From the NCBI RefSeq assembly GCF_016598775.1, contig NZ_CP066802.1, forward strand, positions 2,170,001-2,234,000: DNA of 64,000 nucleotides, read 5' to 3'. Shown one piece after another: positions 1 to 64,000 of this stretch. Under the pieces are notes generated by a model. It saw nothing but the letters and a program-made list of their open reading frames with translations, did not search any database and was not told where the DNA came from. Position numbers and translations under genes: made by a program. The DNA is from Actinomyces weissii. Its GTDB lineage: Bacteria; Actinomycetota; Actinomycetes; Actinomycetales; Actinomycetaceae. The stretch's first letter is position 1; each line of letters opens with the position of its first letter.

Positions 1-1
1 C

Positions 2-49
2 CGGGTGCAGGCGGTGGTGGTCGCCTACGAGAGCGGCCTGATGTCCTGA
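2..49 (+). CDS. C-terminal end of an unidentified protein (partial)
   Basis: An open frame enters from the left edge and ends at TGA 47-49, giving a tail ending VVVAYESGLMS. Only 15 codons are visible, so no family can be assigned. It would end in a gap carrying direct repeats and converge on pth. The frame could be accidental. Confidence 0.3.
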   Translation, partial: RVQAVVVAYESGLMS

Positions 50-50
50 G

Positions 51-141
51 GACCGCCGCCCGGTGGGCCCGCCGGCTCAGGGGGCACTGGCGATCAGGTC
101 GAGGTCTTCAAGCGCCGCCCCGCAGGCCCGCCGGCTCAGGG
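51..141. repeat. Two copies of a GC-rich direct repeat
   Basis: The 16-base core GGCCCGCCGGCTCAGG occurs at 66-81 and again at 125-140. Each copy is preceded by a CGCCGCCC-like stretch, so the similar units are about 30 bases long and 59 bases apart. They lie between the left-edge gene and pth. No coding role is apparent. Confidence 0.55.
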
Positions 142-210
142 CTCTCCACAGCCAGGATCGTTTATAAGGCCGTCTCTTCTAAGGTCACCCTTACCGAACT
201 CGCGAGCCAT

Positions 211-280
211 ATGTCCCGGTCTCGCGAGACCGGGACATCGGTACCGCGAGACCGGGACATATGCACCACGAGACCGGTAC
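211..280. repeat. 28-bp perfect palindrome with two further half-site copies
   Basis: Positions 211-238 form a perfect palindrome, arm ATGTCCCGGTCTCG followed directly by its reverse complement. The arm CGAGACCGGGACAT recurs at 247-260 and a shorter variant CACGAGACCGGTAC at 267-280. The array sits just past the pth stop. It could be a terminator for pth, a multi-site operator or a dispersed palindromic element; the extra direct copies fit a protein-binding array or repeat element better than a simple terminator. Confidence 0.7.
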
Positions 281-289
281 GCACTGGAC

Positions 290-886
290 TCAGGCGGAGC
301 GCAGGCGCTGCTGGACGATCTCAAAGCCCACCGTCACCACGGCCTCGACGGCGTCAGCCGCCTGCTCCAGGGTCACGGCCAGCTCCTCACGCTCCCGGGA
401 CGGGAAGTCCGAGAGCACGTAGTCGGCGGGGTCCTGCCGCCCCGGGGGACGGCCCACCCCCACCCGCAGGCGGGCGTAGTCGCGGGTCCCCAAGGCCTGG
501 GAGACGGAGCGCAGGCCGTTGTGCCCACCCTCGCCACCACCCCGCTTGAGCCGCAGCTGGTGGGCGGGCAGGTCCAGCTCGTCGTGCACCACCAGCAGCC
601 GCGCCGTCGGGTCGATCCCGTAGAACTGGGCCAGCGCCTTGACCGGCCCCCCGGACAGGTTCATGAAGGCCGCTGGCTCAGCCAGCACCACCCGTGGCCC
701 CGGGGCGCCCCCCGGCAGCAGGCCCAGCCGCACCTCCGCCACCTGGGCGCGGGCCTTGTGCCGGGTGAGCCGAGACCCGGCACGCCCCGCCAGCAGCTCG
801 ACCACCATGTGGCCGACGTTGTGACGGTTCCGCGCGTACCGGGCCTCGGGGTTCCCCAGCCCGACGACGAGCCAGGGGTCACTCAC
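290..886 (-). CDS. pth: Peptidyl-tRNA hydrolase
   Basis: Cytoplasmic enzyme that releases peptides from peptidyl-tRNA dropped by stalled ribosomes. At 198 residues it has the normal family length. Visible motifs are the N-terminal [11 protein letters not shown] with Asn12, the RHNVG motif with catalytic His22, MNLSGG at 75-80, HDELDLP with Asp102 and GGHNGL with Asn123. The start is GTG at 884-886, preceded by a GAGGAG ribosome-binding site. It lies 37 bases downstream of rplY on the same strand, the rplY-pth pairing common in actinobacteria, so the two are probably cotranscribed. Confidence 0.97.
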
Positions 887-923
887 AGCGTCTCCTCAGC
901 AGCACCCTGCCTGTTCAGGCGGC

Positions 924-1523
924 TCACTCGGCCTCGGCGGCGGGGGCCTCGTCAGCGGCGGGGACCGCCTCGGTGACCGCGTTCTCGTCCGCGACGTTGA
1001 CCACGCCGGCCTCGGCGTCGCCCAGGGCCTCCACGCCAGCGGGCAGCTTGAGGTCGGCGACGGTGATGATGGTGCCGCCAGCCACGCCGGTCACGTCCAC
1101 CTCAATGGCCTCGGGGATGGACACGGCCGGGGCGGAGACGAGCAGGTTGGCAGCCTCGATCATGTGGATGGTGCCCGGCTCGGCGTCACCGACGACGGTC
1201 ACCGGCACCTCCACCTCGACGCGCTCGTTGCGGTTCACCAGCTGGAAGTCCACGTGCTGCACCCCGGTGCGGATGGGGTGGCGCTGCACGGCCTTGGTCA
1301 GGACCAGCAGCTTCTCACCGGCCAGGTCCAGCTCGATCAGCGCGTTCTCGTTGCCGCGCAGGGCCAGGGAGGTGGCGTGGCCGGGCAGCAGGACGTGGCG
1401 GGGCTCAGAGCCGTGCCCGTAGACGACGGCGGGCACCAGCCCGTCACGGCGGGCCTGGCGGGAGGCCCCCTTGCCGAAGTCGGTGCGGTCCTGGGCGGTG
1501 AGCTTGGTGGCTTCGTGGGCCAT
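924..1523 (-). CDS. rplY: 50S ribosomal protein L25/general stress protein Ctc
   Basis: Binds 5S rRNA in the large ribosomal subunit. The 199-residue product is the long Ctc form: an N-terminal L25 domain (about 1-95, with TDFGKGASRQARR and VPAVVYGHG), a TL5-like beta C-terminal domain (about 100-180) and an Ala/Glu-rich acidic tail. The frame is open 30 codons further upstream, but ATG 1521-1523 is preceded by an ideal GAGGAGG site and begins the conserved domain, so it is chosen. The leader contains a perfect 20-bp palindrome. pth follows directly. Confidence 0.96.
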   Translation of the reverse strand: MAHEATKLTAQDRTDFGKGASRQARRDGLVPAVVYGHGSEPRHVLLPGHATSLALRGNENALIELDLAGEKLLVLTKAVQRHPIRTGVQHVDFQLVNRNERVEVEVPVTVVGDAEPGTIHMIEAANLLVSAPAVSIPEAIEVDVTGVAGGTIITVADLKLPAGVEALGDAEAGVVNVADENAVTEAVPAADEAPAAEAE

Positions 1524-1574
1524 GAGGTCCTCCTCGGTCAGGCGGGGCCTCGCCCCGCGTCGTGTGGTGGGCCC

Positions 1575-1594
1575 GCTGCGCGTCGACGCGCAGC
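1575..1594. promoter_or_regulatory. 20-bp perfect palindrome in the rplY leader
   Basis: GCTGCGCGTCGACGCGCAGC is its own reverse complement and lies about 50 bases upstream of the rplY start. A second shorter inverted repeat (CACGCGC-AA-GCGCGTG) lies at 1629-1644. They could be operators or mRNA hairpins, for example for autogenous control of a ribosomal protein, which is inference. Confidence 0.4.
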
Positions 1595-1706
1595 ACCTGT
1601 CAGGCACCACCACGTCGATAACGGATGCACGCGCAAGCGCGTGTCCCTCGCCGGGGCAACAGGAGGAGCCTACCTGAAGGCGCCCGCACCCTGAACGCGA
1701 CGCTGC

Positions 1707-2633
1707 TCACTGCCCGCTGGCGGCCCGGACCACCGCCACCGGCAGCTGCCCGGGCGCGGAGGCCACCGCCCCGGCCCCCGCCGTCGCAAAGCTCAGGGCT
1801 GAGCCCAGGCGCCACCCCTGGGTGCGGGTCACCTCCCCTAACGCCCCCATGCCGATCACCACCACCGGGATCTCCAGCTCGGCGCGCGCCCGGGAGGTCA
1901 GGTCCAGCAGCCGCCGCACCTCCCCCTCCGTGTCGGGCATAACCGCGACCTTGGCCACCTGCGCCCCGGCGGCCTGCATGCGCCACAGCCGCTCCAGCAG
2001 CACGCAGTCGGCGGGCACGCCCTGGAAGTCGTGGCTGGAGGAGAGCACGCCCAGGCCCTGGGCGGCGGCTCCCGTCACCAAGGTGGCCAGGCAGCCGCGC
2101 TCCAGCTCGACGTCGAGCGCCGCCACCGCGGTGCCCGCGCCCGCCAGGCGGTCCAGCACCTCCCCTAGGAGCGCAGTGTAGGCGTCGTCGTCGGTTTCCA
2201 GGCTGCCTCCCTCCGTGGCGGTGCGGAAGGTCAGCAGCAGCGGCAGGTGGCCGGAGGTGGCCTGGGTCATGGCTGCCGCAGCCGCCACCGCCTCCTGGGC
2301 GAGCTGTTCCAGCGGGGCCTGGGGGGTGGCGCAGGCCTCCAGCAGGTCCGCCCGCAGCTCCACCAGGTCGGCGCCCGAGTCCTGAGCGGCCCGGGCCTGG
2401 CGGGCGCAGGCGACGGCGTTCGTGCCGGTGGTGGCCACTGCGATCACCAGGTCACGGCCCCCGACCACCAGGTCGCCCCAGCGGGCAGGACGGGGGCAAG
2501 GGGCCGGGTGGGGCGCGGCCTCCTCCAGGAGCCGGGACAGCCAGGCAGGGTGGCCCCCCAGGGGCGGTTGCACCGCGGCGGCGGGGACGACGTCGCCTGG
2601 GCTGCCTGCCTGCTCCTCCGGCTGCCCAGTCAT
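1707..2633 (-). CDS. aroD: 3-dehydroquinate dehydratase, type I
   Basis: Third step of the shikimate pathway: removes water from 3-dehydroquinate through a Schiff base. Type I marks are VELRADL (Glu92, Arg94), LLLTFRTATEGG (Arg137), SSHDF with general base His201 and AKVAVMP with the Schiff-base lysine Lys228. At 308 residues it carries an N-terminal extension of about 55 residues over the usual 250, so an internal start is possible. Most well-studied actinobacteria use the unrelated type II enzyme AroQ, so a type I gene here is notable. It starts one base after the ppx stop and must be coupled to it. Confidence 0.93.
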   Translation of the reverse strand: MTGQPEEQAGSPGDVVPAAAVQPPLGGHPAWLSRLLEEAAPHPAPCPRPARWGDLVVGGRDLVIAVATTGTNAVACARQARAAQDSGADLVELRADLLEACATPQAPLEQLAQEAVAAAAAMTQATSGHLPLLLTFRTATEGGSLETDDDAYTALLGEVLDRLAGAGTAVAALDVELERGCLATLVTGAAAQGLGVLSSSHDFQGVPADCVLLERLWRMQAAGAQVAKVAVMPDTEGEVRRLLDLTSRARAELEIPVVVIGMGALGEVTRTQGWRLGSALSFATAGAGAVASAPGQLPVAVVRAASGQ

Positions 2634-2634
2634 C

Positions 2635-3597
2635 TCAGACGACCCGCTCAGCCAGGTCCAGGGCGATGCCGTCCAGGATGTCGTGGGTGGAGGTGACGGC
2701 CTGGGTGACCGGGTGGTCGGTAGGGGCGGTGGCGGCCACGACCCGCTTGACCACCTCGCTCCAGATCAGGGCACCGGCCGCGATGACGTCGCGTCTGCCC
2801 ACGGACAGGAAGGTCATGGCCTCCCGCTCCCCCGGGGTGGAGCGCAGCAGGGCGTCACAGGAGCGCAGGACCTGCTCCACCGGCAGGACCGCCCCGCTGA
2901 CCCGCTCCGGCTGCCAGCCCTCGCAGCCCAGGGCGTGCGAGGTCACGGTGGTGATGGTGCCCGCCAGGCCGACCAGCTGGTGGGCCTGGCTCAGGTCCAC
3001 GACCTGCTCCGCCTGGTCCAGCAGCGCCCCTACCTCGGCACGGGCGGCCGCCTCCGCAGCGACCCCCACCCCCCCGGACAGGTACCGCTCGGTGACACGG
3101 ACCGAGCCGGTGTCCAGGCTGATGGCGGCGCTGGGCTGGTCCTGGCCCAGCACCAGCTCGGTGGAGCCGCCCCCCAGGTCCACCACCAGGCGGGCGCCGG
3201 GGCCGGGCAGGGCCCCGAGCAGGGAGCCGGAGAAGGACAGCCGGGCCTCCTCCTGCCCGCTGATGACCTCCGGCTCCACCCCCAGGCTCTCCCGCACCCC
3301 GTCAATGAACTCCTGACGGTTGCGTGCGTCGCGGGTGGCTGAGGTGGCCACGAAGCGACGGTGCTCCACCCCCAGCGCCTCACAGCGGCGCGCGAAGCCA
3401 GCCACCGCCTGGAGGGTGCGTTCCAGGGCCTCCGGGTCGAGCTGCCCGGTGCGGTCAACCCCCTGCCCCAGGCGCACGATGTGGTTGCGGCGGTCCAGGC
3501 TGCTGAGCACCACCTGCCCCTCCCCGGTGCGGCGGGCGTCAGCCACGAGCAGGCGGATCGTGTTGGTGCCACAGTCGATGGCAGCTACCCGGGTCAT
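2635..3597 (-). CDS. ppx: Exopolyphosphatase (Ppx/GppA family)
   Basis: Hydrolyses terminal phosphate from polyphosphate or pppGpp; acts in the cytoplasm. The 320-residue product has the short actinobacterial Ppx form with only the ASKHA-fold ATPase domains. Phosphate-binding loop 1 is AAIDCGTNTIRLLVAD at the N-terminus, and the second loop is VVDLGGGSTELVLG. Order eno-ftsB-DUF501-ppx is conserved in actinobacteria, matching the Rv1026 homologue in M. tuberculosis. Whether the substrate is polyphosphate or pppGpp cannot be decided from sequence. Confidence 0.94.
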   Translation of the reverse strand: MTRVAAIDCGTNTIRLLVADARRTGEGQVVLSSLDRRNHIVRLGQGVDRTGQLDPEALERTLQAVAGFARRCEALGVEHRRFVATSATRDARNRQEFIDGVRESLGVEPEVISGQEEARLSFSGSLLGALPGPGARLVVDLGGGSTELVLGQDQPSAAISLDTGSVRVTERYLSGGVGVAAEAAARAEVGALLDQAEQVVDLSQAHQLVGLAGTITTVTSHALGCEGWQPERVSGAVLPVEQVLRSCDALLRSTPGEREAMTFLSVGRRDVIAAGALIWSEVVKRVVAATAPTDHPVTQAVTSTHDILDGIALDLAERVV

Positions 3598-3627
3598 TCA
3601 GGGCTCCTTAAGGGATGACAGGGAATC

Positions 3628-4185
3628 TCAGCAGGAGCAGCGGGTCGGGTCCCACAGGCCCCGCTCCTTGAGCACCTCCAGGGTACGGTCCCCGACCGGG
3701 TTGACCCCAGGCCCGGCCGCCAGGGCGTGCCCCAGCAGGGCGTGCAGGCACTTGACGCGAGTGGGCATGCCCCCGGCGCTGACCCCTTCGATCTCGGCGG
3801 GACGGCCCAGGCGGGCGCGCTGACTGAGGTAGTGCTCGTGGGCGCGGGCGTAGGCGGCGGCGAGCTGCGGGTCCTGCGCCAGCTCCTGGTTGAGCTGGTC
3901 CATGAGGTGCTCGGCCTCCAGGGTGGAGCAGCCTTTTACCGCAGCCGGGTGGGTCAGGTAGTAGCAGGTGGGGAAGGGGGAGCCGTCTGGCAGCCGGGGG
4001 GCGGTCAGCACCACCGTGGGACGGCCGCACACGCAGCGGGCAGCGATACCGACGACGCCGCGCGGTACCCGCCCCAGCTGCTCCTGGAGGGCCTGGAGGT
4101 CAGCCGGAGAGACCTGGGGGCCGGTGCTCGTGCCGGGGCTGGCGGTGGGGCCGGGGCTGGGACTCGTGCCGGGGGCTTGGGTCAT
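3628..4185 (-). CDS. DUF501 family protein
   Basis: Conserved actinobacterial protein of unknown function, 185 residues. The N-terminal 25 residues are a Pro/Ser/Thr-rich tail, followed by the DUF501 core with RVPRGVVGIAARCVCGRP, FPTCYYLTHP, the EAEHLM region and the GGMPTRVKCLHALLGHALA signature; several Cys and His residues could bind metal. The frame is open far upstream, but ATG 4183-4185 overlaps the ftsB stop as ATGA, which fixes the start and implies translational coupling. Always found beside ftsB and ppx in this lineage. Confidence 0.9.
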   Translation of the reverse strand: MTQAPGTSPSPGPTASPGTSTGPQVSPADLQALQEQLGRVPRGVVGIAARCVCGRPTVVLTAPRLPDGSPFPTCYYLTHPAAVKGCSTLEAEHLMDQLNQELAQDPQLAAAYARAHEHYLSQRARLGRPAEIEGVSAGGMPTRVKCLHALLGHALAAGPGVNPVGDRTLEVLKERGLWDPTRCSC

Positions 4186-4880
4186 GGGCTGTTCTCCTGG
4201 TGCGGGCTCGCCGGGGCGGTCGGTACGGGGCTCGGGGAGCCTGGCAGCGGGCTGGCACTGGGTTCCGGCTCGGGGCGGGAGGCCTCCCGGACGGAGCCGG
4301 TGAGTATCACGTACCAGGGGCTGGGGACCGGGCTGGGCTTGTTGACGACGCCGTCGGCCGGGTCCTGTCGGTCGAGCTCCTGGGCCCCGATGACGATGTA
4401 GCTGGTCTCGCCGGGCATGACGTAGCCGAGCCGCTGGCGGGCCTGGGTGCGGGCGTAGGCGTCGTCGTCCCAGTTGGCCAGTTCCCGGGCCAGGGCGGTC
4501 TGGGTGGCCTGGGCCTGGGCCAGCTCCTTCTTGGCGTCCGCGTACTCTGCCCGCTGGAGCAGGAAGCTGCGGGCGGCGGGACCCACGATGATGATGCTGG
4601 AGACCAGCACCACGGCCAGCACCAGGACCCGGTAGGAGACGGCGAAGCCGGTGGAGCCGCCGATCTGGAGGCTGGAGGGGCTGCTGGCCCTGGGCGCCTC
4701 CCCGGCGGAGCGGGGGGCTGCGGCGTCGGGGCGGCCGGTCTTGTCCGCCCGGGGGGCGGTGCTGCGGCCCGCCGTGGCAGGAGCCGGCTTGGGCTCCCGG
4801 GCGCGCCGGCTCGTGCCCGGACGGCTGCCGGGGCGGGCTGGTGCGGGGCGACGCGGGCTCACAAGGTGATACTGCCTCAC
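4182..4880 (-). CDS. ftsB: Septum formation initiator FtsB/DivIC family protein
   Basis: Bitopic cell-division protein expected to act with FtsL and FtsQ at the septum. Layout: a long basic Pro/Ala-rich cytoplasmic tail (1-80), one membrane helix (about 82-100), an extracellular coiled coil (about 106-136), then the conserved WDDDAYARTQARQRLGYVMPGE block (137-158) and a Pro/Ser-rich tail. The 232-residue length exceeds the E. coli protein but fits actinobacterial DivIC. It lies between eno and DUF501, as in M. tuberculosis Rv1023-Rv1025. The exact start is not certain because the tail is low complexity. Confidence 0.9.
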   Translation of the reverse strand: MRQYHLVSPRRPAPARPGSRPGTSRRAREPKPAPATAGRSTAPRADKTGRPDAAAPRSAGEAPRASSPSSLQIGGSTGFAVSYRVLVLAVVLVSSIIIVGPAARSFLLQRAEYADAKKELAQAQATQTALARELANWDDDAYARTQARQRLGYVMPGETSYIVIGAQELDRQDPADGVVNKPSPVPSPWYVILTGSVREASRPEPEPSASPLPGSPSPVPTAPASPHQENSP

Positions 4881-4951
4881 CCGGCGGTGGCCTGCATCCG
4901 CTGCCTGGGCGCGTCGCCCCGTGGGCTGGGTAACCGCGAGCCGTAGGACGG

Positions 4952-5019
4952 GACCGGCCGGTCCCCACGGGCTGCGGGGACCGGCCGGTCGGGCAGCGGC
5001 TCCGTGCCGGGGCCGCTGC
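4952..5019 (-). terminator. Double hairpin downstream of eno
   Basis: A 15-bp perfect stem pairs 4952-4966 with 4976-4990 (loop of 9), and a second 8-bp stem pairs 4993-5000 with 5012-5019. Both lie between the eno stop and the ftsB start. There is no U-tract. They probably terminate or attenuate eno transcripts before ftsB. Confidence 0.7.
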
Positions 5020-5034
5020 TAGGCGCTTACAGGC

Positions 5035-6345
<1,311 letters not shown>

Positions 6346-6468
6346 CTATTGCGGTCCCAGCCTAGCGGCACCGGGCGCCCGCCACGAGGGCCATAGTCCC
6401 TGGGCGGCGTTCACCACGGGCGAGCGAGGACCTCGCAAGCGCCCCCGCCAGCGACCGCAGGGCCAGGC

Positions 6469-7038
6469 TCAGCGCCCCTGGCTGGGGGCCTGCTGGGCGG
6501 GGAGCTGGGCCGGGTTGGCGATCCACAGCTTCTCCCGGTAGCGAGGGGAGGCCTCGATCTGCGCGGACTGGGTGGCCGCAGCCATCTCCTCACCGACCTT
6601 CTGGGCCAGCTCTGGGTCCAGCTCGGTCTGCTTGCTGTCCAGGGCCGCGGCGCGCATGACCTCACGCGCCCCCGCGGAGAGGCTGGGCACCTCCTTGCCC
6701 ACCGTGTCGAAGGTGTTCTTGGTGAAGGTCTCCACCTCCGCGTCCGAGACCTCCACCCCCACTCCCTTGAGCGCCTCCTCCAGCCTGGGCCGGTTCAGCA
6801 TGGCGATGATCGCGCTGCGGCGGTCGATCTGCAGCACCGACAGGTCCGTGACGGCGTCGGAGACGTCCTGCTCGTCCACCGTGACCGACACCCGCTGGCC
6901 CGCCCCGTCGGTGTAGGTGAGCATGGCGGCCACCCCCGGGTGGGCGCCGCAGCCGGAGAGGACCCCCGCAGCCAGCAGGCAGGCCCCCACAGGCCTGAGG
7001 GCGCGGGTCAGGGCGGGACGACGGGTACCGGAGGCCAT
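6469..7038 (-). CDS. SurA N-terminal-like lipoprotein
   Basis: A 189-residue exported lipoprotein: basic N-terminus, hydrophobic signal segment and lipobox LSGC with Cys30. The mature part begins with a beta segment ending in VDEQDVSDAVTDL, then a helical region resembling the N-terminal chaperone domain of SurA/PrsA-type foldases. No PpiC-type isomerase domain follows, so peptidyl-prolyl isomerase activity is not expected. It sits between mfd and eno, like LpqU in M. tuberculosis, although homology to LpqU itself is not shown. Start ATG is preceded by GAGGAG. Confidence 0.8.
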   Translation of the reverse strand: MASGTRRPALTRALRPVGACLLAAGVLSGCGAHPGVAAMLTYTDGAGQRVSVTVDEQDVSDAVTDLSVLQIDRRSAIIAMLNRPRLEEALKGVGVEVSDAEVETFTKNTFDTVGKEVPSLSAGAREVMRAAALDSKQTELDPELAQKVGEEMAAATQSAQIEASPRYREKLWIANPAQLPAQQAPSQGR

Positions 7039-7225
7039 ACTCTTCTCCTCTGGGTGACGCCGCCCGGAGGCGCCGTCAGACGTGCAGGTCCGTGGCCGCC
7101 AGCCAGGGCAGCCTGTCGGGACATGCTATCGCGACCGGGGCGCAGCCAGCGCCGTCACGGGCGCGGGTCCGGGCTCAGCGACGCCGTAGGCCTCAGCAGC
7201 ACCGTCAGGCTCAGCAGCACCGGCC

Positions 7226-10200
7226 TCAGCGGCGCCGTCGGTACCTGGTCGCCTCCAGCTCGTAGTCCGGGTCCCCGGCGACGACGGCCCGCAGCAGCAC
7301 CTCCGCCCAGCGCAGCAGCTCCTCGCCCTCCACGGCGCCCCCGCCCAGGCGGGCCGACCCCGGCGCCGGCACCACGATGGTGCGGGTGGCGGGCTTGAGC
7401 ACCGTGCCCGGGTACAGGCGGGTGGCCCGCATCCGCCCGGACTCCGCCAGGGTCACCGGCGCGAAGCGCACCGAGCGGCCCTGAGCCACCACCTCCCGCA
7501 CCCCCAGGCTGGCCGCGAGCGCCCGCAGGCGCGCCAGGGCGGCCAGGCGGGAGACAGCCTCCGGCACCGGCCCGTAACGGTCGGCCAGCTCCTCCAGCAC
7601 GTCGGCGACGTCCTCCTGGCTGCGGGCGGAGGCGAACTTGGTGTAGGCCTCCAGGCGCAGGCGCTCGTGGGACACGTAGTCCTCCGGGATGGTGGCGTCC
7701 ACGGGCAGCTCGACGCGCAGCTCCTCGTCGATCTCCGCCTCGGCGCGTCCGGCCGCCACGGCGGCGGCGTCGGCCCCCTGCTCCCCGGCCCCGACGCGCA
7801 GCGCCTTCTTGTAGGCGCTGACCGCCTCGGAGACCATGCGCACGTACAGGTCGAAGCCCACCCCGGCGATGTGCCCGGACTGCTCCCCGCCCAGGAGGTT
7901 CCCGGCGCCACGGATCTCCAGGTCCTTCATGGCCACCTGCATGCCCGCCCCCAGGTCCGTGTTGGTGGCGATGGTGCGCAGCCGCTCCAGGGAGGTCTCC
8001 GTGAGCGTGCGGTCACCCGGGTACAGGAAGTAGGCGTAGGCCCGCTCCCGGCCCCGGCCCACGCGCCCGCGCAGCTGGTGGAGCTGGCTCAGGCCCATGC
8101 GGTCGGCCCGGTCCACGATCAGGGTGTTGGCGTTGGACACGTCCAGGCCGGTCTCCACGATCGTGGTGCACACCAGCACGTCGATCTCCTTGTGCCAGAA
8201 GTCGTCGATCACCCGCTCCAGCTGGTGCTCGCCCATCTGCCCGTGGGCGGTGGCCACCCGCGCCTCGGGGACCTGCTGGGACAGGCGGGCGGCGACGGCG
8301 TCGATGTCCTCCACCTTGTTGTGCACGAAGAACACCTGGCCGTCGCGCAGCAGCTCGCGGCGGATGGCGGCCCCCACCTGCTTGGTCTCGTAGGCGCCCA
8401 CGTAGGTGAGGATGGGGTGGCGGTCCTCCGGGGGCGTGGCCAGGGTGGACATCTCCCGCAGGCCCGTGACCGCCATCTCCAGGGTGCGGGGGATGGGGGT
8501 GGCGGACATGGACAGCACGTCCACGTCCGTGCGCAGGGCCTTGAGGGTCTCCTTGTGCTCCACCCCGAAGCGCTGCTCCTCGTCGATCACCACCAGGCCC
8601 AGGTCCTTGAAGCGCACCTGCCCGGTTATCAGGCGGTGGGTGCCCACCACGACGTCGATGCTGCCCTGGGCCAGGCCGTCCAGGACCTCCTGGGACTCCT
8701 TGTCCGACTGGAAGCGGGAGAGCTGGGCCACGCGCACCGGGAAGCCCGCGTAGCGCTCGGAGAAGGTCTCCGCGTGCTGGCTGACCAGCAGGGTGGTGGG
8801 CACCAGCACCGCCACCTGCTTGCCGTCCTGCACGGCCTTGAAGGCGGCGCGCACGGCGATCTCGGTCTTGCCGTAGCCGACGTCCCCGCAGATGAGGCGG
8901 TCCATGGGCTGGGGGGACTCCATGTCCCGCTTGACGTCCTCGATGGTGGCCAGCTGGTCGGGGGTCTCGGTGTAGGGGAAGGCCTCCTCCAGCTCGGCCT
9001 GCCAGGGGGTGTCCGGGCCGAAGGCGTGCCCGGTGGCGGCGGAGCGGGCGGCGTAGAGGCGCACCAGCTCGGCGGCGATCTCGCGGACCGCCTTGCGGGC
9101 CTTGGACTTGGTGCGGGCCCAGTCGGCCCCGCCCATCTTGTTCAGGGCCGGGTCCTGCCCTCCCACGTACTTGCTGACCTGGTCCAGTGAGTCGGTGGGC
9201 ACCAGCAGCCGGTCCCCCGGCTGGCCGCGCTTGGAGGGGGCGTACTCGATCACCAGGTACTCGCGGCTGGCGGCGGACCCGGCGGAGCCCACGCTACGGC
9301 GGGCCAGCTCCAGGAAGCGCCCCACCCCGTGCTGGGCGTGGACCACCAGGTCGCCGGGGCGCAGCGACAGCGGGTCCACGCTCTTGCGGGAGCGGCGGGC
9401 AGGCACGGCCTTGCGCTCGCGGGGGCCGGTGGAGGCCCGGCCGGTCAAGTCGGACTCGGCCAGCAGGGCCAGACGCACCCCGGGGGCCACGAAGCCGTGA
9501 CCGGCGGCCGCCTGGGTGACGCGCACGACGCCGTCGGCCCCCTCCTGGCCGCGCAGCTGGGCGGCCTGGGTGAGCTCGGTGACGATGCGGGAGGGCACCT
9601 CGCCGTCGCCAAGCAGCTGGGCCATGCGGCGGCCTGGCCCGGGGCCGTCGGTGGCCACGACGACGCTCCACCCCTCCCGGGCCATCTGGCCGATGTCCTG
9701 GACGGCCTCCTCCAGGCGCCCCCGGTAGGAGGTGGGGTCACGCAGCGGCAGCACGGCCGTCTCCGGGGAGGCCTGCAGGGAGGTCAGCGACCACCAGCCC
9801 CGGTTGGTGGACAGGGCCAGGGCCCGGGCCTCAGACAGGTGGGCGAATGCGGCGGCGGACAGGTCCACCGGGGTGGAGCCGCCGCTGGCGGCGCTGGTCC
9901 AGGCAGCGGCCAGGAACTCCTTGGTGGTGGCCACCAGGTCCTCGGCCCGCTTACGCACCCGCTCCGGCTCGCACAGGACCACCAGGCGCTCCCCCACCAG
10001 GTCCAGCAGCGGCACCATCTGGTCAACCAGCACGGGGGCCAGGGACTCCATGCCCTCCACCACCTGGCCCTGGGCGATCTTCTCCAGCATGTCGGCGGCC
10101 CCGGGCACCTGGTCCACGAGCCGGGCGGCGCGCTGGCGCACGGCCTCGGTCAGCCGCAGCTCCCGGCAGGCGGTGGCGGTCACTGAGGCCAGGGGCTCGA

Positions 10201-11065
10201 TGCTGCGCTGGTCGGTTACCGAGAAGCTGGAGACCTCCTCGATCTCGTCCCCGAAGAAGTCCACGCGCACGGGCCGGGGGCTGGTGGGCGGGAACAGGTC
10301 CAGGATACCGCCGCGCACCGCGAACTCCCCGCGGCTCTCCACCATGTCCACCCGCGTGTAGGCGGCGTCGGTGAGCCTGCGGGTGACCTCCTCCAGGCTG
10401 ACGGCGACGCCGGGGGCCAGGTGCACGGGCTCGAGCTCGCCCAGCCCCGCGATCACCGGGGCCAGGAGCGCCCGCACCGGCACCACCAGGACCCGGACAG
10501 GGCCGCGGGCCGCCGCGTCCGGGGCGCCGTCGTCCTCCTGCGGGTGGGCCAGACGCCGCAGCACGGCCAGGCGGGTGGCCACGGTGTCGGCGCGGGGGGA
10601 GAGCCGCTCGTGGGGCAGGGTCTCCCAGGCGGGGAAGACGGCGACCTCCGCGGCAGGCAGGTAGCAGCCCAAGGCGGCGGCCAGCTCGTCGGCCTCCCGC
10701 CCGGTTGCGGTGACCACGAGCAACGGGGTGCCGGTACGGGCCGGGTCGGCGCTGCTTGAGGCGGCGCTGCTTGAGGCGGCGCTGCTTAAGGAGGTACGGG
10801 CAGCGCCGGTGGGGACTGCCCGGCCCGCCCCGCCGTCGTCAGCCGTGCCGCCGTCAGCCGTGCCGCTGGCGGGGGCGGGCGGCTGCGCACCGGCGGCCTG
10901 GGCCACCCCCTGGGCTCCCAGGCTCATGGCGGCCAGCACCGCTGGGCGGGCCCCAGCAGGTACCACCAGGGTCCGGTCCGTGCGAGCGGAGCGGGCGGCG
11001 GCCTCCACCAGGGCCGCGGTGTCAGGTTCTTCCAGAAGCAGTGGCAGCAGAGCGGTCAGACGCAC
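7226..11065 (-). CDS. mfd: Transcription-repair coupling factor Mfd
   Basis: DNA translocase that removes stalled RNA polymerase and recruits UvrA to lesions. The 1279-residue product has the whole family layout: degenerate UvrB-like module (about 1-400), CarD-like RNA-polymerase-interaction domain (GDLVVHAQHGVGRFLEL, about 568), RecG-like helicase with Walker A GDVGYGKTEIAVRAAFKA (about 725), DEEQRFGVEHKE (about 827) and the RGRVGRG motif, and the C-terminal UvrA-inhibiting D7 domain. Odd: a low-complexity Ala/Ser/Gly insert at about 66-106 encoded by 15-bp tandem repeats. GTG 11063-11065 follows a -10 box at leaderless spacing. Confidence 0.97.
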   Translation of the reverse strand: MRLTALLPLLLEEPDTAALVEAAARSARTDRTLVVPAGARPAVLAAMSLGAQGVAQAAGAQPPAPASGTADGGTADDGGAGRAVPTGAARTSLSSAASSSAASSSADPARTGTPLLVVTATGREADELAAALGCYLPAAEVAVFPAWETLPHERLSPRADTVATRLAVLRRLAHPQEDDGAPDAAARGPVRVLVVPVRALLAPVIAGLGELEPVHLAPGVAVSLEEVTRRLTDAAYTRVDMVESRGEFAVRGGILDLFPPTSPRPVRVDFFGDEIEEVSSFSVTDQRSIEPLASVTATACRELRLTEAVRQRAARLVDQVPGAADMLEKIAQGQVVEGMESLAPVLVDQMVPLLDLVGERLVVLCEPERVRKRAEDLVATTKEFLAAAWTSAASGGSTPVDLSAAAFAHLSEARALALSTNRGWWSLTSLQASPETAVLPLRDPTSYRGRLEEAVQDIGQMAREGWSVVVATDGPGPGRRMAQLLGDGEVPSRIVTELTQAAQLRGQEGADGVVRVTQAAAGHGFVAPGVRLALLAESDLTGRASTGPRERKAVPARRSRKSVDPLSLRPGDLVVHAQHGVGRFLELARRSVGSAGSAASREYLVIEYAPSKRGQPGDRLLVPTDSLDQVSKYVGGQDPALNKMGGADWARTKSKARKAVREIAAELVRLYAARSAATGHAFGPDTPWQAELEEAFPYTETPDQLATIEDVKRDMESPQPMDRLICGDVGYGKTEIAVRAAFKAVQDGKQVAVLVPTTLLVSQHAETFSERYAGFPVRVAQLSRFQSDKESQEVLDGLAQGSIDVVVGTHRLITGQVRFKDLGLVVIDEEQRFGVEHKETLKALRTDVDVLSMSATPIPRTLEMAVTGLREMSTLATPPEDRHPILTYVGAYETKQVGAAIRRELLRDGQVFFVHNKVEDIDAVAARLSQQVPEARVATAHGQMGEHQLERVIDDFWHKEIDVLVCTTIVETGLDVSNANTLIVDRADRMGLSQLHQLRGRVGRGRERAYAYFLYPGDRTLTETSLERLRTIATNTDLGAGMQVAMKDLEIRGAGNLLGGEQSGHIAGVGFDLYVRMVSEAVSAYKKALRVGAGEQGADAAAVAAGRAEAEIDEELRVELPVDATIPEDYVSHERLRLEAYTKFASARSQEDVADVLEELADRYGPVPEAVSRLAALARLRALAASLGVREVVAQGRSVRFAPVTLAESGRMRATRLYPGTVLKPATRTIVVPAPGSARLGGGAVEGEELLRWAEVLLRAVVAGDPDYELEATRYRRRR
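10747..10867. repeat. 15-bp tandem repeats inside mfd
   Basis: Three adjacent copies of CGGCGCTGCTTGAGG (the last with one change) occupy 10747-10791, and two copies of GTCAGCCGTGCCGCC (the second with one change) occupy 10838-10867. All are multiples of three, so copy-number change would lengthen or shorten the Mfd insert without a frameshift. Confidence 0.85.
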
Positions 11066-11077
11066 ATGCGGAGTGTA
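11066..11077 (-). promoter_or_regulatory. Leaderless -10 element of mfd
   Basis: On the minus strand TACACT (11077-11072) is followed by six bases and then the GTG start of mfd. TANNNT six or seven bases before the start is the known actinobacterial leaderless arrangement. No Shine-Dalgarno sequence is present. Confidence 0.7.
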
Positions 11078-11146
11078 GATGCCCTGAAACCCGGTGGCGA
11101 AAGTCTCATCTAAGCCTTGTCACAGCTAGTCCACACGGACAGCCTC

Positions 11147-11160
11147 CAACGCTAGCGTTG
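11147..11160. promoter_or_regulatory. 14-bp palindrome upstream of the polysaccharide locus
   Basis: CAACGCTAGCGTTG is a perfect palindrome about 30 bases before the first gene of the polysaccharide island, in the divergent gap with mfd. It may be an operator for the island's left operon; the binding factor is unknown. Confidence 0.4.
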
Positions 11161-11188
11161 TGTTATCCCACTCCCTTGGAGGCCTCTT

Positions 11189-11806
11189 TTGGAACCGGAA
11201 CTCATCATTGAGGCGCTGCGACGCCGCTTCATCCTGATCGTTGCGCACGTGGTCGTGGGGCTGGCGGCGGGTATCGCCTTCGCCACCTTTGGCACGCCTG
11301 TGTTCGCCTCCTCCGCCACCGCCATCGTGGTCACCAACTCGCAGGGGAGCGACAGCAACGTCTCCGGCTCACAGCTGATCGTGGCCTCGATCATGCCCAC
11401 GATCGTGCAGCTGGGCTCCTCCCACAGCCTGCAGGCACAGGTCGCCCAGGACACCGGGCTGCCGATCGAGCAGGTCAAGGGAAATATCTCGGTGGCCAAC
11501 CCCACCACCACCTTCATGGTGGAGGTGACAGCGCACGGCGCCACCGCCGCCCAGGCACAGCAGCTGGCTGACGCCGAGGTCAAGGCCATGCGCAAGCAGA
11601 TCACCAGCATGTCCGTGACGCTGTCAGGCCAGCCTGCCCAGCTCTCCCTGGCGGACGTGGACACCGCCAACCTGCCCACCGCGCCGGTCGGCCCCTCCAA
11701 GGTCCGCTACGGGATCGTGGGCGCGGTGCTGGGCTCGACCCTGGGGGTCCTGATCGCCCTGGCACTGGACTCGCGCCTGGGTGGGCGCCGCAGTTCCTCA
11801 CGATGA
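11189..11806 (+). CDS. Wzz-like polysaccharide chain-length regulator
   Basis: Predicted membrane protein controlling polysaccharide chain length. The 205-residue product has the Wzz layout: N-terminal helix (about 14-35), an extracellular mixed domain with a helical ATAAQAQQLADAEVKAMRKQ stretch, a proline-containing approach (LPTAPVGPSK) and a C-terminal helix (about 171-193). No cytoplasmic BY-kinase domain is fused, unlike many Gram-positive CpsC/D fusions. The start is TTG 11189-11191, six bases after GGAGG. Its stop overlaps the next start as ATGA, so it is coupled to the polymerase-like gene. Confidence 0.8.
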   Translation: MEPELIIEALRRRFILIVAHVVVGLAAGIAFATFGTPVFASSATAIVVTNSQGSDSNVSGSQLIVASIMPTIVQLGSSHSLQAQVAQDTGLPIEQVKGNISVANPTTTFMVEVTAHGATAAQAQQLADAEVKAMRKQITSMSVTLSGQPAQLSLADVDTANLPTAPVGPSKVRYGIVGAVLGSTLGVLIALALDSRLGGRRSSSR

Positions 11807-13131
11807 CGACCTTCCAGGCCTCGGCCCTGGCGGGGATCAGCTCCCCGTACCAGCGGGTGCAGCAGACCTTCCGCCGGTGGAACCGCCCGGAGGTGCCCGC
11901 CTCCGAGTGGTGGTTCGCGGTGGTGCTGCTGGCACTGATCGGTCTGCGGCTCAAGCTGCCCGGTGGGGTGAACTTCGGCAACGTGCTGGCGGTGCTGGCC
12001 CTGCCCGTCACCTGGACGGCGGTGCGCCGCTCCCGTCTGTTCACGGTGCTGGCCACCCTCTCCCTGGTGGCGCTGCTGTCTGGCTTCGTGCTGCTGATGG
12101 TCAACCTGCAGTGGGCGGTGTTCGTGCGCTCCGAGCTGGTGACCACCTTCTTCCTGGTCACGCTCCTGCCGTCCGTGGCGGCTGCGATCGCCTGGGGGGC
12201 GGAGCGTCTGACCCTGCCGGGGGCGGTGGCCGCCTACTCGGTGGGGCTTACCTACATCGGGGTGCGGAACATCCCTACCACCCCGAACCCCTGGAAGTAC
12301 GTGCTGGGATACCCGGCCACGGTGCTGGTGCTGGCCCTGGTGGACCGTAGCCCCCGCTGGGTGCAGCTGCTCACGGTCCTGGGCCTGGGCGTGCTGTGGG
12401 CCGTCAACGACTCCCGTTCCATCCTCGGCTACCTGGTGATGATCGCGGGCCTGATGGTCTGGCAGGCGCTGGCGGAGAAGTTCGCCATCAAGGCCCGCAC
12501 GCCCCGTTTCCTGGCGGCCTTCCAGGTCGGTGTGCTGGGCACGCTCATGGCGGCGGTGATGGTCTCGGTGGTCTTCGCCGCCAGCAGCGGCCTGCTGGGC
12601 GACTCCGCACAGGCCCGGACCCAGGCGCAGGCATCCTCCTCCACGAACGTGGTGCTCTCAGCCCGCCCGGAGGCCGCCGCCACCTACGGCCTGATGAAGC
12701 ACCGTCCCACGGGTTTCGGCCTGGGTGTCAAACCCGGCTACGACGACGAGCGCGCGGCCATGTACGAGATGAACGGCATCGAGTACGACCCGGAGAACGG
12801 CTACGTCTACAACTACATCTTCGGGCACGGCGTGGAGCTGCACTCCTCCACCTCGGACCTGTGGGCGGCCTGCGGTATCCCTGGCGTCCTGCTGGCGCTG
12901 TTCAGCTTCGTGCTGGTGGGCTGGTCCATGATCCGTAACCTGGGTTCCTTCCACCTCTCGCCGTGGCTGTTCTTCGTGGGCATCGGGGCGCTGTGGGACA
13001 CCTTCTTCAGTCCCCTGATCACCTCCGCCCCGGGCATCGCCGTGGCAATCGGGGCCCTGCTGGCCATGAAGCCGCTGGCCCAGCAGGCCAAGCTGGTGCA
13101 CGGCACGGGCCCGCTACGTGAGCTGGCTTAG
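11803..13131 (+). CDS. O-antigen ligase/polymerase-like membrane protein
   Basis: A 442-residue hydrophobic protein with about ten to twelve membrane helices and one long extracellular loop (about 270-350) containing YGYVYN-like and FGHGVELHSSTSDLWAACGIPG segments. A large loop with conserved His followed by a helix is typical of WaaL/Wzy proteins, which polymerise or ligate lipid-linked oligosaccharides outside the membrane. In this locus, polymerisation (Wzy role) is the likelier job because a flippase, chain-length protein and priming transferase are present. Coupled to the Wzz-like gene by a 4-base overlap. Confidence 0.8.
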   Translation: MTTFQASALAGISSPYQRVQQTFRRWNRPEVPASEWWFAVVLLALIGLRLKLPGGVNFGNVLAVLALPVTWTAVRRSRLFTVLATLSLVALLSGFVLLMVNLQWAVFVRSELVTTFFLVTLLPSVAAAIAWGAERLTLPGAVAAYSVGLTYIGVRNIPTTPNPWKYVLGYPATVLVLALVDRSPRWVQLLTVLGLGVLWAVNDSRSILGYLVMIAGLMVWQALAEKFAIKARTPRFLAAFQVGVLGTLMAAVMVSVVFAASSGLLGDSAQARTQAQASSSTNVVLSARPEAAATYGLMKHRPTGFGLGVKPGYDDERAAMYEMNGIEYDPENGYVYNYIFGHGVELHSSTSDLWAACGIPGVLLALFSFVLVGWSMIRNLGSFHLSPWLFFVGIGALWDTFFSPLITSAPGIAVAIGALLAMKPLAQQAKLVHGTGPLRELA

Positions 13132-13167
13132 CCGCACCGGGGCACCGGCTCCCGCCCGGCCAGGCCT

Positions 13168-14151
13168 CTAGGACCCGGAGCCGGGCTTCTTCCGGGAGTA
13201 CTCACGCACGTCCGCGCCGAAGGCTCCCACGACCATCCCCAGGCCGCCGGCGCCGTCCACCTCGTGGCGGGCCCGCGCGGGCAGGTCCCGGCGCAGGAGG
13301 CTGGTGGCCGCCAGGGCACCCCCGAGCCCGGCCTTGACCAGGCCCTTCAGGGCGAACTTGAGCCGCAGGGGCAGGGGGCTGCCCGGGTGGGTGTCCACCC
13401 GTACCCGGGCCCAGGAGGAGCCGGAGCGGAAGGCCCGCTGCAGGGCCCAGCGGCGGTTGGCCCGCGCAGGCGGCACCCGCTTGGTGACCACCGCCTCGGC
13501 GGCGAAGCGCAGGCTGCCGCCCCCCTGGGTCAGCTGCCTGGTGAACAGGGAGTCCTCCCCTCCGGTCAGCCCGTAGCGCGGGTCAAAGGACAGCCCCAGA
13601 CGCCGCACAGTGCCCAGGTCCAGGAGCAGGTTGCCGGTGTCCGCTGAGCCCACGACCTGCCCGTCCGGGTGGCTCCAGGAGTCGAACACCCCGCTGGCCC
13701 GCACCCACTGGTCGGGGGACTGCTCAAAGCGAGGCGGGGTCGGGCCGGTGACGGCGTCGGCGCCGGTGGCCTCCCGCATCCGCAGCAGGGCGGCCAGCCA
13801 CCCCTCCTCAGGCAGCTCGTCGTCGTCAATGAAGGCCAGCAGCTGGGAGCCTGCGGACTCCGCCAGGGCCCGGTTACGGCCCGCCACGATCCCCGGCTCC
13901 GGCTCGTGGGCGTAGACCACCTCCACCGGCGGGTCAGCCTCCCGGGCCTGGGCGGCCGCCTGCACCACCGTCTGGCGGGCCCCGGCAGCCGGATCGTTGT
14001 CCACCACCAGGACCCGGGCGGCCACGGGCGCGTAGCCCTCACCGCCGCTCCTGACGGAAGCGGCCTCACGCACCAGCAGCGGCAGCACCTCCGCGAGGTA
14101 GCCGTTGCGGCGGTAGGTGAGCATCGCGATGGTCAGCCCAGATGGGGCCAT
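13168..14151 (-). CDS. Family 2 glycosyltransferase
   Basis: A GT-A fold transferase of 327 residues, probably adding one sugar to the lipid-linked repeat unit at the inner membrane face. Visible: N-terminal TIAMLTYRRNGYLAEVL, nucleotide-binding VLVVDNDP, the EPGIVAGRNRAL motif (about 85-96), the DXD-type metal site FIDDDE (109-111) and the GGEDSLFTRQL acceptor-region motif typical of this subfamily. The C-terminal segment is basic and amphipathic. It faces the polymerase gene convergently and is separated from the gene behind it by a strong hairpin, so it has its own promoter. Donor sugar unknown. Confidence 0.88.
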   Translation of the reverse strand: MAPSGLTIAMLTYRRNGYLAEVLPLLVREAASVRSGGEGYAPVAARVLVVDNDPAAGARQTVVQAAAQAREADPPVEVVYAHEPEPGIVAGRNRALAESAGSQLLAFIDDDELPEEGWLAALLRMREATGADAVTGPTPPRFEQSPDQWVRASGVFDSWSHPDGQVVGSADTGNLLLDLGTVRRLGLSFDPRYGLTGGEDSLFTRQLTQGGGSLRFAAEAVVTKRVPPARANRRWALQRAFRSGSSWARVRVDTHPGSPLPLRLKFALKGLVKAGLGGALAATSLLRRDLPARARHEVDGAGGLGMVVGAFGADVREYSRKKPGSGS

Positions 14152-14234
14152 GGTCTGTGCCTCTCAGGTTGCGGCCTCGCCCTGCTGGCGCTTGCCATGC
14201 GAGCATACCTGCACTCCTGGCGGTGACTACGTAG

Positions 14235-14278
14235 AAGGTGGTGGGCCACCGACCCGGAGGTCAGCGGCCCACCACCTT
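14235..14278 (-). terminator. Strong hairpin after the LamG/PKD gene
   Basis: A 13-bp perfect stem pairs 14235-14247 with 14266-14278; the loop itself contains a 4-bp GACC/GGTC stem. It lies just past the stop of the minus-strand gene ending at 14294. No U-tract. Confidence 0.75.
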
Positions 14279-14293
14279 GGCAATCCGGCTGCG

Positions 14294-17200
14294 TCAGCCG
14301 ACCCTGATCTCGTCCACGGCAATGGTGACGGGGGTCTCAGAGCGGCTCAGGTAACCGGTCAGGGAGATGGACCCCGGCTGGGTCAGCGGCTGGGCGCTGT
14401 CCTTGTAGAGCACGCTCCAGTCCTTGGGCTCAGCCTGCCCCGTCCACAGCTTCGCGGAGACGGTGGTGGTGCTGGTGCCGGTGGCGGAGAAGCGCAGCCT
14501 GACGGTCTCACCCGCCTTGATGCTGGGCAGCTGGGCCTCGGAGAGCCACTTCTCAGTGCCGTCCACGACCTTGAGCAGCTCGATCTTGCCGGTGCCCTCG
14601 GGGGTGACCTGCAGCTTGACCCGGTAGGAGCCTGCGTCGGTGACGCGCAGGTCCTGGTCGATGTAGACCCGGCCCGCGCTGGGCAGGGCCTCCAGCTGGA
14701 AGGAGGCGGTCAGGTCAGCGTCCGCCTGCTCCAGGGCGGGGCTGCTGACCCGGGAGCCGCTGCCGGCCTTGGCCAGGCTCATGCGCCCGGTGCCGTTGGC
14801 CACGGAGAGGGCAGAGCCGCCCCAGCGGGTGCTCCAGGTGCCGCCCTTGTCGGCCTCGCCCCAGCCAGCGGCCACGTCCTGGTCGAAGGTGGCCCGGAAG
14901 GCACCGGCCACAGGCACGTCGTTGGCGGCCGGACCGTTCTCGCGGGGGCCCTCAGGCAGGGCTGGGGCGACCTGCTTGTCCGCTGCCTTCACGGTCACGG
15001 ACTGCTCCGTCTGCGCGCTCTGCCCGCCGTCGTCAGTCACGGTGACCCGCACCGTGTAGGTGCCGGCAGCGGCATAGGAGTGCTTGGCGGTAGCTGCGGT
15101 AGTGGTCTCCTCAGCGGTGCCGTCGCCCCAGCTCCACTTGTAGCTGGCGATCTTCCCGTCGGGGTCCTGGGAGCCGGAGGCGTCAGCGGACACCGCCAGC
15201 TCAGCAGCCTCGAGCGTCAGCGCGGCCTGCGGGGCCTGGTTGGCAGGCTTTCCCTGTCCCAGCGCGTAGTGGTCACGTACCTGGTTGGCCACCAGGGCGT
15301 TGTCGTAGATAACGACGTCGTCGATGTCGGCCTCGAGGTAGATGTTGCGTGGGGCGCGTGGGAAGCCGCGCAGGTTGTCGCCACCGATGTGCCAGTAGCC
15401 CTGGAAGTCCTCGGCCTGGTTCATGCTGGTGTCCTCGGACACGGCCTGGCCGTCGACGTAGAGGACCGAGCCCGCCTCAGAAGTGGTGGCCACCACGTGG
15501 TGCCACTTGCCGTCGTTGATCGGCTGGCTGCTCTCCAGGGTCTTAACCCGGCCGGGGTACAGGCCGTAGACCAGGACGCCGTCGGTGCGCAGGTAGAGCT
15601 GGCGGTCGTGCTGGGAGGACCTGGCCTGGTAGGAGGAGCCGAAGCCCAGGAGCAGGCCGCCGGAGCGGCTGGTGGTACGCACCCAGGTCTCCAGGGAGAA
15701 GGTCTGCGGGCCGTGGATCCGCTGCTGGGAGACAGCGTATGCGGCGTTTCCGAAGGAGGTGGAGCTGCCGCTGGTGGTGGCGGGCTCGCCAGCGCGCTCC
15801 CAGCCCCAGCCATAGAGGCGGGCGTTGATGTTGCCCAGGCTGTCAGCCACGTCGCGGCCGGAGCCCTCGTCCATGCTCCACACGTTGACGGCCCCGTCAG
15901 CGGCAGCCTGGCGCCCCAGGGCGTTCAGGCCGACGCCGTCCTTGGCGGTGACGGTCACCCAGTCGGTCTGGGTGCTGGCACCGTACTTGTCGGTCACGCG
16001 GATGCGGTAGCGGTGCTGGCTGCCGGGGTCGACGAAGTCGGTGGCGGTCAGCTCCGGCAGGTCCCAGAAGGTGGAGGCCACCTTGCGGGTCCACACCGGC
16101 TTGGAGTTGGTCGTGTCCCGGAAGATCTCATAGGTGAGCATCCGGTCGTCGCTGTCCCAGTTGGCCTTCCAGCTAAAGCTCACGACACCCGGCTGGGTGG
16201 AGCGGGCACTGAACTTGTAGGCGCCGCCCTTGTCGTGCGCGGAGACCTGGTTGGGCGCGATGCTGCGCTTGGCGAAGCGGACCAGGCCCTGCTGCTGCTG
16301 GCCGTTGACGGCGGTGAACTCGCCGCCGTAGACGATGTAGTCGTCATTGCCCTCGACGGTCCAGGTGGCCTGGTGCGCGCCGGTGTAGGTCCCGGCAGTG
16401 AAGCTGGGGAAGAAGCTCAGGAGCGTGGTGGCCGGCTGGCCCTGGAAGTTCGTGTAGCCGCTGTAGGTGTTGCGCCTAACGGTGCCGACGGCCTGGTTCA
16501 CGACGGCGGTGGCGTTGTAGTGCTGCTTCCAGTTGTTGGGGAACAGGTCCACGTTGGAGCAGTCGTGCTCGTGGGAGGAGATGTAGACGACGTCCCCGGC
16601 GGGGTGGACGTCGTAGGAGTCCCCGTGGCAGTCGAGCATCCACTCCAGCTCACCAGACTGCCAGTTGAGGCGGGCCACGCCCTCGAAGGCACCGGCCCCG
16701 GAGTAGGAGGCGGTGTAGAGGCCCCGCGCGTCGGCGGCCATGCCCCACACGGCGGACTTCTTGCCAGAGGCACCGATCACGGAGGAGAGCCGGTTGTAAC
16801 GCAGCTCGCCGGTGCCCGCCTCCAGGATGGCCAGGCCGTTGCCGGGGTTCCGGTAGCCGTTGACGCTGGTGAAGGCGCCCCCGATAGCCACGCCGGTGCC
16901 GCCGGGCTCGGTGGCCACGGCGTGGACGTAGTAGTCAGGCACGCGCGCGGAGAAGGGGGTGACGGTGCGGCTGGCGACGTCGAACTCGACGATGCGCTGG
17001 CGGCGCTGCCGGTTGGCCTCGGAGAAGTAGCCGCCGGCGTAGAGCTTGGAGCCGTCAGGGGAGAGGGCCACGGCGTTCACGCCGGAGTTCAGGCTCAGCC
17101 CCAGGTTGCGCGGGGTGCCGCTACGCGGGTCGACGGCGGCGACACGGTTGGCCACCAGCCCGTTGATAGTGGTGAAGGTGCCGCCCAGGTAGATGGTGGA

Positions 17201-17581
17201 GCCGTCCGGGGAGGCCACCACGGAGCGGACCGCGGCGTTGGCGGAGGGGGCCCAGTCCAGCAGGGCGCCGGTGGTGATGTCGTAGGCGAGGGCGTTCCTG
17301 CGGGTCACGGCAGAGCCACCGGGAGTGGTGGCGGTGGTGAACTCACCGACGGCGTAGACGGTGTTGCCAACAACCTCCTGGTCCCACACAACGCCATTGA
17401 TAGACGGGGCGGGCAGGGGGTCGGCAGACACGGTCTCGTGGGGGTCGTCGACCCCAAGGTCCTGCTCCACGGCGCCAGCGTGGGACGACAGCGTGACAGC
17501 AGGCAGGATGATCGGCGCCAAGGCGACAGACACGGCGGCAACGGCCACCGCTCCGACACGACGAAGGCGGTTGGGCTTCAC
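14294..17581 (-). CDS. Secreted multidomain LamG/PKD protein
   Basis: A 1095-residue exported protein. Order: signal peptide (to about 40), a seven-motif-like beta-propeller region (about 50-440, repeated VxAxSPDGSxxYxGGxF motifs), an FN3-like domain (about 445-548), a LamG/concanavalin-type domain (about 565-775, with SLETWVRT and WHHVVATT), a PKD domain (about 785-865, SWGDGT and AGTYTVRVTVTDDGG) and a C-terminal jelly-roll-like domain (about 890-1095). LamG and PKD domains usually bind glycans or proteins; no catalytic site is recognised. The chosen GTG 17579-17581 follows GGAGG and precedes MKPN-type basic residues; an ATG 22 codons upstream lacks a good site. No LPXTG anchor. Confidence 0.85.
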   Translation of the reverse strand: MKPNRLRRVGAVAVAAVSVALAPIILPAVTLSSHAGAVEQDLGVDDPHETVSADPLPAPSINGVVWDQEVVGNTVYAVGEFTTATTPGGSAVTRRNALAYDITTGALLDWAPSANAAVRSVVASPDGSTIYLGGTFTTINGLVANRVAAVDPRSGTPRNLGLSLNSGVNAVALSPDGSKLYAGGYFSEANRQRRQRIVEFDVASRTVTPFSARVPDYYVHAVATEPGGTGVAIGGAFTSVNGYRNPGNGLAILEAGTGELRYNRLSSVIGASGKKSAVWGMAADARGLYTASYSGAGAFEGVARLNWQSGELEWMLDCHGDSYDVHPAGDVVYISSHEHDCSNVDLFPNNWKQHYNATAVVNQAVGTVRRNTYSGYTNFQGQPATTLLSFFPSFTAGTYTGAHQATWTVEGNDDYIVYGGEFTAVNGQQQQGLVRFAKRSIAPNQVSAHDKGGAYKFSARSTQPGVVSFSWKANWDSDDRMLTYEIFRDTTNSKPVWTRKVASTFWDLPELTATDFVDPGSQHRYRIRVTDKYGASTQTDWVTVTAKDGVGLNALGRQAAADGAVNVWSMDEGSGRDVADSLGNINARLYGWGWERAGEPATTSGSSTSFGNAAYAVSQQRIHGPQTFSLETWVRTTSRSGGLLLGFGSSYQARSSQHDRQLYLRTDGVLVYGLYPGRVKTLESSQPINDGKWHHVVATTSEAGSVLYVDGQAVSEDTSMNQAEDFQGYWHIGGDNLRGFPRAPRNIYLEADIDDVVIYDNALVANQVRDHYALGQGKPANQAPQAALTLEAAELAVSADASGSQDPDGKIASYKWSWGDGTAEETTTAATAKHSYAAAGTYTVRVTVTDDGGQSAQTEQSVTVKAADKQVAPALPEGPRENGPAANDVPVAGAFRATFDQDVAAGWGEADKGGTWSTRWGGSALSVANGTGRMSLAKAGSGSRVSSPALEQADADLTASFQLEALPSAGRVYIDQDLRVTDAGSYRVKLQVTPEGTGKIELLKVVDGTEKWLSEAQLPSIKAGETVRLRFSATGTSTTTVSAKLWTGQAEPKDWSVLYKDSAQPLTQPGSISLTGYLSRSETPVTIAVDEIRVG

Positions 17582-17713
17582 GAATCCTCCGGGAGGTTGT
17601 TGGGGACAGCTGGAAAACAGCCGCTTGGATGCCCTCAGTATGTGCATGCAACAGACCTGCCAAAGCGCCGCGCACCTTCATCCTGCGCGGCCCGTACGGG
17701 CATTCTGCGGACA

Positions 17714-17747
17714 CCGCAAGCGGTTTTGCAGGTCCGCTATTGCAATA
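17714..17747 (-). promoter_or_regulatory. Candidate promoter/operator of the LamG/PKD gene
   Basis: Contains CCGCAAG at 17714-17720 with TTTTGCAGG just after it, an imperfect inverted repeat related to the operators before the priming transferase, and the palindrome TATTGCAATA at 17738-17747, part of which could be a -10 box on the minus strand. About 130 bases separate it from the gene start. Confidence 0.45.
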
Positions 17748-17794
17748 TACCGACGGCGCAGACGGCCCCAACAGCCCCGGAAAACCCTTGAGCC

Positions 17795-18463
17795 TCAGGC
17801 GGAAGGTGCCGCTCCCTCAAAGACCGCGGCCTTCAGCGAGGCGTCCAGGTCCACCACGACCCGCACCTGCTCCCGCGAGTCCGCAGGCACCCGGAAGGCC
17901 ACGGAGAAGCTGACGGACTGCCCCGCCTCCACGCTGCCAGGGGCTGGCTCCGTGGCGGAGGGGTGCACCGGGGCCGGGGTGTTGTCCGCCCCGTAGTAGA
18001 AGGTCACCACCAGCGACTCCAGGGAGAGCGCCTCCGCACCCGGGTTGCTGACCGTCACCGGCACCAGCACGCCGGCACCGGCGACCTCACCGGGCTCCTC
18101 CGAGCTCAGGGAGGTGCTGGACAGCTCCCCCAGGGTGATCGTGGCTCCCGACTCCAGCACCGCCGGCTCCTGGATAGGGGCGGGAGCCAGCTGCCGCTCC
18201 GCCTCCGGGTCCCCGCTACCGCTCCCGTCCTCGCCGGACCCCACGGAGCCGCCGCCCTCAGGTGCCGGGGAGGACGTCTGCCCTAGCGGGGTGCCGCTGG
18301 CACCAGGCGTCGCCGAGGCGGTCTCGGAGGCACTGGCAGCACCAGCGGAGGCGGTGGCAGCGGCGTCCCCAGGGGCCTGCGCACGGGAGCAGCCGGGCAG
18401 CAGCACCCCCAGGCACAGAGGCAGGGCCAGCAGGACAGCGGACTTCTTCGACATACGCTTCAC
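17795..18463 (-). CDS. Secreted lipoprotein of unknown function
   Basis: A 222-residue lipoprotein with a basic start, hydrophobic segment and lipobox LPGC. A long Ala/Ser/Gly/Glu-rich linker follows, then a C-terminal beta domain (about 105-215) with VPVTVSNPGAEALSLESLVVTFYYG, reminiscent of DUF4352/Ig-like surface modules. The frame is open further upstream; GTG 18461-18463 is preferred because a TATGCT box lies seven bases before it, a leaderless spacing, and it gives a MKRMSKK start. ATG 18452-18454 is the alternative. It sits in the polysaccharide island and may be an envelope accessory; the function is not known. Confidence 0.7.
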   Translation of the reverse strand: MKRMSKKSAVLLALPLCLGVLLPGCSRAQAPGDAAATASAGAASASETASATPGASGTPLGQTSSPAPEGGGSVGSGEDGSGSGDPEAERQLAPAPIQEPAVLESGATITLGELSSTSLSSEEPGEVAGAGVLVPVTVSNPGAEALSLESLVVTFYYGADNTPAPVHPSATEPAPGSVEAGQSVSFSVAFRVPADSREQVRVVVDLDASLKAAVFEGAAPSA

Positions 18464-18473
18464 AAGCGGCAGC

Positions 18474-18531
18474 ATATAGCGCAGGCAGGCTGCGATATAG
18501 CGACATCCTGGCGCGCTGCCGACCTGCAAGG
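18474..18531. promoter_or_regulatory. Divergent promoter region with ATATAGCG repeats
   Basis: ATATAGCG occurs at 18474-18481 and 18495-18502, exactly 21 bases (two helical turns) apart; on the minus strand these read CGCTATAT and include the lipoprotein -10 candidate. ACCTGCAAGG at 18522-18531 resembles half-sites seen elsewhere in the island. The gap separates the lipoprotein gene from the rightward glycosyltransferase genes. Confidence 0.4.
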
Positions 18532-18605
18532 GTCGCCACCCCTGGCGCGCATGTACCCTGACAAGGGCCGTGAGCTAGAACCGCAGGAGAGTATGGAGGT
18601 ACCGG

Positions 18606-19772
18606 ATGCGCCGCAGCGATCCGAGTCGGCTGAGAATCGCGATGATCGGCACCCGTGGGGTGCCAGCCCGCTACGGCGGCTTCGAGACCGCGATCGAGGA
18701 GGTGGGGCAGCGCCTGGCCGCGCGCGGCCACCAGGTACTCGTCTACTCACGCAACCCAGATGCCAGCACTCCACTGCCGCGCAAGCACCTGGGTATGCGC
18801 GTGGTGGAGCTGCCCGCTATGCGCAGGCGCTCCCTGGAGACCCTCTCCCACACGGGCCTGTCCGTGGCCCACCTGCTGCGGCGGGTCCACCCCGACGTCG
18901 CCCTGCTGTTCAACGCCGCCAACTCCCCCTTCCTGCCAGCCCTGCGACTGGCCGGGGTCCCCGTGGCCACCCACGTGGACGGCCTGGAGTGGCGGCGCGG
19001 CAAGTGGGGGCCTACCGGCCAGCGCTACTACCGGGCCGCCGAGGCCGCAGCCGTGCGCTGGTCCGACGCGCTGATCGCGGACGCCCAGGGCATAGCGGAC
19101 TACTACACGCAGGAGTTCCAGGCCCCGACCTGGCTGATCTCCTACGGCGCCCCCCGCCTGCGCACCGGGTCGGACCGCCTGGCCGAGCTGGGCCTGGAGC
19201 CCCAGGGCTTCCACCTGGTGGTTGCCCGCTTCGAGGTGGAGAACCACGTGGACGTCATCGTGGAGGGCTACGTCCGCTCCCGGGCGCGGCTGCCCCTGGT
19301 GGTGGTCGGCTCGGCACCCTACGCGAACGAGTACACCGCCCGGGTCGAGTCCCTGGCGGACGAGCGGGTGCGGCTGCTGGGCGGGCTGTGGGACCAGGAG
19401 CAGCTGGACCAGCTCTACGGCAACGCCCTGGTCTACTACCACGGGCACTCCGTGGGTGGCACCAACCCCTCGCTGCTGCGCGCGATCGGCGCGGGGGCGG
19501 CAGTGGACGCCTTTGACGTGTCCTTCAACCGGGAGGTGCTGGAGGAGGCGGGCCGCTACTGGCAGGACGCCGACGACGTCGCCGCCCTGGTGGAGTCCGC
19601 CGAGGCCGCCCCGGAGCGGCAGCTGGCCCGCGGCACCCTCTCGCTGGAGCGTGCGGCCCGCTACGACTGGGACGAGGTCACGGACCGCTACGAGGAGCTG
19701 TGCCAGACGCTTGCCGCCGACGGGCCCCGACGCCAACGGCCCTCTGGACGACGGACGGGAGCCTGCTCATGA
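18606..19772 (+). CDS. DUF1972-type family 4 glycosyltransferase
   Basis: A GT-B transferase of 388 residues. The N-terminal IAMIGTRGVPARYGGFETAIEE motif defines the DUF1972 group, which includes rhamnosyltransferases of polysaccharide loci. The C-terminal half carries VARFEVENHVDVIVEGY and YYHGHSVGGTNPSLLRAIGAGAAV, the donor-binding region, though a perfect EX7E motif is not seen. GGAGGT lies five bases before ATG. Its stop overlaps the next glycosyltransferase start (ATGA). It probably acts on the growing undecaprenyl-linked oligosaccharide; rhamnose as donor is only a family-based suggestion. Confidence 0.86.
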   Translation: MRRSDPSRLRIAMIGTRGVPARYGGFETAIEEVGQRLAARGHQVLVYSRNPDASTPLPRKHLGMRVVELPAMRRRSLETLSHTGLSVAHLLRRVHPDVALLFNAANSPFLPALRLAGVPVATHVDGLEWRRGKWGPTGQRYYRAAEAAAVRWSDALIADAQGIADYYTQEFQAPTWLISYGAPRLRTGSDRLAELGLEPQGFHLVVARFEVENHVDVIVEGYVRSRARLPLVVVGSAPYANEYTARVESLADERVRLLGGLWDQEQLDQLYGNALVYYHGHSVGGTNPSLLRAIGAGAAVDAFDVSFNREVLEEAGRYWQDADDVAALVESAEAAPERQLARGTLSLERAARYDWDEVTDRYEELCQTLAADGPRRQRPSGRRTGACS

Positions 19773-20917
19773 GCACGGTGCTGGTGGCCCACCCCTCCCC
19801 TGACCTGTACGGCTCGGACCGCCAGCTCCTGGAGACGGTGGCTGGCCTGCACCAGGCCGGGCACCGGGTGCTCGTGGCCCTGCCTGAGCACGGCCCGCTG
19901 GAGGCCGAGATGGAGGCGGTGGGCGCCAAGGTGGCGGTCCTGCCCTTCACGGTCCTGCGCAAGGCGCTGCTGAGCCCGCGCGGCCTGGCCGGGCTGGCGG
20001 CGCGCACCCCGGGCGAGCTGCTGCGCCTGCGCTCGGTGGTGCGTGCCGCCCGGGCCGACCTGGTGCTGGTGAACACGGTGACCCTGCCCTGGTGGGGGCC
20101 AGCGGCCCGCGCCGCCGGGGTGCCGGTGCTCGCGCACGTGCACGAGGCCGAGGACAGCCAGCCCCTGGCACTGCGGGCGGGGCTCAACGCCCCCCTGCTG
20201 GCCGCCGACCGGGTGGTAGCCAACTCCGGGGCGGCGCGGGACACCCTGCTGCAGGCCCAGCCGCTGCTACGGCGCCGGGTGCAGGTGGTCCACAACGGTG
20301 TGCCGGGCCCCCAGCAGCCCCCGCGCCCCCTGCGCAGGCGTTCCGCCACGGACCCGTTGCGGGTGGTGATGGTGGGTCGCCTGTCTCCCCGTAAGGGGGT
20401 GGACGTGGCCCTGGAGGCCGTCGGGCTGCTGCGCCAGCAGGGCGTGGACGCCTCGATCCGGGTGTGCGGCTCGGTGTTCCCTGGCTACGAGTGGTACGAG
20501 TCCGAGCTGCGGCAGCGGGCGCAGGCCGCAGACCTGGCGGGCCACGCCGAGCTGCTGGGCTACGTGCACCCGACCTGGCCGGAGCTGGAGGAGACGGACG
20601 TGGTGGTGGTGCCCTCCCGGGCGGAGCCTTTTGGCAACACGGCGGTGGAGGCTATGCACGCGGGCCGGCCCCTGGTCGCCTCCCGGGTGCAGGGGCTGCA
20701 GGAGGTGGTGACCGACGGCGTAACCGGGCTCCTGGTGGAGCCGGACTCCCCGGCGGCCCTGGCCCAGGCGCTGCTCGAGCTGACCCGGGACCCGCAGCTG
20801 GCCCGCCGTCTGGCCACGCAGGGGCAGCGGGAGGCGGCCACCCGTTTCGGGGTGGAGCGCTACCGCCAGGAGATGGTGGCGCAGGTGGCGCAGGCGCTGG
20901 GGCACCACGCTGGCTGA
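19769..20917 (+). CDS. Family 4 glycosyltransferase
   Basis: A 382-residue GT-B retaining glycosyltransferase. The N-terminal domain has LVAHPSPDLYGSDRQLLE and the C-terminal domain has VGRLSPRKGVDVALEAV and the EX7E-type motif in SRAEPFGNTAVEAMHAGRPLVAS. The frame is open upstream, but ATG 19769 overlaps the preceding stop and begins the conserved beta strand, fixing the start. It should add a sugar to the lipid-linked repeat unit after the first transferase. A bidirectional hairpin follows. Confidence 0.9.
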   Translation: MSTVLVAHPSPDLYGSDRQLLETVAGLHQAGHRVLVALPEHGPLEAEMEAVGAKVAVLPFTVLRKALLSPRGLAGLAARTPGELLRLRSVVRAARADLVLVNTVTLPWWGPAARAAGVPVLAHVHEAEDSQPLALRAGLNAPLLAADRVVANSGAARDTLLQAQPLLRRRVQVVHNGVPGPQQPPRPLRRRSATDPLRVVMVGRLSPRKGVDVALEAVGLLRQQGVDASIRVCGSVFPGYEWYESELRQRAQAADLAGHAELLGYVHPTWPELEETDVVVVPSRAEPFGNTAVEAMHAGRPLVASRVQGLQEVVTDGVTGLLVEPDSPAALAQALLELTRDPQLARRLATQGQREAATRFGVERYRQEMVAQVAQALGHHAG

Positions 20918-20933
20918 ACGGTAACGGTCCGCT

Positions 20934-20971
20934 ATGCCGGGGCCGGGGCCACAGGCCCGTGCCCCCGGCAT
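20934..20971. terminator. Bidirectional compound hairpin
   Basis: A 9-bp outer stem (ATGCCGGGG at 20934-20942 with 20963-20971) encloses a GC-rich inner stem. It lies between the convergent glycosyltransferase and flippase genes and can serve both. Confidence 0.7.
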
Positions 20972-20983
20972 TACGGGGCTCCG

Positions 20984-22345
20984 TCAGCCCTGCGCGGCGG
21001 GCGGCGTCGCAGCCGCTGGAGTCCGCCGCTGGCGCAGGTCCCGGCGCACCCACCAGGCGTAGGGCAGCAGCTGGCAGAGCAGGATGGTCAGGGCGGAGCC
21101 GAGCAGCGGCCCAGCCGCCCCCAGCGGCTCGATAAGCAGGTAGGACAGGGCCAGGTTCACGGGGATCAGCACCAGCACGGGCCACATCTGGAACTGCAGC
21201 CCCCGCGGCGAGGTCATGTACATGGTGATCGGCTGCTTGGCGGCCTCTACCACCACGTTGAGCACCCACACCCAGATCAGCACCGCCGGGATAGCGATCA
21301 GGCCGTCAGAGAGCTTGCCTGCCGCCCAGGGGGTGAGCGCGGCCATGGCCAGGGCCGCCAGCAGCCCGCCCAGGGCGAAGACCAGGGTCGGCTTGGCCGG
21401 GGAGACCACCCGCCCTTGCGCACGGGCCTTGGCGAACAGCGGCCACATGGCGCTGGAGGCGGCGAAGAGCGTCTGGGTGAGCAGCTGGAAGAGGCTGGCG
21501 GCCAGCGTGTACTGGGCCAGGTCGTCGGGCCGCCCGAAGTGGGACAGCAGCAGCCGGTCGGTCTGGAAGGCCAGGGGGATGGCCAGGGCCTGGACGAACT
21601 GGGGTCCGGCGGTGCCCGCGATCGGCACCCCGGGAACGGAGCGCAGGCGGGGCACGTCACGGGCGGCGTCGCGCAGCAGGGGGCGGGTGGCCCGCCAGGC
21701 CACCGTGACACAGATGACCGCTACCAGGGAGTTGGCCAGGTAGGACAGGACCGACAGCTCGTTACCGGCGTCGAGCCGCAGGAGGATGGCCAGGACGAGC
21801 ATGGTGGTGAAGGCGGGCGAGACGACGCCCTGGCTGAGCACCTGGGTGGCGGCCCGCCCCATGCCGACGACCACGCGCTGCCCGATGGTCAGCGGCAGCG
21901 CGGCCGCGTAGACCAGCAGGCACAGGGTGGCGGTCAGACCGCCACCGGGCAGGAGCCTGGCCCCCAGCAGGGTCGGCCACAGCCCTAGCAGTCCGATGGC
22001 GACGCCGATGCTGGCGATCACCAGGGCGGAACTGATCAGCACACGCAAGGCCGTGGTCAAGGTCCGCCGGACCCGGGCGTCCTCGGGCAGGTCCTCCGAG
22101 CCGGAGACGGCGTTGATGACGACCGCGCCGATGCCCAGGTCCGCGAAGGGGATCAGGTTGGGGAAGGTGGCCAGCAGCCCGTACTGCGCGTAGGCGTCCG
22201 CCCCGAAGTGCCCGATTATCAGCCGGGTGTTGACCAGCCCGAAGACCCCGGCCACCCCCATCACCAGGATCTTCGCGAAAGCGGTCCGGCCGACGACCCG
22301 CCACATGCCCGCACCTCTAAGCGCCACCTTGCCTCGCCCAGCCAT
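20984..22345 (-). CDS. Polysaccharide flippase (Wzx/MATE-like)
   Basis: A 453-residue membrane protein with about twelve to fourteen helices, of the polysaccharide transporter (MOP) superfamily that moves undecaprenyl-linked oligosaccharides across the membrane. The N-terminal GRTAFAKILVMGVAGVFGLVNTRLIIGHFGADAYAQYGLLATFPNL matches the family's first two helices. ATG 22343-22345, with GGAAGGA six bases upstream, is preferred to the ATG ten codons earlier. It is transcribed away from the priming transferase; the shared gap holds inverted repeats that could control both directions. Confidence 0.88.
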   Translation of the reverse strand: MAGRGKVALRGAGMWRVVGRTAFAKILVMGVAGVFGLVNTRLIIGHFGADAYAQYGLLATFPNLIPFADLGIGAVVINAVSGSEDLPEDARVRRTLTTALRVLISSALVIASIGVAIGLLGLWPTLLGARLLPGGGLTATLCLLVYAAALPLTIGQRVVVGMGRAATQVLSQGVVSPAFTTMLVLAILLRLDAGNELSVLSYLANSLVAVICVTVAWRATRPLLRDAARDVPRLRSVPGVPIAGTAGPQFVQALAIPLAFQTDRLLLSHFGRPDDLAQYTLAASLFQLLTQTLFAASSAMWPLFAKARAQGRVVSPAKPTLVFALGGLLAALAMAALTPWAAGKLSDGLIAIPAVLIWVWVLNVVVEAAKQPITMYMTSPRGLQFQMWPVLVLIPVNLALSYLLIEPLGAAGPLLGSALTILLCQLLPYAWWVRRDLRQRRTPAAATPPAAQG

Positions 22346-22441
22346 CGGGGTCCTTCCGTCTCTTGGGTAGCCCACCCTAGGACGCCGCGGCCTGAGCCCT
22401 GCCTTACGAGCCGCGGACGTGACGCCGGGCTCACTCTATCT

Positions 22442-22510
22442 TCCGCAAGCAGATCTTGCGGATTCCAAAAAGACCGCAAGTCGATTTTGCGGCCCTTGCG
22501 GTGGTATTAT
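22442..22510 (+). promoter_or_regulatory. Promoter with repeated CCGCAAG/CTTGCGG operators
   Basis: Site 1 (22442-22462) is TCCGCAAG-N5-CTTGCGGA, perfect in both 8-base arms. Site 2 (22474-22492) is CCGCAAG-N5-TTTGCGG. Their centres are 31 bases apart, about three helical turns. A further half-site CTTGCGG lies at 22495-22501, and TATTAT at 22505-22510 fits a -10 box, so site 2 overlaps the -35 position as for an activator touching RNA polymerase. The nearest regulator gene is the LuxR-type protein at 24848-27661. Confidence 0.75.
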
Positions 22511-22808
22511 AACAACCGGGTAACGAACCAGACAGTCAGCCCTGACTAGCAAGGCAACACCCTGTAATGACCGCTTTAACTACCGTTGGACACCCCTTAG
22601 ACACTGAATCCGCAAGCCTTGCGGATCGCACGCAACCCCACCGTATGCCCCCCGCAGGCACCCGAAGGCAACGGCCCTGAGCACGGCCCAGGGGTGCCGA
22701 AAGCGGCAGACTCGAATCACGCCGGGTCGCGGTTGACGCAACCGCCACTCCCCCGGACCTGCTCCCACCTGGGGAGCTTGCCCTTGAAGATTTCGACGAA
22801 AGCCACGT
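22511..22808 (+). other. Long structured 5' leader of the priming transferase
   Basis: About 300 bases separate the likely -10 box from the start codon. No gene is evident here. It contains TCCGCAAG-C-CTTGCGGA at 22609-22625 (same arms as the upstream operators but with a one-base spacer) and a 7-bp hairpin GCGGTTG/CAACCGC at 22729-22745. No known riboswitch class is recognised. It could hold an internal operator or an attenuator. Confidence 0.4.
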
Positions 22809-24284
22809 ATGTCTCTCCTCCTGGCCCCTCTTCCTGCCAAGGCGTCTGCTGCCAGCACCGACGAGTGCGCACGCACGACCGCCCGGGCCAACGTGCACGT
22901 GCGCCGCCCCTGGACCAGCTACCGCCGCATCCTGCGCGCCTGCATGGTCTCCCAGGACCTGCTGCTGTCTGCCTCCACCGCAGCAGCGGTCGCGGCCCTC
23001 ACTGAGCCTTCTCAAGCACCCTGGTTGCTTAGCACCAACATCCTGCTGGTAGTCATCGCCGCCTGCTCCGGAGCCCTGAGCGAGCAGGTGCTCGCCGAGG
23101 CCGCCTCCGGCTGGCGCCGCGTCCTGGCGGCCCTGCCCACCACCGTCCTGGTCACCCTGCTCGCGGCGCAGGTGGCTGGGCTGAGCGTGCCGCTGCGCGC
23201 CACCCTGCTATCCGCTCCCCTGGGCACGGCCGCCATGATCCTGGGCCGCGCGGCCCTGAAGGCGTACCTGCGCCACACCCGCCTGGACGGCCACGGCCTG
23301 CGCCGCGCCCTGGTGGTGGTAGGTACCGGCGCCGACCCGGTACTGCGCGGCCTGCGCCAGCACCCCGGTGACGGCTTCCTGCTGGTTGGCGCCGTGCCCT
23401 CCACCTGCAGCCCCGAGGCCAGCACGCGCATGCCCCGCTGCCTGGGCAGCATCAACGAGCTGCACGAGATCGTGCAGGAGAACAAGGTGGATGTCGTGCT
23501 CCTGGTCGGCGCCGTCCACCCTGAGGACCAGGTCAAGGTGCTGCGCGGCATCGAGGGCACCAGGGCCCGCTTCGTGATGATGCCCGGACTGACCGCGGTC
23601 TCCTCCCAGCGTATCCGCGTGCTGCCCTCCGCCGCCGGCTGGACCGGGGCCGTGGAGGTCGACCAGCGTCGCCAGCGCTCCCTGGCCAAGCGGGCCGTGG
23701 ACCTGGGCGTCGGCAGCCTGCTGACCCTGGTCGCCCTGCCGATCATCGCGGTGGCCGGAGTCCTGGTGCGCCTGACCGACGGCGGCCCCATGTTCTACAC
23801 GCAGACCCGCGTGGGCAAGGACGGCCAGCCCTTCAAGATGTTCAAGCTCCGCTCCATGTACGTCGACGCCGACGCCCGCCGCGCCAGCGTGATCGCCGCG
23901 CGCGCCGGTTCCGGCCAGGGCAACGAGGTGCTCTTCAAGAGCGCCGACGACCCGCGGATCACCCCGGTGGGCAAGGTGCTGCGCCGCCTGTCGATCGACG
24001 AGCTGCCCCAGATCTTCAACGTGCTGCTGGGTGACATGTCCCTGATCGGCCCCCGCCCCGCCCTGCCGGAGGAGGTCGCCACCTACGACGCCGAGGCCCG
24101 TCGTCGCCTCCTGGTGCGCCCCGGCATGACCGGCCTGTGGCAGGTCTCCGGCCGCTCCGACCTGTCCTGGGAGCGTTCCGTGGCCATCGACCAGTACTAC
24201 GTGGACAACTCCTCCTCCCTCCTTGACGTACACATTGCCGCAGCCACCTTCAGGGCCGTGCTGGGCGGAAAGGGTGCCTACTGA
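22809..24284 (+). CDS. Priming sugar-phosphate transferase (WbaP/CpsE type)
   Basis: Membrane enzyme that starts the repeat unit by moving a sugar phosphate from a UDP-sugar to undecaprenyl phosphate. 491 residues: four or five N-terminal helices, a central CoA-binding-like Rossmann domain (about 155-265, RRALVVVGTG), another helix, then the bacterial sugar transferase domain (about 295-491) with KRAVDLGVGS, TRVGKDGQPFKMFKLRSM, LRRLSIDELPQIFNVLLGDMSLIGPRP and RPGMTGLWQVSGRS. Galactose-, glucose- or GlcNAc-phosphate specificity cannot be told. The start lacks a strong ribosome-binding site. Its stop overlaps the next ATG by one base (TGATG). Confidence 0.93.
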   Translation: MSLLLAPLPAKASAASTDECARTTARANVHVRRPWTSYRRILRACMVSQDLLLSASTAAAVAALTEPSQAPWLLSTNILLVVIAACSGALSEQVLAEAASGWRRVLAALPTTVLVTLLAAQVAGLSVPLRATLLSAPLGTAAMILGRAALKAYLRHTRLDGHGLRRALVVVGTGADPVLRGLRQHPGDGFLLVGAVPSTCSPEASTRMPRCLGSINELHEIVQENKVDVVLLVGAVHPEDQVKVLRGIEGTRARFVMMPGLTAVSSQRIRVLPSAAGWTGAVEVDQRRQRSLAKRAVDLGVGSLLTLVALPIIAVAGVLVRLTDGGPMFYTQTRVGKDGQPFKMFKLRSMYVDADARRASVIAARAGSGQGNEVLFKSADDPRITPVGKVLRRLSIDELPQIFNVLLGDMSLIGPRPALPEEVATYDAEARRRLLVRPGMTGLWQVSGRSDLSWERSVAIDQYYVDNSSSLLDVHIAAATFRAVLGGKGAY

Positions 24285-24736
24285 TGCAGCGCTCCAACAC
24301 CTGCGACAAGCTCGTGACCGGCTACGTGCCCGGCGGCTTCGACATGTTCCACATCGGCCACCTCAACATCCTCAAGGAGGCCGCCAAGCGCTGCGACCGC
24401 CTGATCGTGGGCGTGGCCACCGACCAGGCCCTCGTGGACATGAAGGGGCGCGCCCCCATGATCACCTTCGAGGAGCGCCGCGCCATCGTCGAGGCCCTGG
24501 GCATCGTGGACGTGGCGGTGGCGGACCACAGCCAGGACAAGCGCCAGGCCTGGAAGGAGAACCACTTCGACGTCCTGTTCAAGGGCACCGACTGGCAGGG
24601 CACCGCCAAGGGCGCCCGCCTGGAGGCGGAGATGGCGCAGGTCGGCGCGGAGGTCGTCTACCTGCCCTACACGCTGTCCACCTCCTCGACCATGCTGCGC
24701 CAGGCCCTCCACGAGGTCGTCGCCGTCGGCGCCTGA
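24284..24736 (+). CDS. Glycerol-3-phosphate cytidylyltransferase-like protein
   Basis: A 150-residue single-domain nucleotidyltransferase. GGFDMFHIGHLNILKEA carries the HXGH motif and the end TLSTSSTM matches the second CTP-binding motif (RTXGISTT) in altered form, while FKGTDWQGTAKG lies at the substrate side. This is the TagD/GCT family, which makes CDP-glycerol. Coupled to the priming transferase, it suggests the polymer carries glycerol phosphate or another CDP-activated alcohol, yet no glycerophosphotransferase gene is visible here. Ethanolamine-phosphate or FAD-synthetase-type substrates are less likely alternatives. Confidence 0.82.
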   Translation: MQRSNTCDKLVTGYVPGGFDMFHIGHLNILKEAAKRCDRLIVGVATDQALVDMKGRAPMITFEERRAIVEALGIVDVAVADHSQDKRQAWKENHFDVLFKGTDWQGTAKGARLEAEMAQVGAEVVYLPYTLSTSSTMLRQALHEVVAVGA

Positions 24737-24768
24737 GCACGGACCTGGCAAGCCCCGCCACGGACAAC

Positions 24769-24802
24769 GGAAGCGTCCTGCGACAGCACGCAGGACGCTT
24801 CC
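24769..24802. terminator. Bidirectional hairpin between convergent genes
   Basis: A 14-bp perfect stem (24769-24782 with 24789-24802, loop ACAGCA) lies between the cytidylyltransferase gene and the convergent LuxR regulator gene. It can stop both transcripts. Confidence 0.8.
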
Positions 24803-24847
24803 TGTATCTCCGGGACCTCTCGCCCGGCACCTACTTCTCCAGGGCTG

Positions 24848-27661
24848 CTACTTCTCCAGCAGGCCGCACTCCACCAGGCGCGGCGCCAGGTCCTTGCGGG
24901 AGGAGATGCCCAGGGCCCGGTACACGCCGGTGAGCCGCAGCTCTACCGTGCGCACCGCCATGTACAGCTCCCCGGCAATGTCCTTGTTGCGCCACCCCTG
25001 GGCGGCCAACCGAGCCACCTGCAGCTCCATCTCGGTCAGGGCGGGGGCGTCTACCTGGCTCTGCGGCTCGCTCTCCACCAGCGCGCTCGTCTCCTTGCCC
25101 AGGGCGTCAATGGCCGTGACCCAGTAGGCCATCTCGTTGGTGACGGCCAGCTCGTAGGCGCGCGCCAGCAGCACCTGGGCCGAGGAGGAGGCGTCCTCCC
25201 CGATCCCCAGCCCGGCCATGGACAGGCTCGGGGAGACGGACAGCCGGGCCGCACAGGCCACGTTGGCGCGGATCTGCCAGATCGCCGCCCCGGAGACGAC
25301 GGCGTCCAGCACCAGGCGGGAGATCAGGCCGGTGGCCTCCACGTCGTCGGCCAGCAGCACCTCAAGGATCCGGTCGTCCAGCCCCAGCACGCGCTCATCG
25401 GCTCCCTGGGTGCTGGACTCGTCCAGCCCCGCCTGCACCCAGGAGCGCAGCCCCGGAACCCGGTCCAGCATGTCGGGGGCGATGATGAGCATGTCCACCA
25501 CCGAGGACCACACGGCGTCCAGGTACTTGCGGGGCACAGGGGCGGAGACGGCCGGCCCCAGAACCAGCGAGGCCAGTGTGGAGTCACCGGAGACCAGGCG
25601 GGAGGACGCCTCCAGGATCGAGGCCCACAGCTGCTGCGGGGCGGTCCAGCCACCGGCGGCGTCAATGGTCATGGCGTTGTACCAGCGTCCAAAGGCCACT
25701 GTGTCCCCGAAGAGCAGGGCGGCCTGGGCGGCCAGCACGGAACCGCGCCCGGCCAGGGCGGAGCGCACCGGCACCTGGGCCTGCTCGGACTCGAGCCGCT
25801 CACGCATCTGGGCGGTCCAGCCGCGGCGCTCGTCCAGCACGGCCCGCAGGGCCACCGCCTGGGCCTCCAGGTAGGGGGAGACGTCTGAGAGCTGGGAGAG
25901 GAAGGACTCCACCACTGCCGTGGACTGCTGGCCTCCGTTGGTGACCGCCAGGTAGGCGCGGATCACCAGCTCGCCCCAGTTGAGCAGGTCCAGGCGGCCC
26001 ATCTCCTGGGGGACCCCCAGCAGGAAGTCATTGACCCGCACCGCACCGTCAGCCTGACCGTTGAGTCGACGCCGCAGCTCACGCAGGATCACGCGCAGGG
26101 ACTCGTTCTCCTCAGCGGTCTGCGCACCGGAGAGGAGCTCCTCGGCGGCGTCCAGGTGGGCCAGGGGGCTGTTGGTCTCACCCACCAGGATCTCCTGGGC
26201 GGCCATGTAGGCGAAGCAGCGGGCGGAGGACAGCGGGTCCTCGGCGGCCAGGTGGCGTAGCCGGGCGGCGATACGCCGGTCGGAGTGGGCGTTGATGTCC
26301 TCGCCGTCGCGCACGGAGATGAAGCCGGTGATCGCCAGCAGCTCGTCAGCCGGGCTCAGGGCCTGGGACTCGATCAGCTGCAGGAAGCGGGTGGAGGCGG
26401 ACAGGGCGCAGCCCAGCTGGAGCGCCAGCACCGCGGTCAGGAAGGTGACCTGGACCCGGTGCGCGTCGTTCAGCGGCGCTGGTTCCAGAGCCGCCAGGAT
26501 CCGCCAGGCCAGGTCCAGGCTGCCGTGCGAGAGCTCGTGGCGCGCGGACTCAACCAGGGTGCCGAGGTCCGAGTCCTGGGCCTCCCCGGCCTCCAGCTGG
26601 TACCAGGCCCGTTCGCGCGAGCCCTGGGGGGTGGCCTCCGCCAGCCGCCGGGCCAGCTCCCGGTGCCCGTCACCGTGCGCCAGGACCGCCAGGCGGGTCA
26701 CGGCCATGGGGGCCGGGTGGGCGGGCACCTCCGTGGCGGGGGACAGGTTCTCCACCACCCGCACCGGGCGGCAGCCGACCACCCGCTCGACGACGACGTC
26801 GTCCTGCACCAGCTGGAGCTGTGAGGCCACCAGGGCCTCCACCTCCTCCGGCTTGAGCTGGGCGAGCTTGTCAGAGACCATCCGCTGCGTGTCCGCCGAG
26901 AAGGGCAGCTCGTAGGGCAGCATCTCGCGGCCCGACAGCGCCCCGGCGCTGAGGCTGGAGGCGGCCACCGCGATATCGGCGATGCGCCCGCCGAAGGCCC
27001 GGGCCAGCCAGCTGGCGACGACCGGCTCGACGTAGCCGCGGGTCTCGGTGCGGATCAGGTCACGGGTGTCCTCCAGGCCCAGGCGGCTGATGGAGGAGGT
27101 GTACAGGGGCGGCACCGTGGTGCCCGCAGCGGTTCCGGGCGGCAGCATGATGAGCAGAGCCATCGGGAAGCCGGAGACGTAGGAGGCCAGGCGACGCATC
27201 TGCAGCAGGGCCCGCTCGTCCACCTCGGAGATACCTACCACCACCAGTACCAGGGGCCCGGCGTCGGCTGCGGTGGCGCAGAAGCGGGCGGCGGCGACGG
27301 CGCGGCCCGACAGGGAGGTGGCGGCAGCGACCGCGTCGCGCTGCTGCCGCAGCTCGTCCCGGAGGCTGTCCAGGGTGGGCTCAAAACGCAGGTGCTCGAA
27401 GATCTGGGTGACCCCGGAGATCAGCAGCGCGTCCGGGTCGTTGCGGTTCTCCGGGCCGGAGACCCCGGTCGGGGCGGTGCCGTCGATCTCAAGTATGCGG
27501 GCGTCCCGCACGCGCTCAGCGCACTCCACGGCGAGCCGTGGCCCCAGGGACCACGAGCCTGCGGCCACAGGTGCAGATACGAGCACCACCGAGCCTCGGC
27601 CGTTGCGGAGCCGCTCCGCGATCTCCCGGGTGAATAGGCGTCGCTGGTAAAGCGCGTACAC
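24848..27661 (-). CDS. Large LuxR-family transcriptional regulator
   Basis: A 937-residue protein with a C-terminal LuxR-type helix-turn-helix (about 873-930): LTEMELQVARLAAQGWRNKDIAGELYMAVRTVELRLTGVYRALGI. The preceding 870 residues are mostly alpha-helical and repeat-like, as in LAL/MalT-type regulators. The N-terminal region where an ATPase P-loop would be reads VSAPVAAGSWSLGPR, without GK[ST], so ATP binding may be lost; LVLVVVGISEVDE looks like a matching Walker B strand. Start GTG follows GGGAGG. It is the only DNA-binding regulator in the polysaccharide island and the best candidate to control it. The last 12 bases of the gene are repeated 17 bases on, beyond the stop. Confidence 0.85.
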   Translation of the reverse strand: MYALYQRRLFTREIAERLRNGRGSVVLVSAPVAAGSWSLGPRLAVECAERVRDARILEIDGTAPTGVSGPENRNDPDALLISGVTQIFEHLRFEPTLDSLRDELRQQRDAVAAATSLSGRAVAAARFCATAADAGPLVLVVVGISEVDERALLQMRRLASYVSGFPMALLIMLPPGTAAGTTVPPLYTSSISRLGLEDTRDLIRTETRGYVEPVVASWLARAFGGRIADIAVAASSLSAGALSGREMLPYELPFSADTQRMVSDKLAQLKPEEVEALVASQLQLVQDDVVVERVVGCRPVRVVENLSPATEVPAHPAPMAVTRLAVLAHGDGHRELARRLAEATPQGSRERAWYQLEAGEAQDSDLGTLVESARHELSHGSLDLAWRILAALEPAPLNDAHRVQVTFLTAVLALQLGCALSASTRFLQLIESQALSPADELLAITGFISVRDGEDINAHSDRRIAARLRHLAAEDPLSSARCFAYMAAQEILVGETNSPLAHLDAAEELLSGAQTAEENESLRVILRELRRRLNGQADGAVRVNDFLLGVPQEMGRLDLLNWGELVIRAYLAVTNGGQQSTAVVESFLSQLSDVSPYLEAQAVALRAVLDERRGWTAQMRERLESEQAQVPVRSALAGRGSVLAAQAALLFGDTVAFGRWYNAMTIDAAGGWTAPQQLWASILEASSRLVSGDSTLASLVLGPAVSAPVPRKYLDAVWSSVVDMLIIAPDMLDRVPGLRSWVQAGLDESSTQGADERVLGLDDRILEVLLADDVEATGLISRLVLDAVVSGAAIWQIRANVACAARLSVSPSLSMAGLGIGEDASSSAQVLLARAYELAVTNEMAYWVTAIDALGKETSALVESEPQSQVDAPALTEMELQVARLAAQGWRNKDIAGELYMAVRTVELRLTGVYRALGISSRKDLAPRLVECGLLEK

Positions 27662-27848
27662 CCTGCCTCCCTGCGCGATCTATAGGTCCATATCTACAGT
27701 GCAGCCGCAGCCGGTGCGGCAGCACCCCATGAACCGAAAGGGACCGGACCAACAGGACATCCGCATGCGGTTCTATACGGTCACCCTAGCAGAACTTGTG
27801 CGCTTGCCTGCGGTTTTTTCTCGCCCGCATCACTCCGCTTCTTTCAGA
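27662..27848 (-). promoter_or_regulatory. Intergenic region upstream of the LuxR regulator
   Basis: No gene is apparent. On the minus strand a TATAGA box (27684-27679) lies just ahead of the ribosome-binding site, implying a very short leader. A 10-bp palindrome CCGCATGCGG lies at 27761-27770 with another TATAGA next to it. The region does not contain a perfect copy of the operator found before the priming transferase. Confidence 0.35.
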
Positions 27849-27876
27849 GGCTGAGCCTATATGTCTAGGCTCAGCC
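27849..27876 (-). terminator. Hairpin downstream of prs
   Basis: An 11-bp perfect stem (GGCTGAGCCTA with TAGGCTCAGCC, loop of six) lies 18 bases past the prs stop. It separates prs from the polysaccharide regulator. Confidence 0.8.
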
Positions 27877-27894
27877 CGCCTCCAGCACCCCGGA

Positions 27895-28878
27895 TCAGAC
27901 CGAGCCCTCCTCAAAGAGGGAGGTCACGGAGCCGTCGTCGAAGACCGCCTTGATCGCCCGGGCCAGCAGCGGCGCGATCCGCAGGACCGTCAGCTGCTTG
28001 AAGCGCTTGGCCTCCGGGATCGGCAGGGTGTCTGTGACCACTACCTCACGGGCACCACAGGTGGACAGGCGCTCCACCGCGGGCCCCGAGAGCACCCCGT
28101 GCGTACAGACGATGATCACGTCCTTGGCCCCGTTGTCCAGCAGCACCTTGACCGCCTTGGCTATCGTGCCCCCGGTGTCGATCATGTCGTCCACCAGCAC
28201 GCAGGAGCGCCCCTCGACGTCGCCCACCACCCGGTTGGCCACGGACTCGTTGGGGCGCGTGACGTCACGGGTCTTGTGCACGAAGGCCAGCGGAGTACCG
28301 CCCAGCTGGTTCGCCCAGCGCTCCGCCACCCGGATACGGCCCGCGTCCGGGGAGACCACGGTGGTGCTGGCCGGGTCCACCCGGGTGCGCACGTACTCCA
28401 CCAGGACCGGCTGGGCCCACAGGTGGTCCCAGGGCCCGTCAAAGAAGCCCTGCTCCTGGGAGGAGTGCAGGTCCACGCTCATAATGCGGTCGGCGCCCGC
28501 GGTCTTGTACAAGTCGGCCACCAGGCGGGCCGAGATGGGCTCCCGCCCCAGGTGCTTCTTGTCCTGGCGGGCGTAGGGGAAGAAGGGGGAGACCACGGTG
28601 ATCCGCTTGGCGGAGGCGCGCTTGAGGGCGTCCACCATGATCAGCTGCTCCATGAGCCAGTCATTGACCCGGTCACCGTGGGACTGCAGGACGAACACGT
28701 CGCAGCCACGCACGGACTCGTTGAAGCGGACGTAGGTCTCGCCGTTGGCGAAGTCGTAGGCCGTGGAGGACAGGACCTCGATCCCCAGCTCATTGGCGAC
28801 GTCCTCCGCCAGGGCCGGATGCGCCCGCCCGGAGACGATCACGAGCTGCTTCTCGCCGGTGGTGATGATGCCCGACAT
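27895..28878 (-). CDS. prs: Ribose-phosphate pyrophosphokinase
   Basis: Makes PRPP from ribose 5-phosphate and ATP for nucleotide, histidine and tryptophan synthesis. The 327-residue product is full-length class I: FANGETYVRFNESVRG, the ATP-binding FPYARQDKKHLGREPIS flexible region, VDLHSSQEQGFFD and the PRPP-binding loop CVLVDDMIDTGGT. The ATG is preceded by GAAGGGA. It follows glmU after 95 bases, the glmU-prs order of many bacteria including mycobacteria (Rv1018c-Rv1017c). Confidence 0.97.
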   Translation of the reverse strand: MSGIITTGEKQLVIVSGRAHPALAEDVANELGIEVLSSTAYDFANGETYVRFNESVRGCDVFVLQSHGDRVNDWLMEQLIMVDALKRASAKRITVVSPFFPYARQDKKHLGREPISARLVADLYKTAGADRIMSVDLHSSQEQGFFDGPWDHLWAQPVLVEYVRTRVDPASTTVVSPDAGRIRVAERWANQLGGTPLAFVHKTRDVTRPNESVANRVVGDVEGRSCVLVDDMIDTGGTIAKAVKVLLDNGAKDVIIVCTHGVLSGPAVERLSTCGAREVVVTDTLPIPEAKRFKQLTVLRIAPLLARAIKAVFDDGSVTSLFEEGSV

Positions 28879-28973
28879 AGGTGTGTTCCCTTCTGGTGGC
28901 CGCGGTGGCCTGGTGTCTTGCGGCTGGTCGGTGGACTGGTGGGTCGGTGGCCCCGGCGTCGCCAGGACCGGGC

Positions 28974-29960
28974 TCAGCGGGAGCCGCTCAGGCGGGTCAG
29001 CGGGGCGATGACGGCGCCGGCCGGGACCTGCGCGTCGTCCAGGACGCTGTGGGCCCCTACCAGGGCGCCCTGCCCGACGCTGGTGGTGCCGCGCAGGAGC
29101 ACACCGGGCTCCAGCCGGACGTCGGTGGCCAGGGTGACGGTCACGTCCACCCAGGTGGAGGCGGGGTCGGTGACGCCCACACCGCGCTCCATCCAGGCAG
29201 CCAGCACCCGGCGGTTCAGCTCCGCCCCCAGGGCGGCCAGCTGGGCGCGGTCGTTACAGCCCTCGACCAGCCAGTGGTCGGTGACAGTGAGCGCCGAGGT
29301 GGACAGTCCCGCCTCGTGGGCCTGCGCCACGACGTCGGTGAGGTAGACCTCCCCCTGGTCGTTGTCGGAGCCCAGGGAGCTCAGGGCCTGGCGCAGGTGG
29401 GCGGCGTCGAAGACGTATACGCCGGCATTAACCTCCTGGATCTCCCGCTGCGCGGCGGTGGCGTCACGGTGCTCCACGACGGCGGCGACGGTGCCGTCAA
29501 CCGTCCGCACCACGCGGCCGTAGCCACTGGGGTTGTCCAGGGTGGTGGTGAGCAGGGTGACGACGTCGCCCCGCTGCTGGTGCTGGGACAGGAGGCTGCG
29601 GAGGGTGGCGGCGTCCAGCAGGGGCACGTCACCGGAGGTCACCACTACCGGCCCGGTCGCGTCCTGTGGCAGGGCCGCCAGCCCGCAGGCCACCGCCCGC
29701 CCGGTCCCGGGGACCTCGTCCTGGTCGGCGGGCCGGGCGTCCGGGGCCACCTGAGCCAGGTGCCGCACCACGGCGTCACGCTCATGGCGAACTACCACCA
29801 CCAGGTGCTGCGGCTCCAGCCCACGTGCGGCGGTGACCGCGTGGTCCAGGAGGCTGCGCCCGCCGATGCGGTGCAGGACCTTGGGTGTGGCCGAGCGCAT
29901 GCGGGTGCCCTTGCCTGCAGCCATGACGATGACGGCGGTCGGGTTGCTGGTGGAGCCCAC
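28974..29960 (-). CDS. glmU: GlmU-type uridylyltransferase with shortened C-terminus
   Basis: Makes UDP-GlcNAc from UTP and GlcNAc-1-phosphate. The uridylyltransferase domain (about 1-235) is intact: VMAAGKGTRMRSATPKVLHRIGG, the VPGTGRAVACGL region, VTSGDVPLLD, PSGYGRVVR, EVNAGVYVF and the GEVYLTD motif. Only three to four left-handed beta-helix coils follow (WVDVTVTLATDVRLEPG...), and the protein ends at 328 residues against about 450-490 usual; acetyltransferase active-site residues are absent. Start GTG 29958-29960 has GAGGA upstream and is preferred to the longer frame. Since prs starts 95 bases on, the shortening is not a frameshift with a lost tail. Confidence 0.9.
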   Translation of the reverse strand: MGSTSNPTAVIVMAAGKGTRMRSATPKVLHRIGGRSLLDHAVTAARGLEPQHLVVVVRHERDAVVRHLAQVAPDARPADQDEVPGTGRAVACGLAALPQDATGPVVVTSGDVPLLDAATLRSLLSQHQQRGDVVTLLTTTLDNPSGYGRVVRTVDGTVAAVVEHRDATAAQREIQEVNAGVYVFDAAHLRQALSSLGSDNDQGEVYLTDVVAQAHEAGLSTSALTVTDHWLVEGCNDRAQLAALGAELNRRVLAAWMERGVGVTDPASTWVDVTVTLATDVRLEPGVLLRGTTSVGQGALVGAHSVLDDAQVPAGAVIAPLTRLSGSR

Positions 29961-30038
29961 GGGTCCTCTTCTTCTCACTGCTTGGAAGTCCGAACGAGGT
30001 GATCCTACGCCGCCCCCGCAGGGGCTTAGGGCCACCCG

Positions 30039-30110
30039 CTCCGCCCCCAGGGTTCGAACCCGGGCCTCAAGGCTCCAAAGGCCTGCGTGCTGCCACTACA
30101 CCAGGGCGGA
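30039..30110 (-). tRNA. tRNA-Gln (UUG)
   Basis: Read on the minus strand, a 72-base cloverleaf folds: 7-bp acceptor stem TCCGCCC/GGGCGGA, D arm with GTGTAGTGGCAGCAC, anticodon loop CTTTGGA giving anticodon UUG, T arm CCGGG-TTCGAAC-CCTGG, discriminator G. CCA is not encoded. The anticodon stem has one C-U mismatch at its base. tRNA-Gln beside glmU is a familiar actinobacterial arrangement. No repeat of its 3' end was seen, so there is no sign of use as an integration site. Confidence 0.9.
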
Positions 30111-30304
30111 TCGTGCCAGCGGCCGGGCAGGGCCGAGCACGGCGTAAGTCTCTCATGGGTCACGATCAGGCTCGACCGCTAGGTTTCTCATACTTACTTA
30201 TGCTCTAATAACTTAGTCCTGCCGTGAGCGCCCAGGTCATCAAGCCTGTCTAACGATCACCGGCAGGCTGACCGAAGTCTCTAGCGCACTAGGAAGGCGC
30301 CCGC

Positions 30305-31711
30305 ATGATAAAGGTCCGTCAGCAGTCCTACGCCTCTGCCCGCCTGGGCCAGGGCACGCCTCTACAGGTTGAGGCCCGCAAGGGCGACCTGCTGGTGCTC
30401 GTGCTCGCCTCCCAGTGGGCCACGGTGGGGCACAAGACAGTGCCCCCCGGCTGGCAGCACGTCTACGCCGACGGCCAGGCCACCGCGGGACGCTCCGGCT
30501 TTATCGCCTGGACCCGGGCGCAGCAGGACACCACCGTGCAGCTGGACCACTGGTGGGGTGAGGTGGACACCTACGCCGCCCGCCAGCGGGGCCTGCTGCT
30601 GGCTATCAGCGGGGCCGACACCGTGGCGGAGCCTGCCACGGCGGGCTGGACCAAGGCCCGCCCCCGCCAGGTCGAGCCGGGGCTGGTCATCGCCCAGGAG
30701 CACGGCTCCCGCTGGGACCCCCTGAACGCCTTCACGGTCAGCGGCGGCCAGGTGCTGCTGGCGGGGGAGGCCTCCTCCACAGCCTCCTGGTCCGCCGTCC
30801 GCGCCGTGCTGACCGACCAGGCGGGCACGCTCACCGAGGGGACCCAGCGGGCCGCCGTGGTGTGGGCCACCATCCCCCTGAAGCCTGCAGCCGAGGCTCC
30901 TGCGGCCGAGCCTCCCGCCGCAGAGGCCCCTGCCACCCGGGACTTCGACCTCGCCGTGGCTAAGGCCGACGGCACCGTGACCCCGGTCGTGCCCGCGCGC
31001 CTGCGCAACTGGTCCGCCACCACGGTGGACGACCTGCTGGCCCGCAAGCGCTGGATGATCGCCCACCGCGGCGGCTCCGCCGACTGGCCGGAGATGAGCC
31101 TCAAGGCCTACGCCGAGTCCGCCCGCCGGGCCGTGCCCGCCCTGGAGTTCAGCTTCTCGGCCACCAGGGACGGCGCCCTGATCGGCCTGCACGACCAGAG
31201 CATCAAGCGGGTGGACGCCTCCGCCCCGGACACCCCGATCACCCAGATGACCTGGGCCGAGGCCAGCCGGTACCGCACCCAGGGCCAGCCCTTCATCCGC
31301 CTGGAGACCCTGCTCTCCGCCTTCGGCTCGGACCACGTGCTGTTCCTGGACCCCAAGTACTCCGCCAACCGGCACGACCTCTACCTGCCCCACCTGGACC
31401 CCAGGCGCACGATCCTCAAGTACTACGGGGACGCCACCTGGCTGGCCTCGATCTGGCGGGCCAAGGGCTTCAAGTGCTGGGGGTTCATGTACCCGGCGGA
31501 GATCCTGGACGGCCGCGGCGCCACCTGGGCCCCCTACTGGGACCTGGTGGGCGTGCCCTGGTGGGCGGACAAGCAGGTCTGGGACACCGCCAAGAGCTAT
31601 GGAAAACCACTTATTGGTCACATCTGCCCCAACCAGCGGGCTATTGACCGCTGCTTCGAGATGGGAGCGGTAGGCGTCATGTGCGCGAAGATCGACGGGA
31701 TGGTGCTGTGA
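30305..31711 (+). CDS. Glycerophosphodiester phosphodiesterase-domain protein
   Basis: A 468-residue protein with no signal peptide. The N-terminal half (about 1-195) is a beta-rich domain resembling phage minor-tail structural modules; a Pro/Ala/Glu linker follows; the C-terminal half (about 245-468) is a GDPD TIM barrel with MIAHRGGSADWPEMSLKAYAES and ALEFSFSATRDGALIGLHD. In typical enzymes the metal site reads ExD; here it reads E-F-S, so a metal-binding Asp is replaced by Ser, although HRG and HD remain. AGGAAGG precedes ATG. It overlaps the next start by one base. Substrate uncertain; a phage origin is only a possibility. Confidence 0.8.
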   Translation: MIKVRQQSYASARLGQGTPLQVEARKGDLLVLVLASQWATVGHKTVPPGWQHVYADGQATAGRSGFIAWTRAQQDTTVQLDHWWGEVDTYAARQRGLLLAISGADTVAEPATAGWTKARPRQVEPGLVIAQEHGSRWDPLNAFTVSGGQVLLAGEASSTASWSAVRAVLTDQAGTLTEGTQRAAVVWATIPLKPAAEAPAAEPPAAEAPATRDFDLAVAKADGTVTPVVPARLRNWSATTVDDLLARKRWMIAHRGGSADWPEMSLKAYAESARRAVPALEFSFSATRDGALIGLHDQSIKRVDASAPDTPITQMTWAEASRYRTQGQPFIRLETLLSAFGSDHVLFLDPKYSANRHDLYLPHLDPRRTILKYYGDATWLASIWRAKGFKCWGFMYPAEILDGRGATWAPYWDLVGVPWWADKQVWDTAKSYGKPLIGHICPNQRAIDRCFEMGAVGVMCAKIDGMVL

Positions 31712-32205
31712 TGCGCGATACAGGAAACCAGAAGGACCGCCACCTACCAGGTGTCAGCCGCCGCGAGCTCGGCCTGCTTACCGGCGGTGCGCTCGCCGCC
31801 GTGGCCGTGGGGGCCTCCCCGCAGGCCGCTGCCCAGGAGGCCCTGGACAACCCCCGGCTCGTGCTGGTGGGCCCGGCGGCGGTGCTCGGCAAGCACACGG
31901 TCGTGCGCGTGGCCACCGGCCACGAGGTCACCCTGGCCCTGCAGGACGTGGGCGTCACGGAGAGCAGCGGCGTGCTCACCAACGGCGCCCGGATGCTGAA
32001 GGTGGAGGACGGGGCGGTGGAAGCCCCGGTACCCGCCCCGCCGCCGGTCAGCGGCTCGGGACCCCGGAGCCGTCGGGTGACGGAGAGCTTCCTCGTGTTC
32101 CCGCCGGTCACGGGCAGCAGCGTGGCCCTGAACGTACCCGGGATCGGCGTCGTGGAAGGCGTCCCGGTGGTAGAGGCCAGCCAGGCCCCCTTCTCCTTGG
32201 TCTAA
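31711..32205 (+). CDS. Tat-exported protein of unknown function
   Basis: A 164-residue secreted protein. The N-terminus holds a twin-arginine signal (SRRELGLLTGGALAAVAVG, cleavage probably after AAAQ). The mature part is a small beta-rich domain with a Pro-rich linker (VPAPPPVSGSG). I do not recognise the family. ATG 31711 overlaps the stop of the GDPD gene (TGATG), so the pair is coupled and likely works together. A hairpin lies immediately after the stop. Confidence 0.72.
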   Translation: MRDTGNQKDRHLPGVSRRELGLLTGGALAAVAVGASPQAAAQEALDNPRLVLVGPAAVLGKHTVVRVATGHEVTLALQDVGVTESSGVLTNGARMLKVEDGAVEAPVPAPPPVSGSGPRSRRVTESFLVFPPVTGSSVALNVPGIGVVEGVPVVEASQAPFSLV

Positions 32206-32232
32206 GCCACCGCCCTCCGGCTCGACGGTGGC
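32206..32232 (+). terminator. Hairpin after the GDPD/Tat protein pair
   Basis: A 7-bp stem GCCACCG/CGGTGGC (32206-32212 with 32226-32232) begins right after the stop codon. Probably ends the two-gene operon. Confidence 0.6.
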
Positions 32233-32621
32233 CCTGGCCCGGTCCTGCTGGAGGGCCTGTCCCCGGCCCAGGAGGCTCGATCCAGAGGCCATAAGTAGCG
32301 GGTGTCGTAGTAACATCCTAGCAACTGCACATCAAGACTTCGGTCACGAAAGAGCGCTTCGGAGGCCTCCCGCATGACCCGGGTCACCTGGCACGGACCA
32401 GGCGCCCTAGCCCACCAAACCCCGGCCGCGCAACGGATTCCTGGACCCGCCCACCCCGGCGTGACGCGCCCCCTACCCTGCAAGCCTTTCGAGACGTACC
32501 TGCAATCCTCAACATATATAGGTGCAGGTACTCTCCATAGCACGACCGCAGACCGTGGCGCTCCCTGCAACGCCGCCAACTGACCGGTGTCCCGTTACCA
32601 AGGATCTTTTGGGGGTTATCC
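32233..32621 (+). promoter_or_regulatory. Promoter region of the giant Ig/Fn3 gene
   Basis: No gene is apparent in this stretch. GTACCTGCA (32496-32504) and TGCAGGTAC (32523-32531) form perfect 9-base inverted arms around an AT-rich segment containing TATATA (32515-32520), a likely -10 box. CCTGCAAG at 32478-32485 is another similar half-site. GGGGGTT gives a ribosome-binding site before GTG 32622. The arms would let a repressor occlude the promoter. Confidence 0.5.
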
Positions 32622-35600
32622 GTGCCGTCCAGCCGATTCGCACGCTTCAGCACCCGTGCGCGCCGCAGAGTCTCCGCACTGACCACCGTTGCCATGACCA
32701 TCGCCCTGGCCGGCGCCGCCTGGGCCTACCCCGGCGTGTCCCAGACGGACCTGGAGCTCAACGACGGCGGCGTGTGGGTCACCTCCACCGCCCAGCACCT
32801 GGTCGGCCGCGTCAACTACCCCTCCCGGCAGATCGACTCCGCCGTCCGCACCGCCTCCGCCCACTTCGACGTCACCCAGAACGCCAACGAGGTGCTGATG
32901 GCCGACGCCGACGCCTCCCTGGTGTCCACCATCAACCCGGCCCTCGTGGAGCTCGTCTCCCCCACCAACGTCTCGCCCACCGCCAGGCTCGTCCAGGGCG
33001 GGGACCGTGTGATCTCCTACGACCCGCAGGACGGCACCCTGCGGGCCACCAGAACCAGCGAGGTAACCACCCTGCCCTCCATGCAGCCCCTGCTGGACAA
33101 GCTGCCTAGCCTCACCGCCACCGTGGGCCAGGACGGCTCCGTGCACGCCGTCTCCGGCGCCGGCCGGCTGGTCACCGCCACCGCCGCCTCCCAGGGCTGG
33201 GCCAAGCCCAGCAGCCAGCAGCTGGACCTGCCCGAGGGCGGGGACCTGGCGATCACCGCGGTAGGTGGCCAGGCGGTGGTGCTGGAGACCGGCACCGGCG
33301 TGCTCCACCTGCCCCAGGGCGTCAGGACGGACCTGGGCGGCAGCGGCTACGTGCTGCAGCAGCCCGGCCCGCAGGCCAGCTCGGTGCTGGTGGCCAGCCG
33401 CACCAACCTGCTGTCCGTGCCCCTGGACGGCGGCGCCCCCACCCCGCTGGTCGGCGCGGACCAGGTCGCCAGCACCGACGGCGTAGCCGCCCAGCCGGTA
33501 CTCCTGCAGGGCTGCGCCTACGGGGCCTGGACCTCCTCAGGGCAGTTCATCCGCCACTGCCCGGACGAGGCGCCGGAGGTCAGGACGGACAAGGCCCTGG
33601 CCACCTCCCACAACCCGGTGTTCCGGGTCAACCGCACCGCCATCGTCCTGAACGACACCGTCAGCGGCAACGTCTGGCTGCCGGAGGAGAACCTGGTGCT
33701 GGTGGACAAGTGGGTGGACGCCACCGCCCAGTCCGACGACGACGCCGACCAGCAGGACAAGTCCGCCGAGGCCACCGACTCCAAGAAGGCCAAGCCGGAC
33801 CGCAGCGAGGAGAACCACGCCCCCGTGGCCGTGGACGACACCTTCGGGGTCCGCCCCGGACGCACCACCGTCCTGCCGGTCCTGACCAACGACGCCGACA
33901 CCGACGGGGACGTGCTCACCGCCACCTCCGCCTACAGCGGCACCCTGGGAACGGTCTCCACCGGCCAGGCGGGCCGGACCCTGCAGATCACCGTTCCTGA
34001 CGGCGCCACCGGCAGCGCCGCGCTCCCCTACACCGCCTCCGACGGGCGCGGCCTGTCCGACTCCGCCGTCGCCTCCGTGACCGTCCACGACTGGTCCACC
34101 AACGCCGCACCGGTAGCCAGCAAGGAGCGCCAGGAGCTGACCGTGGCGCAGGGCGGCACGATCTCCGCCTACGTCCTCGGCGGCTGGCATGACCCCGACG
34201 GCGACCCCGTGTTCCTGGTCTCCGCCTCCGGCAGCGACGTGGAGGTGCAGACCACCCAGGAGGGCACCCTCACGGTGCGCGACACGGGTTCCAGCCCCGG
34301 CACCCGCAGTATCGAGGTGCTGGTCTCCGACGGCCGGGAGACCACCGCCAGTACCGTGGTGGTGGAGGTCGCCCCCGCCGACCAGGTCACCCCCCTGGTG
34401 AACGCCGACCACGTGCGGGTGGTGGCAGGCTCCACCGTGACCGTCTCGCCGCTGACCAACGACGTCTCCCCCACGGGTGAGCCCCTCAAGCTGGCCCAGC
34501 TCCAGGAGGCCCCGGCCGGGACCCAGATCGACCTGGACCGCCGGGCCGGGACCTTCACCTTCTCCTCCGACGTGCCCCAGACCTACTACCTGGAGTACGG
34601 GGCGATCGGCGGCGCCGCCCTGGCCACCTCCGTGGTGCGGGTGGACGTGCTGGAGAAGTCAGACCCCTCGGTGCCCCCGGTGGCCGAGGACGACACCGCC
34701 CTGCTGCGCGACGGCGGCTCCGTGACCGTGGCCCCGCTGGAGAACGACTTTGACCCCGCTGGCGGGGTGCTGGTGCTCCAGGAGGTCCCCGCGCCCTCCG
34801 CCGCCGGGGTCTCGGTGACGGTTATCGACCACGCCTACCTGCAGGTCGCTGCCACGGACGTGGTGCCGGAGGGCCTGTCGGTCACCTACACCGTCTCCAA
34901 CGGCACCGCCACCGCCACGGGCACGGTCTCCGTGGTCCGCGCCTCCCAGGACGACAGCCAGCCGCCGGTGGCCCAGCCGGACACCGCCGTCGTCAGTGCC
35001 GGTGACATAGTCACCATCCCGGTGCTGGAGAACGACTACTCCCCCTCCCGGCTGCCGCTGAAGCTCGCCTCCGAGACCAGCACCATCGGGGAGTCCCTGG
35101 GAACCGCCTGGGTCAGCGACAGGACCCTGCGCTTCAAGGCCGGCGACGTGCCCGGCCCCACGACCTTGACCTACACCGTCGTCGACAGCCACGGCCAGCA
35201 GAGCAGCGGCACCGCGGCCCTGGAGGTGCGGGCCCCGGCCGCGGAGACCAACGCCCCGCCGCACGCGGAGCCCCTGCAGGCCCAGACCGTAACGGGCCAG
35301 GACGTGCGTATCCCCGTGCCCCTGGACGGCATAGACCCTGACGGCGACTCGGTGACCCTGACCGGCCTGGACCAGCCCCCCCGCCTGGGCACGGTCAATG
35401 TCGAGGCCACCTGGCTCACCTACACCCCCGCCCCCACCTCCGCCGGCACGGACACCTTCACCTACACGGTGGAGGACCGTTACGGGGCCAAGTCCACCGG
35501 CAGCGTGCGGGTGGGTATCGCGCCTGCCGCAGCCACCAACGCGGCGCCAGTGGCCGTGGACGACGTCATCACCGCCCAACCGGGGCGTACCGTGGCCGTG

Positions 35601-38600
35601 GACCTGGTCTCCAACGACCTGGACGGGGACGGCGACAGCCTCAGCCTGGCGGAGGACCCGGTGACTGACGACCCGGCCCTGACGATCCAGGTGCGTGCTG
35701 GCCGGGCCGTGGTGACCCTGCCCGCGCAGGAGGGGGTGCACACGCTGCGCTACACCGTCACCGACTCACGGGGTGGCACCGACACCGGCACCGCCAGCTT
35801 CCAGGTGCTCAGCACCGCCCCGCTGCTGGCTCCAGTCGGAGTGGACGACTACGCGCAGATGGGCAACGCCGACCCGGACGGCACCGTGCTGGTCCCCGTG
35901 CTGGACAACGACCGTGACGACGACGGCAGCCCGTGGACGCTGAGCGTGTCCACCAACGACCCGGCCGCCGTCGTGGTGGAGGACAAGGTGCGAGTGACCC
36001 TCCAGGACCAGCCGCGCCTGGTGCTCTACACCGTCACCGACCAGGACGGCCTGTCCGGCAACGCCGTGATCCAGGTGCCGGGGCTGGCCTCCACACCGCC
36101 CCGGGTGGACTCCGGCACGGTGCCGGTCCACGTCCCGCAGGACCAGCCCAGTGACCTGCCCCTGGCCGGGCACGTGATCACCCGTGCCGGCACCAGCCCC
36201 TCCCTGGTCAACAGCTCCTCCCCGCGGGTCACCCCGGGCCTGGCCTCCGCCAGCCCGCAGGCTGGGGGGACCGCCCTGCGCCTGGTGCCGGAGCCGGGCT
36301 TCTCGGGGGCCACCTCCGTGACCTTCGAGGTCACCGACGGCGCCGCCAGCAACCCGCTGAGCTCCACCCTGACCATTCCCGTGGTAGTGGACTCCACCAC
36401 GAACACCCCACCGGTGTTCACCCCCACCCAGGTGACGGTCACCGCCGGCGGCCCCGCCGTGACCGCGGACCTGTCCAGCATGACCCGGGACGCCGACGCC
36501 GCGGACCTGGCCACCATGACCTACACCATCGGCCCCGCCCCCACCGGGTTCACGGTCTCCCAGGCTGGCTCCCAGCTGACCGTCTCCTCGCCTGCCGGGA
36601 CCGCCGACAACACCCAGGGCGCCTTGCCCGTGACCATCTCGGACGGCAAGTCCAACCCGGTCTCCAGCTCCCTGCCCCTGCGGTCGGTCAACCAGGACGA
36701 CAACGCGCTACCCACCGTGCTGCCCGCCTCCCTGACCTCTGACGGCCGCCCGGTGACCGTGGACGTACGCAACCTGGTGTCCACCACCCTGCCTGACGCC
36801 CAGGTCTCCCTGGTGGGTGCCCCCACCGTGACCTCCGGCCAGGGCAGCGCCACCGCCCAGGGAGGCTCGATCACGGTCACGCCGGACCCTGGCTTCCACG
36901 GCCGGCTGGTGGTCTCCTTCCGAGTGACGGACGACCCGCAGAAGCCGAACCGTGTCGTCTCCGGAAGCATCGTGGTGGCGGTCGCTGGCGCGCCTGCGGC
37001 CCCGACCGGGGTGCGTGCCGTGGCCGACTCGGAGACCTCCGCCCTGGTCTCCTGGGCCGTCGGACGGGACAACGGCAGCCAGGTCACCGGCTACACCCTC
37101 ACGGAGACCGGTGGTGCAGGCTCCTGGAGCTGCCCCAGCACTCCTTGCCGGGCCACCGGACTGGCCCCCGGGGCCAGCTACTCCTTCCAGGTGGTGGCCC
37201 ACAGCAACGCGGGCGACTCCGCCCCCTCCGCCCCTTCCGGGCCCGTGAGGCTGACGCTGCGTCCCCAGACGCCTTCCGCCCCCAGCCTCAGCGGCGGCAG
37301 AGGTACCCTCACGGCCTCCTGGAGCGCGGTGCCCGCCGTCTCCGGCGGGGTGACCTACCAGGTGGTGCTCAGCCCTGAGGTCACCGGGGTGCAGTCAGTG
37401 ACCGTGCAGACGCCGGACACCTCCGTCTCCTTCCAGGAGGGGCAGATCACCGTCGGGGTGCCCTACCACGCCACGGTGCGGGCCATCCCGAACAACCCCA
37501 ACGGGGAGCAGTCCGGGGTGTCCGCCCCCTCCAGCTCCGCCTCCGCCTACGGGGCCCCCGGCAAGCCCGGCGCCCCACGCGGAGCCTTCAACTCTGATGA
37601 CCAGCTTGACCTGCAGTGGAGCCCTGCCGACAGCAACGGCTCCCCTGTCACCTACTCGGTGTCGGTCAGCGGGCCTGGTATGAACACCAGCATTGACGCA
37701 GGCTCCCGCACCTACCTGCGGGTCAATGACATCGGGCGCGGTGTCTACACCTTCAAGGTCACGGCCACCAACGCCGGCGGCTCCAGCAGCTCTGAGCCCT
37801 GGTCGGTCGAGCACACCACCGTGCCCCTGACGCCGTCCATCCCCGCCCTGGCCTCCAACAACGTCCGGGGGCAGCTGGAGGTGTCTGCGCGCTCCAACCC
37901 GGTGTCGGGCCGGGGCTGGAGCGCCGCCGACCTGGACATCGAGTACGAGATCGCCCTGGTGGGCGCCACCGGCAACCCCTGGGTGGTTGCCCCTGAGCCG
38001 GGCGGCAGCATCACGGGCCTGGGCAACGGCCGGGCCTACGTGCTGCGGGCACGGGCTGTAGGAGCCGACGGCAGCCGCTCCCATCCCACCTCCTGGTCCG
38101 CACCGGCCACCCCGGTCAGCTCCCCGGCCCAGGGGCAGGTCAGCTGCCACACCTCGGACCGCACCATCTCCTGCCAGTGGAGCGCCGACACCGGAACCGG
38201 TCTTAGCACCAGCTACGTCGTCACCCGTAACGGGGAGACGATCTCCTCCGCCTCCTCCGGGACCACCGACCAGCAGTTCCCTGACGAGGCAGGTGAGATG
38301 GAGGTCTGCGTGCGTGCCAGCAACGCGCTGGGGCAGAACCAGACCTGTGGCATCGGACGCGTGGACGCCCCAAAGCCAAAGGTAGCCGTAGGCACCACGA
38401 TCCGTTTCCCGGCGCTGCTTGACTCCCCTGACGCTATCTGCTCGGAGTGGGACCTCCAGGAGACCGGCATAAGCGCTAAGAACTGCCGCCGTATCGTTCT
38501 ACAGCTGGAAGGGTTCAACCCGAACTCGACGGTAACCTGCTCCTACAAGTACTCCAGCAGAGACGACGATGACGATGACCACCACTACAAGGCGAATGTG

Positions 38601-38696
38601 AGCATAGGGCCAGACGGCTCTGCCTACAGGGTCTTCCCCCACAGGCTCAACCTGAAGAAAGTGTCTTCCTACAAGGTTCCGTGCACACAGCAGTAG
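32622..38696 (+). CDS. Giant Ig-like/fibronectin III surface protein
   Basis: A 2024-residue exported protein. A basic RRR start and hydrophobic segment ending AAWA form a signal peptide or anchor. An N-terminal region (about 40-380) looks propeller-like, then an acidic Lys/Asp linker. About eleven tandem Ig/cadherin-like repeats (from about 398; typical APVAVDDxxxxxPGxTVxVPVLxND) lead to four or five fibronectin III domains (from about 1457), the last with paired cysteines and a DDDDDDHH patch. No LPXTG or C-terminal membrane helix. In bifidobacteria the fn3 gene of the PFNA cluster occupies the same place before the AAA ATPase gene. Probable adhesin or sensor; ligand unknown. Confidence 0.9.
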   Translation: MPSSRFARFSTRARRRVSALTTVAMTIALAGAAWAYPGVSQTDLELNDGGVWVTSTAQHLVGRVNYPSRQIDSAVRTASAHFDVTQNANEVLMADADASLVSTINPALVELVSPTNVSPTARLVQGGDRVISYDPQDGTLRATRTSEVTTLPSMQPLLDKLPSLTATVGQDGSVHAVSGAGRLVTATAASQGWAKPSSQQLDLPEGGDLAITAVGGQAVVLETGTGVLHLPQGVRTDLGGSGYVLQQPGPQASSVLVASRTNLLSVPLDGGAPTPLVGADQVASTDGVAAQPVLLQGCAYGAWTSSGQFIRHCPDEAPEVRTDKALATSHNPVFRVNRTAIVLNDTVSGNVWLPEENLVLVDKWVDATAQSDDDADQQDKSAEATDSKKAKPDRSEENHAPVAVDDTFGVRPGRTTVLPVLTNDADTDGDVLTATSAYSGTLGTVSTGQAGRTLQITVPDGATGSAALPYTASDGRGLSDSAVASVTVHDWSTNAAPVASKERQELTVAQGGTISAYVLGGWHDPDGDPVFLVSASGSDVEVQTTQEGTLTVRDTGSSPGTRSIEVLVSDGRETTASTVVVEVAPADQVTPLVNADHVRVVAGSTVTVSPLTNDVSPTGEPLKLAQLQEAPAGTQIDLDRRAGTFTFSSDVPQTYYLEYGAIGGAALATSVVRVDVLEKSDPSVPPVAEDDTALLRDGGSVTVAPLENDFDPAGGVLVLQEVPAPSAAGVSVTVIDHAYLQVAATDVVPEGLSVTYTVSNGTATATGTVSVVRASQDDSQPPVAQPDTAVVSAGDIVTIPVLENDYSPSRLPLKLASETSTIGESLGTAWVSDRTLRFKAGDVPGPTTLTYTVVDSHGQQSSGTAALEVRAPAAETNAPPHAEPLQAQTVTGQDVRIPVPLDGIDPDGDSVTLTGLDQPPRLGTVNVEATWLTYTPAPTSAGTDTFTYTVEDRYGAKSTGSVRVGIAPAAATNAAPVAVDDVITAQPGRTVAVDLVSNDLDGDGDSLSLAEDPVTDDPALTIQVRAGRAVVTLPAQEGVHTLRYTVTDSRGGTDTGTASFQVLSTAPLLAPVGVDDYAQMGNADPDGTVLVPVLDNDRDDDGSPWTLSVSTNDPAAVVVEDKVRVTLQDQPRLVLYTVTDQDGLSGNAVIQVPGLASTPPRVDSGTVPVHVPQDQPSDLPLAGHVITRAGTSPSLVNSSSPRVTPGLASASPQAGGTALRLVPEPGFSGATSVTFEVTDGAASNPLSSTLTIPVVVDSTTNTPPVFTPTQVTVTAGGPAVTADLSSMTRDADAADLATMTYTIGPAPTGFTVSQAGSQLTVSSPAGTADNTQGALPVTISDGKSNPVSSSLPLRSVNQDDNALPTVLPASLTSDGRPVTVDVRNLVSTTLPDAQVSLVGAPTVTSGQGSATAQGGSITVTPDPGFHGRLVVSFRVTDDPQKPNRVVSGSIVVAVAGAPAAPTGVRAVADSETSALVSWAVGRDNGSQVTGYTLTETGGAGSWSCPSTPCRATGLAPGASYSFQVVAHSNAGDSAPSAPSGPVRLTLRPQTPSAPSLSGGRGTLTASWSAVPAVSGGVTYQVVLSPEVTGVQSVTVQTPDTSVSFQEGQITVGVPYHATVRAIPNNPNGEQSGVSAPSSSASAYGAPGKPGAPRGAFNSDDQLDLQWSPADSNGSPVTYSVSVSGPGMNTSIDAGSRTYLRVNDIGRGVYTFKVTATNAGGSSSSEPWSVEHTTVPLTPSIPALASNNVRGQLEVSARSNPVSGRGWSAADLDIEYEIALVGATGNPWVVAPEPGGSITGLGNGRAYVLRARAVGADGSRSHPTSWSAPATPVSSPAQGQVSCHTSDRTISCQWSADTGTGLSTSYVVTRNGETISSASSGTTDQQFPDEAGEMEVCVRASNALGQNQTCGIGRVDAPKPKVAVGTTIRFPALLDSPDAICSEWDLQETGISAKNCRRIVLQLEGFNPNSTVTCSYKYSSRDDDDDDHHYKANVSIGPDGSAYRVFPHRLNLKKVSSYKVPCTQQ

Positions 38697-38714
38697 ACCT
38701 GCCCCCAGCAGGAG

Positions 38715-38782
38715 CGGCTCCGTCCAGACCAGTCGGAGCCGTTGGAGAAGCCGGGGAGCGTCCGGCTGGCCCGGACCTCCCC
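38715..38782 (+). terminator. Two hairpins after the Ig/Fn3 gene
   Basis: An 8-bp stem CGGCTCCG/CGGAGCCG (38715-38722 with 38734-38741) is followed by a longer, bulged stem spanning 38753-38782. They fill most of the gap before moxR and may lower read-through into it. Confidence 0.6.
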
Positions 38783-38838
38783 ACGTCACCGCCCCAACCA
38801 ACTGACCACCAGAAATACCCCTAGGAGAGCCAGCAGCT

Positions 38839-39804
38839 ATGGCTATGACCCCGCAGAACGCGAGCAGCTTCGCAGCCGACTTCGCGCGTATTGTTGACAA
38901 TGTTGGTCTGGCGCTGCTGGGGAAGAAGGACATTATCCGGTTGGCGCTCACCACGATGCTGGCGGAGGGGCACCTGCTGCTGGAGGACGCGCCGGGTACG
39001 GGTAAGACGGCGTTGGCGCGGGCGCTGGCGGCCACGGTGCAGGGGACGCACTCGCGTATCCAGTTCACTCCTGACCTGCTGCCTAGTGACATCACGGGTG
39101 TGACGATCTATGACCAGAAGACGGGGTCGTGGGACTTCCACCCGGGTCCGGTGTTCGCCTCGATCGTGCTGGCTGACGAGATCAACCGGGCCAGTCCCAA
39201 GACGCAGTCGGCGCTGCTGGAGGTGATGGAGGAGTCCAAGGTGACGGTGGACGGGGTGCGTCATGAGGCGGGGCGGCCGTTCATGGTGATCGCGACCCAG
39301 AACCCGGTGGAGCAGGCGGGCACCTACAAGCTGCCTGAGGCCCAGCTGGACCGCTTCCTGATGAAGACCTCCATCGGCTACCCAGAGCGCAGCGCCCTGA
39401 CCGAGATCCTGGCGGGCTCCGCCGCCCCCGACCGCTCCCAGAGCCTGACCCCGGTGGTCTCCTCCGCCCAGGTCACCGCCATGAGCGACATGGCGGCAGA
39501 GAACTACGTGGGCACGGCGGTGCTTGACTACATCGGGGCCCTGGCCGAGGCCACGCGGGACGCCGAGTCCACGCAGCTGGGCGTGTCCACCCGTGGGGCT
39601 ATCGCCATGACCCGGGCGGTCAAGGTGTGGGCCGCCGCCCAGGGCCGTTCCTACGTGCTGCCTGACGACGTCAAGGACCTGGCCGTGGTGGTGTGGGCGC
39701 ACCGTCTGGTCATGGACCCGGACGCCGAGTTCGCGGGCGCCACCGCCCAGGAGGTCGTGACCCAGGCCGTGACGGCTGTCGCCGCCCCCACCTCCCGCTC
39801 CTGA
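38839..39804 (+). CDS. moxR: MoxR-family AAA+ ATPase
   Basis: Chaperone-like ATPase, usually partnered with von Willebrand-type or DUF58 proteins. The 321-residue product has Walker A APGTGKTALA (GTGKT at 53-57), Walker B IVLADEINRASP (111-114), sensor region IATQNPVEQAGTYKLPEAQLDRF and a C-terminal lid domain with STRGAIAMTRAVKVWA. Base usage changes along the gene: up to about 39310, Ala, Thr, Ser and Gly codons favour GCG, ACG, TCG and GGT, while the rest uses GCC, ACC, TCC and GGC like its neighbours. It precedes the DUF58 gene by 39 bases and corresponds to aaa-atp in the PFNA cluster. Confidence 0.95.
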   Translation: MAMTPQNASSFAADFARIVDNVGLALLGKKDIIRLALTTMLAEGHLLLEDAPGTGKTALARALAATVQGTHSRIQFTPDLLPSDITGVTIYDQKTGSWDFHPGPVFASIVLADEINRASPKTQSALLEVMEESKVTVDGVRHEAGRPFMVIATQNPVEQAGTYKLPEAQLDRFLMKTSIGYPERSALTEILAGSAAPDRSQSLTPVVSSAQVTAMSDMAAENYVGTAVLDYIGALAEATRDAESTQLGVSTRGAIAMTRAVKVWAAAQGRSYVLPDDVKDLAVVVWAHRLVMDPDAEFAGATAQEVVTQAVTAVAAPTSRS

Positions 39805-39843
39805 GGACGCTGCTAACCGTCAGCCGAGCCGCAACTGAGCCCT

Positions 39844-41124
39844 ATGACTATCTCAACCACCCAGCAGTCCCCTCCGAGCAGCACCACCACTGGAGCGACG
39901 TACGGCACCCTGGCCTCCGCGACCGTCGTCCCCACCTGGTCCGAGCACCTGCGCGCCGTCCCGGTCCGGGCCCGGCAGGTGGCCCGGGTAGTCATGCCTG
40001 CGGGCTGGGCCGTGCTGGCGCTGCTGCTGCTGTGCGTGCTGGCGACGACCGTGCTGGGCTGGCAGGAGGCCGCCGTCCTGGCCCTGGTGCTGGGGCTGGT
40101 CCTGGCAGCGAGCCTGGTCTGGCTGATACCCCAGGGCGGGCACCTGGTAGAGCACGAGCTGCTGGAGCCGCGTATGCAGGTGGGTGACCGGGCTGTCATC
40201 CACGTGACGGTCACCAACCCGACCAACCGTCTGCTGATGCCTACTCGTATGGAGATGCACGTGGGCAGCGGCCAGGCGGTGTTCGTGGTGCCGGCGCTGG
40301 TCCCCAAGGCCACTAACCAGCGCGGCTTCATCCTGCCCACCAAGCGGCGGGGCGTGGTGGAGGTCGGCCCGGTCCTGACCGTGGACCAGGACCCTATGGG
40401 GCTGCTGCGCCACGAGCGGCAGCGCACCACCCCGCAGAGCGTCCACATCCACCCGCGCACCGTCCACCTGGGCATACAGCTCAACGGCACCATGCGGGAC
40501 GTGGAGGGTGCCGTCACCCAGGAGCTGTCCAGCTCGGACGTCTCCTTCCACGCCCTGCGCGACTACGTGCCCGGTGACGACCGCCGCAACGTGCACTGGC
40601 GCTCCACCGCCCGCACCGGCCGGCTCATGGTCCGCCAGTTCGAGGAGACCCGCCGCGCCAGCCTGGTGGTGCTGCTGTCCACCCGGATGGAGGACTACGC
40701 CACCGAGGACGACTTCGAGACGGCAGTTTCCTGCGCCTGCTCCTTGGCACTGGACGCCGTCTCCGCCAACCGGGAGGTCCACCTGCTCACCCAGAACGGC
40801 CCCTTACCCACCGCCAGCCCCCAACGGCTGCTGGACGCCTCCTGCCTGGTGGAGGCCACCGCGCTCACCGGTCTGGAGGACCTGGCAGGCCAGGCGGTCC
40901 GCAGCTTCCCGGCCCTGTCGGTGCTGGCTGCGGTCACCGGGCAGGCGACTGAGTCAACGACCTTGGCGCGTGTGCACCGGATGCTGCCCCTGGGTGTCAC
41001 CTCCTTCGCCGTGCAGTGCGGTACCCGCTCCTTGAGCCGCTCCCACGTGGGACAGCTGCCGGTGGTAGACGTGCACGAGCTTCAGGAGCTGCCGCGGGCG
41101 GTGCGGGCGGTGGTGTCGGTATGA
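39844..41124 (+). CDS. DUF58 family membrane protein
   Basis: A 426-residue protein with two N-terminal helices (about 53-70 and 75-95), a beta domain facing one side of the membrane (VHVTVTNPTNRLLMP), and the DUF58 signature FHALRDYVPGDDRRNVHWRSTA near residue 240, followed by a von Willebrand-like region (ASLVVLLS...). DUF58 proteins usually act with MoxR and transglutaminase-like proteins, and their biochemical role remains unclear. Its stop overlaps the next start (ATGA), showing coupling. Ribosome-binding site is weak, suggesting dependence on moxR translation. Confidence 0.92.
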   Translation: MTISTTQQSPPSSTTTGATYGTLASATVVPTWSEHLRAVPVRARQVARVVMPAGWAVLALLLLCVLATTVLGWQEAAVLALVLGLVLAASLVWLIPQGGHLVEHELLEPRMQVGDRAVIHVTVTNPTNRLLMPTRMEMHVGSGQAVFVVPALVPKATNQRGFILPTKRRGVVEVGPVLTVDQDPMGLLRHERQRTTPQSVHIHPRTVHLGIQLNGTMRDVEGAVTQELSSSDVSFHALRDYVPGDDRRNVHWRSTARTGRLMVRQFEETRRASLVVLLSTRMEDYATEDDFETAVSCACSLALDAVSANREVHLLTQNGPLPTASPQRLLDASCLVEATALTGLEDLAGQAVRSFPALSVLAAVTGQATESTTLARVHRMLPLGVTSFAVQCGTRSLSRSHVGQLPVVDVHELQELPRAVRAVVSV

Positions 41125-43397
41125 CCACGCAGACGGGGGCGCGCCCCAGCGCGATGTTCTGCTTCGCCACCTTCCAGGACCTAGGCATGATCCTGTTCGT
41201 GCTGGTCCTGGGTACTGTGCACTTCGCGCCCGCCTGGGGCGGGATGATCGGGCCGGTGGCGGCGGGCGTGGGCGCGGTGATCGGCCTGACGATCGGCTGG
41301 CTCAGCCACGGCTGGCGCTGGGGGCCGCTGCCCACCTTCCTGGCTGCCGCCCTGGTACACCTGGGGCTGGCCCCCTTGATCCTGCCGGACGTCGGCTCCG
41401 GCCTGGGCGCCTTCCGCACGGTGGCGGTGTCCTCCCTGAGCGTGTGGCGTGACGCGCTGACCCTCTCTCCTCCTTTGACCGCCTTCACAGGCATGACGGT
41501 CCTGCCCTGGCTGGCAGGGCTGGGCGCGGGCCTGCTGTCTACGCGCCTGGTGCTGGCCGGCTACCCGCACGTGGGGGGGCTCGCCTGCCTGCTCCCCCCA
41601 CTCGTGGCCCTGGTCTGGGGGGTGCCTGAGCCCTACCTGCCCGCCCTGACCTGCCCGCCTCTGGCGGGGGCCCTGGTGCTGCTGTGGAGCATGCACGCGC
41701 GCCGTCGTCGCCGTGGCTCTATCGCGGAGGCCATGGAGGTGGGCGACGACGGCGTCGTGCGCACCGACCGGCGCTCCGGGCTGCTGGGCGTGGCGGTGGT
41801 GACGGCGGCCATGGCGGTGGCGCTGGTGGCCAGCCCCTCCGCACCTGTCTCCCGGGCCTTGCTACGTGACAGCTTTGTGCCTCCGCTGAACCTGGCAGAG
41901 TACGCCACTCCCCTGTCCCTGACCCGGGTGATCGAGACCGAGCTGGCGGACACCGAGCTGATCGCGCTGCAGGAGGCGCCTGCTGGGGTGCGGCTGCGGA
42001 TCGCGGCCCTGGACTCCTACGACGGGGTGGTGGCCTCGATCGGGGAGGACGCCTCCGGGGTGGCACGTTTCCGCCCCGTGGGTGACGGCACGGTGCTAAG
42101 CAACCTGGACCCTGACGCCGTGCGCACGGTGGTGCTGGAGCTGAAGGACTACTCCTTCACCTGGATACCTACGGTGCGTGACCTGCGCACCGTCCAGGTC
42201 AGTGGCCCGCGCGAGAACGAGCTGCGTGGCTCCATGTTCCTGGACGCCCTCTCCGGGACCCTGCTGACCACAGCGGGTACCCAGTCCGGGGACGTGTTCA
42301 CCCAGGAGGTGGTCCCCAACCAGGTGCCTAGCGAGGCGGTGCTGTCCACCCTGGAGCTGGACAAGGCGGCACCTGGAAAGGTCGATGAGGTGCCGGTGAC
42401 GATCGCTACCCGCGCGGCCACCATCATCGGCTCGGAGAGCACGGACCTGGGCCGTATCCGCGCGCTGCAGCAGGCGCTGCGGGGGAGCTACTACTCGGAC
42501 GGCACCAAGAGCCCCTCACCCTCTGGCCACGGTGCGGCCCGCCTCAGCGCCATGGTGCAGGAGGGGGAGCTGGTCGGTGACGCTGAGCAGTACTCGGTGC
42601 TGATGATGCTCATGTGCCGCTCCCTGGGCATCCCCGCGCGTGTGGTGATGGGTTTCGACCCGTCGCTGGACGGCGACGACAAGCAGGTATCGGGCGCTGA
42701 CGTTACCGCCTGGGTGGAGATCGCCTTCAAGGACGCTGGCTGGGTGCCTTTTGACGTGACCCCCAACCGGGACCAGATACCGCAGCAGCAGACGGAGAAC
42801 CGTGTGTCCAACCCCTTGCCGCAGGTGCTGCAGCCGCCGCTGACGCAGCAGGACCCGGCGGAGCTGCCGCCCAGCTACCAGGACGACAAGCCGCCGAGTG
42901 ATCCGGACGACCCCCAGCAGCAGAGCTCCTACGTGGCCCTGTTCGTGGTTAGCGGCATCGGGATCCTGCTGCTGCCCTTCCTGCTGGTGCTGGTGCTCAA
43001 GGCCTGGCGACGGCGTCGGCGTCGGCGTCTGCGCAGCCCGGGGGACCGGGTGGAGGGCGCCTGGGACGAGGTGCTGGACCGGGCCCGTGACCTGGGTGTG
43101 CAGCAAGGTTGTGGGCGGACCCGTCAGGAGACGGCCACAGACCTGGAAGCACGCTTCCCCGATGCGGGTCTGCTGCCTTTGTCGCGGGATGTTGACAGAA
43201 CCGTATTCGGGCGTGAAAAGCCCGCAGAGGAGGAGGCTGCTGCCATCTGGCGCGCGGTGGAGGCTAGTATTCCTGCGATGGGAACTGGCAGAAGCCGCTT
43301 CCAACGCGCCCGCGCCCGGGTCTCGTTGGCCTCCCTAGTCCATCCGGCTGGCCGCACCTCGCGTGGCCGCCGCATCTCCAGGAGATATCCACGATGA
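41121..43397 (+). CDS. Transglutaminase-like TgpA-type membrane protein, catalytic residues missing
   Basis: A 758-residue protein: about seven N-terminal helices (15-240), an extracytoplasmic region with a transglutaminase-like domain (about 450-550), a helix (about 600-625) and a cytoplasmic tail. In active enzymes the core reads G-x-C-E...H-A-W-V-E...D. Here the Cys position is Ala488 (GDAEQYS), the His position is Thr529 (DVTAWVEI), and only Asp545 (PFDVTP) remains. The flanking LGIPARVVMGF and GWVPFD are conserved, so the fold is kept while catalysis is probably lost. The start overlaps the DUF58 stop. Matches tgm of the PFNA cluster by position. Confidence 0.88.
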   Translation: MTTQTGARPSAMFCFATFQDLGMILFVLVLGTVHFAPAWGGMIGPVAAGVGAVIGLTIGWLSHGWRWGPLPTFLAAALVHLGLAPLILPDVGSGLGAFRTVAVSSLSVWRDALTLSPPLTAFTGMTVLPWLAGLGAGLLSTRLVLAGYPHVGGLACLLPPLVALVWGVPEPYLPALTCPPLAGALVLLWSMHARRRRRGSIAEAMEVGDDGVVRTDRRSGLLGVAVVTAAMAVALVASPSAPVSRALLRDSFVPPLNLAEYATPLSLTRVIETELADTELIALQEAPAGVRLRIAALDSYDGVVASIGEDASGVARFRPVGDGTVLSNLDPDAVRTVVLELKDYSFTWIPTVRDLRTVQVSGPRENELRGSMFLDALSGTLLTTAGTQSGDVFTQEVVPNQVPSEAVLSTLELDKAAPGKVDEVPVTIATRAATIIGSESTDLGRIRALQQALRGSYYSDGTKSPSPSGHGAARLSAMVQEGELVGDAEQYSVLMMLMCRSLGIPARVVMGFDPSLDGDDKQVSGADVTAWVEIAFKDAGWVPFDVTPNRDQIPQQQTENRVSNPLPQVLQPPLTQQDPAELPPSYQDDKPPSDPDDPQQQSSYVALFVVSGIGILLLPFLLVLVLKAWRRRRRRRLRSPGDRVEGAWDEVLDRARDLGVQQGCGRTRQETATDLEARFPDAGLLPLSRDVDRTVFGREKPAEEEAAAIWRAVEASIPAMGTGRSRFQRARARVSLASLVHPAGRTSRGRRISRRYPR

Positions 43398-45637
43398 CGC
43401 TTACGCGACCAAACGATGAGACTCTGGTGAACGCCCAGTGGGTGCCCGCCAGCACGGGGGCTCGTGCGCGCGCGGTAATCATCGACTGCGTGCTGATAAG
43501 CATACTGGCAGTGCTGTTTATGGGTGTGTCCATCCTGGTGCTCAACGAGCCCAAGCTGGGGCTGCTGGTGGCGATCCTGGTGGTGATCCTGCTAGTGCGC
43601 GAGGCAGACCTTACACTCACCGGCTACAGCGTGGGCGGCCGGGTGGCGGGAGTCCGTTTCGTGGACGCACGCACCGGTGGCGCGCCCGGTATCGGGATGT
43701 TCTTCCACGCTGACCTGGTGCTGGTGACCATTGTGCCGACGCTGGGCTTCGGCTCCCTGCTGCTGCTGAGCTCGGCGGCCAAGAGCCCGGACCGACGGGG
43801 CTGGCACGACCGTATCTCCGGGCTTATGGCGCTCAGCACCAAGCCGGGCCTGGAGGATGAGGAGGAGATCTCGGCCAGCTCCCTGGTGTCCTCCGGCACG
43901 CTGACAGAGGTGCCTGAGGACCTGTACCAGGCTGACGGGCAGGAGCCTGCGGACCTGGGGACGGCGCCTCCTCCCCCGGCCGAGGCTGCGCAGCCTGCTT
44001 CCGCTGAGCCTGCCCGGGCCGTCCCGGAGGCCGGGCTGCCTGCCGTGCCGTCACCGGCGGCACAAGCTGATCCGGCTCCGGCCTTCGTGCCCGCTGACCC
44101 CGTACCGGCACCGGCTGTGGAGGGCTCTGTGCCACCGGAGCCCGTCGCCGCGCCGGAGGCGGCCCCGGCGGACACCGCCCCCGCACCTGCGGCTGCCGCG
44201 CCCCCGCCCCCGGCGGCCACCGAGGTGGAGGACGTCGAGGCCGCCAAGGAGGTCGCGGCAGCCTCTGCTACGGCAGGCTCGACGGACGCACAGCACCCGG
44301 AGACGACGGAGCACGGCCTGACTGACACGCAGGCCCCGGCGGCACCGCCTGCCCCGGCTCCTGCTTTCGTGCCTGCTGAGCCCGCGCCCGTCGTGGAAAG
44401 CGGTACCGTGACAGCGTCGGCCAGCGAGACCGTTCCCCCGGAGCCTGTCGGTGCTGGGGCCGGGGAGGCGGCGGACACCGGTCACGAGCTCACTGAGGTC
44501 CCAGAGGGATCCGAGGCTGGCACCCCCGGCAGCCTGGAGGCCGCGGCCGCGGAGGCAGCCGCAGGTGCTGCGGCGGGCACGGACGAGGCCGTAGACGAGC
44601 CTGAAGAGGCTGACGAGGTCCTGGTCACCGCTGCCGCTTTGGAGACGCAGCTGACCTCCACCGAGGCTGCTGAGCCCTCCGTCGAGCAGCACGCCGGACC
44701 CGCCTACCACAGTGAGGTCGTGCCGCCTCTGCCGGAGCACGGCCAGGACTACGGACGCCTGCAGGATCAGGATCTTGCCGACAGCGCCTTTGCCTCCGAC
44801 TTCGTGGCCGTACCTGACCAGGACGCCTTCTCCAACCTGGATGACTCCCCCTTCATGGTGGTGCCGGGCGACGAGGCTATAGGCGCCCCCCGTTCTGCTC
44901 CCTCACCCTCTGAGAGCGACGACCACTACGAGCTGGTCCAGGAGGTCCTTAGCCGCCGGGCCGCCGCCCGCAACGCCACGGCAGCCGCCAGCGCCGCGGC
45001 CACCGACGCCGTCGTCCTGCCCGGGGACCAGCCGGAGCCGCCGGAGCCCGCTACCGCCCCCGCGGAGGAGGGAACCAAGGCGGTCAACGACACCCTCATT
45101 GACGCCAGCCTGGTGGACGGCCACACCACCGACGAGCCCATGATCGAGGTGCCCGAGGGAGAGTCCCTGGACAGCTACTTCGCCCAGGCCCTGATCGCCG
45201 AGGACGACTCCCTGTCCGCCGACTCCGCCGACTCCGCCCCGGACGAGGTGGTCTCCGCAGAGGGCACAGAGGGCCCGGACCCGGCTTTCGTGGACGACCG
45301 CAGCGAGCCGGTCATGCGGCTCATGCCCTTCACCAACACCGGCCGGGCCATCCACATCACGGGCCCCATCATTATCGGGCGTGCCCCCTTGAACACCTCC
45401 AGGTACCCGGAGGCCAAGCTGGTGGCCCTGGGAGACCAGGCGCCTTCCGTCTCCAAGACCCACGCCGCCATGATGCCCACCGATCACGGCGTCCTGGTCA
45501 CGGACCTAGGCTCCAGCAACGGCACCCGGGTGGTGCGGGCGGGCAAGGCCCGGCGGATCCCCACCGACGTCGCCGTCATGGTGCACGAGGGTGGTGTGGT
45601 GCTCCTGGGGCAGACCGCCTACCGCGTGCAGCGCTGA
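43394..45637 (+). CDS. RDD-FHA domain membrane protein
   Basis: A 747-residue protein beginning with an RDD domain (about 15-150, three helices, GYSVGGRVAGVRFVDARTGG, DRRGWHDRISG). A very long Ala/Pro/Glu linker (about 160-600) contains duplicated blocks with APAFVPADP/APAFVPAEP. It ends in a forkhead-associated domain (about 635-747) with GRAP, SVSKTHAAM and DLGSSNGTRV, which should bind a phosphothreonine. The likely kinase partner lies just downstream on the opposite strand. The start overlaps the preceding stop (ATGA). The linker may itself be phosphorylated or span a crowded membrane edge. Confidence 0.9.
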   Translation: MTLTRPNDETLVNAQWVPASTGARARAVIIDCVLISILAVLFMGVSILVLNEPKLGLLVAILVVILLVREADLTLTGYSVGGRVAGVRFVDARTGGAPGIGMFFHADLVLVTIVPTLGFGSLLLLSSAAKSPDRRGWHDRISGLMALSTKPGLEDEEEISASSLVSSGTLTEVPEDLYQADGQEPADLGTAPPPPAEAAQPASAEPARAVPEAGLPAVPSPAAQADPAPAFVPADPVPAPAVEGSVPPEPVAAPEAAPADTAPAPAAAAPPPPAATEVEDVEAAKEVAAASATAGSTDAQHPETTEHGLTDTQAPAAPPAPAPAFVPAEPAPVVESGTVTASASETVPPEPVGAGAGEAADTGHELTEVPEGSEAGTPGSLEAAAAEAAAGAAAGTDEAVDEPEEADEVLVTAAALETQLTSTEAAEPSVEQHAGPAYHSEVVPPLPEHGQDYGRLQDQDLADSAFASDFVAVPDQDAFSNLDDSPFMVVPGDEAIGAPRSAPSPSESDDHYELVQEVLSRRAAARNATAAASAAATDAVVLPGDQPEPPEPATAPAEEGTKAVNDTLIDASLVDGHTTDEPMIEVPEGESLDSYFAQALIAEDDSLSADSADSAPDEVVSAEGTEGPDPAFVDDRSEPVMRLMPFTNTGRAIHITGPIIIGRAPLNTSRYPEAKLVALGDQAPSVSKTHAAMMPTDHGVLVTDLGSSNGTRVVRAGKARRIPTDVAVMVHEGGVVLLGQTAYRVQR

Positions 45638-45676
45638 GAGCCTGGGCAGGCGGCCGACAGCGCCCTTGAGCGAGCA

Positions 45677-45718
45677 GGTGCCCGGCGGGCTGGCAGGAAC
45701 CAGTTCCCGCCGGGCACC
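45677..45718. terminator. Bidirectional hairpin between RDD-FHA and kinase genes
   Basis: A 13-bp perfect stem (GGTGCCCGGCGGG at 45677-45689 with 45706-45718, loop of 16) lies midway between the two convergent stops. Confidence 0.8.
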
Positions 45719-45777
45719 ACTGTGTACAGGCAGAGCCGCCTGTACCTGAGCGTCTGTGCCTTCCGGCGTCCTGCCGT

Positions 45778-47289
45778 CTACTGGGCAGGCGTGTTCACGC
45801 AGGCGGTAACGGGCTGGGAGGCCTTGCCGTTGGCCTGCACCGCCCGTACCTCCAGGCAGGTACGGGCCGGCTCGGCGTCCACCACGACCTTGGGCTCGCT
45901 GACCTGCAGCAGGGCGGGCTGCGTACCGGGACGGTCCACGCCGTAGAGGTAGCTGCCCTGCCAGGAGTCTGTGGGGGCCTCCCAGGTGAAGGTGACCCTC
46001 CCGTCCTGCCCCAGTGTGCCTTCCAGGTGCCGGGGCGAGGGCACGGTGGAGCCGATCGCCCCGCCGGGTCCGGGCGCTATGGTGGAAAGCCCCGCTCCCC
46101 CCTGCTGCGCTGGCGGCGGCTCCTGCCTGTGCAGCAGGAGGTAGCCCCCGGCGGAGGCGGCCACGACCGTCCCTGCCGCCAGCAGCACCATCCACCGACG
46201 TCCCCGGGGCCGGTGCGGCTCGGCAGCACCATCCAGGTCCAGCTCCTCCAGACCCGCCGGGGCCTGCTGCGAGCCTGGCCTGGACCGCGTCCCCTCCGCC
46301 CGTTGGGGCTTGTCCACGTCAATGACGTCGTAGACCCCGAACCTGGTGGTGCCGCCGTCGGTGTCGTCAGCGGTGTCGTCGTCACTGGCACCCGCGACCT
46401 CCACGGAGTTGGAGGCCCGCAGCACGTCGATGGTGGTGATCGGCAGGCTGAGCTCGCTCTCCACCTGCTGCAGGGCACGCGCGAAGGCCAGGGCGTTGGG
46501 GTAGCGGTTCTCCGGCTTCTTGGCCATGGCCGTAGACAGGACCCGTTGCAGGGATGGTGGCACGTCCTCCCGGGTGATCTGGGGCAGGGGCGCCTTTACG
46601 ATCCGTCGGGAGAGCTCGTAGACGCCGTTGTCGCCGCCGACCGCCTCGTAGGGGCTGCGGCAGGTGAGCATGGCGTAGGCGGTGGCACCCAGGGAGTAGA
46701 TGTCGGAGGCAGGTACCGGCACGCGGGAGCCGAGCAGCTGCTCGGGCGGCGCCCAGGGCACGCTCATGCCGCGCAGCTCGCTGTCCCCCTTGGGGTCGGA
46801 CAGGGCGGAGATACCGAAGTCGGACAGGACCGGCCGCCCGTAGCTGGTAAAGAGGATGTTGGCGGGCTTGATGTCCCGGTGGACGATTCCGGCCCGGTGG
46901 GCGGTCTCGACGGCGCCCGCGATCTGGATGGTGATGTTCAGGGTCTCGGCGACGCTGAGCGGGTCCTTGTCGATGATGGCACTCAGTGCTGGCGGCGGGC
47001 AGTACTCCATTACCAGGAAGGGCCGCCCGTCAGAGGTCTCCCCCACCTCATTGATCGTGAGGATCGCGGGGTGGGTGGAGACCCTGGCCATCAGGTTGGC
47101 CTCGGACTCGATCCGGGCCTTGGCGCCGCTGTTGCCTCCGGCGTCGAGCACCTTGACGGCGACCTGCCGCCGGGGCATCTGCTGCTCGTACAGGTAGACG
47201 TGCGCCGATCCTCCAGTGCCGATCTCCCGGAGGTAGGTGAAGCCAGCGATCCCCGGGGGGACACTGGCTTCTGCCTGGGCCTTGGTCAC
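45778..47289 (-). CDS. Membrane Ser/Thr protein kinase
   Basis: A 503-residue receptor-like kinase. The cytoplasmic kinase domain (about 15-275) is complete: glycine loop GTGGSAHV (24-31), Lys46 in VAVKVL, HRDIKPAN with catalytic Asp139, DFG at 157-159 and the APPEQL motif. A disordered acidic linker follows, one membrane helix (about 372-390), and an extracellular FN3-like domain (about 420-503) with two cysteines. GTG 47287-47289 overlaps the stop of the upstream FHA gene, so the two are coupled. This corresponds to pkb2 of the bifidobacterial PFNA cluster. The extracellular FN3 domain may sense the same ligand as the giant Fn3 protein. Confidence 0.95.
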   Translation of the reverse strand: MTKAQAEASVPPGIAGFTYLREIGTGGSAHVYLYEQQMPRRQVAVKVLDAGGNSGAKARIESEANLMARVSTHPAILTINEVGETSDGRPFLVMEYCPPPALSAIIDKDPLSVAETLNITIQIAGAVETAHRAGIVHRDIKPANILFTSYGRPVLSDFGISALSDPKGDSELRGMSVPWAPPEQLLGSRVPVPASDIYSLGATAYAMLTCRSPYEAVGGDNGVYELSRRIVKAPLPQITREDVPPSLQRVLSTAMAKKPENRYPNALAFARALQQVESELSLPITTIDVLRASNSVEVAGASDDDTADDTDGGTTRFGVYDVIDVDKPQRAEGTRSRPGSQQAPAGLEELDLDGAAEPHRPRGRRWMVLLAAGTVVAASAGGYLLLHRQEPPPAQQGGAGLSTIAPGPGGAIGSTVPSPRHLEGTLGQDGRVTFTWEAPTDSWQGSYLYGVDRPGTQPALLQVSEPKVVVDAEPARTCLEVRAVQANGKASQPVTACVNTPAQ

Positions 47290-49448
47290 GGAAGGTCCTC
47301 AAAGACGAGGGACTGGCCGTCGCCGAGGACCAGCTCGTCGCCGTTGCGGATGAGCACGGAGGTGCCGGGGGCCATGCGCACCGGGTCCTCGCCGTCACGG
47401 CACAGGATGGTGCCGTTGCGGGTGGCCAGGTCCTCGACCAGCACGGCCCACTCCTCCAGCATGATGTGCACGTGGTTGCGGGAGATGAGGCGCTCGGGGC
47501 TCGGCACCACCACGGCCAGCGGCGGCACGTCCCCCATGGCGAAGGAGGTGACGTCGGGCTGACGGCCTACCACCAGGTCGCGGTCCAGGGAGATGACCTC
47601 ACCGGAGGACATGGTCACGGTCCCCAGGGAGGGGCAGGCCATGCGCTGCGCGGGCAGTACCAGCTCCTCCCCGCAGACACGGCAGTGGCTGCGGCTGGTG
47701 GGGTTGGCGTGGCCCTTCGGGCAAGGGAAGGCCAGCACGTAGCGGTCCTCGTAGAGCTCGTTGCTGCTGGCGGCGTCCAGGTCGACGCCGAACTCGGCGT
47801 CCAGCTCAGCCAGGAGGGCCTCGGGCAGGTCCTGGTCCATGGTGCTGGAGATGATGGTGGAGGACAGCACCTGGCCGTCAGCCTCGGCCCCAGGCTGCGA
47901 GGCGACTGCGGCAGGCGCGGGGCCCTCCTCGTCGAAGTCGTCGAAGTCGTCGACGAAGTCCATGCCGGGGCCGAGCTCCGCCTCCGGCTCGTACTCGAGC
48001 TCGTCAGCCGGGACCTGACCGACCAGGGGCGCCGCGACGGGCTCCTGCGCCTGCACGGTCTCAGCCTCGGGAGCCGGTGCCGCCTGGGCCTCAGGCTCCT
48101 GCGCCTGCACGGTCTCAGGCTTCTTGCCCTTGGCGTTCTTGCGTCCCTTCTTGGGACGTGAGCCACGGGCAGGCGCTGCGGCGTCAGCCTCCACGGCGTC
48201 GTGCTCGGTCTCAGCGGCGACCTCGGCCCCAGGGGCCGGGTCGCTGTCAGCCTGCTCGCTGTCAGCCTGGGGGGTCTCAGCCTCGTCCTGGGCGGTCTCA
48301 GTGTCCTGCACGGCCTCAGGGGCAGCCTGTAGCGCCTCCGCAGCGCCGGTCTCGAAATCGACCTCGGTGGCCTGCTCGCTGTCATCCTGGTCGGTCTCGT
48401 CCGCGGCCACAGCCTCAGCCTCCGCCTCCGCGGCAGCCTCGGTCCCGGACATGAGGTCGGCCGAGCCGGTGCCAGGCTGGCCGGCCTCGACCTCTACCTG
48501 AGTACCAAGCTCCGCGTCAGTCTCGGTCCTGGCCTGGTCGTCGGTGCTGGCAGGCTCCTGTGCGGAGTCCTCCGACCGCTCAGGTGCACCGTCCTCCAGG
48601 TCCTCGGTGGGCGTGACAGGCTCAGCGTGGATAGAGTCCGCCAGCTCGTCGACCTCGTCAACGGGCTCGCTCAGGTCCTCGTCCTGGGGGGCCGGGGCAC
48701 CCTCCTCCTGCGGCTCAGGGTCGGCCGCCTCCGGCGCAGAGTCCCCCTCCGGGGCCTCCTCCGGCTCCGCCGCGGCCTGGTCGTGGTCGGTGACGACGGG
48801 GGCGAGCGCCGCAGCGCTCAGCTCCTCCACGAAGGCGGGGGTCTCGGCCACGGCCTCCGGCAGCCCGTCCTCCGCCTGAGCAGCCTCCGGCTCCTCGGCC
48901 AGGGCGGGTGCCAGGGAGACAGCGGAGGGCTGCTCCTCCGGGGCCGGCTGCTCGCCTGGCACCGGGGCCTGGGGAATGATGTCTCCGTCAGCCTTGGCGC
49001 CCCCCAGCAGCAGCGCGGCCGCCGAGACGATGGCGTCGACCACCGGGCGCGTGCGGCCCCGCAGCTCCTCGGGGGCGATCACCCGCACGTCCTGGGCGGC
49101 CCCCAAGGTGGTCTCGTACCAGGTCTCCACGCCTTCACAGTCGAGCTTGGAGCCGTCCACGAAGACGACCGGTCGACCGCGCACCAGGACGTGCATAGCA
49201 CCGGGCTCCTCGGCGATCACCGCGGCGAACTCCGGCAGGGAACCGATGTGCCCACCGGAGCTGACCAGCAGGGCGTCCATCAGGTCGACCATCGAGGTGC
49301 CCTCGGCTCGGAGCAGCTCCCACAGGTCGGTGACGATGTCGTCATCGGCGGTGGGAGGCAGAAGCATGACTCCACGGGGCGTTACCACGGCCACCCAGCT
49401 ACCGCCCACCCACTGAACAGCACCTGCAGTGGTAAGACCTGTGGACAT
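47286..49448 (-). CDS. FHA-domain protein with a novel N-terminal domain
   Basis: A 720-residue cytoplasmic protein without membrane helices. The N-terminal domain (about 1-155) has AVQWVGGSWVAVVTPRGVMLLPP and is duplicated in the gene just upstream; I do not recognise its family. A long acidic Ala/Glu linker (about 160-560) includes repeated ETVQAQEP blocks. A zinc ribbon (CPKGH...CRVCGEEL) and an FHA domain (about 625-720, with GRQP, LISRNHVHI and DLATRNGT) end the protein. ATG 49446-49448 has AAGGAG six bases upstream. Coupled to the kinase gene by GTGA overlap, so a direct kinase substrate or adaptor role is likely. Confidence 0.88.
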   Translation of the reverse strand: MSTGLTTAGAVQWVGGSWVAVVTPRGVMLLPPTADDDIVTDLWELLRAEGTSMVDLMDALLVSSGGHIGSLPEFAAVIAEEPGAMHVLVRGRPVVFVDGSKLDCEGVETWYETTLGAAQDVRVIAPEELRGRTRPVVDAIVSAAALLLGGAKADGDIIPQAPVPGEQPAPEEQPSAVSLAPALAEEPEAAQAEDGLPEAVAETPAFVEELSAAALAPVVTDHDQAAAEPEEAPEGDSAPEAADPEPQEEGAPAPQDEDLSEPVDEVDELADSIHAEPVTPTEDLEDGAPERSEDSAQEPASTDDQARTETDAELGTQVEVEAGQPGTGSADLMSGTEAAAEAEAEAVAADETDQDDSEQATEVDFETGAAEALQAAPEAVQDTETAQDEAETPQADSEQADSDPAPGAEVAAETEHDAVEADAAAPARGSRPKKGRKNAKGKKPETVQAQEPEAQAAPAPEAETVQAQEPVAAPLVGQVPADELEYEPEAELGPGMDFVDDFDDFDEEGPAPAAVASQPGAEADGQVLSSTIISSTMDQDLPEALLAELDAEFGVDLDAASSNELYEDRYVLAFPCPKGHANPTSRSHCRVCGEELVLPAQRMACPSLGTVTMSSGEVISLDRDLVVGRQPDVTSFAMGDVPPLAVVVPSPERLISRNHVHIMLEEWAVLVEDLATRNGTILCRDGEDPVRMAPGTSVLIRNGDELVLGDGQSLVFEDLP

Positions 49449-49639
49449 CCGGGACTCCTTCGACAACTGGATTGCTTTAGGTCAGAACATGACGAATGCT
49501 GACCACAGTACCGCAGACCAGTCGGCCGCCACATTGAGAACAAGCGTCAGAATGGGCAATCATCGCCAACATTCCGGCACGTCCCACGGCGCGTGCGCAC
49601 CTGTGACGGCCGACCGGCCGCGCGGTTCGGAGAAGAGGC

Positions 49640-50125
49640 TCAGGCCTCGTCGATGACGACGGCGGCGGTGCGCTGGTCTCCCAGGCGGACCACCGAGGCC
49701 GCGACGACACCGTCGACCACCGGACGCATACGCGCACCGGGGGCCTCGTGCACGCGGACCTGCACTGAGGAGGGGGCGGGCAGGACGGTCTCGCACCAGG
49801 TGGACACGGCGCGGGCGTCGACGATCTCGCCGTCGACCTCCAGGGCCGGAACACCGCGCAGCGCCAGGTGCACGTCGCCGTTGTCGCTCAGCAGCAGCAG
49901 GGCGAAGTCCGGGATGGAGGCGATGCGCCCACCCTGAGCGACCAGCAGCTCGTCGAGGACGTCGGTCATGGTCGCGCTGCCCGAGCGGAGCAGCCTCCAG
50001 ACGCGGTTGACCAGCTCGTCGGAGACCTCCGGGGGAAGGAGCATGAGACCGTTGGGGGTGACGACAGCGGTCCAGCTGCCCTCAGCCCACTGGACAGCAG
50101 TGCCAGCAGTAAGACGTTCAGACAT
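49640..50125 (-). CDS. Short paralogue of the FHA protein's N-terminal domain
   Basis: A 161-residue protein matching, end to end, the first 150 residues of the adjacent FHA protein: AVQWAEGSWTAVVTPNGLMLLPP, LLVAQGGRIASIPDFA, a TWCETVLP region and RMRPVVDGVVAASVVRLG. The frame runs further upstream, but ATG 50123-50125 has AAGGAG seven bases before it and aligns with the paralogue's start. No transmembrane segment, zinc ribbon or FHA domain. It is probably a free-standing partner or regulator formed by duplication; the domain's function is unknown. Confidence 0.82.
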   Translation of the reverse strand: MSERLTAGTAVQWAEGSWTAVVTPNGLMLLPPEVSDELVNRVWRLLRSGSATMTDVLDELLVAQGGRIASIPDFALLLLSDNGDVHLALRGVPALEVDGEIVDARAVSTWCETVLPAPSSVQVRVHEAPGARMRPVVDGVVAASVVRLGDQRTAAVVIDEA

Positions 50126-50144
50126 CCAAATACTCCTTGGATTC

Positions 50145-50308
50145 CCCGCAAAACTGCGGGAGTCGGAAGATGAAGCGTTTGAAACGTACCCCACCAGCCC
50201 AGCGCTCTTGGAGCCCGTGCGGGACTCATGCGGAGACTGGTCAAGACCTGCGGAAGCGTGCGGCACCCCTTGGAACCCACACGCTAGCCGCAATTAAACG
50301 TGCACGTT
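50145..50308 (-). promoter_or_regulatory. Leader hairpin and palindrome upstream of the short paralogue
   Basis: CCCGCA-AAAC-TGCGGG (50145-50160) forms a hairpin just before the ribosome-binding site of the 161-residue protein. Further upstream AACGTGCACGTT (50297-50308) is a 12-bp palindrome next to AT-rich sequence, in a position suited to a promoter operator. No gene is seen in this 200-base gap. Confidence 0.4.
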
Positions 50309-50325
50309 ATTTGCGCACCACAACT

Positions 50326-52230
50326 TTAGTCCTCCAGGAGCTCCGCGGCCGACAACCACTCCTCTTCAAGTGCGTCTCGTTCCGATTGCGCTGCCGCCAG
50401 CTCCCGCCCCAGCTCAACCAGCTCAGCCACCCGCCCCGGATCGGCGGAAACAGACTCCAAACGGGTGTGCAACCCCTCGATCAACGCATCCGCACGCTCC
50501 AGCCTGCGCTCGATCCGGGCCACGTTCTTGACCGCCTCCCGGCGCTGTGCCCCGCTCAGGGCCGCCCCCTGCGCAGACCGCGCCGCCGAAGCACCCGCTG
50601 CCCCGCCCAGACCACTCATCTCACTTGCTGATCCGGCCCTGGAAGCATCCCGGCGCAGCTCCAGGTACTGCGCCACCCCGCCAGGCAGGCTGCGTAGCGC
50701 GCCGTCCCCCAGCAGCGCCACCTGGTGGTCTGTCACCCGCTCCAGCAGGTAGCGGTCATGGGAGACCACCACCAGGGTCCCGGGGAAGGAGTCCAGGATG
50801 TCCTCCATGGCGGCCAGCGTGTCTGTGTCCAGGTCGTTGGTGGGCTCGTCCAGCAGCAGCACGTTGGGCTCGGTCATCAGCAGGCGCAGCAGCTGCAGAC
50901 GGCGTCGCTCCCCGCCGGAGACCTCCCCCACCCGCGTCCAGGCGCGCTGGCGGGTGAAGCCCAGGCGCTCCACCAGCTGGGAGGCGGAGAGCTCCTTGCC
51001 TCCCACCGTGACGTGCTCCCCAACCAGCGCCACGGCGTCGACCACCCGCTCCTGGGCCAGGGCGTCCAGCTCGTGCGTGGACTGGGACAGGGTCGCCACC
51101 TTGACGGTCCTGCCGCGCACCACCCGCCCGCTGGTGGGCTCCTGGGTACCTTCCAGCAGCCGCAGCAAGGTGGTCTTGCCCGCGCCGTTGACACCGACCA
51201 CCCCCACCCGCTCACCGGGGGCCAGTCGCCAGGTGACCTTGGACAGCACCTGGCGCTCACCGCCGCCCTCCGTGCCCGCCCCTCCGCCTAGCGGGTAGCT
51301 GACACTGACCTCCTCCAGGTCGATCACCTTCTTGCCCAGCCGGGCCGTGGCCATGGCCATAAGCTCCACCGAGTCACGGGGCGGGGGCACGTCCGCGATC
51401 AGCGCCTCTGCCGCGTCGATGCGGAACCGGGGCTTGGAGGTGCGGGCCGGGGCGCCCCGACGCAGCCAGGCCAGCTCCTTGCGCAGCAGGTTGTCCCGCT
51501 TCTGGGCCTGCACGGCGGCCTGACGGGCACGCTCGGCCCGGGCCAGCACGTAGGCCGCGTAGCCGCCGTCGTAGGTCTCTACCCGGCCTGCCACCTGGGG
51601 GCGGCCACCGCCCGGGTCCACGCCGGGGACGATCTCCCAGATATTGGTGCAGATCGCGTCCAGGAACCAGCGGTCGTGGGTGACTACCACCAGCGCCCCC
51701 TGGTCCCGTCCCCCAGCGCCCACGAAACGCTGCCGCAGGTGGCGGGCCAGCCAGTCGACCCCCTCCACGTCCAGGTGGTTGGTGGGCTCGTCCAGCACCA
51801 CTACCTGGGCGCTGGAGGTGAGCACGGCGGCCAGGGCCACGCGGCGCCGCTGCCCCCCGGAGAGGGTGGCGACGTCGGCGTCCAGGGGCACGTCGCTGAG
51901 CAGCCCGGCGTGGATGTCGCGCACCGCCGGGTCCGAGGCCCACACGTGCTCCGCCACCCCGGGGTGCACGGCCTGCACCACCGAGGTCCCCGGAGCCAGC
52001 TCATCCGCCTGGGTCAGCATGACCAGCTGGGTGCCGCGGGAGCGGGTGACCCGGCCCCCGTCCACCTCCCGCAGCCCGGACAGGGCCCGCAGGAAGGTGG
52101 ACTTGCCCGCCCCGTTGGGGCCCAGCACCCCCACCCGGGTGCCGTCCTCGATGCCTAGCGTCACCTCGTCCAGCAGCAGCCGGGAGCCGACCTCCAGCCG
52201 CAGGCCCTCCACCCCGAGCAGGTGCGCCAT
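50326..52230 (-). CDS. ABC-F ATPase (Uup-like)
   Basis: Soluble twin-cassette ATPase of the ABC-F group, which act on ribosomes or, for Uup, in DNA and ribosome maintenance. 634 residues: first cassette with GPNGAGKST, LSGGQRRRVALA and LDEPTNHLD; a linker with a basic RKELAWLRRGAPARTSKPRFR segment; second cassette with GVNGAGKTT, VSGGERRRLQL and LDEPTNDLD; and a C-terminal coiled coil (about 550-634) typical of Uup. No transmembrane partner is present. Its ATG overlaps the ispE stop by one base, so it ends an ksgA-ispE-abcF operon. A resistance role cannot be excluded but Uup is favoured. Confidence 0.93.
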   Translation of the reverse strand: MAHLLGVEGLRLEVGSRLLLDEVTLGIEDGTRVGVLGPNGAGKSTFLRALSGLREVDGGRVTRSRGTQLVMLTQADELAPGTSVVQAVHPGVAEHVWASDPAVRDIHAGLLSDVPLDADVATLSGGQRRRVALAAVLTSSAQVVVLDEPTNHLDVEGVDWLARHLRQRFVGAGGRDQGALVVVTHDRWFLDAICTNIWEIVPGVDPGGGRPQVAGRVETYDGGYAAYVLARAERARQAAVQAQKRDNLLRKELAWLRRGAPARTSKPRFRIDAAEALIADVPPPRDSVELMAMATARLGKKVIDLEEVSVSYPLGGGAGTEGGGERQVLSKVTWRLAPGERVGVVGVNGAGKTTLLRLLEGTQEPTSGRVVRGRTVKVATLSQSTHELDALAQERVVDAVALVGEHVTVGGKELSASQLVERLGFTRQRAWTRVGEVSGGERRRLQLLRLLMTEPNVLLLDEPTNDLDTDTLAAMEDILDSFPGTLVVVSHDRYLLERVTDHQVALLGDGALRSLPGGVAQYLELRRDASRAGSASEMSGLGGAAGASAARSAQGAALSGAQRREAVKNVARIERRLERADALIEGLHTRLESVSADPGRVAELVELGRELAAAQSERDALEEEWLSAAELLED

Positions 52231-53216
52231 CAGCGCACCACCCGCGCCCCGGCCACGGGCGCGTCCGCCCGCACGGTGCCGACCACCCCGGGCAGGCCCT
52301 CCAGGGCCCGCGCCACCACTGCCGCCCCGGCGTCGGTGACCAGGGCCGCTACCGTGGGTCCGGAGCCGGAGACGATAGCCCGCAGCGCCCCGGCCCGCTC
52401 AGCGGTGGCGATGACGCTCTCCAGCTCGGGGCGCAGGGAGAGCGCAGCGGCCTGCAGGTCGTTGTGGAGGCCAGCGGCCACACCTGCGACGTCGCCGGTG
52501 CGCAGGGCCGCGGTAAGCGCCTCCGGGGCCGGTGCGGGCTCCGCTCCCCGGGGGCCGCCGGGCAGCCTCCCGTCCGCCACCAGCTCGTCAAAGCGCGCGA
52601 ACACCGCCGGGGTGGACAGCCCCCACTTGGCCAGGGCGAAGACCCAGGTGAAGCGTCCACGGGACATCAGTGGGCTCAGGCTGTCCCCCCGGCCGTGCCC
52701 CAGGGCCGTGAAGCCAGCCAGGGGGAAGGGCACGTCGGCCCCCAGCCGGGCGGCCAGGCACATCAGCTCCTCGCTGTCCAGGCCGGTGCCCCACAGGGTG
52801 TTGCAGGCCAGCAGCGCCCCCGCGGCGTCAGCAGATCCCCCGGCCATTCCCCCGGCCACGGGCACACGCTTACGCACCAGCAGGTCTACGCCTTCGGTGA
52901 CCCCGGTGTGCTCGGCCAGCAGCCGGGCCGCCCGCACCGCCAGGTTGGAGCCGTCCAGCGGGACCCGGGGGTCCGGCTCCTCCAGGCTGATGGTTATGCG
53001 TCCCACTGCGTCGGCGCTCTGCCGGCGGGCGGTGACCCGCTCGATCAGGCGCACGGCCTGGAACACGGTCACCAGGGGGTGGTAGCCGTCCGGCCCGGGG
53101 GCCCCGCAGGACAGGTACAGGTTGACCTTGCCGGGGGCCTCCACCCGCACCGAGGCCGGGGAGCCGTGGCGGCCCGGGCTGCCGGGAGCGGCGGGAACTG
53201 CACGCAAGTGGCTCAT
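52230..53216 (-). CDS. ispE: 4-diphosphocytidyl-2-C-methyl-D-erythritol kinase
   Basis: GHMP-family kinase of the non-mevalonate isoprenoid pathway, phosphorylating CDP-ME. 328 residues: [33 protein letters not shown] at the N-terminus, the glycine-rich ATP loop [19 protein letters not shown], and C-terminal [12 protein letters not shown]. The frame runs open far into ksgA, but ATG 53214-53216 overlaps the ksgA stop as ATGA and starts just ahead of the conserved domain. The ksgA-ispE order is conserved in actinobacteria (Rv1010-Rv1011). Confidence 0.95.
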
Positions 53217-54181
53217 GGACGGCGGTCCTCCTGGTCGACGGGGCTGACGGCGGGCGGGGCCGGGGGCAGGCTGCCCTGCTGGACCAGCGCCTCGGCCACG
53301 CGGGCGAAGGCTTGGACGTCCAGGGTCTCCCCCCGGGCGGTGGGCGCCACCCCGGCGGCCCGCAGGGCGGTCTCGGCCTGCTCCGGCCCGCCGGACAGGT
53401 CTGCCAGGGCCTTGCGCAGGGTCTTGCGGCGCTGGGCGAAGGCGGCGTCCACTACGGCGAATACCTGCTCCCGGCTGGCGGTGGTGGCAGGGGGCTCGCG
53501 TCGCACCAGCTCCACCAGGGCGGAGTCCACGTTCGGCACGGGCCAGAACACGGTGCGGCCGATGGTGATGGTGCGGCGGGCGGCCGCGTACCAGGCGGCC
53601 TTCACGGAGGGAACCCCGTAGGTACGGCTGCCGGGGCCCGCGGCCAGCCGGTCGGCGACCTCCGCCTGCACCATGACGGTGGCGGTGCGCAGGCTGGGCA
53701 GGGAGGCCAGCAGGGTCAGGAGCACCGGCACGGCCACGTTGTAGGGCAGGTTGGCTACCAGGCGGGTGGGGGCGGGCCAGCCTGGCGGCAGCCGCAGCCG
53801 GTCCAGGCTGGTGACGGTCAGGGCGTCGGCCTGGCACACGTGCAGGCGGCCCGTGGCCTGCGGCATGCGGGTGGCCACGGTACCCGGCAGTGCCTGGGCC
53901 AATGGTGGGGCGATCTCGACGGCGACCACGCGCGCACCGGTCTCCAGCAGGGCCAGGGTCAGCGAGCCCAGGCCGGGGCCGACCTCCAGCACGGTGTCCT
54001 GGGGGGTGACGGCGGCGCTGCGCACGATGCGCCGCACGGTGCCGGCGTCATGCACGAAGTTCTGCCCCAGGGTCTTGGTGGGGCGGATGCCCAGGGCGGC
54101 GGACAGGGCGCGCACCTCCGCCGGGCCCAGCAGGCCGGCGGCGGGGTGCTGCGGACTGTTCCGGGGCAGGCTCTCTGGCAT
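53213..54181 (-). CDS. ksgA: 16S rRNA (adenine1518/1519-N6)-dimethyltransferase
   Basis: Dimethylates two adjacent adenines near the 3' end of 16S rRNA during small-subunit maturation. 322 residues: [22 protein letters not shown]-binding [16 protein letters not shown], the catalytic NLPYN motif ([14 protein letters not shown]) and [15 protein letters not shown]. The frame also permits GTG two codons earlier, but ATG 54179-54181 lies exactly six bases after TAGGCT, the leaderless arrangement, so it is preferred. Followed by ispE with a 4-base overlap. Confidence 0.95.
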
Positions 54182-54187
54182 GGTCAC

Positions 54188-54193
54188 AGCCTA
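54188..54193 (-). promoter_or_regulatory. Leaderless -10 element of ksgA
   Basis: TAGGCT on the minus strand is followed by GTGACC and then the ATG of ksgA. No Shine-Dalgarno sequence is present. It decides between two possible start codons. Confidence 0.6.
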
Positions 54194-54285
54194 CCGGGAG
54201 GCGCTGACAGCATCCCGCGGCGGCAGCCCCGCCGTCGGCGCCGCCAGCTGGACAGCGGCCTCAGAGCAGGCCACGAGCCCTGCCG

Positions 54286-55218
54286 TCAGTGGGGGCAGCC
54301 CCACTGTCCCCAGCCGGAGCGTGCCTGCAGGATCTTGGCCCGCATGAGCTGCTCCTCCGGGCTGGCGTCGATCGGATTGCCGGTGCCACCCACAGAGGCC
54401 CAGGTGGACAGGGAGAACTGGTAGAGCCCGTAGTAGCCAGCGGGGTTCACGGCGCGCGGGTTGCCGCCGGACTCGCACTGGGCCAGGCGGGCGAAGTCGT
54501 CGTCCAGGCTGCCGTCGTCATTGGCCAGGGCCTGTGCCGCGCCAGCCGGGGCACTGGAGGACTTCTTCTCCTTGGTGCCTACCAGCACGACCTCGTCGAC
54601 CTTGGCGGTGGCCACCACCTGCGCGGCAACCTCCCGCGAGACCTCCTGACCACCAACCGTACGCACCGTGTAGGTCGTACGAGTCACCCCATCCACACCA
54701 GGAGTCTTGACCTTGCGCTCACCCTTGTCGAGCTCATCAGTCTCCTCCTCCACCGTGGCATAAGCCTCCTTGTCCTCCTTGGACTCAGAAGACACCACCA
54801 CACGGTCCACAACCACCGTCTCACCAGCAGACGGCACGCCATCAAGCGCCACCGACACCCGGTCACCCGCAGCCGTGTCCACCCCCACACCAGCCTCCAG
54901 CAGAGCCTGCCCCCACGAACCAGCAGACGTAGACACCTCACGCCCCTGCCCGTCAACCACCAGCTGGAAGGTCACCGTGTTGGCAGCCGGCGTCGCACCC
55001 TGGCCGATTGCTGGCAGGACGGCAGCGGCGACGGCGTCCGCGCCTGCTGCCGAGCCAGCTGGACGCGCCTGTAGCACGGCAGCGTAAGCAGCTCCCGATA
55101 CGGCCAGGGACACTGCAGCGGCCACCGCCCCTGCCCGCGCTACAGAGGACCGTGACGGGACCCGGCGGCGCGGGGCCTGGGCTGCGGCCTGTGGGGAGAA
55201 GTCTGCTGCGCCGGTCAT
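54286..55218 (-). CDS. Resuscitation-promoting factor (RpfB-like)
   Basis: A 310-residue exported muralytic enzyme. Order: signal or anchor helix (about 30-48, AGAVAAAVSLAVSGAAYAA), one DUF348 ubiquitin-like domain (about 82-145), a G5 domain (about 145-222) and a C-terminal Rpf transglycosylase-like domain (about 235-310) with the catalytic Glu in AQCESGGN and YYGLYQFSLSTW. It lies between tatD and ksgA like rpfB (Rv1009), but with one DUF348 repeat rather than three. ATG 55216-55218 has GAAGGG upstream. Its DUF348-G5 coding sequence is almost identical to that of the next gene. Confidence 0.92.
   Translation of the reverse strand: MTGAADFSPQAAAQAPRRRVPSRSSVARAGAVAAAVSLAVSGAAYAAVLQARPAGSAAGADAVAAAVLPAIGQGATPAANTVTFQLVVDGQGREVSTSAGSWGQALLEAGVGVDTAAGDRVSVALDGVPSAGETVVVDRVVVSSESKEDKEAYATVEEETDELDKGERKVKTPGVDGVTRTTYTVRTVGGQEVSREVAAQVVATAKVDEVVLVGTKEKKSSSAPAGAAQALANDDGSLDDDFARLAQCESGGNPRAVNPAGYYGLYQFSLSTWASVGGTGNPIDASPEEQLMRAKILQARSGWGQWGCPH
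54562..54972. repeat. 411-bp direct repeat, copy 1
   Basis: This segment encodes the DUF348 and G5 domains of the RpfB-like protein and matches 55791-56201 at every base except 54952 (G here, A in the other copy). Identity stops sharply at both ends. Codon choice differs from the flanks (for example ACC/CCA-rich, TCA and ACA codons on the reading strand's complement), making the block stand out. Confidence 0.95.
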
Positions 55219-55263
55219 GGCACCACCCTTCGGATCGGGACTCTGCACGGCACGATACCGGCA

Positions 55264-55344
55264 AAGCCCTGGCGGCCGCAGGGCTTGGGGCTTAGTTCAC
55301 CAGTGACGGGCGTGCCACTCCGTCTGGAGTGGCACGCCCGTCAC
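55264..55344 (-). terminator. Very strong hairpin after the second G5 gene
   Basis: A 19-bp perfect stem pairs 55303-55321 with 55326-55344 around a 4-base loop, just past the stop of the gene ending at 55362. A second 8-bp stem pairs 55264-55271 with 55279-55286. It insulates the RpfB-like gene from its upstream paralogue. No U-tract. Confidence 0.85.
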
Positions 55345-55361
55345 CGGCTGCTATTGGTTGG

Positions 55362-56468
55362 TCAGTACCAGCCGACTCGCTCAGAGTGGTTCCAGGCACC
55401 GCAGGGCGAGCCGTAGCGTCCCTGGATGTAGCCCAGGCCCCACTTGATCTGGGTGGCCGGGTTGGTCCGCCAGTCACTGCCAGCGGAGGCCATCTTGGAG
55501 CCAGGCAGGGACTGGGGGATGCCGTAGGCGCCCGAGTAGGGGTTCTCGGCCCGGTAGTTCCAGCCGGACTCCCGGTTCCACAGGGCTACCAGGCAGGAGA
55601 ACTCGCTCTCGCCCCAGCCGTAGGAGGCCATCATGGAACGGGCCGTGGCCTGGGCGTCAGCGGCACTGGTGCCGGAAGGCGCGGGAGCGGGTGCCGGGGC
55701 GGGTGCCTCGGAGCCGGACGACCCGGAGCTGCCGGAGCCAGATCCTTCGCTCCGGTTGCCTGTCTGGGAGCCGGAGCTGCTGGTCTCCTGCTTCTTCTCC
55801 TTGGTGCCTACCAGCACGACCTCGTCGACCTTGGCGGTGGCCACCACCTGCGCGGCAACCTCCCGCGAGACCTCCTGACCACCAACCGTACGCACCGTGT
55901 AGGTCGTACGAGTCACCCCATCCACACCAGGAGTCTTGACCTTGCGCTCACCCTTGTCGAGCTCATCAGTCTCCTCCTCCACCGTGGCATAAGCCTCCTT
56001 GTCCTCCTTGGACTCAGAAGACACCACCACACGGTCCACAACCACCGTCTCACCAGCAGACGGCACGCCATCAAGCGCCACCGACACCCGGTCACCCGCA
56101 GCCGTGTCCACCCCCACACCAGCCTCCAGCAGAGCCTGCCCCCACGAACCAGCAGACGTAGACACCTCACGCCCCTGCCCATCAACCACCAGCTGGAAGG
56201 TGACAGCCTGGGCCTGGGGGGTGCTGCTGGGCTCACCCACGGCGGGCAGCATCAGGGCCGCCTCGACCACCCCCGGCGTGGGGGCCTCCGGAGTGGCCTT
56301 GACGGCCGCCGCGTAGGCGACGCCGGAGACGGCCATGGAGAGCACGGCCGCCACGGCACCTGCACGCAGGGCGGTGGAGGTGAATGACCGGGCCTCGGCC
56401 CCGACCAGCGTGTGCACGCTGGGGGCCTCGCCGTCGTAGTCCTTGTCCGTTTCCCGCTCGTAAGTCAT
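55362..56468 (-). CDS. G5-domain protein with transglycosylase-like C-terminus
   Basis: A 368-residue exported protein. N-terminal cytoplasmic stretch, one signal/anchor helix (about 38-56), DUF348 and G5 domains (about 85-230, nearly identical in DNA to the RpfB-like gene), a Gly/Ser and Ala/Pro linker, then a C-terminal domain (about 285-368) with GWGESEFSCLVALWNRESGWNY, AYGIPQSLPGSKMAS and QIKWGLGYIQGRYGSPCGAW. This end resembles the aggregation-promoting-factor type, a lysozyme-like peptidoglycan lytic fold with Glu in NRESGW. ATG 56466-56468 has GAAGGA seven bases upstream. Probably remodels the wall during growth. Confidence 0.88.
   Translation of the reverse strand: MTYERETDKDYDGEAPSVHTLVGAEARSFTSTALRAGAVAAVLSMAVSGVAYAAAVKATPEAPTPGVVEAALMLPAVGEPSSTPQAQAVTFQLVVDGQGREVSTSAGSWGQALLEAGVGVDTAAGDRVSVALDGVPSAGETVVVDRVVVSSESKEDKEAYATVEEETDELDKGERKVKTPGVDGVTRTTYTVRTVGGQEVSREVAAQVVATAKVDEVVLVGTKEKKQETSSSGSQTGNRSEGSGSGSSGSSGSEAPAPAPAPAPSGTSAADAQATARSMMASYGWGESEFSCLVALWNRESGWNYRAENPYSGAYGIPQSLPGSKMASAGSDWRTNPATQIKWGLGYIQGRYGSPCGAWNHSERVGWY
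55791..56201. repeat. 411-bp direct repeat, copy 2
   Basis: Second copy of the block at 54562-54972, offset by 1229 bases, one mismatch at 56181. It lies in frame inside the G5 gene and encodes the same DUF348-G5 segment. Confidence 0.95.
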
Positions 56469-56587
56469 GTGACCATCCTTCGTCTCGGGGCGTGTGGGGC
56501 TAGCCGACAGGTGTTCTGCTGCCGGTTGGATTCTGTGTGCGGGGCTGTCCTGGCGGTGGTTCCAGCCACCAGGCCCGGCCTGGCGGC

Positions 56588-57655
56588 TCAGTACCAGCCA
56601 GTCGCGTTGGAGTGCGCCCAGGCGGAGCAGGGCGAACCGTAACGGTCCTGGATGTACCCCAGGCCCCACTTGATCTGGGTGGCCGGGTTGGTCTGCCAGT
56701 CAGCCCCGGCGGAGGCCATCTTGGAGGCCGGAAGGGACTGGGGGATACCGTAGGCACCCGAGGAGGGGTTCTCGGCCTGGTAGTTCCAGGTGGACTCGCG
56801 GTGCCAGAGGTTCACCAGGCAGGAGAACTCTCCCTCGCCCCAGCCGTAGGAGCGGAGCATCGCCTTGGCGATCGCCTGGGCGGAGGAGACGGACTTGCCG
56901 TCCCCGGCCTGGGCCACCGCCACGTCCTGCGGGCTGCCGGTGCCCACCAGCACCACCTCGTCGACCTTGCTGGAGATCTGGGTGGTGGACAGGGCCTCAC
57001 GGCCCACCTCCTGGCCGCTCACGGTCCTGACCTTGTAGGTGGTGCGGCTGACGCCGTCGACACCGGGGGTCTCAACCTTCTTCTCACCCTGCAGCAGGGT
57101 GTCAGTCTGCTTCTCGACCGTGCCGTGGGCCTCGGTGGTGTCCGCAGTCTGGGTGGTGGTGCCCGCGTGGGCGACCGTCACCGTGGTGCCCTCTGCCGGG
57201 GCCTCGGTCAGGGGCACGGAGACGGTGTCACCGGCGTTGCCGTCAACGACCACCCCGGCACCGACCAGCGCCTCCCCCCAGGTAGCGGCCTTGGTGGTGA
57301 CCTGGGTGCTGGCACCGTCCACCACCAGGGTGAAGGAGACCTGCCGGGCCTGCCCGTCCTGGCCGGTGGTGGCAGCCTCCAGGCCGTTCAGGTCCAGGGC
57401 GGCCCGGGCGCGGCTGTTGAGGGACGGCTGACCAGCGTCTGACTGGACGGCGGCGTAGGCCACGGAGGAGACCGCCAGGGACACGGCGGCAGCCACTCCA
57501 CCAGCACGGTAGACCGAGGTCGGGACCATGATCTTGGCAGGGGCGGCAGCCCGGCGCCCCGAGGCAGGGGTGCGGTGCAGGCTAGAGGCGACGGCTAGGC
57601 CGAGATCGCTCAGGGAGGACCCTAGCCCTGCTTTGCTCTGTGAGTGACGACCCAC
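56588..57655 (-). CDS. G5-domain protein with transglycosylase-like C-terminus (third paralogue)
   Basis: A 355-residue exported paralogue of the preceding gene with the same order: signal/anchor helix (about 50-70), DUF348 (about 100-165), G5 (about 165-240), short linker, and lysozyme-like domain (about 265-355) with GWGEGEFSCLVNLWHRESTWNY and AYGIPQSLPASKMAS. Its DUF348-G5 part is clearly diverged from the other two, so it did not share in their recent homogenisation. GTG 57653-57655 is chosen because AGGAAG lies seven bases upstream. Three such genes in a row replace the single rpfB of mycobacteria. Confidence 0.88.
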   Translation of the reverse strand: MGRHSQSKAGLGSSLSDLGLAVASSLHRTPASGRRAAAPAKIMVPTSVYRAGGVAAAVSLAVSSVAYAAVQSDAGQPSLNSRARAALDLNGLEAATTGQDGQARQVSFTLVVDGASTQVTTKAATWGEALVGAGVVVDGNAGDTVSVPLTEAPAEGTTVTVAHAGTTTQTADTTEAHGTVEKQTDTLLQGEKKVETPGVDGVSRTTYKVRTVSGQEVGREALSTTQISSKVDEVVLVGTGSPQDVAVAQAGDGKSVSSAQAIAKAMLRSYGWGEGEFSCLVNLWHRESTWNYQAENPSSGAYGIPQSLPASKMASAGADWQTNPATQIKWGLGYIQDRYGSPCSAWAHSNATGWY

Positions 57656-57811
57656 TGTGGAACTTCCTAACGGTTGACAACAGGTATGCACGCTAACCGA
57701 CAGCTCCAGGGCACGGCAATGCCTTTGCTCACAGTCAGGCACCCGCCACAGCCACCCGCGACACCGGGCTGTTACCCCGTGATCTCAAGCCTCAAAGGCC
57801 CCTAGACGGCG

Positions 57812-58750
57812 TTAGGCCGTTCGCCAGGAGCCGTAGACCCGTTCTGTGTTGCCGTTCAGCAACGTGCAGGCGGCTGCTTCTGCTAACCCTAGCTCAGCGG
57901 CCAGGAACCGCACCGTGGCTGGCAGCAGGTAGGAGCCGTTCGGACGCCCCCGCCAGGGGGCTGGCGGTAGATAGGGAGCGTCCGTCTCCACCAGCAGCAG
58001 CTCCGGGGGGAGCAGGCGCAGGGCCTCACGCAGCGTGGTGTTCGCCGGATAGGTGACGGTCCCGGCTAAGGAGGCGTACCAGCCCTGCTCGGCACAGGCC
58101 CGTGCCAGCTCCGCCCCGCCGCTGAAGCAGTGGAAGACGGTGCGGGCGGGGGCGCCGTCAGCCAGCAGAAGCTCCATACAGTCGGCGTGCGCGTCCCGGT
58201 CGTGGATCTGCAGGGGCAGGTCCAGCTCCTTGGCCAGGGCGATATGGGCCCGGAAGGCCGCGCGCTGCGCCTGCCTGCCGCGCTCCCCGGAGCGGAAGTA
58301 GTCCAGGCCGCTCTCCCCCACCGCCACCACCACGTCCCGGTGGGCACGCAGCAGGGACTCCAGCTGGGACATGACCTCGTCCAGGGGCTGGGCGTGGTGG
58401 GGGCGGACCGGGGGCTCCAGGCCGTCAGGCCCCACCTCCCGCACCCCGGCGTGCAGCACCGCCTCGTTGGGGTGGACGGCCAGGGCCACGCGCACCCCCT
58501 CCAGCTGGCGGGCCAGCTGCAGGCTGCCCTCCCAGGTGGGTACCTCGCAGGCGGAGGTAACCACCCCAGTGACCCCGACGGCGGCGGCGCGGGCCACAAG
58601 CTCGCTGGCGTCCAGGGGCTCCTGGGAGCCAGGTCCGCCCTCGGCCAGGCCGGGGACCGGCAGGTGGGTGTGGTTGTCCACCACCGGGACGGCCAGCGGC
58701 TCCACCGCCTCCAGGGGCGGCCAGGAACGGTCACGGTGCTTGCGGCTCAT
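57812..58750 (-). CDS. tatD: TatD family metal-dependent hydrolase
   Basis: Metal-dependent deoxyribonuclease of the amidohydrolase superfamily. 312 residues: VVDNHTHLP (metal His pair), VALAVHPNEA, VGESGLDYFR, HDRDAHAD, VFHCFSGG and VETDAPYLPP with the metal-binding Asp. The frame is open upstream, but ATG 58748-58750 follows AGGAGG at five bases and is chosen. It stands between metG and the Rpf genes exactly as in M. tuberculosis (Rv1007c-Rv1009). Confidence 0.94.
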   Translation of the reverse strand: MSRKHRDRSWPPLEAVEPLAVPVVDNHTHLPVPGLAEGGPGSQEPLDASELVARAAAVGVTGVVTSACEVPTWEGSLQLARQLEGVRVALAVHPNEAVLHAGVREVGPDGLEPPVRPHHAQPLDEVMSQLESLLRAHRDVVVAVGESGLDYFRSGERGRQAQRAAFRAHIALAKELDLPLQIHDRDAHADCMELLLADGAPARTVFHCFSGGAELARACAEQGWYASLAGTVTYPANTTLREALRLLPPELLLVETDAPYLPPAPWRGRPNGSYLLPATVRFLAAELGLAEAAACTLLNGNTERVYGSWRTA

Positions 58751-58846
58751 TGCTTCCTCCTGGGGCGCTGCGGCCGGGCTACGGCCACCTGGGTGCGGCA
58801 CCGGGCACGGGGCCGGGCCCGATTCAGGCACCGGTGACAGCGCGGC

Positions 58847-60688
58847 TCAGGCGCCGGTGACGTCGTCGGGGGCGGAGCCGGCGTAGCGGGACAGCTCCTC
58901 CTCCACGATCGACTCGTCCAGCTTGACGAACACCGGCGTGGGCTTGGCCACCGGCCGGCCCACCTGGACGGCGTGCCGTCCCCAGGTCGGGGCGGTGGTG
59001 TAGTCGCCGGTGATGACCGGATAGCCAGCGCGGCCCTCGAAGGCGGCGGGCAGGACCTGCGGGTCCAGGTCAGCCACCTCCTCGATCCGGGGCATGGGGG
59101 CGATCTGCCCAGTGCCCCCCAGCACCCGGTCGACGTCGTTGGCGGCGTGCGGCAGGAAGGGCGAGAGCATGAGGTTCAGGTCCGTGACCACCTGGGCCAG
59201 GGTGTGCAGCACCGTACCCAGGCGCTCCAGCTGGTCCTCGCCCTTGAGCTTGAAGGGCTCGGTCTCGGCCACGTACCTGTTCGCCTCACCCACCAGCCGC
59301 ATGGCCTCCGCCAGCGCCGCCTTCTGGTGGTGACGGCGGATCAGGTCCCCGACGGTGCCAAAGCCGGCCTCGACGGCGTCCAGCAGCGCCTGGTCCACCG
59401 GCTCCAGCGCCCCTGGCTGGGGGACCTGCCCGAAGCGCTTGTGGATCATGCTGGCGGTGCGGTTGACCAGGTTGCCCCAGCCCGCGACCAGCTCCCCGTT
59501 GGTGCGGCGCACGAACTCGGCCCAGGTGAAGTCGGCGTCCGCGCTCTCCGGGCCTGCTGCGGAGATGAAGTAGCGCAGGGCGTCCGCCTGGTAGCGGGAC
59601 AGGAAGTCACGCACGTAGATCACGATGCCGTGGCTGGAGGAGAACTTCTTGCCCTCCATGGTCAGGAACTCTGAGGAGACGACCTCAGTGGGCAGGTTCA
59701 GGGGGCCCAGCTCGCCGGTGGTGCCGCCCTTGGCGCCCTGGCCGTTGTAGCCGAGCAGCTCGGCGGGCCAGATCTGGGAGTGGAAGACGATGTTGTCCTT
59801 GCCCATGAAGTAGTAGGACAGGGCCTGCGGGTCGTTCCACCACCGGCGCCAGGCCTGCGGGTCCCCGCTGCGGCGGGCCCACTCGATGGAGGCCGACAGG
59901 TAGCCGATGACGGCGTCGAACCACACGTACAGGCGCTTGGTGGGCTGGTCCTCCCAGCCGGGCACGGGGATACCCCAGTCGATGTCGCGCGTCATGGCAC
60001 GGGGGCGGATCTCCTTGAGGATGTTCTGGGAGAAGCGGATGACGTTGGGCCGCCAGGAGCCGGACTCCTCGCGCTCGTCCAGCCAGGCGGACAGGGCCTG
60101 GGCCAGGGCGGGCAGGTCCAGGAACCAGTGCGCCGACTCCACGAACTCGGGGGTCTCGCCGTTGATGCGGGAGCGGGGGTCTATCAGCTCGGTAGGGTCG
60201 AGCTGGTTGCCGCAGGCGTCGCACTGGTCGCCGCGAGCGCCGTCGGTGCCGCAGATCGGGCAGGTGCCCTCGATGTAGCGGTCGGGCAGGGTCCGCCCGG
60301 TGGAGGGGCTGATGGCGGAGCGGGTCACCTGCTCCACCATGTAGCCGTTGTCCCGCACGGCGCGGAACATCTCCTGGACCACGTGGTAGTGGTTGCCGGC
60401 CGTGGTGCGGGTGAAGAGGTCGTAGGACAGGCCCAGGGCCACCAGGTCCTCGACGATCAGCCGGTTGTTGCGGTCCGCCAGCTCGCGGGCGCTGATGCCC
60501 TCCTCGTCGGCGGCCACCAGGATCGGGGTGCCGTGCTCGTCGGTCCCTGAGACCATGAGGACCTCGTGACCCGCCATGCGCATGTAGCGGGAGAAGACGT
60601 CCGAGGGGACGCCGAAGCCTGCGACGTGTCCGATGTGGCGGGGGCCGTTGGCGTAGGGCCAGGCGACCGCGGAGAGGATGTGGCTCAT
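58847..60688 (-). CDS. metG: Methionyl-tRNA synthetase
   Basis: Charges tRNA-Met. The 613-residue product has the class I HIGH motif at 18-21 ([11 protein letters not shown]), a zinc knuckle (CPICG...CDACGNQ), the KMSKS-type motif as KFSSSHG, and the anticodon-binding helical domain. No C-terminal tRNA-binding (EMAP-like) extension is present. ATG lies six bases after TACTGT on the minus strand without a Shine-Dalgarno sequence, so the message is probably leaderless. tatD follows after 96 bases. Confidence 0.97.
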
Positions 60689-60694
60689 GGGTCA

Positions 60695-60700
60695 ACAGTA
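60695..60700 (-). promoter_or_regulatory. Leaderless -10 element of metG
   Basis: TACTGT on the minus strand, then TGACCC, then ATG. The same TACTGT hexamer precedes rsmI. Confidence 0.65.
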
Positions 60701-60816
60701 GCCGTTCCCCAGCCCAGTTCTACGCGGAGGCCAGGCCGCTCCCAGCCTCAGGCCCTAACATGGGAAGACCCTGTACCAGTCCCGCCCCAGCCGACCCACT
60801 CGCCCCAGGAGACTCA

Positions 60817-61407
60817 ATGACCACCATGCCGCCCGCCGAGAACCAGCAACCACCGGCCTACCCCCAAGCCGCCCCGGGCTCTGCCCCGGCCGGCCGCCCC
60901 ACGGGAAAGAAGGGCCCGGTCATCACACTGGTCTGTGGCCTGGTGCTAGGCCTGGTCTGCACCGGCCTGCTGGCGGCGACCATCGCCTCCGGGGTCAGGG
61001 ACACCCGGCTCACCCCACTTGACCAGGCCAACGGCACCACCGCGCAGCTGAGCACCTCCAAGACCTACGCCATCTACACCAACACGCACCTCAGGCACTG
61101 CGAGGTCCTCGACCCGGAGGGGCAGACGCTGGCCCTGGACCCGGTGACCACGGATATCGAGCTGCAGGACCAGCGCATGGTGCTGACCTTCAAGCCCCTT
61201 AGGGACGGCACGCACCAGATCACCTGCGGCGACGGCCTCCACCCGCCCGTCTACTACGGAGAGGCGCTCTTCACCGCGGAGGACCTGGGCAAGGTGGGCT
61301 ACGCCCTGCTGGCAGGCACCGGGATGTTCTTCAGCCTCGTCGTCAGCGTCGTGGGGCTGGTCTGGCTGCTGGTGCGGGTCTCCCGGGCCTCCCGCCAGGG
61401 GCGCTGA
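60817..61407 (+). CDS. Two-helix membrane protein, unknown function
   Basis: A 196-residue protein with a Pro-rich cytoplasmic start, a helix (about 34-56), an extracellular domain of about 100 residues with two cysteines (RHCEVLDPEGQ and QITCGDG) likely to form a disulfide, and a second helix (about 165-187) before a short basic tail. AGGAG precedes ATG 60817; a frame-open ATG at 60760 overlaps the probable -10 box TAACAT and is rejected. It is a diverged tandem paralogue of the next membrane protein. Function unknown. Confidence 0.78.
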   Translation: MTTMPPAENQQPPAYPQAAPGSAPAGRPTGKKGPVITLVCGLVLGLVCTGLLAATIASGVRDTRLTPLDQANGTTAQLSTSKTYAIYTNTHLRHCEVLDPEGQTLALDPVTTDIELQDQRMVLTFKPLRDGTHQITCGDGLHPPVYYGEALFTAEDLGKVGYALLAGTGMFFSLVVSVVGLVWLLVRVSRASRQGR

Positions 61408-61489
61408 GCCCCGGCACGGGGGCGGTTCCGGGCAGCACTATCCGCGCCTGGGCCCTAGCCTGCAGGCAGAAGCCACGTACCCTGTGCCT

Positions 61490-61612
61490 ATGACACCGAC
61501 GACGCGCGCCTGCCTGCCCTGGCGGGCGTGTGCCGTCGGCACCCAGGTTGCTGGCCTCTCCCTGCTCGCCACCCAGTCCGCCCCTCCTAGTCCCCTGTGG
61601 TCCTCCCTATGA
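61490..61612 (+). CDS. Possible 40-residue leaderless small protein
   Basis: ATG 61490 lies exactly six bases after TACCCT (61478-61483), the leaderless promoter pattern. The 40-codon frame (MTPTTRACLPWRACAVG..., with two Cys and two Trp) stops at 61610-61612, overlapping the next gene's ATG as ATGA. That downstream gene has no ribosome-binding site of its own, which coupling would explain. No homology is recognised. It could be a small membrane peptide or a regulatory leader; it could also be chance. Confidence 0.45.
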   Translation: MTPTTRACLPWRACAVGTQVAGLSLLATQSAPPSPLWSSL

Positions 61613-62448
61613 ACAACACCCTGCCGCACCAAGGTCCGCCCAGTCTGCGCAACCCGCTGCTGCTTGTGGGCACGGGCCTGCTGCTCACCGTGGGCTACCT
61701 GATCGTGTTCATCCTCCTGATGGCCACCAGCACGGGCCCCACCCCCCAGACCCAGAAGGTTCTCAGCCCGACCCCGCAGACAGTGACCCTCAAGGCCGAC
61801 CAGTGGGGCATCTACAGCGACGCCCCTGACCTGAGCTGCTCGGTGACCTTGTCCGACGGCTCTGCGGTCCCCTTGCAGCGGGCCACCCAGCGGACCTATG
61901 TCAAGCCGGAGCAGGCCTACTACTTCGATGTGCCAGCGGAGCGCCCCTACCAGGTCTCCTGCAGCTCCTCACTGCCGGCAGAGCTGAACGTGTCCGCACT
62001 GGACGACGACTACATGCGTGCCCTGACCGCCTTCAAGCTACTACCTTTCAGCATGCTGACCGGGTTCGTGGTCCTGGTACCCGGAGTGGTGCTGCTGCTG
62101 CGGGGAAGGCGTAGGCGTCGGGCGTACCTGCGGACCCGTATGGAGCTGATCGCCCAGGGCGGTTCCCCCACGGCTCCGGGCTGGCAGGCGCCCCTGGGAG
62201 GCTTTGCCGCCTCCGGGCAGCCCTCGGCCTTCGGGGCGGTGGCGCCTGCAGGTACCAGTCCCCTGGGCTACGGGCAGCTAGCCTCGGTGGGCCCCGCAGC
62301 CTCGGCCCCGACCTTCTCCTCCCTGCCGGTGCAGGCAGACGCTGAGGCCGTAGGCACCTCACCAACCTCGGGAGCCCAGGCCGGTGCCTACGGTATCGCC
62401 CCCAAGCAGGTGGTCTACCGGGCGGTCCCCTTGCAGGACGAACGCTGA
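61609..62448 (+). CDS. Two-helix membrane protein with Ala/Gly/Ser-rich tail
   Basis: A 279-residue protein, paralogous in layout to the gene before it: a helix (about 20-42), an extracellular domain with two cysteines (LSCSVTLSDGS and YQVSCSSSL), a second helix (about 145-165), a basic RRRRR stop-transfer and a long low-complexity cytoplasmic tail. ATG 61609 is preferred because it overlaps the stop of the 40-codon ORF; GTG 61597 is possible. Neither has a clear ribosome-binding site. Function unknown. Confidence 0.75.
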   Translation: MNNTLPHQGPPSLRNPLLLVGTGLLLTVGYLIVFILLMATSTGPTPQTQKVLSPTPQTVTLKADQWGIYSDAPDLSCSVTLSDGSAVPLQRATQRTYVKPEQAYYFDVPAERPYQVSCSSSLPAELNVSALDDDYMRALTAFKLLPFSMLTGFVVLVPGVVLLLRGRRRRRAYLRTRMELIAQGGSPTAPGWQAPLGGFAASGQPSAFGAVAPAGTSPLGYGQLASVGPAASAPTFSSLPVQADAEAVGTSPTSGAQAGAYGIAPKQVVYRAVPLQDER

Positions 62449-62523
62449 CCGGGCCACAGGGCTGAAACGGAGCTGGCTGCTGAGGCTCAGGGCCTGCTGG
62501 CAGCCGACCGCTAGGCGGCTACT

Positions 62524-62538
62524 GAGCCCCGGGGGCTC
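62524..62538. terminator. Short GC hairpin between convergent genes
   Basis: GAGCCCC-G-GGGGCTC can fold into a compact stem between the membrane protein gene and rsmI. It is small, and no U-tract follows. Confidence 0.45.
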
Positions 62539-62595
62539 GTCCGGAACGGGTGCAGCACCGGTGGCGGCCGCTGGGGGCCTCCACCAGGTTGACGC

Positions 62596-63504
62596 TCAGT
62601 CCCGCGCCTCTCTTAGAGCCAGGGCGGTCCGGTACACCTGGTTGGTACGCAACCCGGCCTCCTGGGCGACCTGGGCGGCGGCGTCCTTCAGCCGCTCCCC
62701 CTGGTCGCTACGGCTCAGCGCCTCCCGGGCGGCAGCCTCCGGGTCCGCCGCTGAGGCGCTGGCCCCGCCCACCACGAGCACCACCTCACCGAGCACCTCC
62801 TCCGCCGCGGTGTCGCGGGCCAGCTGGCCCAGGGTGGCGCGCCGCACCTCCTCATAGGTCTTGGTCAGCTCACGGCACAGCACGGCGGGACGATCCTTCC
62901 CCCAGGTGTCCGTCATCCGTTGCAAGGTCTCGTGGACGCGCCGGGGGGACTCGAAGAAGACCATGGTGCGGGTCTCCTCCGCCAGCGAGCGCAGGTGCCG
63001 CTGCTGCTCACCCGGACGCCGCGGCAGGAAACCCTCGAAGCAAAAGCGGTCAGAGGGCAGCCCGGACAGGGCCAGCGCCGTCAGCACCGCTGAGGGACCC
63101 GGGGCCACGGTCACGGGGACGGCAGCCTGGTGGGCTGCCTCCACCACCCGGTAGCCGGGGTCCGACACCGAGGGCATACCTGCGTCCGTGACCAGGACGA
63201 CCGCCTGCCCGGCCTGTGCCGCCGTGACCAGCTCGGGGGCCCGGCCCCGCTCATTGTGCTCGTGCACCGCAACCAGCCTGCCGCCGACCCTGACCCCCAG
63301 CCTGCCTGCCAGCGCCAGCAGGCGCCTGGTGTCCTCCGCGGCGACGACGTCGGCGTGCACCAGCGCCGCCAGCAGACGCGCCGAGGCGTCCTGGGTGTTA
63401 CCGATGGGCGTGGCGACCAGCGTGATGGCTCCAGCCCGCGGGCGCGCTGCGGCGTCAGGCCGAGGCAGGGCTTCTTCCTGGGGAGAATTATCGGTGCTCG
63501 TCAT
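62596..63504 (-). CDS. rsmI: 16S rRNA (cytidine1402-2'-O)-methyltransferase
   Basis: Methylates the ribose of C1402 in the ribosomal P-site. The 302-residue product has the tetrapyrrole-methylase fold: LVATPIGNTQDASARLL, VAAEDTRRLL, VLVTDAGMPSVSDPGYRVV, VAPGPSAVLTALALSGLP and FVFFESPRR-type FFESPRRVHETL. It is divergent from pmt, the arrangement seen in actinobacteria (Rv1003/Rv1002c). The ATG lies five bases after TACTGT and lacks a Shine-Dalgarno sequence. Confidence 0.96.
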   Translation of the reverse strand: MTSTDNSPQEEALPRPDAAARPRAGAITLVATPIGNTQDASARLLAALVHADVVAAEDTRRLLALAGRLGVRVGGRLVAVHEHNERGRAPELVTAAQAGQAVVLVTDAGMPSVSDPGYRVVEAAHQAAVPVTVAPGPSAVLTALALSGLPSDRFCFEGFLPRRPGEQQRHLRSLAEETRTMVFFESPRRVHETLQRMTDTWGKDRPAVLCRELTKTYEEVRRATLGQLARDTAAEEVLGEVVLVVGGASASAADPEAAAREALSRSDQGERLKDAAAQVAQEAGLRTNQVYRTALALREARD

Positions 63505-63509
63505 GGGCG

Positions 63510-63533
63510 ACAGTATGTCCTGCGGCCTAGACT
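63510..63533. promoter_or_regulatory. Back-to-back leaderless promoters of rsmI and pmt
   Basis: TACTGT on the minus strand (63515-63510) precedes the rsmI ATG by five bases, and TAGACT on the plus strand (63528-63533) precedes the pmt GTG by six. The 35-base gap therefore holds two divergent -10 boxes about 12 bases apart. Confidence 0.65.
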
Positions 63534-63539
63534 CGGCGG

Positions 63540-64000
63540 GTGACTAATACGAGCCCGCACTCTGAAGGCCCTAGCGAGAGCACCCCAGAGCCCCTGGCCT
63601 CGTCCGCCCCCGTACTCACAGCAGGCTCCGCGCCCACTCCCTCCCCCGGTGAGGTCCCTGCCCCGGCCCCTGCCGCGGACGAGGCGGGCGTGGTGTCGGC
63701 TACGGAGGAGCCGGGAGCGGCACCGCCCCCCAGAACGACGGCACGCGACACCGAGTCCTTGCGCGCGGCGCTGCTGCTGCGGCCTTTAGGAGCGGCGCCG
63801 TCGGCCCTAGCGAACCGGCTGGGCTGGCTGGTGACGCTGGTGGTGACCCTGTTCGCGGCCACCCTGCGCCTGGTCGGACTGAACCACCCCAAGGGCCTGA
63901 TGTTTGACGAGATCTACTACGTCAAGGACGCCTACGCCCTGTGGCAGAACGGTTACGAGTCCAAGTGGAACGACGGCGCCGACCAGCTCTTTGCTGCCGG
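63540..64000 (+). CDS. pmt: Protein O-mannosyltransferase, N-terminal part (runs off the window)
   Basis: The first 153 codons are present. A long Pro/Ala/Glu cytoplasmic tail (about 1-95) precedes the first membrane helix (about 97-115) and the first extracytoplasmic loop with GLMFDEIYYVKDAYALWQNG, whose Asp-Glu pair is the catalytic motif of GT39 dolichyl/polyprenyl-phosphate-mannose protein mannosyltransferases. It would mannosylate secreted proteins during export, and several large exported proteins lie in this window. GTG 63540 follows TAGACT by six bases; no Shine-Dalgarno site. The C-terminal part lies beyond the window. Confidence 0.9.
   Translation, partial: MTNTSPHSEGPSESTPEPLASSAPVLTAGSAPTPSPGEVPAPAPAADEAGVVSATEEPGAAPPPRTTARDTESLRAALLLRPLGAAPSALANRLGWLVTLVVTLFAATLRLVGLNHPKGLMFDEIYYVKDAYALWQNGYESKWNDGADQLFAA

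Follow-up and report, generated by a model that had tools for sequence, protein, structure and literature searches.

A candidate dyad operator at the promoters of a wzx-like flippase gene and a LuxR-type regulator gene in an Actinomyces polysaccharide island

ComA, a GerE/NarL-type activator of Bacillus subtilis, recognizes the element TTGCGG, arranged as an inverted repeat with a spacer of 4 nt or as a direct repeat with a spacer of 5 nt (PMC4797271). In the spacing series reported from that study, inverted repeats were bound only at spacers of 4 and 5 nt among the 1 to 10 and 14 nt tried, and direct repeats were bound at a spacer of 5 nt and weakly at 4 nt, with no binding at 3 nt (PMC4797271). 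The lux box of LuxR-type activators is described as centred at -42.5, in an account that also covers autoregulation (PMC7585371). A further comparison is offered by the LAL and MalT-like regulators, which resemble the protein considered here in their large size, in their C-terminal GerE domain and in the helical repeats seen in its predicted model. MalT reads arrays of asymmetric sites, and recognition helices of the form R[ST][IV]E..LT..[FY] are common among LAL proteins; to our knowledge, few large LuxR-type regulators have mapped sites. No earlier account of the operator proposed below was found in the literature searched, though one may exist.

The stretch of DNA analysed (the window, 64,000 nucleotides) covers positions 2170001-2234000 of the single-contig genome of Actinomyces weissii (2,564,181 bases) and holds an island encoding glycosyltransferases, a wzx-like flippase, an exopolysaccharide glycosylphosphotransferase, a cytidylyltransferase-like protein and a 937-residue GerE-type regulator, whose nearest named relative is found in Actinomyces bovis NCTC11535 (87% identity). 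The glycosylphosphotransferase and cytidylyltransferase-like genes form a two-gene operon between wzx and the regulator gene (Table 1). In a first search of 39 genomes, A. weissii included, a 525-bp region was matched only in A. weissii and G009, and G039 was added through its match to the regulator; these two genomes, one of them A. bovis, are the sister species of this study and together with A. weissii make up the three-species set. Among the islands fetched from relatives, only these two yielded a wzx homologue (tblastn, E 1e-6), and both have the repeat array described below.

Table 1. Features of the locus, with positions numbered from the first nucleotide of the window
Feature	Position	Strand	Basis
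TGCGG-N3-CCGCA upstream of LamG/PKD gene, doubtful member	17706..17718	.	Conserved; overlaps hairpin 17707-17737
wzx, flippase-like gene, proposed target	20984..22345	-	Pfam PF01943; start codon at 22345 checked
Putative -10 of wzx, TAGAGT, 18 nt after dyad	22433..22438	-	TAGAGTG in 3/3 species; predicted
Left arm of first palindrome, particular to A. weissii genome	22443..22449	+	2/7 columns invariant
Proximal half-site of wzx dyad, CCGCA on minus strand, at -35 place	22457..22461	-	
Distal half-site of wzx dyad, TGCGG on minus strand	22474..22478	-	Invariant in 3/3 species
Additional half-site TTTGCGG	22486..22492	+	6/7 columns invariant
Additional half-site CTTGCGG	22495..22501	+	7/7 columns invariant
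Leader palindrome CCGCAAG-C-CTTGCGG	22610..22624	.	Core CGCAA-N3-TTGCG in 3/3 species
Leader block, strongly conserved	22629..22675	+	0.83 of columns invariant
Exopolysaccharide polyprenyl glycosylphosphotransferase gene, divergent from wzx, possible second target	22809..24284	+	Pfam PF02397; TIGR03025 above cut-off
Cytidylyltransferase-like gene, 3' of glycosylphosphotransferase gene	24284..24736	+	Pfam PF01467
LuxR-type (GerE) regulator gene, 937 residues, proposed binder	24848..27661	-	GerE at residues 874-926
GerE helix-turn-helix, residues 874-926	24884..25042	-	Pfam
Palindrome CCGCATGCGG just 3' of regulator's putative -10	27761..27770	.	3/3 species
Putative -10 of regulator gene, TAGGGT, 20 nt after dyad	27783..27788	-	Predicted
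Dyad TGCGG-N11-CCGCA upstream of regulator gene, centre about -43	27809..27829	-	3/3 species
Ribose-phosphate diphosphokinase gene, upstream of regulator, same strand	27895..28878	-	233 bp gap

Several features of the surroundings may be recorded in their own right. A perfect 11-bp inverted repeat with a 6-nt loop (27849-27876) follows the ribose-phosphate diphosphokinase gene and is probably its terminator, and a 516-residue plus-strand frame (27796-29346), which overlaps this gene and the glmU-like gene and is matched in G009 in two pieces, is probably spurious. The GlmU-like gene (28974-30035, 353 residues) aligns to the GlmU model over positions 3-318 out of 488, with a score under the cut-off, so that its acetyltransferase part seems absent. 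In both sister species CCGCAA-N8-TTGCGG lies just past the 3' end of the regulator gene (about 15532-15551 of L037 in G009 and about 7491-7510 of L038 in G039), probably as a terminator of convergent genes. All four distant islands (L041-L044) carry a similar TetR-like gene and conserved promoter motifs (TGTTCACGTTC...GGTAGTARATT), read by eye; in L041 a TetR-family gene (Pfam TetR_N, 12540-13199) lies between the regulator and glycosylphosphotransferase genes.

The first-pass annotation of this DNA had drawn attention to inverted repeats between wzx and the glycosylphosphotransferase gene, and these are indeed present: CCGCAAG-N5-CTTGCGG at 22443-22461 and CCGCAAG-N5-TTTGCGG at 22474-22492, 31 bases apart from start to start, along with the further half-site CTTGCGG and a leader copy with a 1-base spacer. 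Spacers within the array are 12 nt for the inverted arrangement, 3 nt for the direct one and 7, 7 and 3 nt for the outward palindromes; exact CCGCAA-N7-TTGCGG occurs at three places in the genome, two of them in the array region. The hexamers TTGCGG/CCGCAA number seven in the 461-bp intergenic region, compared with a shuffle mean of 0.41, and neither this count nor the clustering of five within 60 bp was reached in any of 5000 dinucleotide shuffles; when corrected for the post hoc choice of hexamer, any 6-mer at all reached seven in 37/5000. Across the whole window the CCGCAAG 7-mer is not enriched (17 matches against a mean of 11.9, with at least 17 in 10/100 shuffles), so it is the clustering that counts. 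The repeats are real and beyond chance.

The array is kept in place in the three species, and two blocks stand out in their alignment, at about 22455-22501 and 22605-22675. From the left arm of the first palindrome onwards, the array arms have 2/7, 7/7, 5/7, 6/7 and 7/7 invariant columns and the arms of the leader palindrome 5/7 and 6/7, giving 38/49 for all arms together compared with 193/404 in the remainder; when the set of arms was slid along the alignment, equal or higher invariance was reached at 8/267 offsets, which counts against the preferred reading, namely activation of wzx and of its own gene by the LuxR-type protein. The palindromes as originally drawn are not supported, the first having a left arm with two invariant columns, and the TATTAT region (22502-22515) is invariant in only 2/14 columns; on account of this low invariance, neither is the conserved unit. 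Nor is the TATTAT promoter supported as the main target, since the conserved geometry faces wzx on the other strand, where the alignment identifies the unit as TGCGG-N12-CCGCA, 18 nt before TAGAGTG; its proximal half-site lies within the first palindrome's right arm. On the leader side, the block at 22629-22675 (CGCAACCCCACCGYATGCCC...CCGAAGGC) is the strongest conserved noncoding one, and it gave no RNA family match, no clear fold and no clear short gene. An RNA leader was considered and rejected: Rfam matches at the gathering score in seven relative loci (L044 excluded) were three tRNAs only, and a lax search of 22300-22900 returned four matches (E 0.97-4.6), whose scores fell well short of gathering.

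A matching dyad, absent from the first-pass annotation, precedes the regulator gene itself. Towards wzx the arrangement is TGCGG-N12-CCGCA-N18-TAGAGTG in all three species, and towards the regulator gene it is TGCGG-N11-CCGCA-N20-TAG[GT]GTG, again in all three; two more distant species, G043 and G052, carry the regulator dyad in an N12 form, followed by N13 and TAGCGTG. With the first T of the putative -10 set as -12, the dyad centres fall at -41.5 for wzx (3/3), at -43 for the regulator gene (3/3) and at -36.5 in G043 and G052 (2/2). The first two values would fit a class II position, and the third would fit it poorly. This third value tells against the preferred reading, as do two further observations: the regulator's upstream region holds only the 5-mers TGCGG/CCGCA and no full TTGCGG/CCGCAA hexamer, and a sigma-70 consensus scan of 22300-22900 returned no promoter. 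A terminator scan was likewise empty.

These features place the locus close to the described systems in some respects and apart from them in others. The hexamer of the wzx array is identical to the ComA element and a GerE/NarL-type binder is proposed for it; ComA promoters also have several half-sites of mixed orientation, and type I and II activation has been proposed there in the study cited (PMC4797271). The inverted spacers here, however, are 11-12 nt, lengths that fall between those tried in the ComA study, the direct spacer is 3 nt, only the 5-mers occur in the promoter of the regulator gene, and the regulator is without a receiver domain. Since the spacers differ and that promoter lacks the hexamer, the dyads do not qualify as ComA sites under the published rule. 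The likeness to the lux box lies in a dyad for a GerE-type protein, in the putative centres at -41.5 and -43 and in the proposed autoregulation, whereas the half-site sequence is different, the centre is at -36.5 in two species and no autoinducer-binding domain was found.

Restriction of the dyad to these promoters was examined by enumerating, in all three species, every exact dyad with 5-bp arms and a spacer of 0-16 nt within 253 bp, no arm being preset. Upstream of wzx this leaves only TGCGG-12-CCGCA and CCGCA-9-TGCGG, and upstream of the regulator gene only TGCGG-11-CCGCA and CCGCA-0-TGCGG. Among the control regions, those upstream of GT4 and GT2 yielded no three-species dyad of this enumeration, the LamG upstream region yielded TGCGG-N3-CCGCA, the glycosylphosphotransferase leader yielded three dyads built on TTGCG/CGCAA and GCGGT, and 51 windows of regulator coding sequence gave 16 counts of five other dyads. 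Dyad arms coincide between random segments of one genome in 211/3000 pairs and so are not rare; it is the three-species condition that carries the weight. The G043/G052 pair shares six dyads upstream of the regulator gene, TGCGG-12-CCGCA being one of them, a point against the preferred reading. In nine loci (222 kb) TGCGG-N11/12-CCGCA occurs at 11 places, of which eight lie in the two promoters (wzx in three species, the regulator gene in five), two elsewhere in the window and one in L038. A motif common to all nine islands was sought as 9-mers with one mismatch, and the counts upstream of the regulator (1), glycosylphosphotransferase (0) and GT4 (15) genes were within or near those of three shuffled controls each; there were no such 10- or 11-mers.

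The composite TGCGG-N11/12-CCGCA-N12/21-TAGNGTGNC was then scanned in 49 Actinomyces genomes. It occurs at seven places in five genomes, all at wzx or regulator promoters and all in genomes that carry the regulator, compared with eight scattered matches in eight genomes for its reversed control; in the A. weissii wzx promoter the final base departs from the strict form. A relaxed form ending in TANNNTG gave eight places in the five genomes, again all at these promoters, with two for the control. Because the composite was derived from these very sites, only its absence elsewhere is informative. Full-length relatives of the regulator are present in 9/49 Actinomyces genomes, five of which have the composite, and at E 1e-30 or better in 9/213 family genomes, the nine belonging to a single genus; in the remaining 40 Actinomyces genomes the composite was not found. 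In four genomes (G053, G005, G051 and G056) TGCGG-N11/12-CCGCA was absent from the 20 kb fetched although the recognition helix is kept, and no dyad is common to these four upstream of the regulator or glycosylphosphotransferase genes.

Scans for the palindrome forms were less discriminating. CCGCAAG-N5-CTTGCGG with up to two mismatches gave 19 matches in the A. weissii genome against 32 for the reversed control. In A. weissii, G009 and G039, respectively, CCGCAA-N0-25-TTGCGG gave 7, 11 and 12 places against 2, 9 and 11 for its reversed control, TTGCGG-N2-30-CCGCAA gave 5, 6 and 8 against 6, 5 and 29, and CGCAAG-N6-TTGCRG with one mismatch gave 15/14, 17/13 and 12/17 (forward/reverse) against 9/7, 13/21 and 16/15; TTGCGG-N12-CCGCA with one mismatch fell below its control in 5/5 genomes. 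A. weissii exceeded its control only for CCGCAA-N0-25-TTGCGG and CGCAAG-N6-TTGCRG. Three of its seven CCGCAA-N0-25-TTGCGG places belong to the wzx array locus, three others fall within long open reading frames, of which one has a Pfam match, and the last sits between genes for an aldo/keto reductase and an MFS protein, in a stretch also crossed by a 505-residue frame without Pfam match. With these palindrome counts, and with the composite at two promoters in the A. weissii genome, a broad regulon is not supported. What stands of the original suggestion is an island-local signal tied to the LuxR-type protein, the dyad being present in the regulator's promoter in five genomes and the composite elsewhere in 0/49.

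Related sites had also been pointed out before three other genes. The sequence before the LamG/PKD gene (17714-17732) has another geometry and lies inside a conserved GC-rich hairpin, though a conserved TGCGG-N3-CCGCA is present there, and its membership is doubtful. This hairpin (17707-17737, -17 to -20 kcal/mol), located between the gene at 17795-18529 and the LamG/PKD gene, may be terminator-like or an operator. The half-site before the GT4 gene at 18606 is not conserved in relatives; those before 32622 were read in the A. weissii sequence.

In the regulator, GerE is the only Pfam family, and no receiver, autoinducer-binding or ATPase domain was found. Unlike LAL and STAND regulators, it has a degenerate P-loop (APxxxGxWxLG, without the lysine) in all eight aligned relatives, which does not match the Walker A motif and makes ATP binding by the usual motif doubtful. 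The structural model is modest (pLDDT 69.5, pTM 0.55) and shows an alpha/beta portion, helical repeats and, at the terminus, a helix-turn-helix; it has no PDB match at E <= 0.001, and a weak match to the STAND-TPR structure 6mfv (E 1.9e-3). The MalT model matches only the helix-turn-helix of the regulator, below cut-off. This domain aligns with ComA (2krf) at E 5e-4, the fifth best PDB sequence after four other GerE-type proteins, and a reading of the alignment gives R[ST][IV]E..LT..[FY] as common to both. None of the ten other GerE domains found in the A. weissii genome has E..LT at the recognition helix. In G053, G005, G051 and G056 the helix is unchanged, but R or K takes the place of a W slightly ahead of it. 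The regulator gene of G052 (L040, 9392-12171) matches in two pieces, residues 1-857 and 868-936.

Taken together, a compact operator probably lies in the divergent intergenic region between wzx and the glycosylphosphotransferase gene, its core TGCGG-N12-CCGCA read on the minus strand. In the putative wzx promoter, with TAGAGT as the -10, the dyad would be centred near -41.5 and the proximal half-site would occupy the -35 place. The 937-residue GerE-type regulator would bind this dyad together with that of its own promoter (N11, centre near -43) and would activate both promoters from a class II position, resulting in autoregulation along with activation of an export gene; through the additional half-sites at 22486-22501 and 22610-22624 it may also act on the divergent glycosylphosphotransferase gene. 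The sequence itself shows the dyads, their conservation and their confinement to these promoters, whereas their role as operators, the identity of the binder, the sign of regulation and the start sites are inferred from it. That the dyad is a conserved cis-regulatory element is highly probable, and its use as an operator by both wzx and the regulator gene is likely. The reading as a whole, in which the LuxR-type protein binds the dyads as a class II activator of its own gene and of wzx, we hold with modest confidence, slightly above even.

This reading must be weighed against one in which the dyads do serve wzx and the regulator gene as operators but are bound by another protein encoded elsewhere, such as a NarL-type response regulator, the LuxR-type gene being just one of its targets. 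As four islands that lack the dyad keep the same recognition helix, we infer rather than observe binding by the LuxR-type protein, and the preferred reading is weakened both by these relatives and by a spacing that is not that of ComA. A survey confined to GerE domains also found ten others in the genome. These ten, however, have a different recognition helix without E..LT, and the composite is found in 0/40 Actinomyces genomes in which the LuxR-type protein has no full-length counterpart; another binder appears unlikely, if still a serious contender. A change of sign, with the LuxR-type protein acting as a repressor or mixed regulator whose arms at 22443-22449 (between the wzx -35 and -10) and 27761-27770 block RNA polymerase, is improbable: in 3/3 species the palindrome CCGCATGCGG does follow closely after the putative -10 of the regulator gene, but the wzx arm is conserved in only two of seven columns and the conserved dyads at -41.5 and -43 occupy the usual class II activator place.

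The repeats might instead act as nucleic-acid hairpins, in an RNA leader, a terminator or a cruciform, rather than being bound by a protein, and the array as single-stranded DNA does fold better than 200/200 shuffles (z -4.4), just as the LamG element is a conserved hairpin. The first hairpin, however, is without its left arm in both relatives, the wzx and regulator dyads lie upstream of the putative -10 with loops of 11-12 nt, the leader folds only weakly better than shuffles or not at all (z -0.8, -2.3 and -1.7) and no Rfam family fits, which leaves this account very improbable. Chance or neutral similarity, for which the post hoc choice of motif and the frequency of shared dyads in random segment pairs might speak, is hardly credible in view of the hexamer clustering, which no shuffle reached, and the three-species conservation at two promoters.

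A more specific version of activation by the LuxR-type protein is tentative, and we place it somewhat short of even: a regulator with a decayed P-loop would control just two promoters genome-wide, those of its own gene and of a lineage-specific flippase gene, through a wide dyad (N11-12) of ComA-like half-sites at a class II position, the autoregulatory site being the older and the wzx site belonging to the lineage with this wzx gene. If true, this would provide a testable pair of operator and regulator for an Actinomyces surface polysaccharide island, and would show that a GerE-type protein very unlike ComA can read the half-site known from Bacillus in a different geometry, which would help to predict the targets of large LuxR-type regulators.
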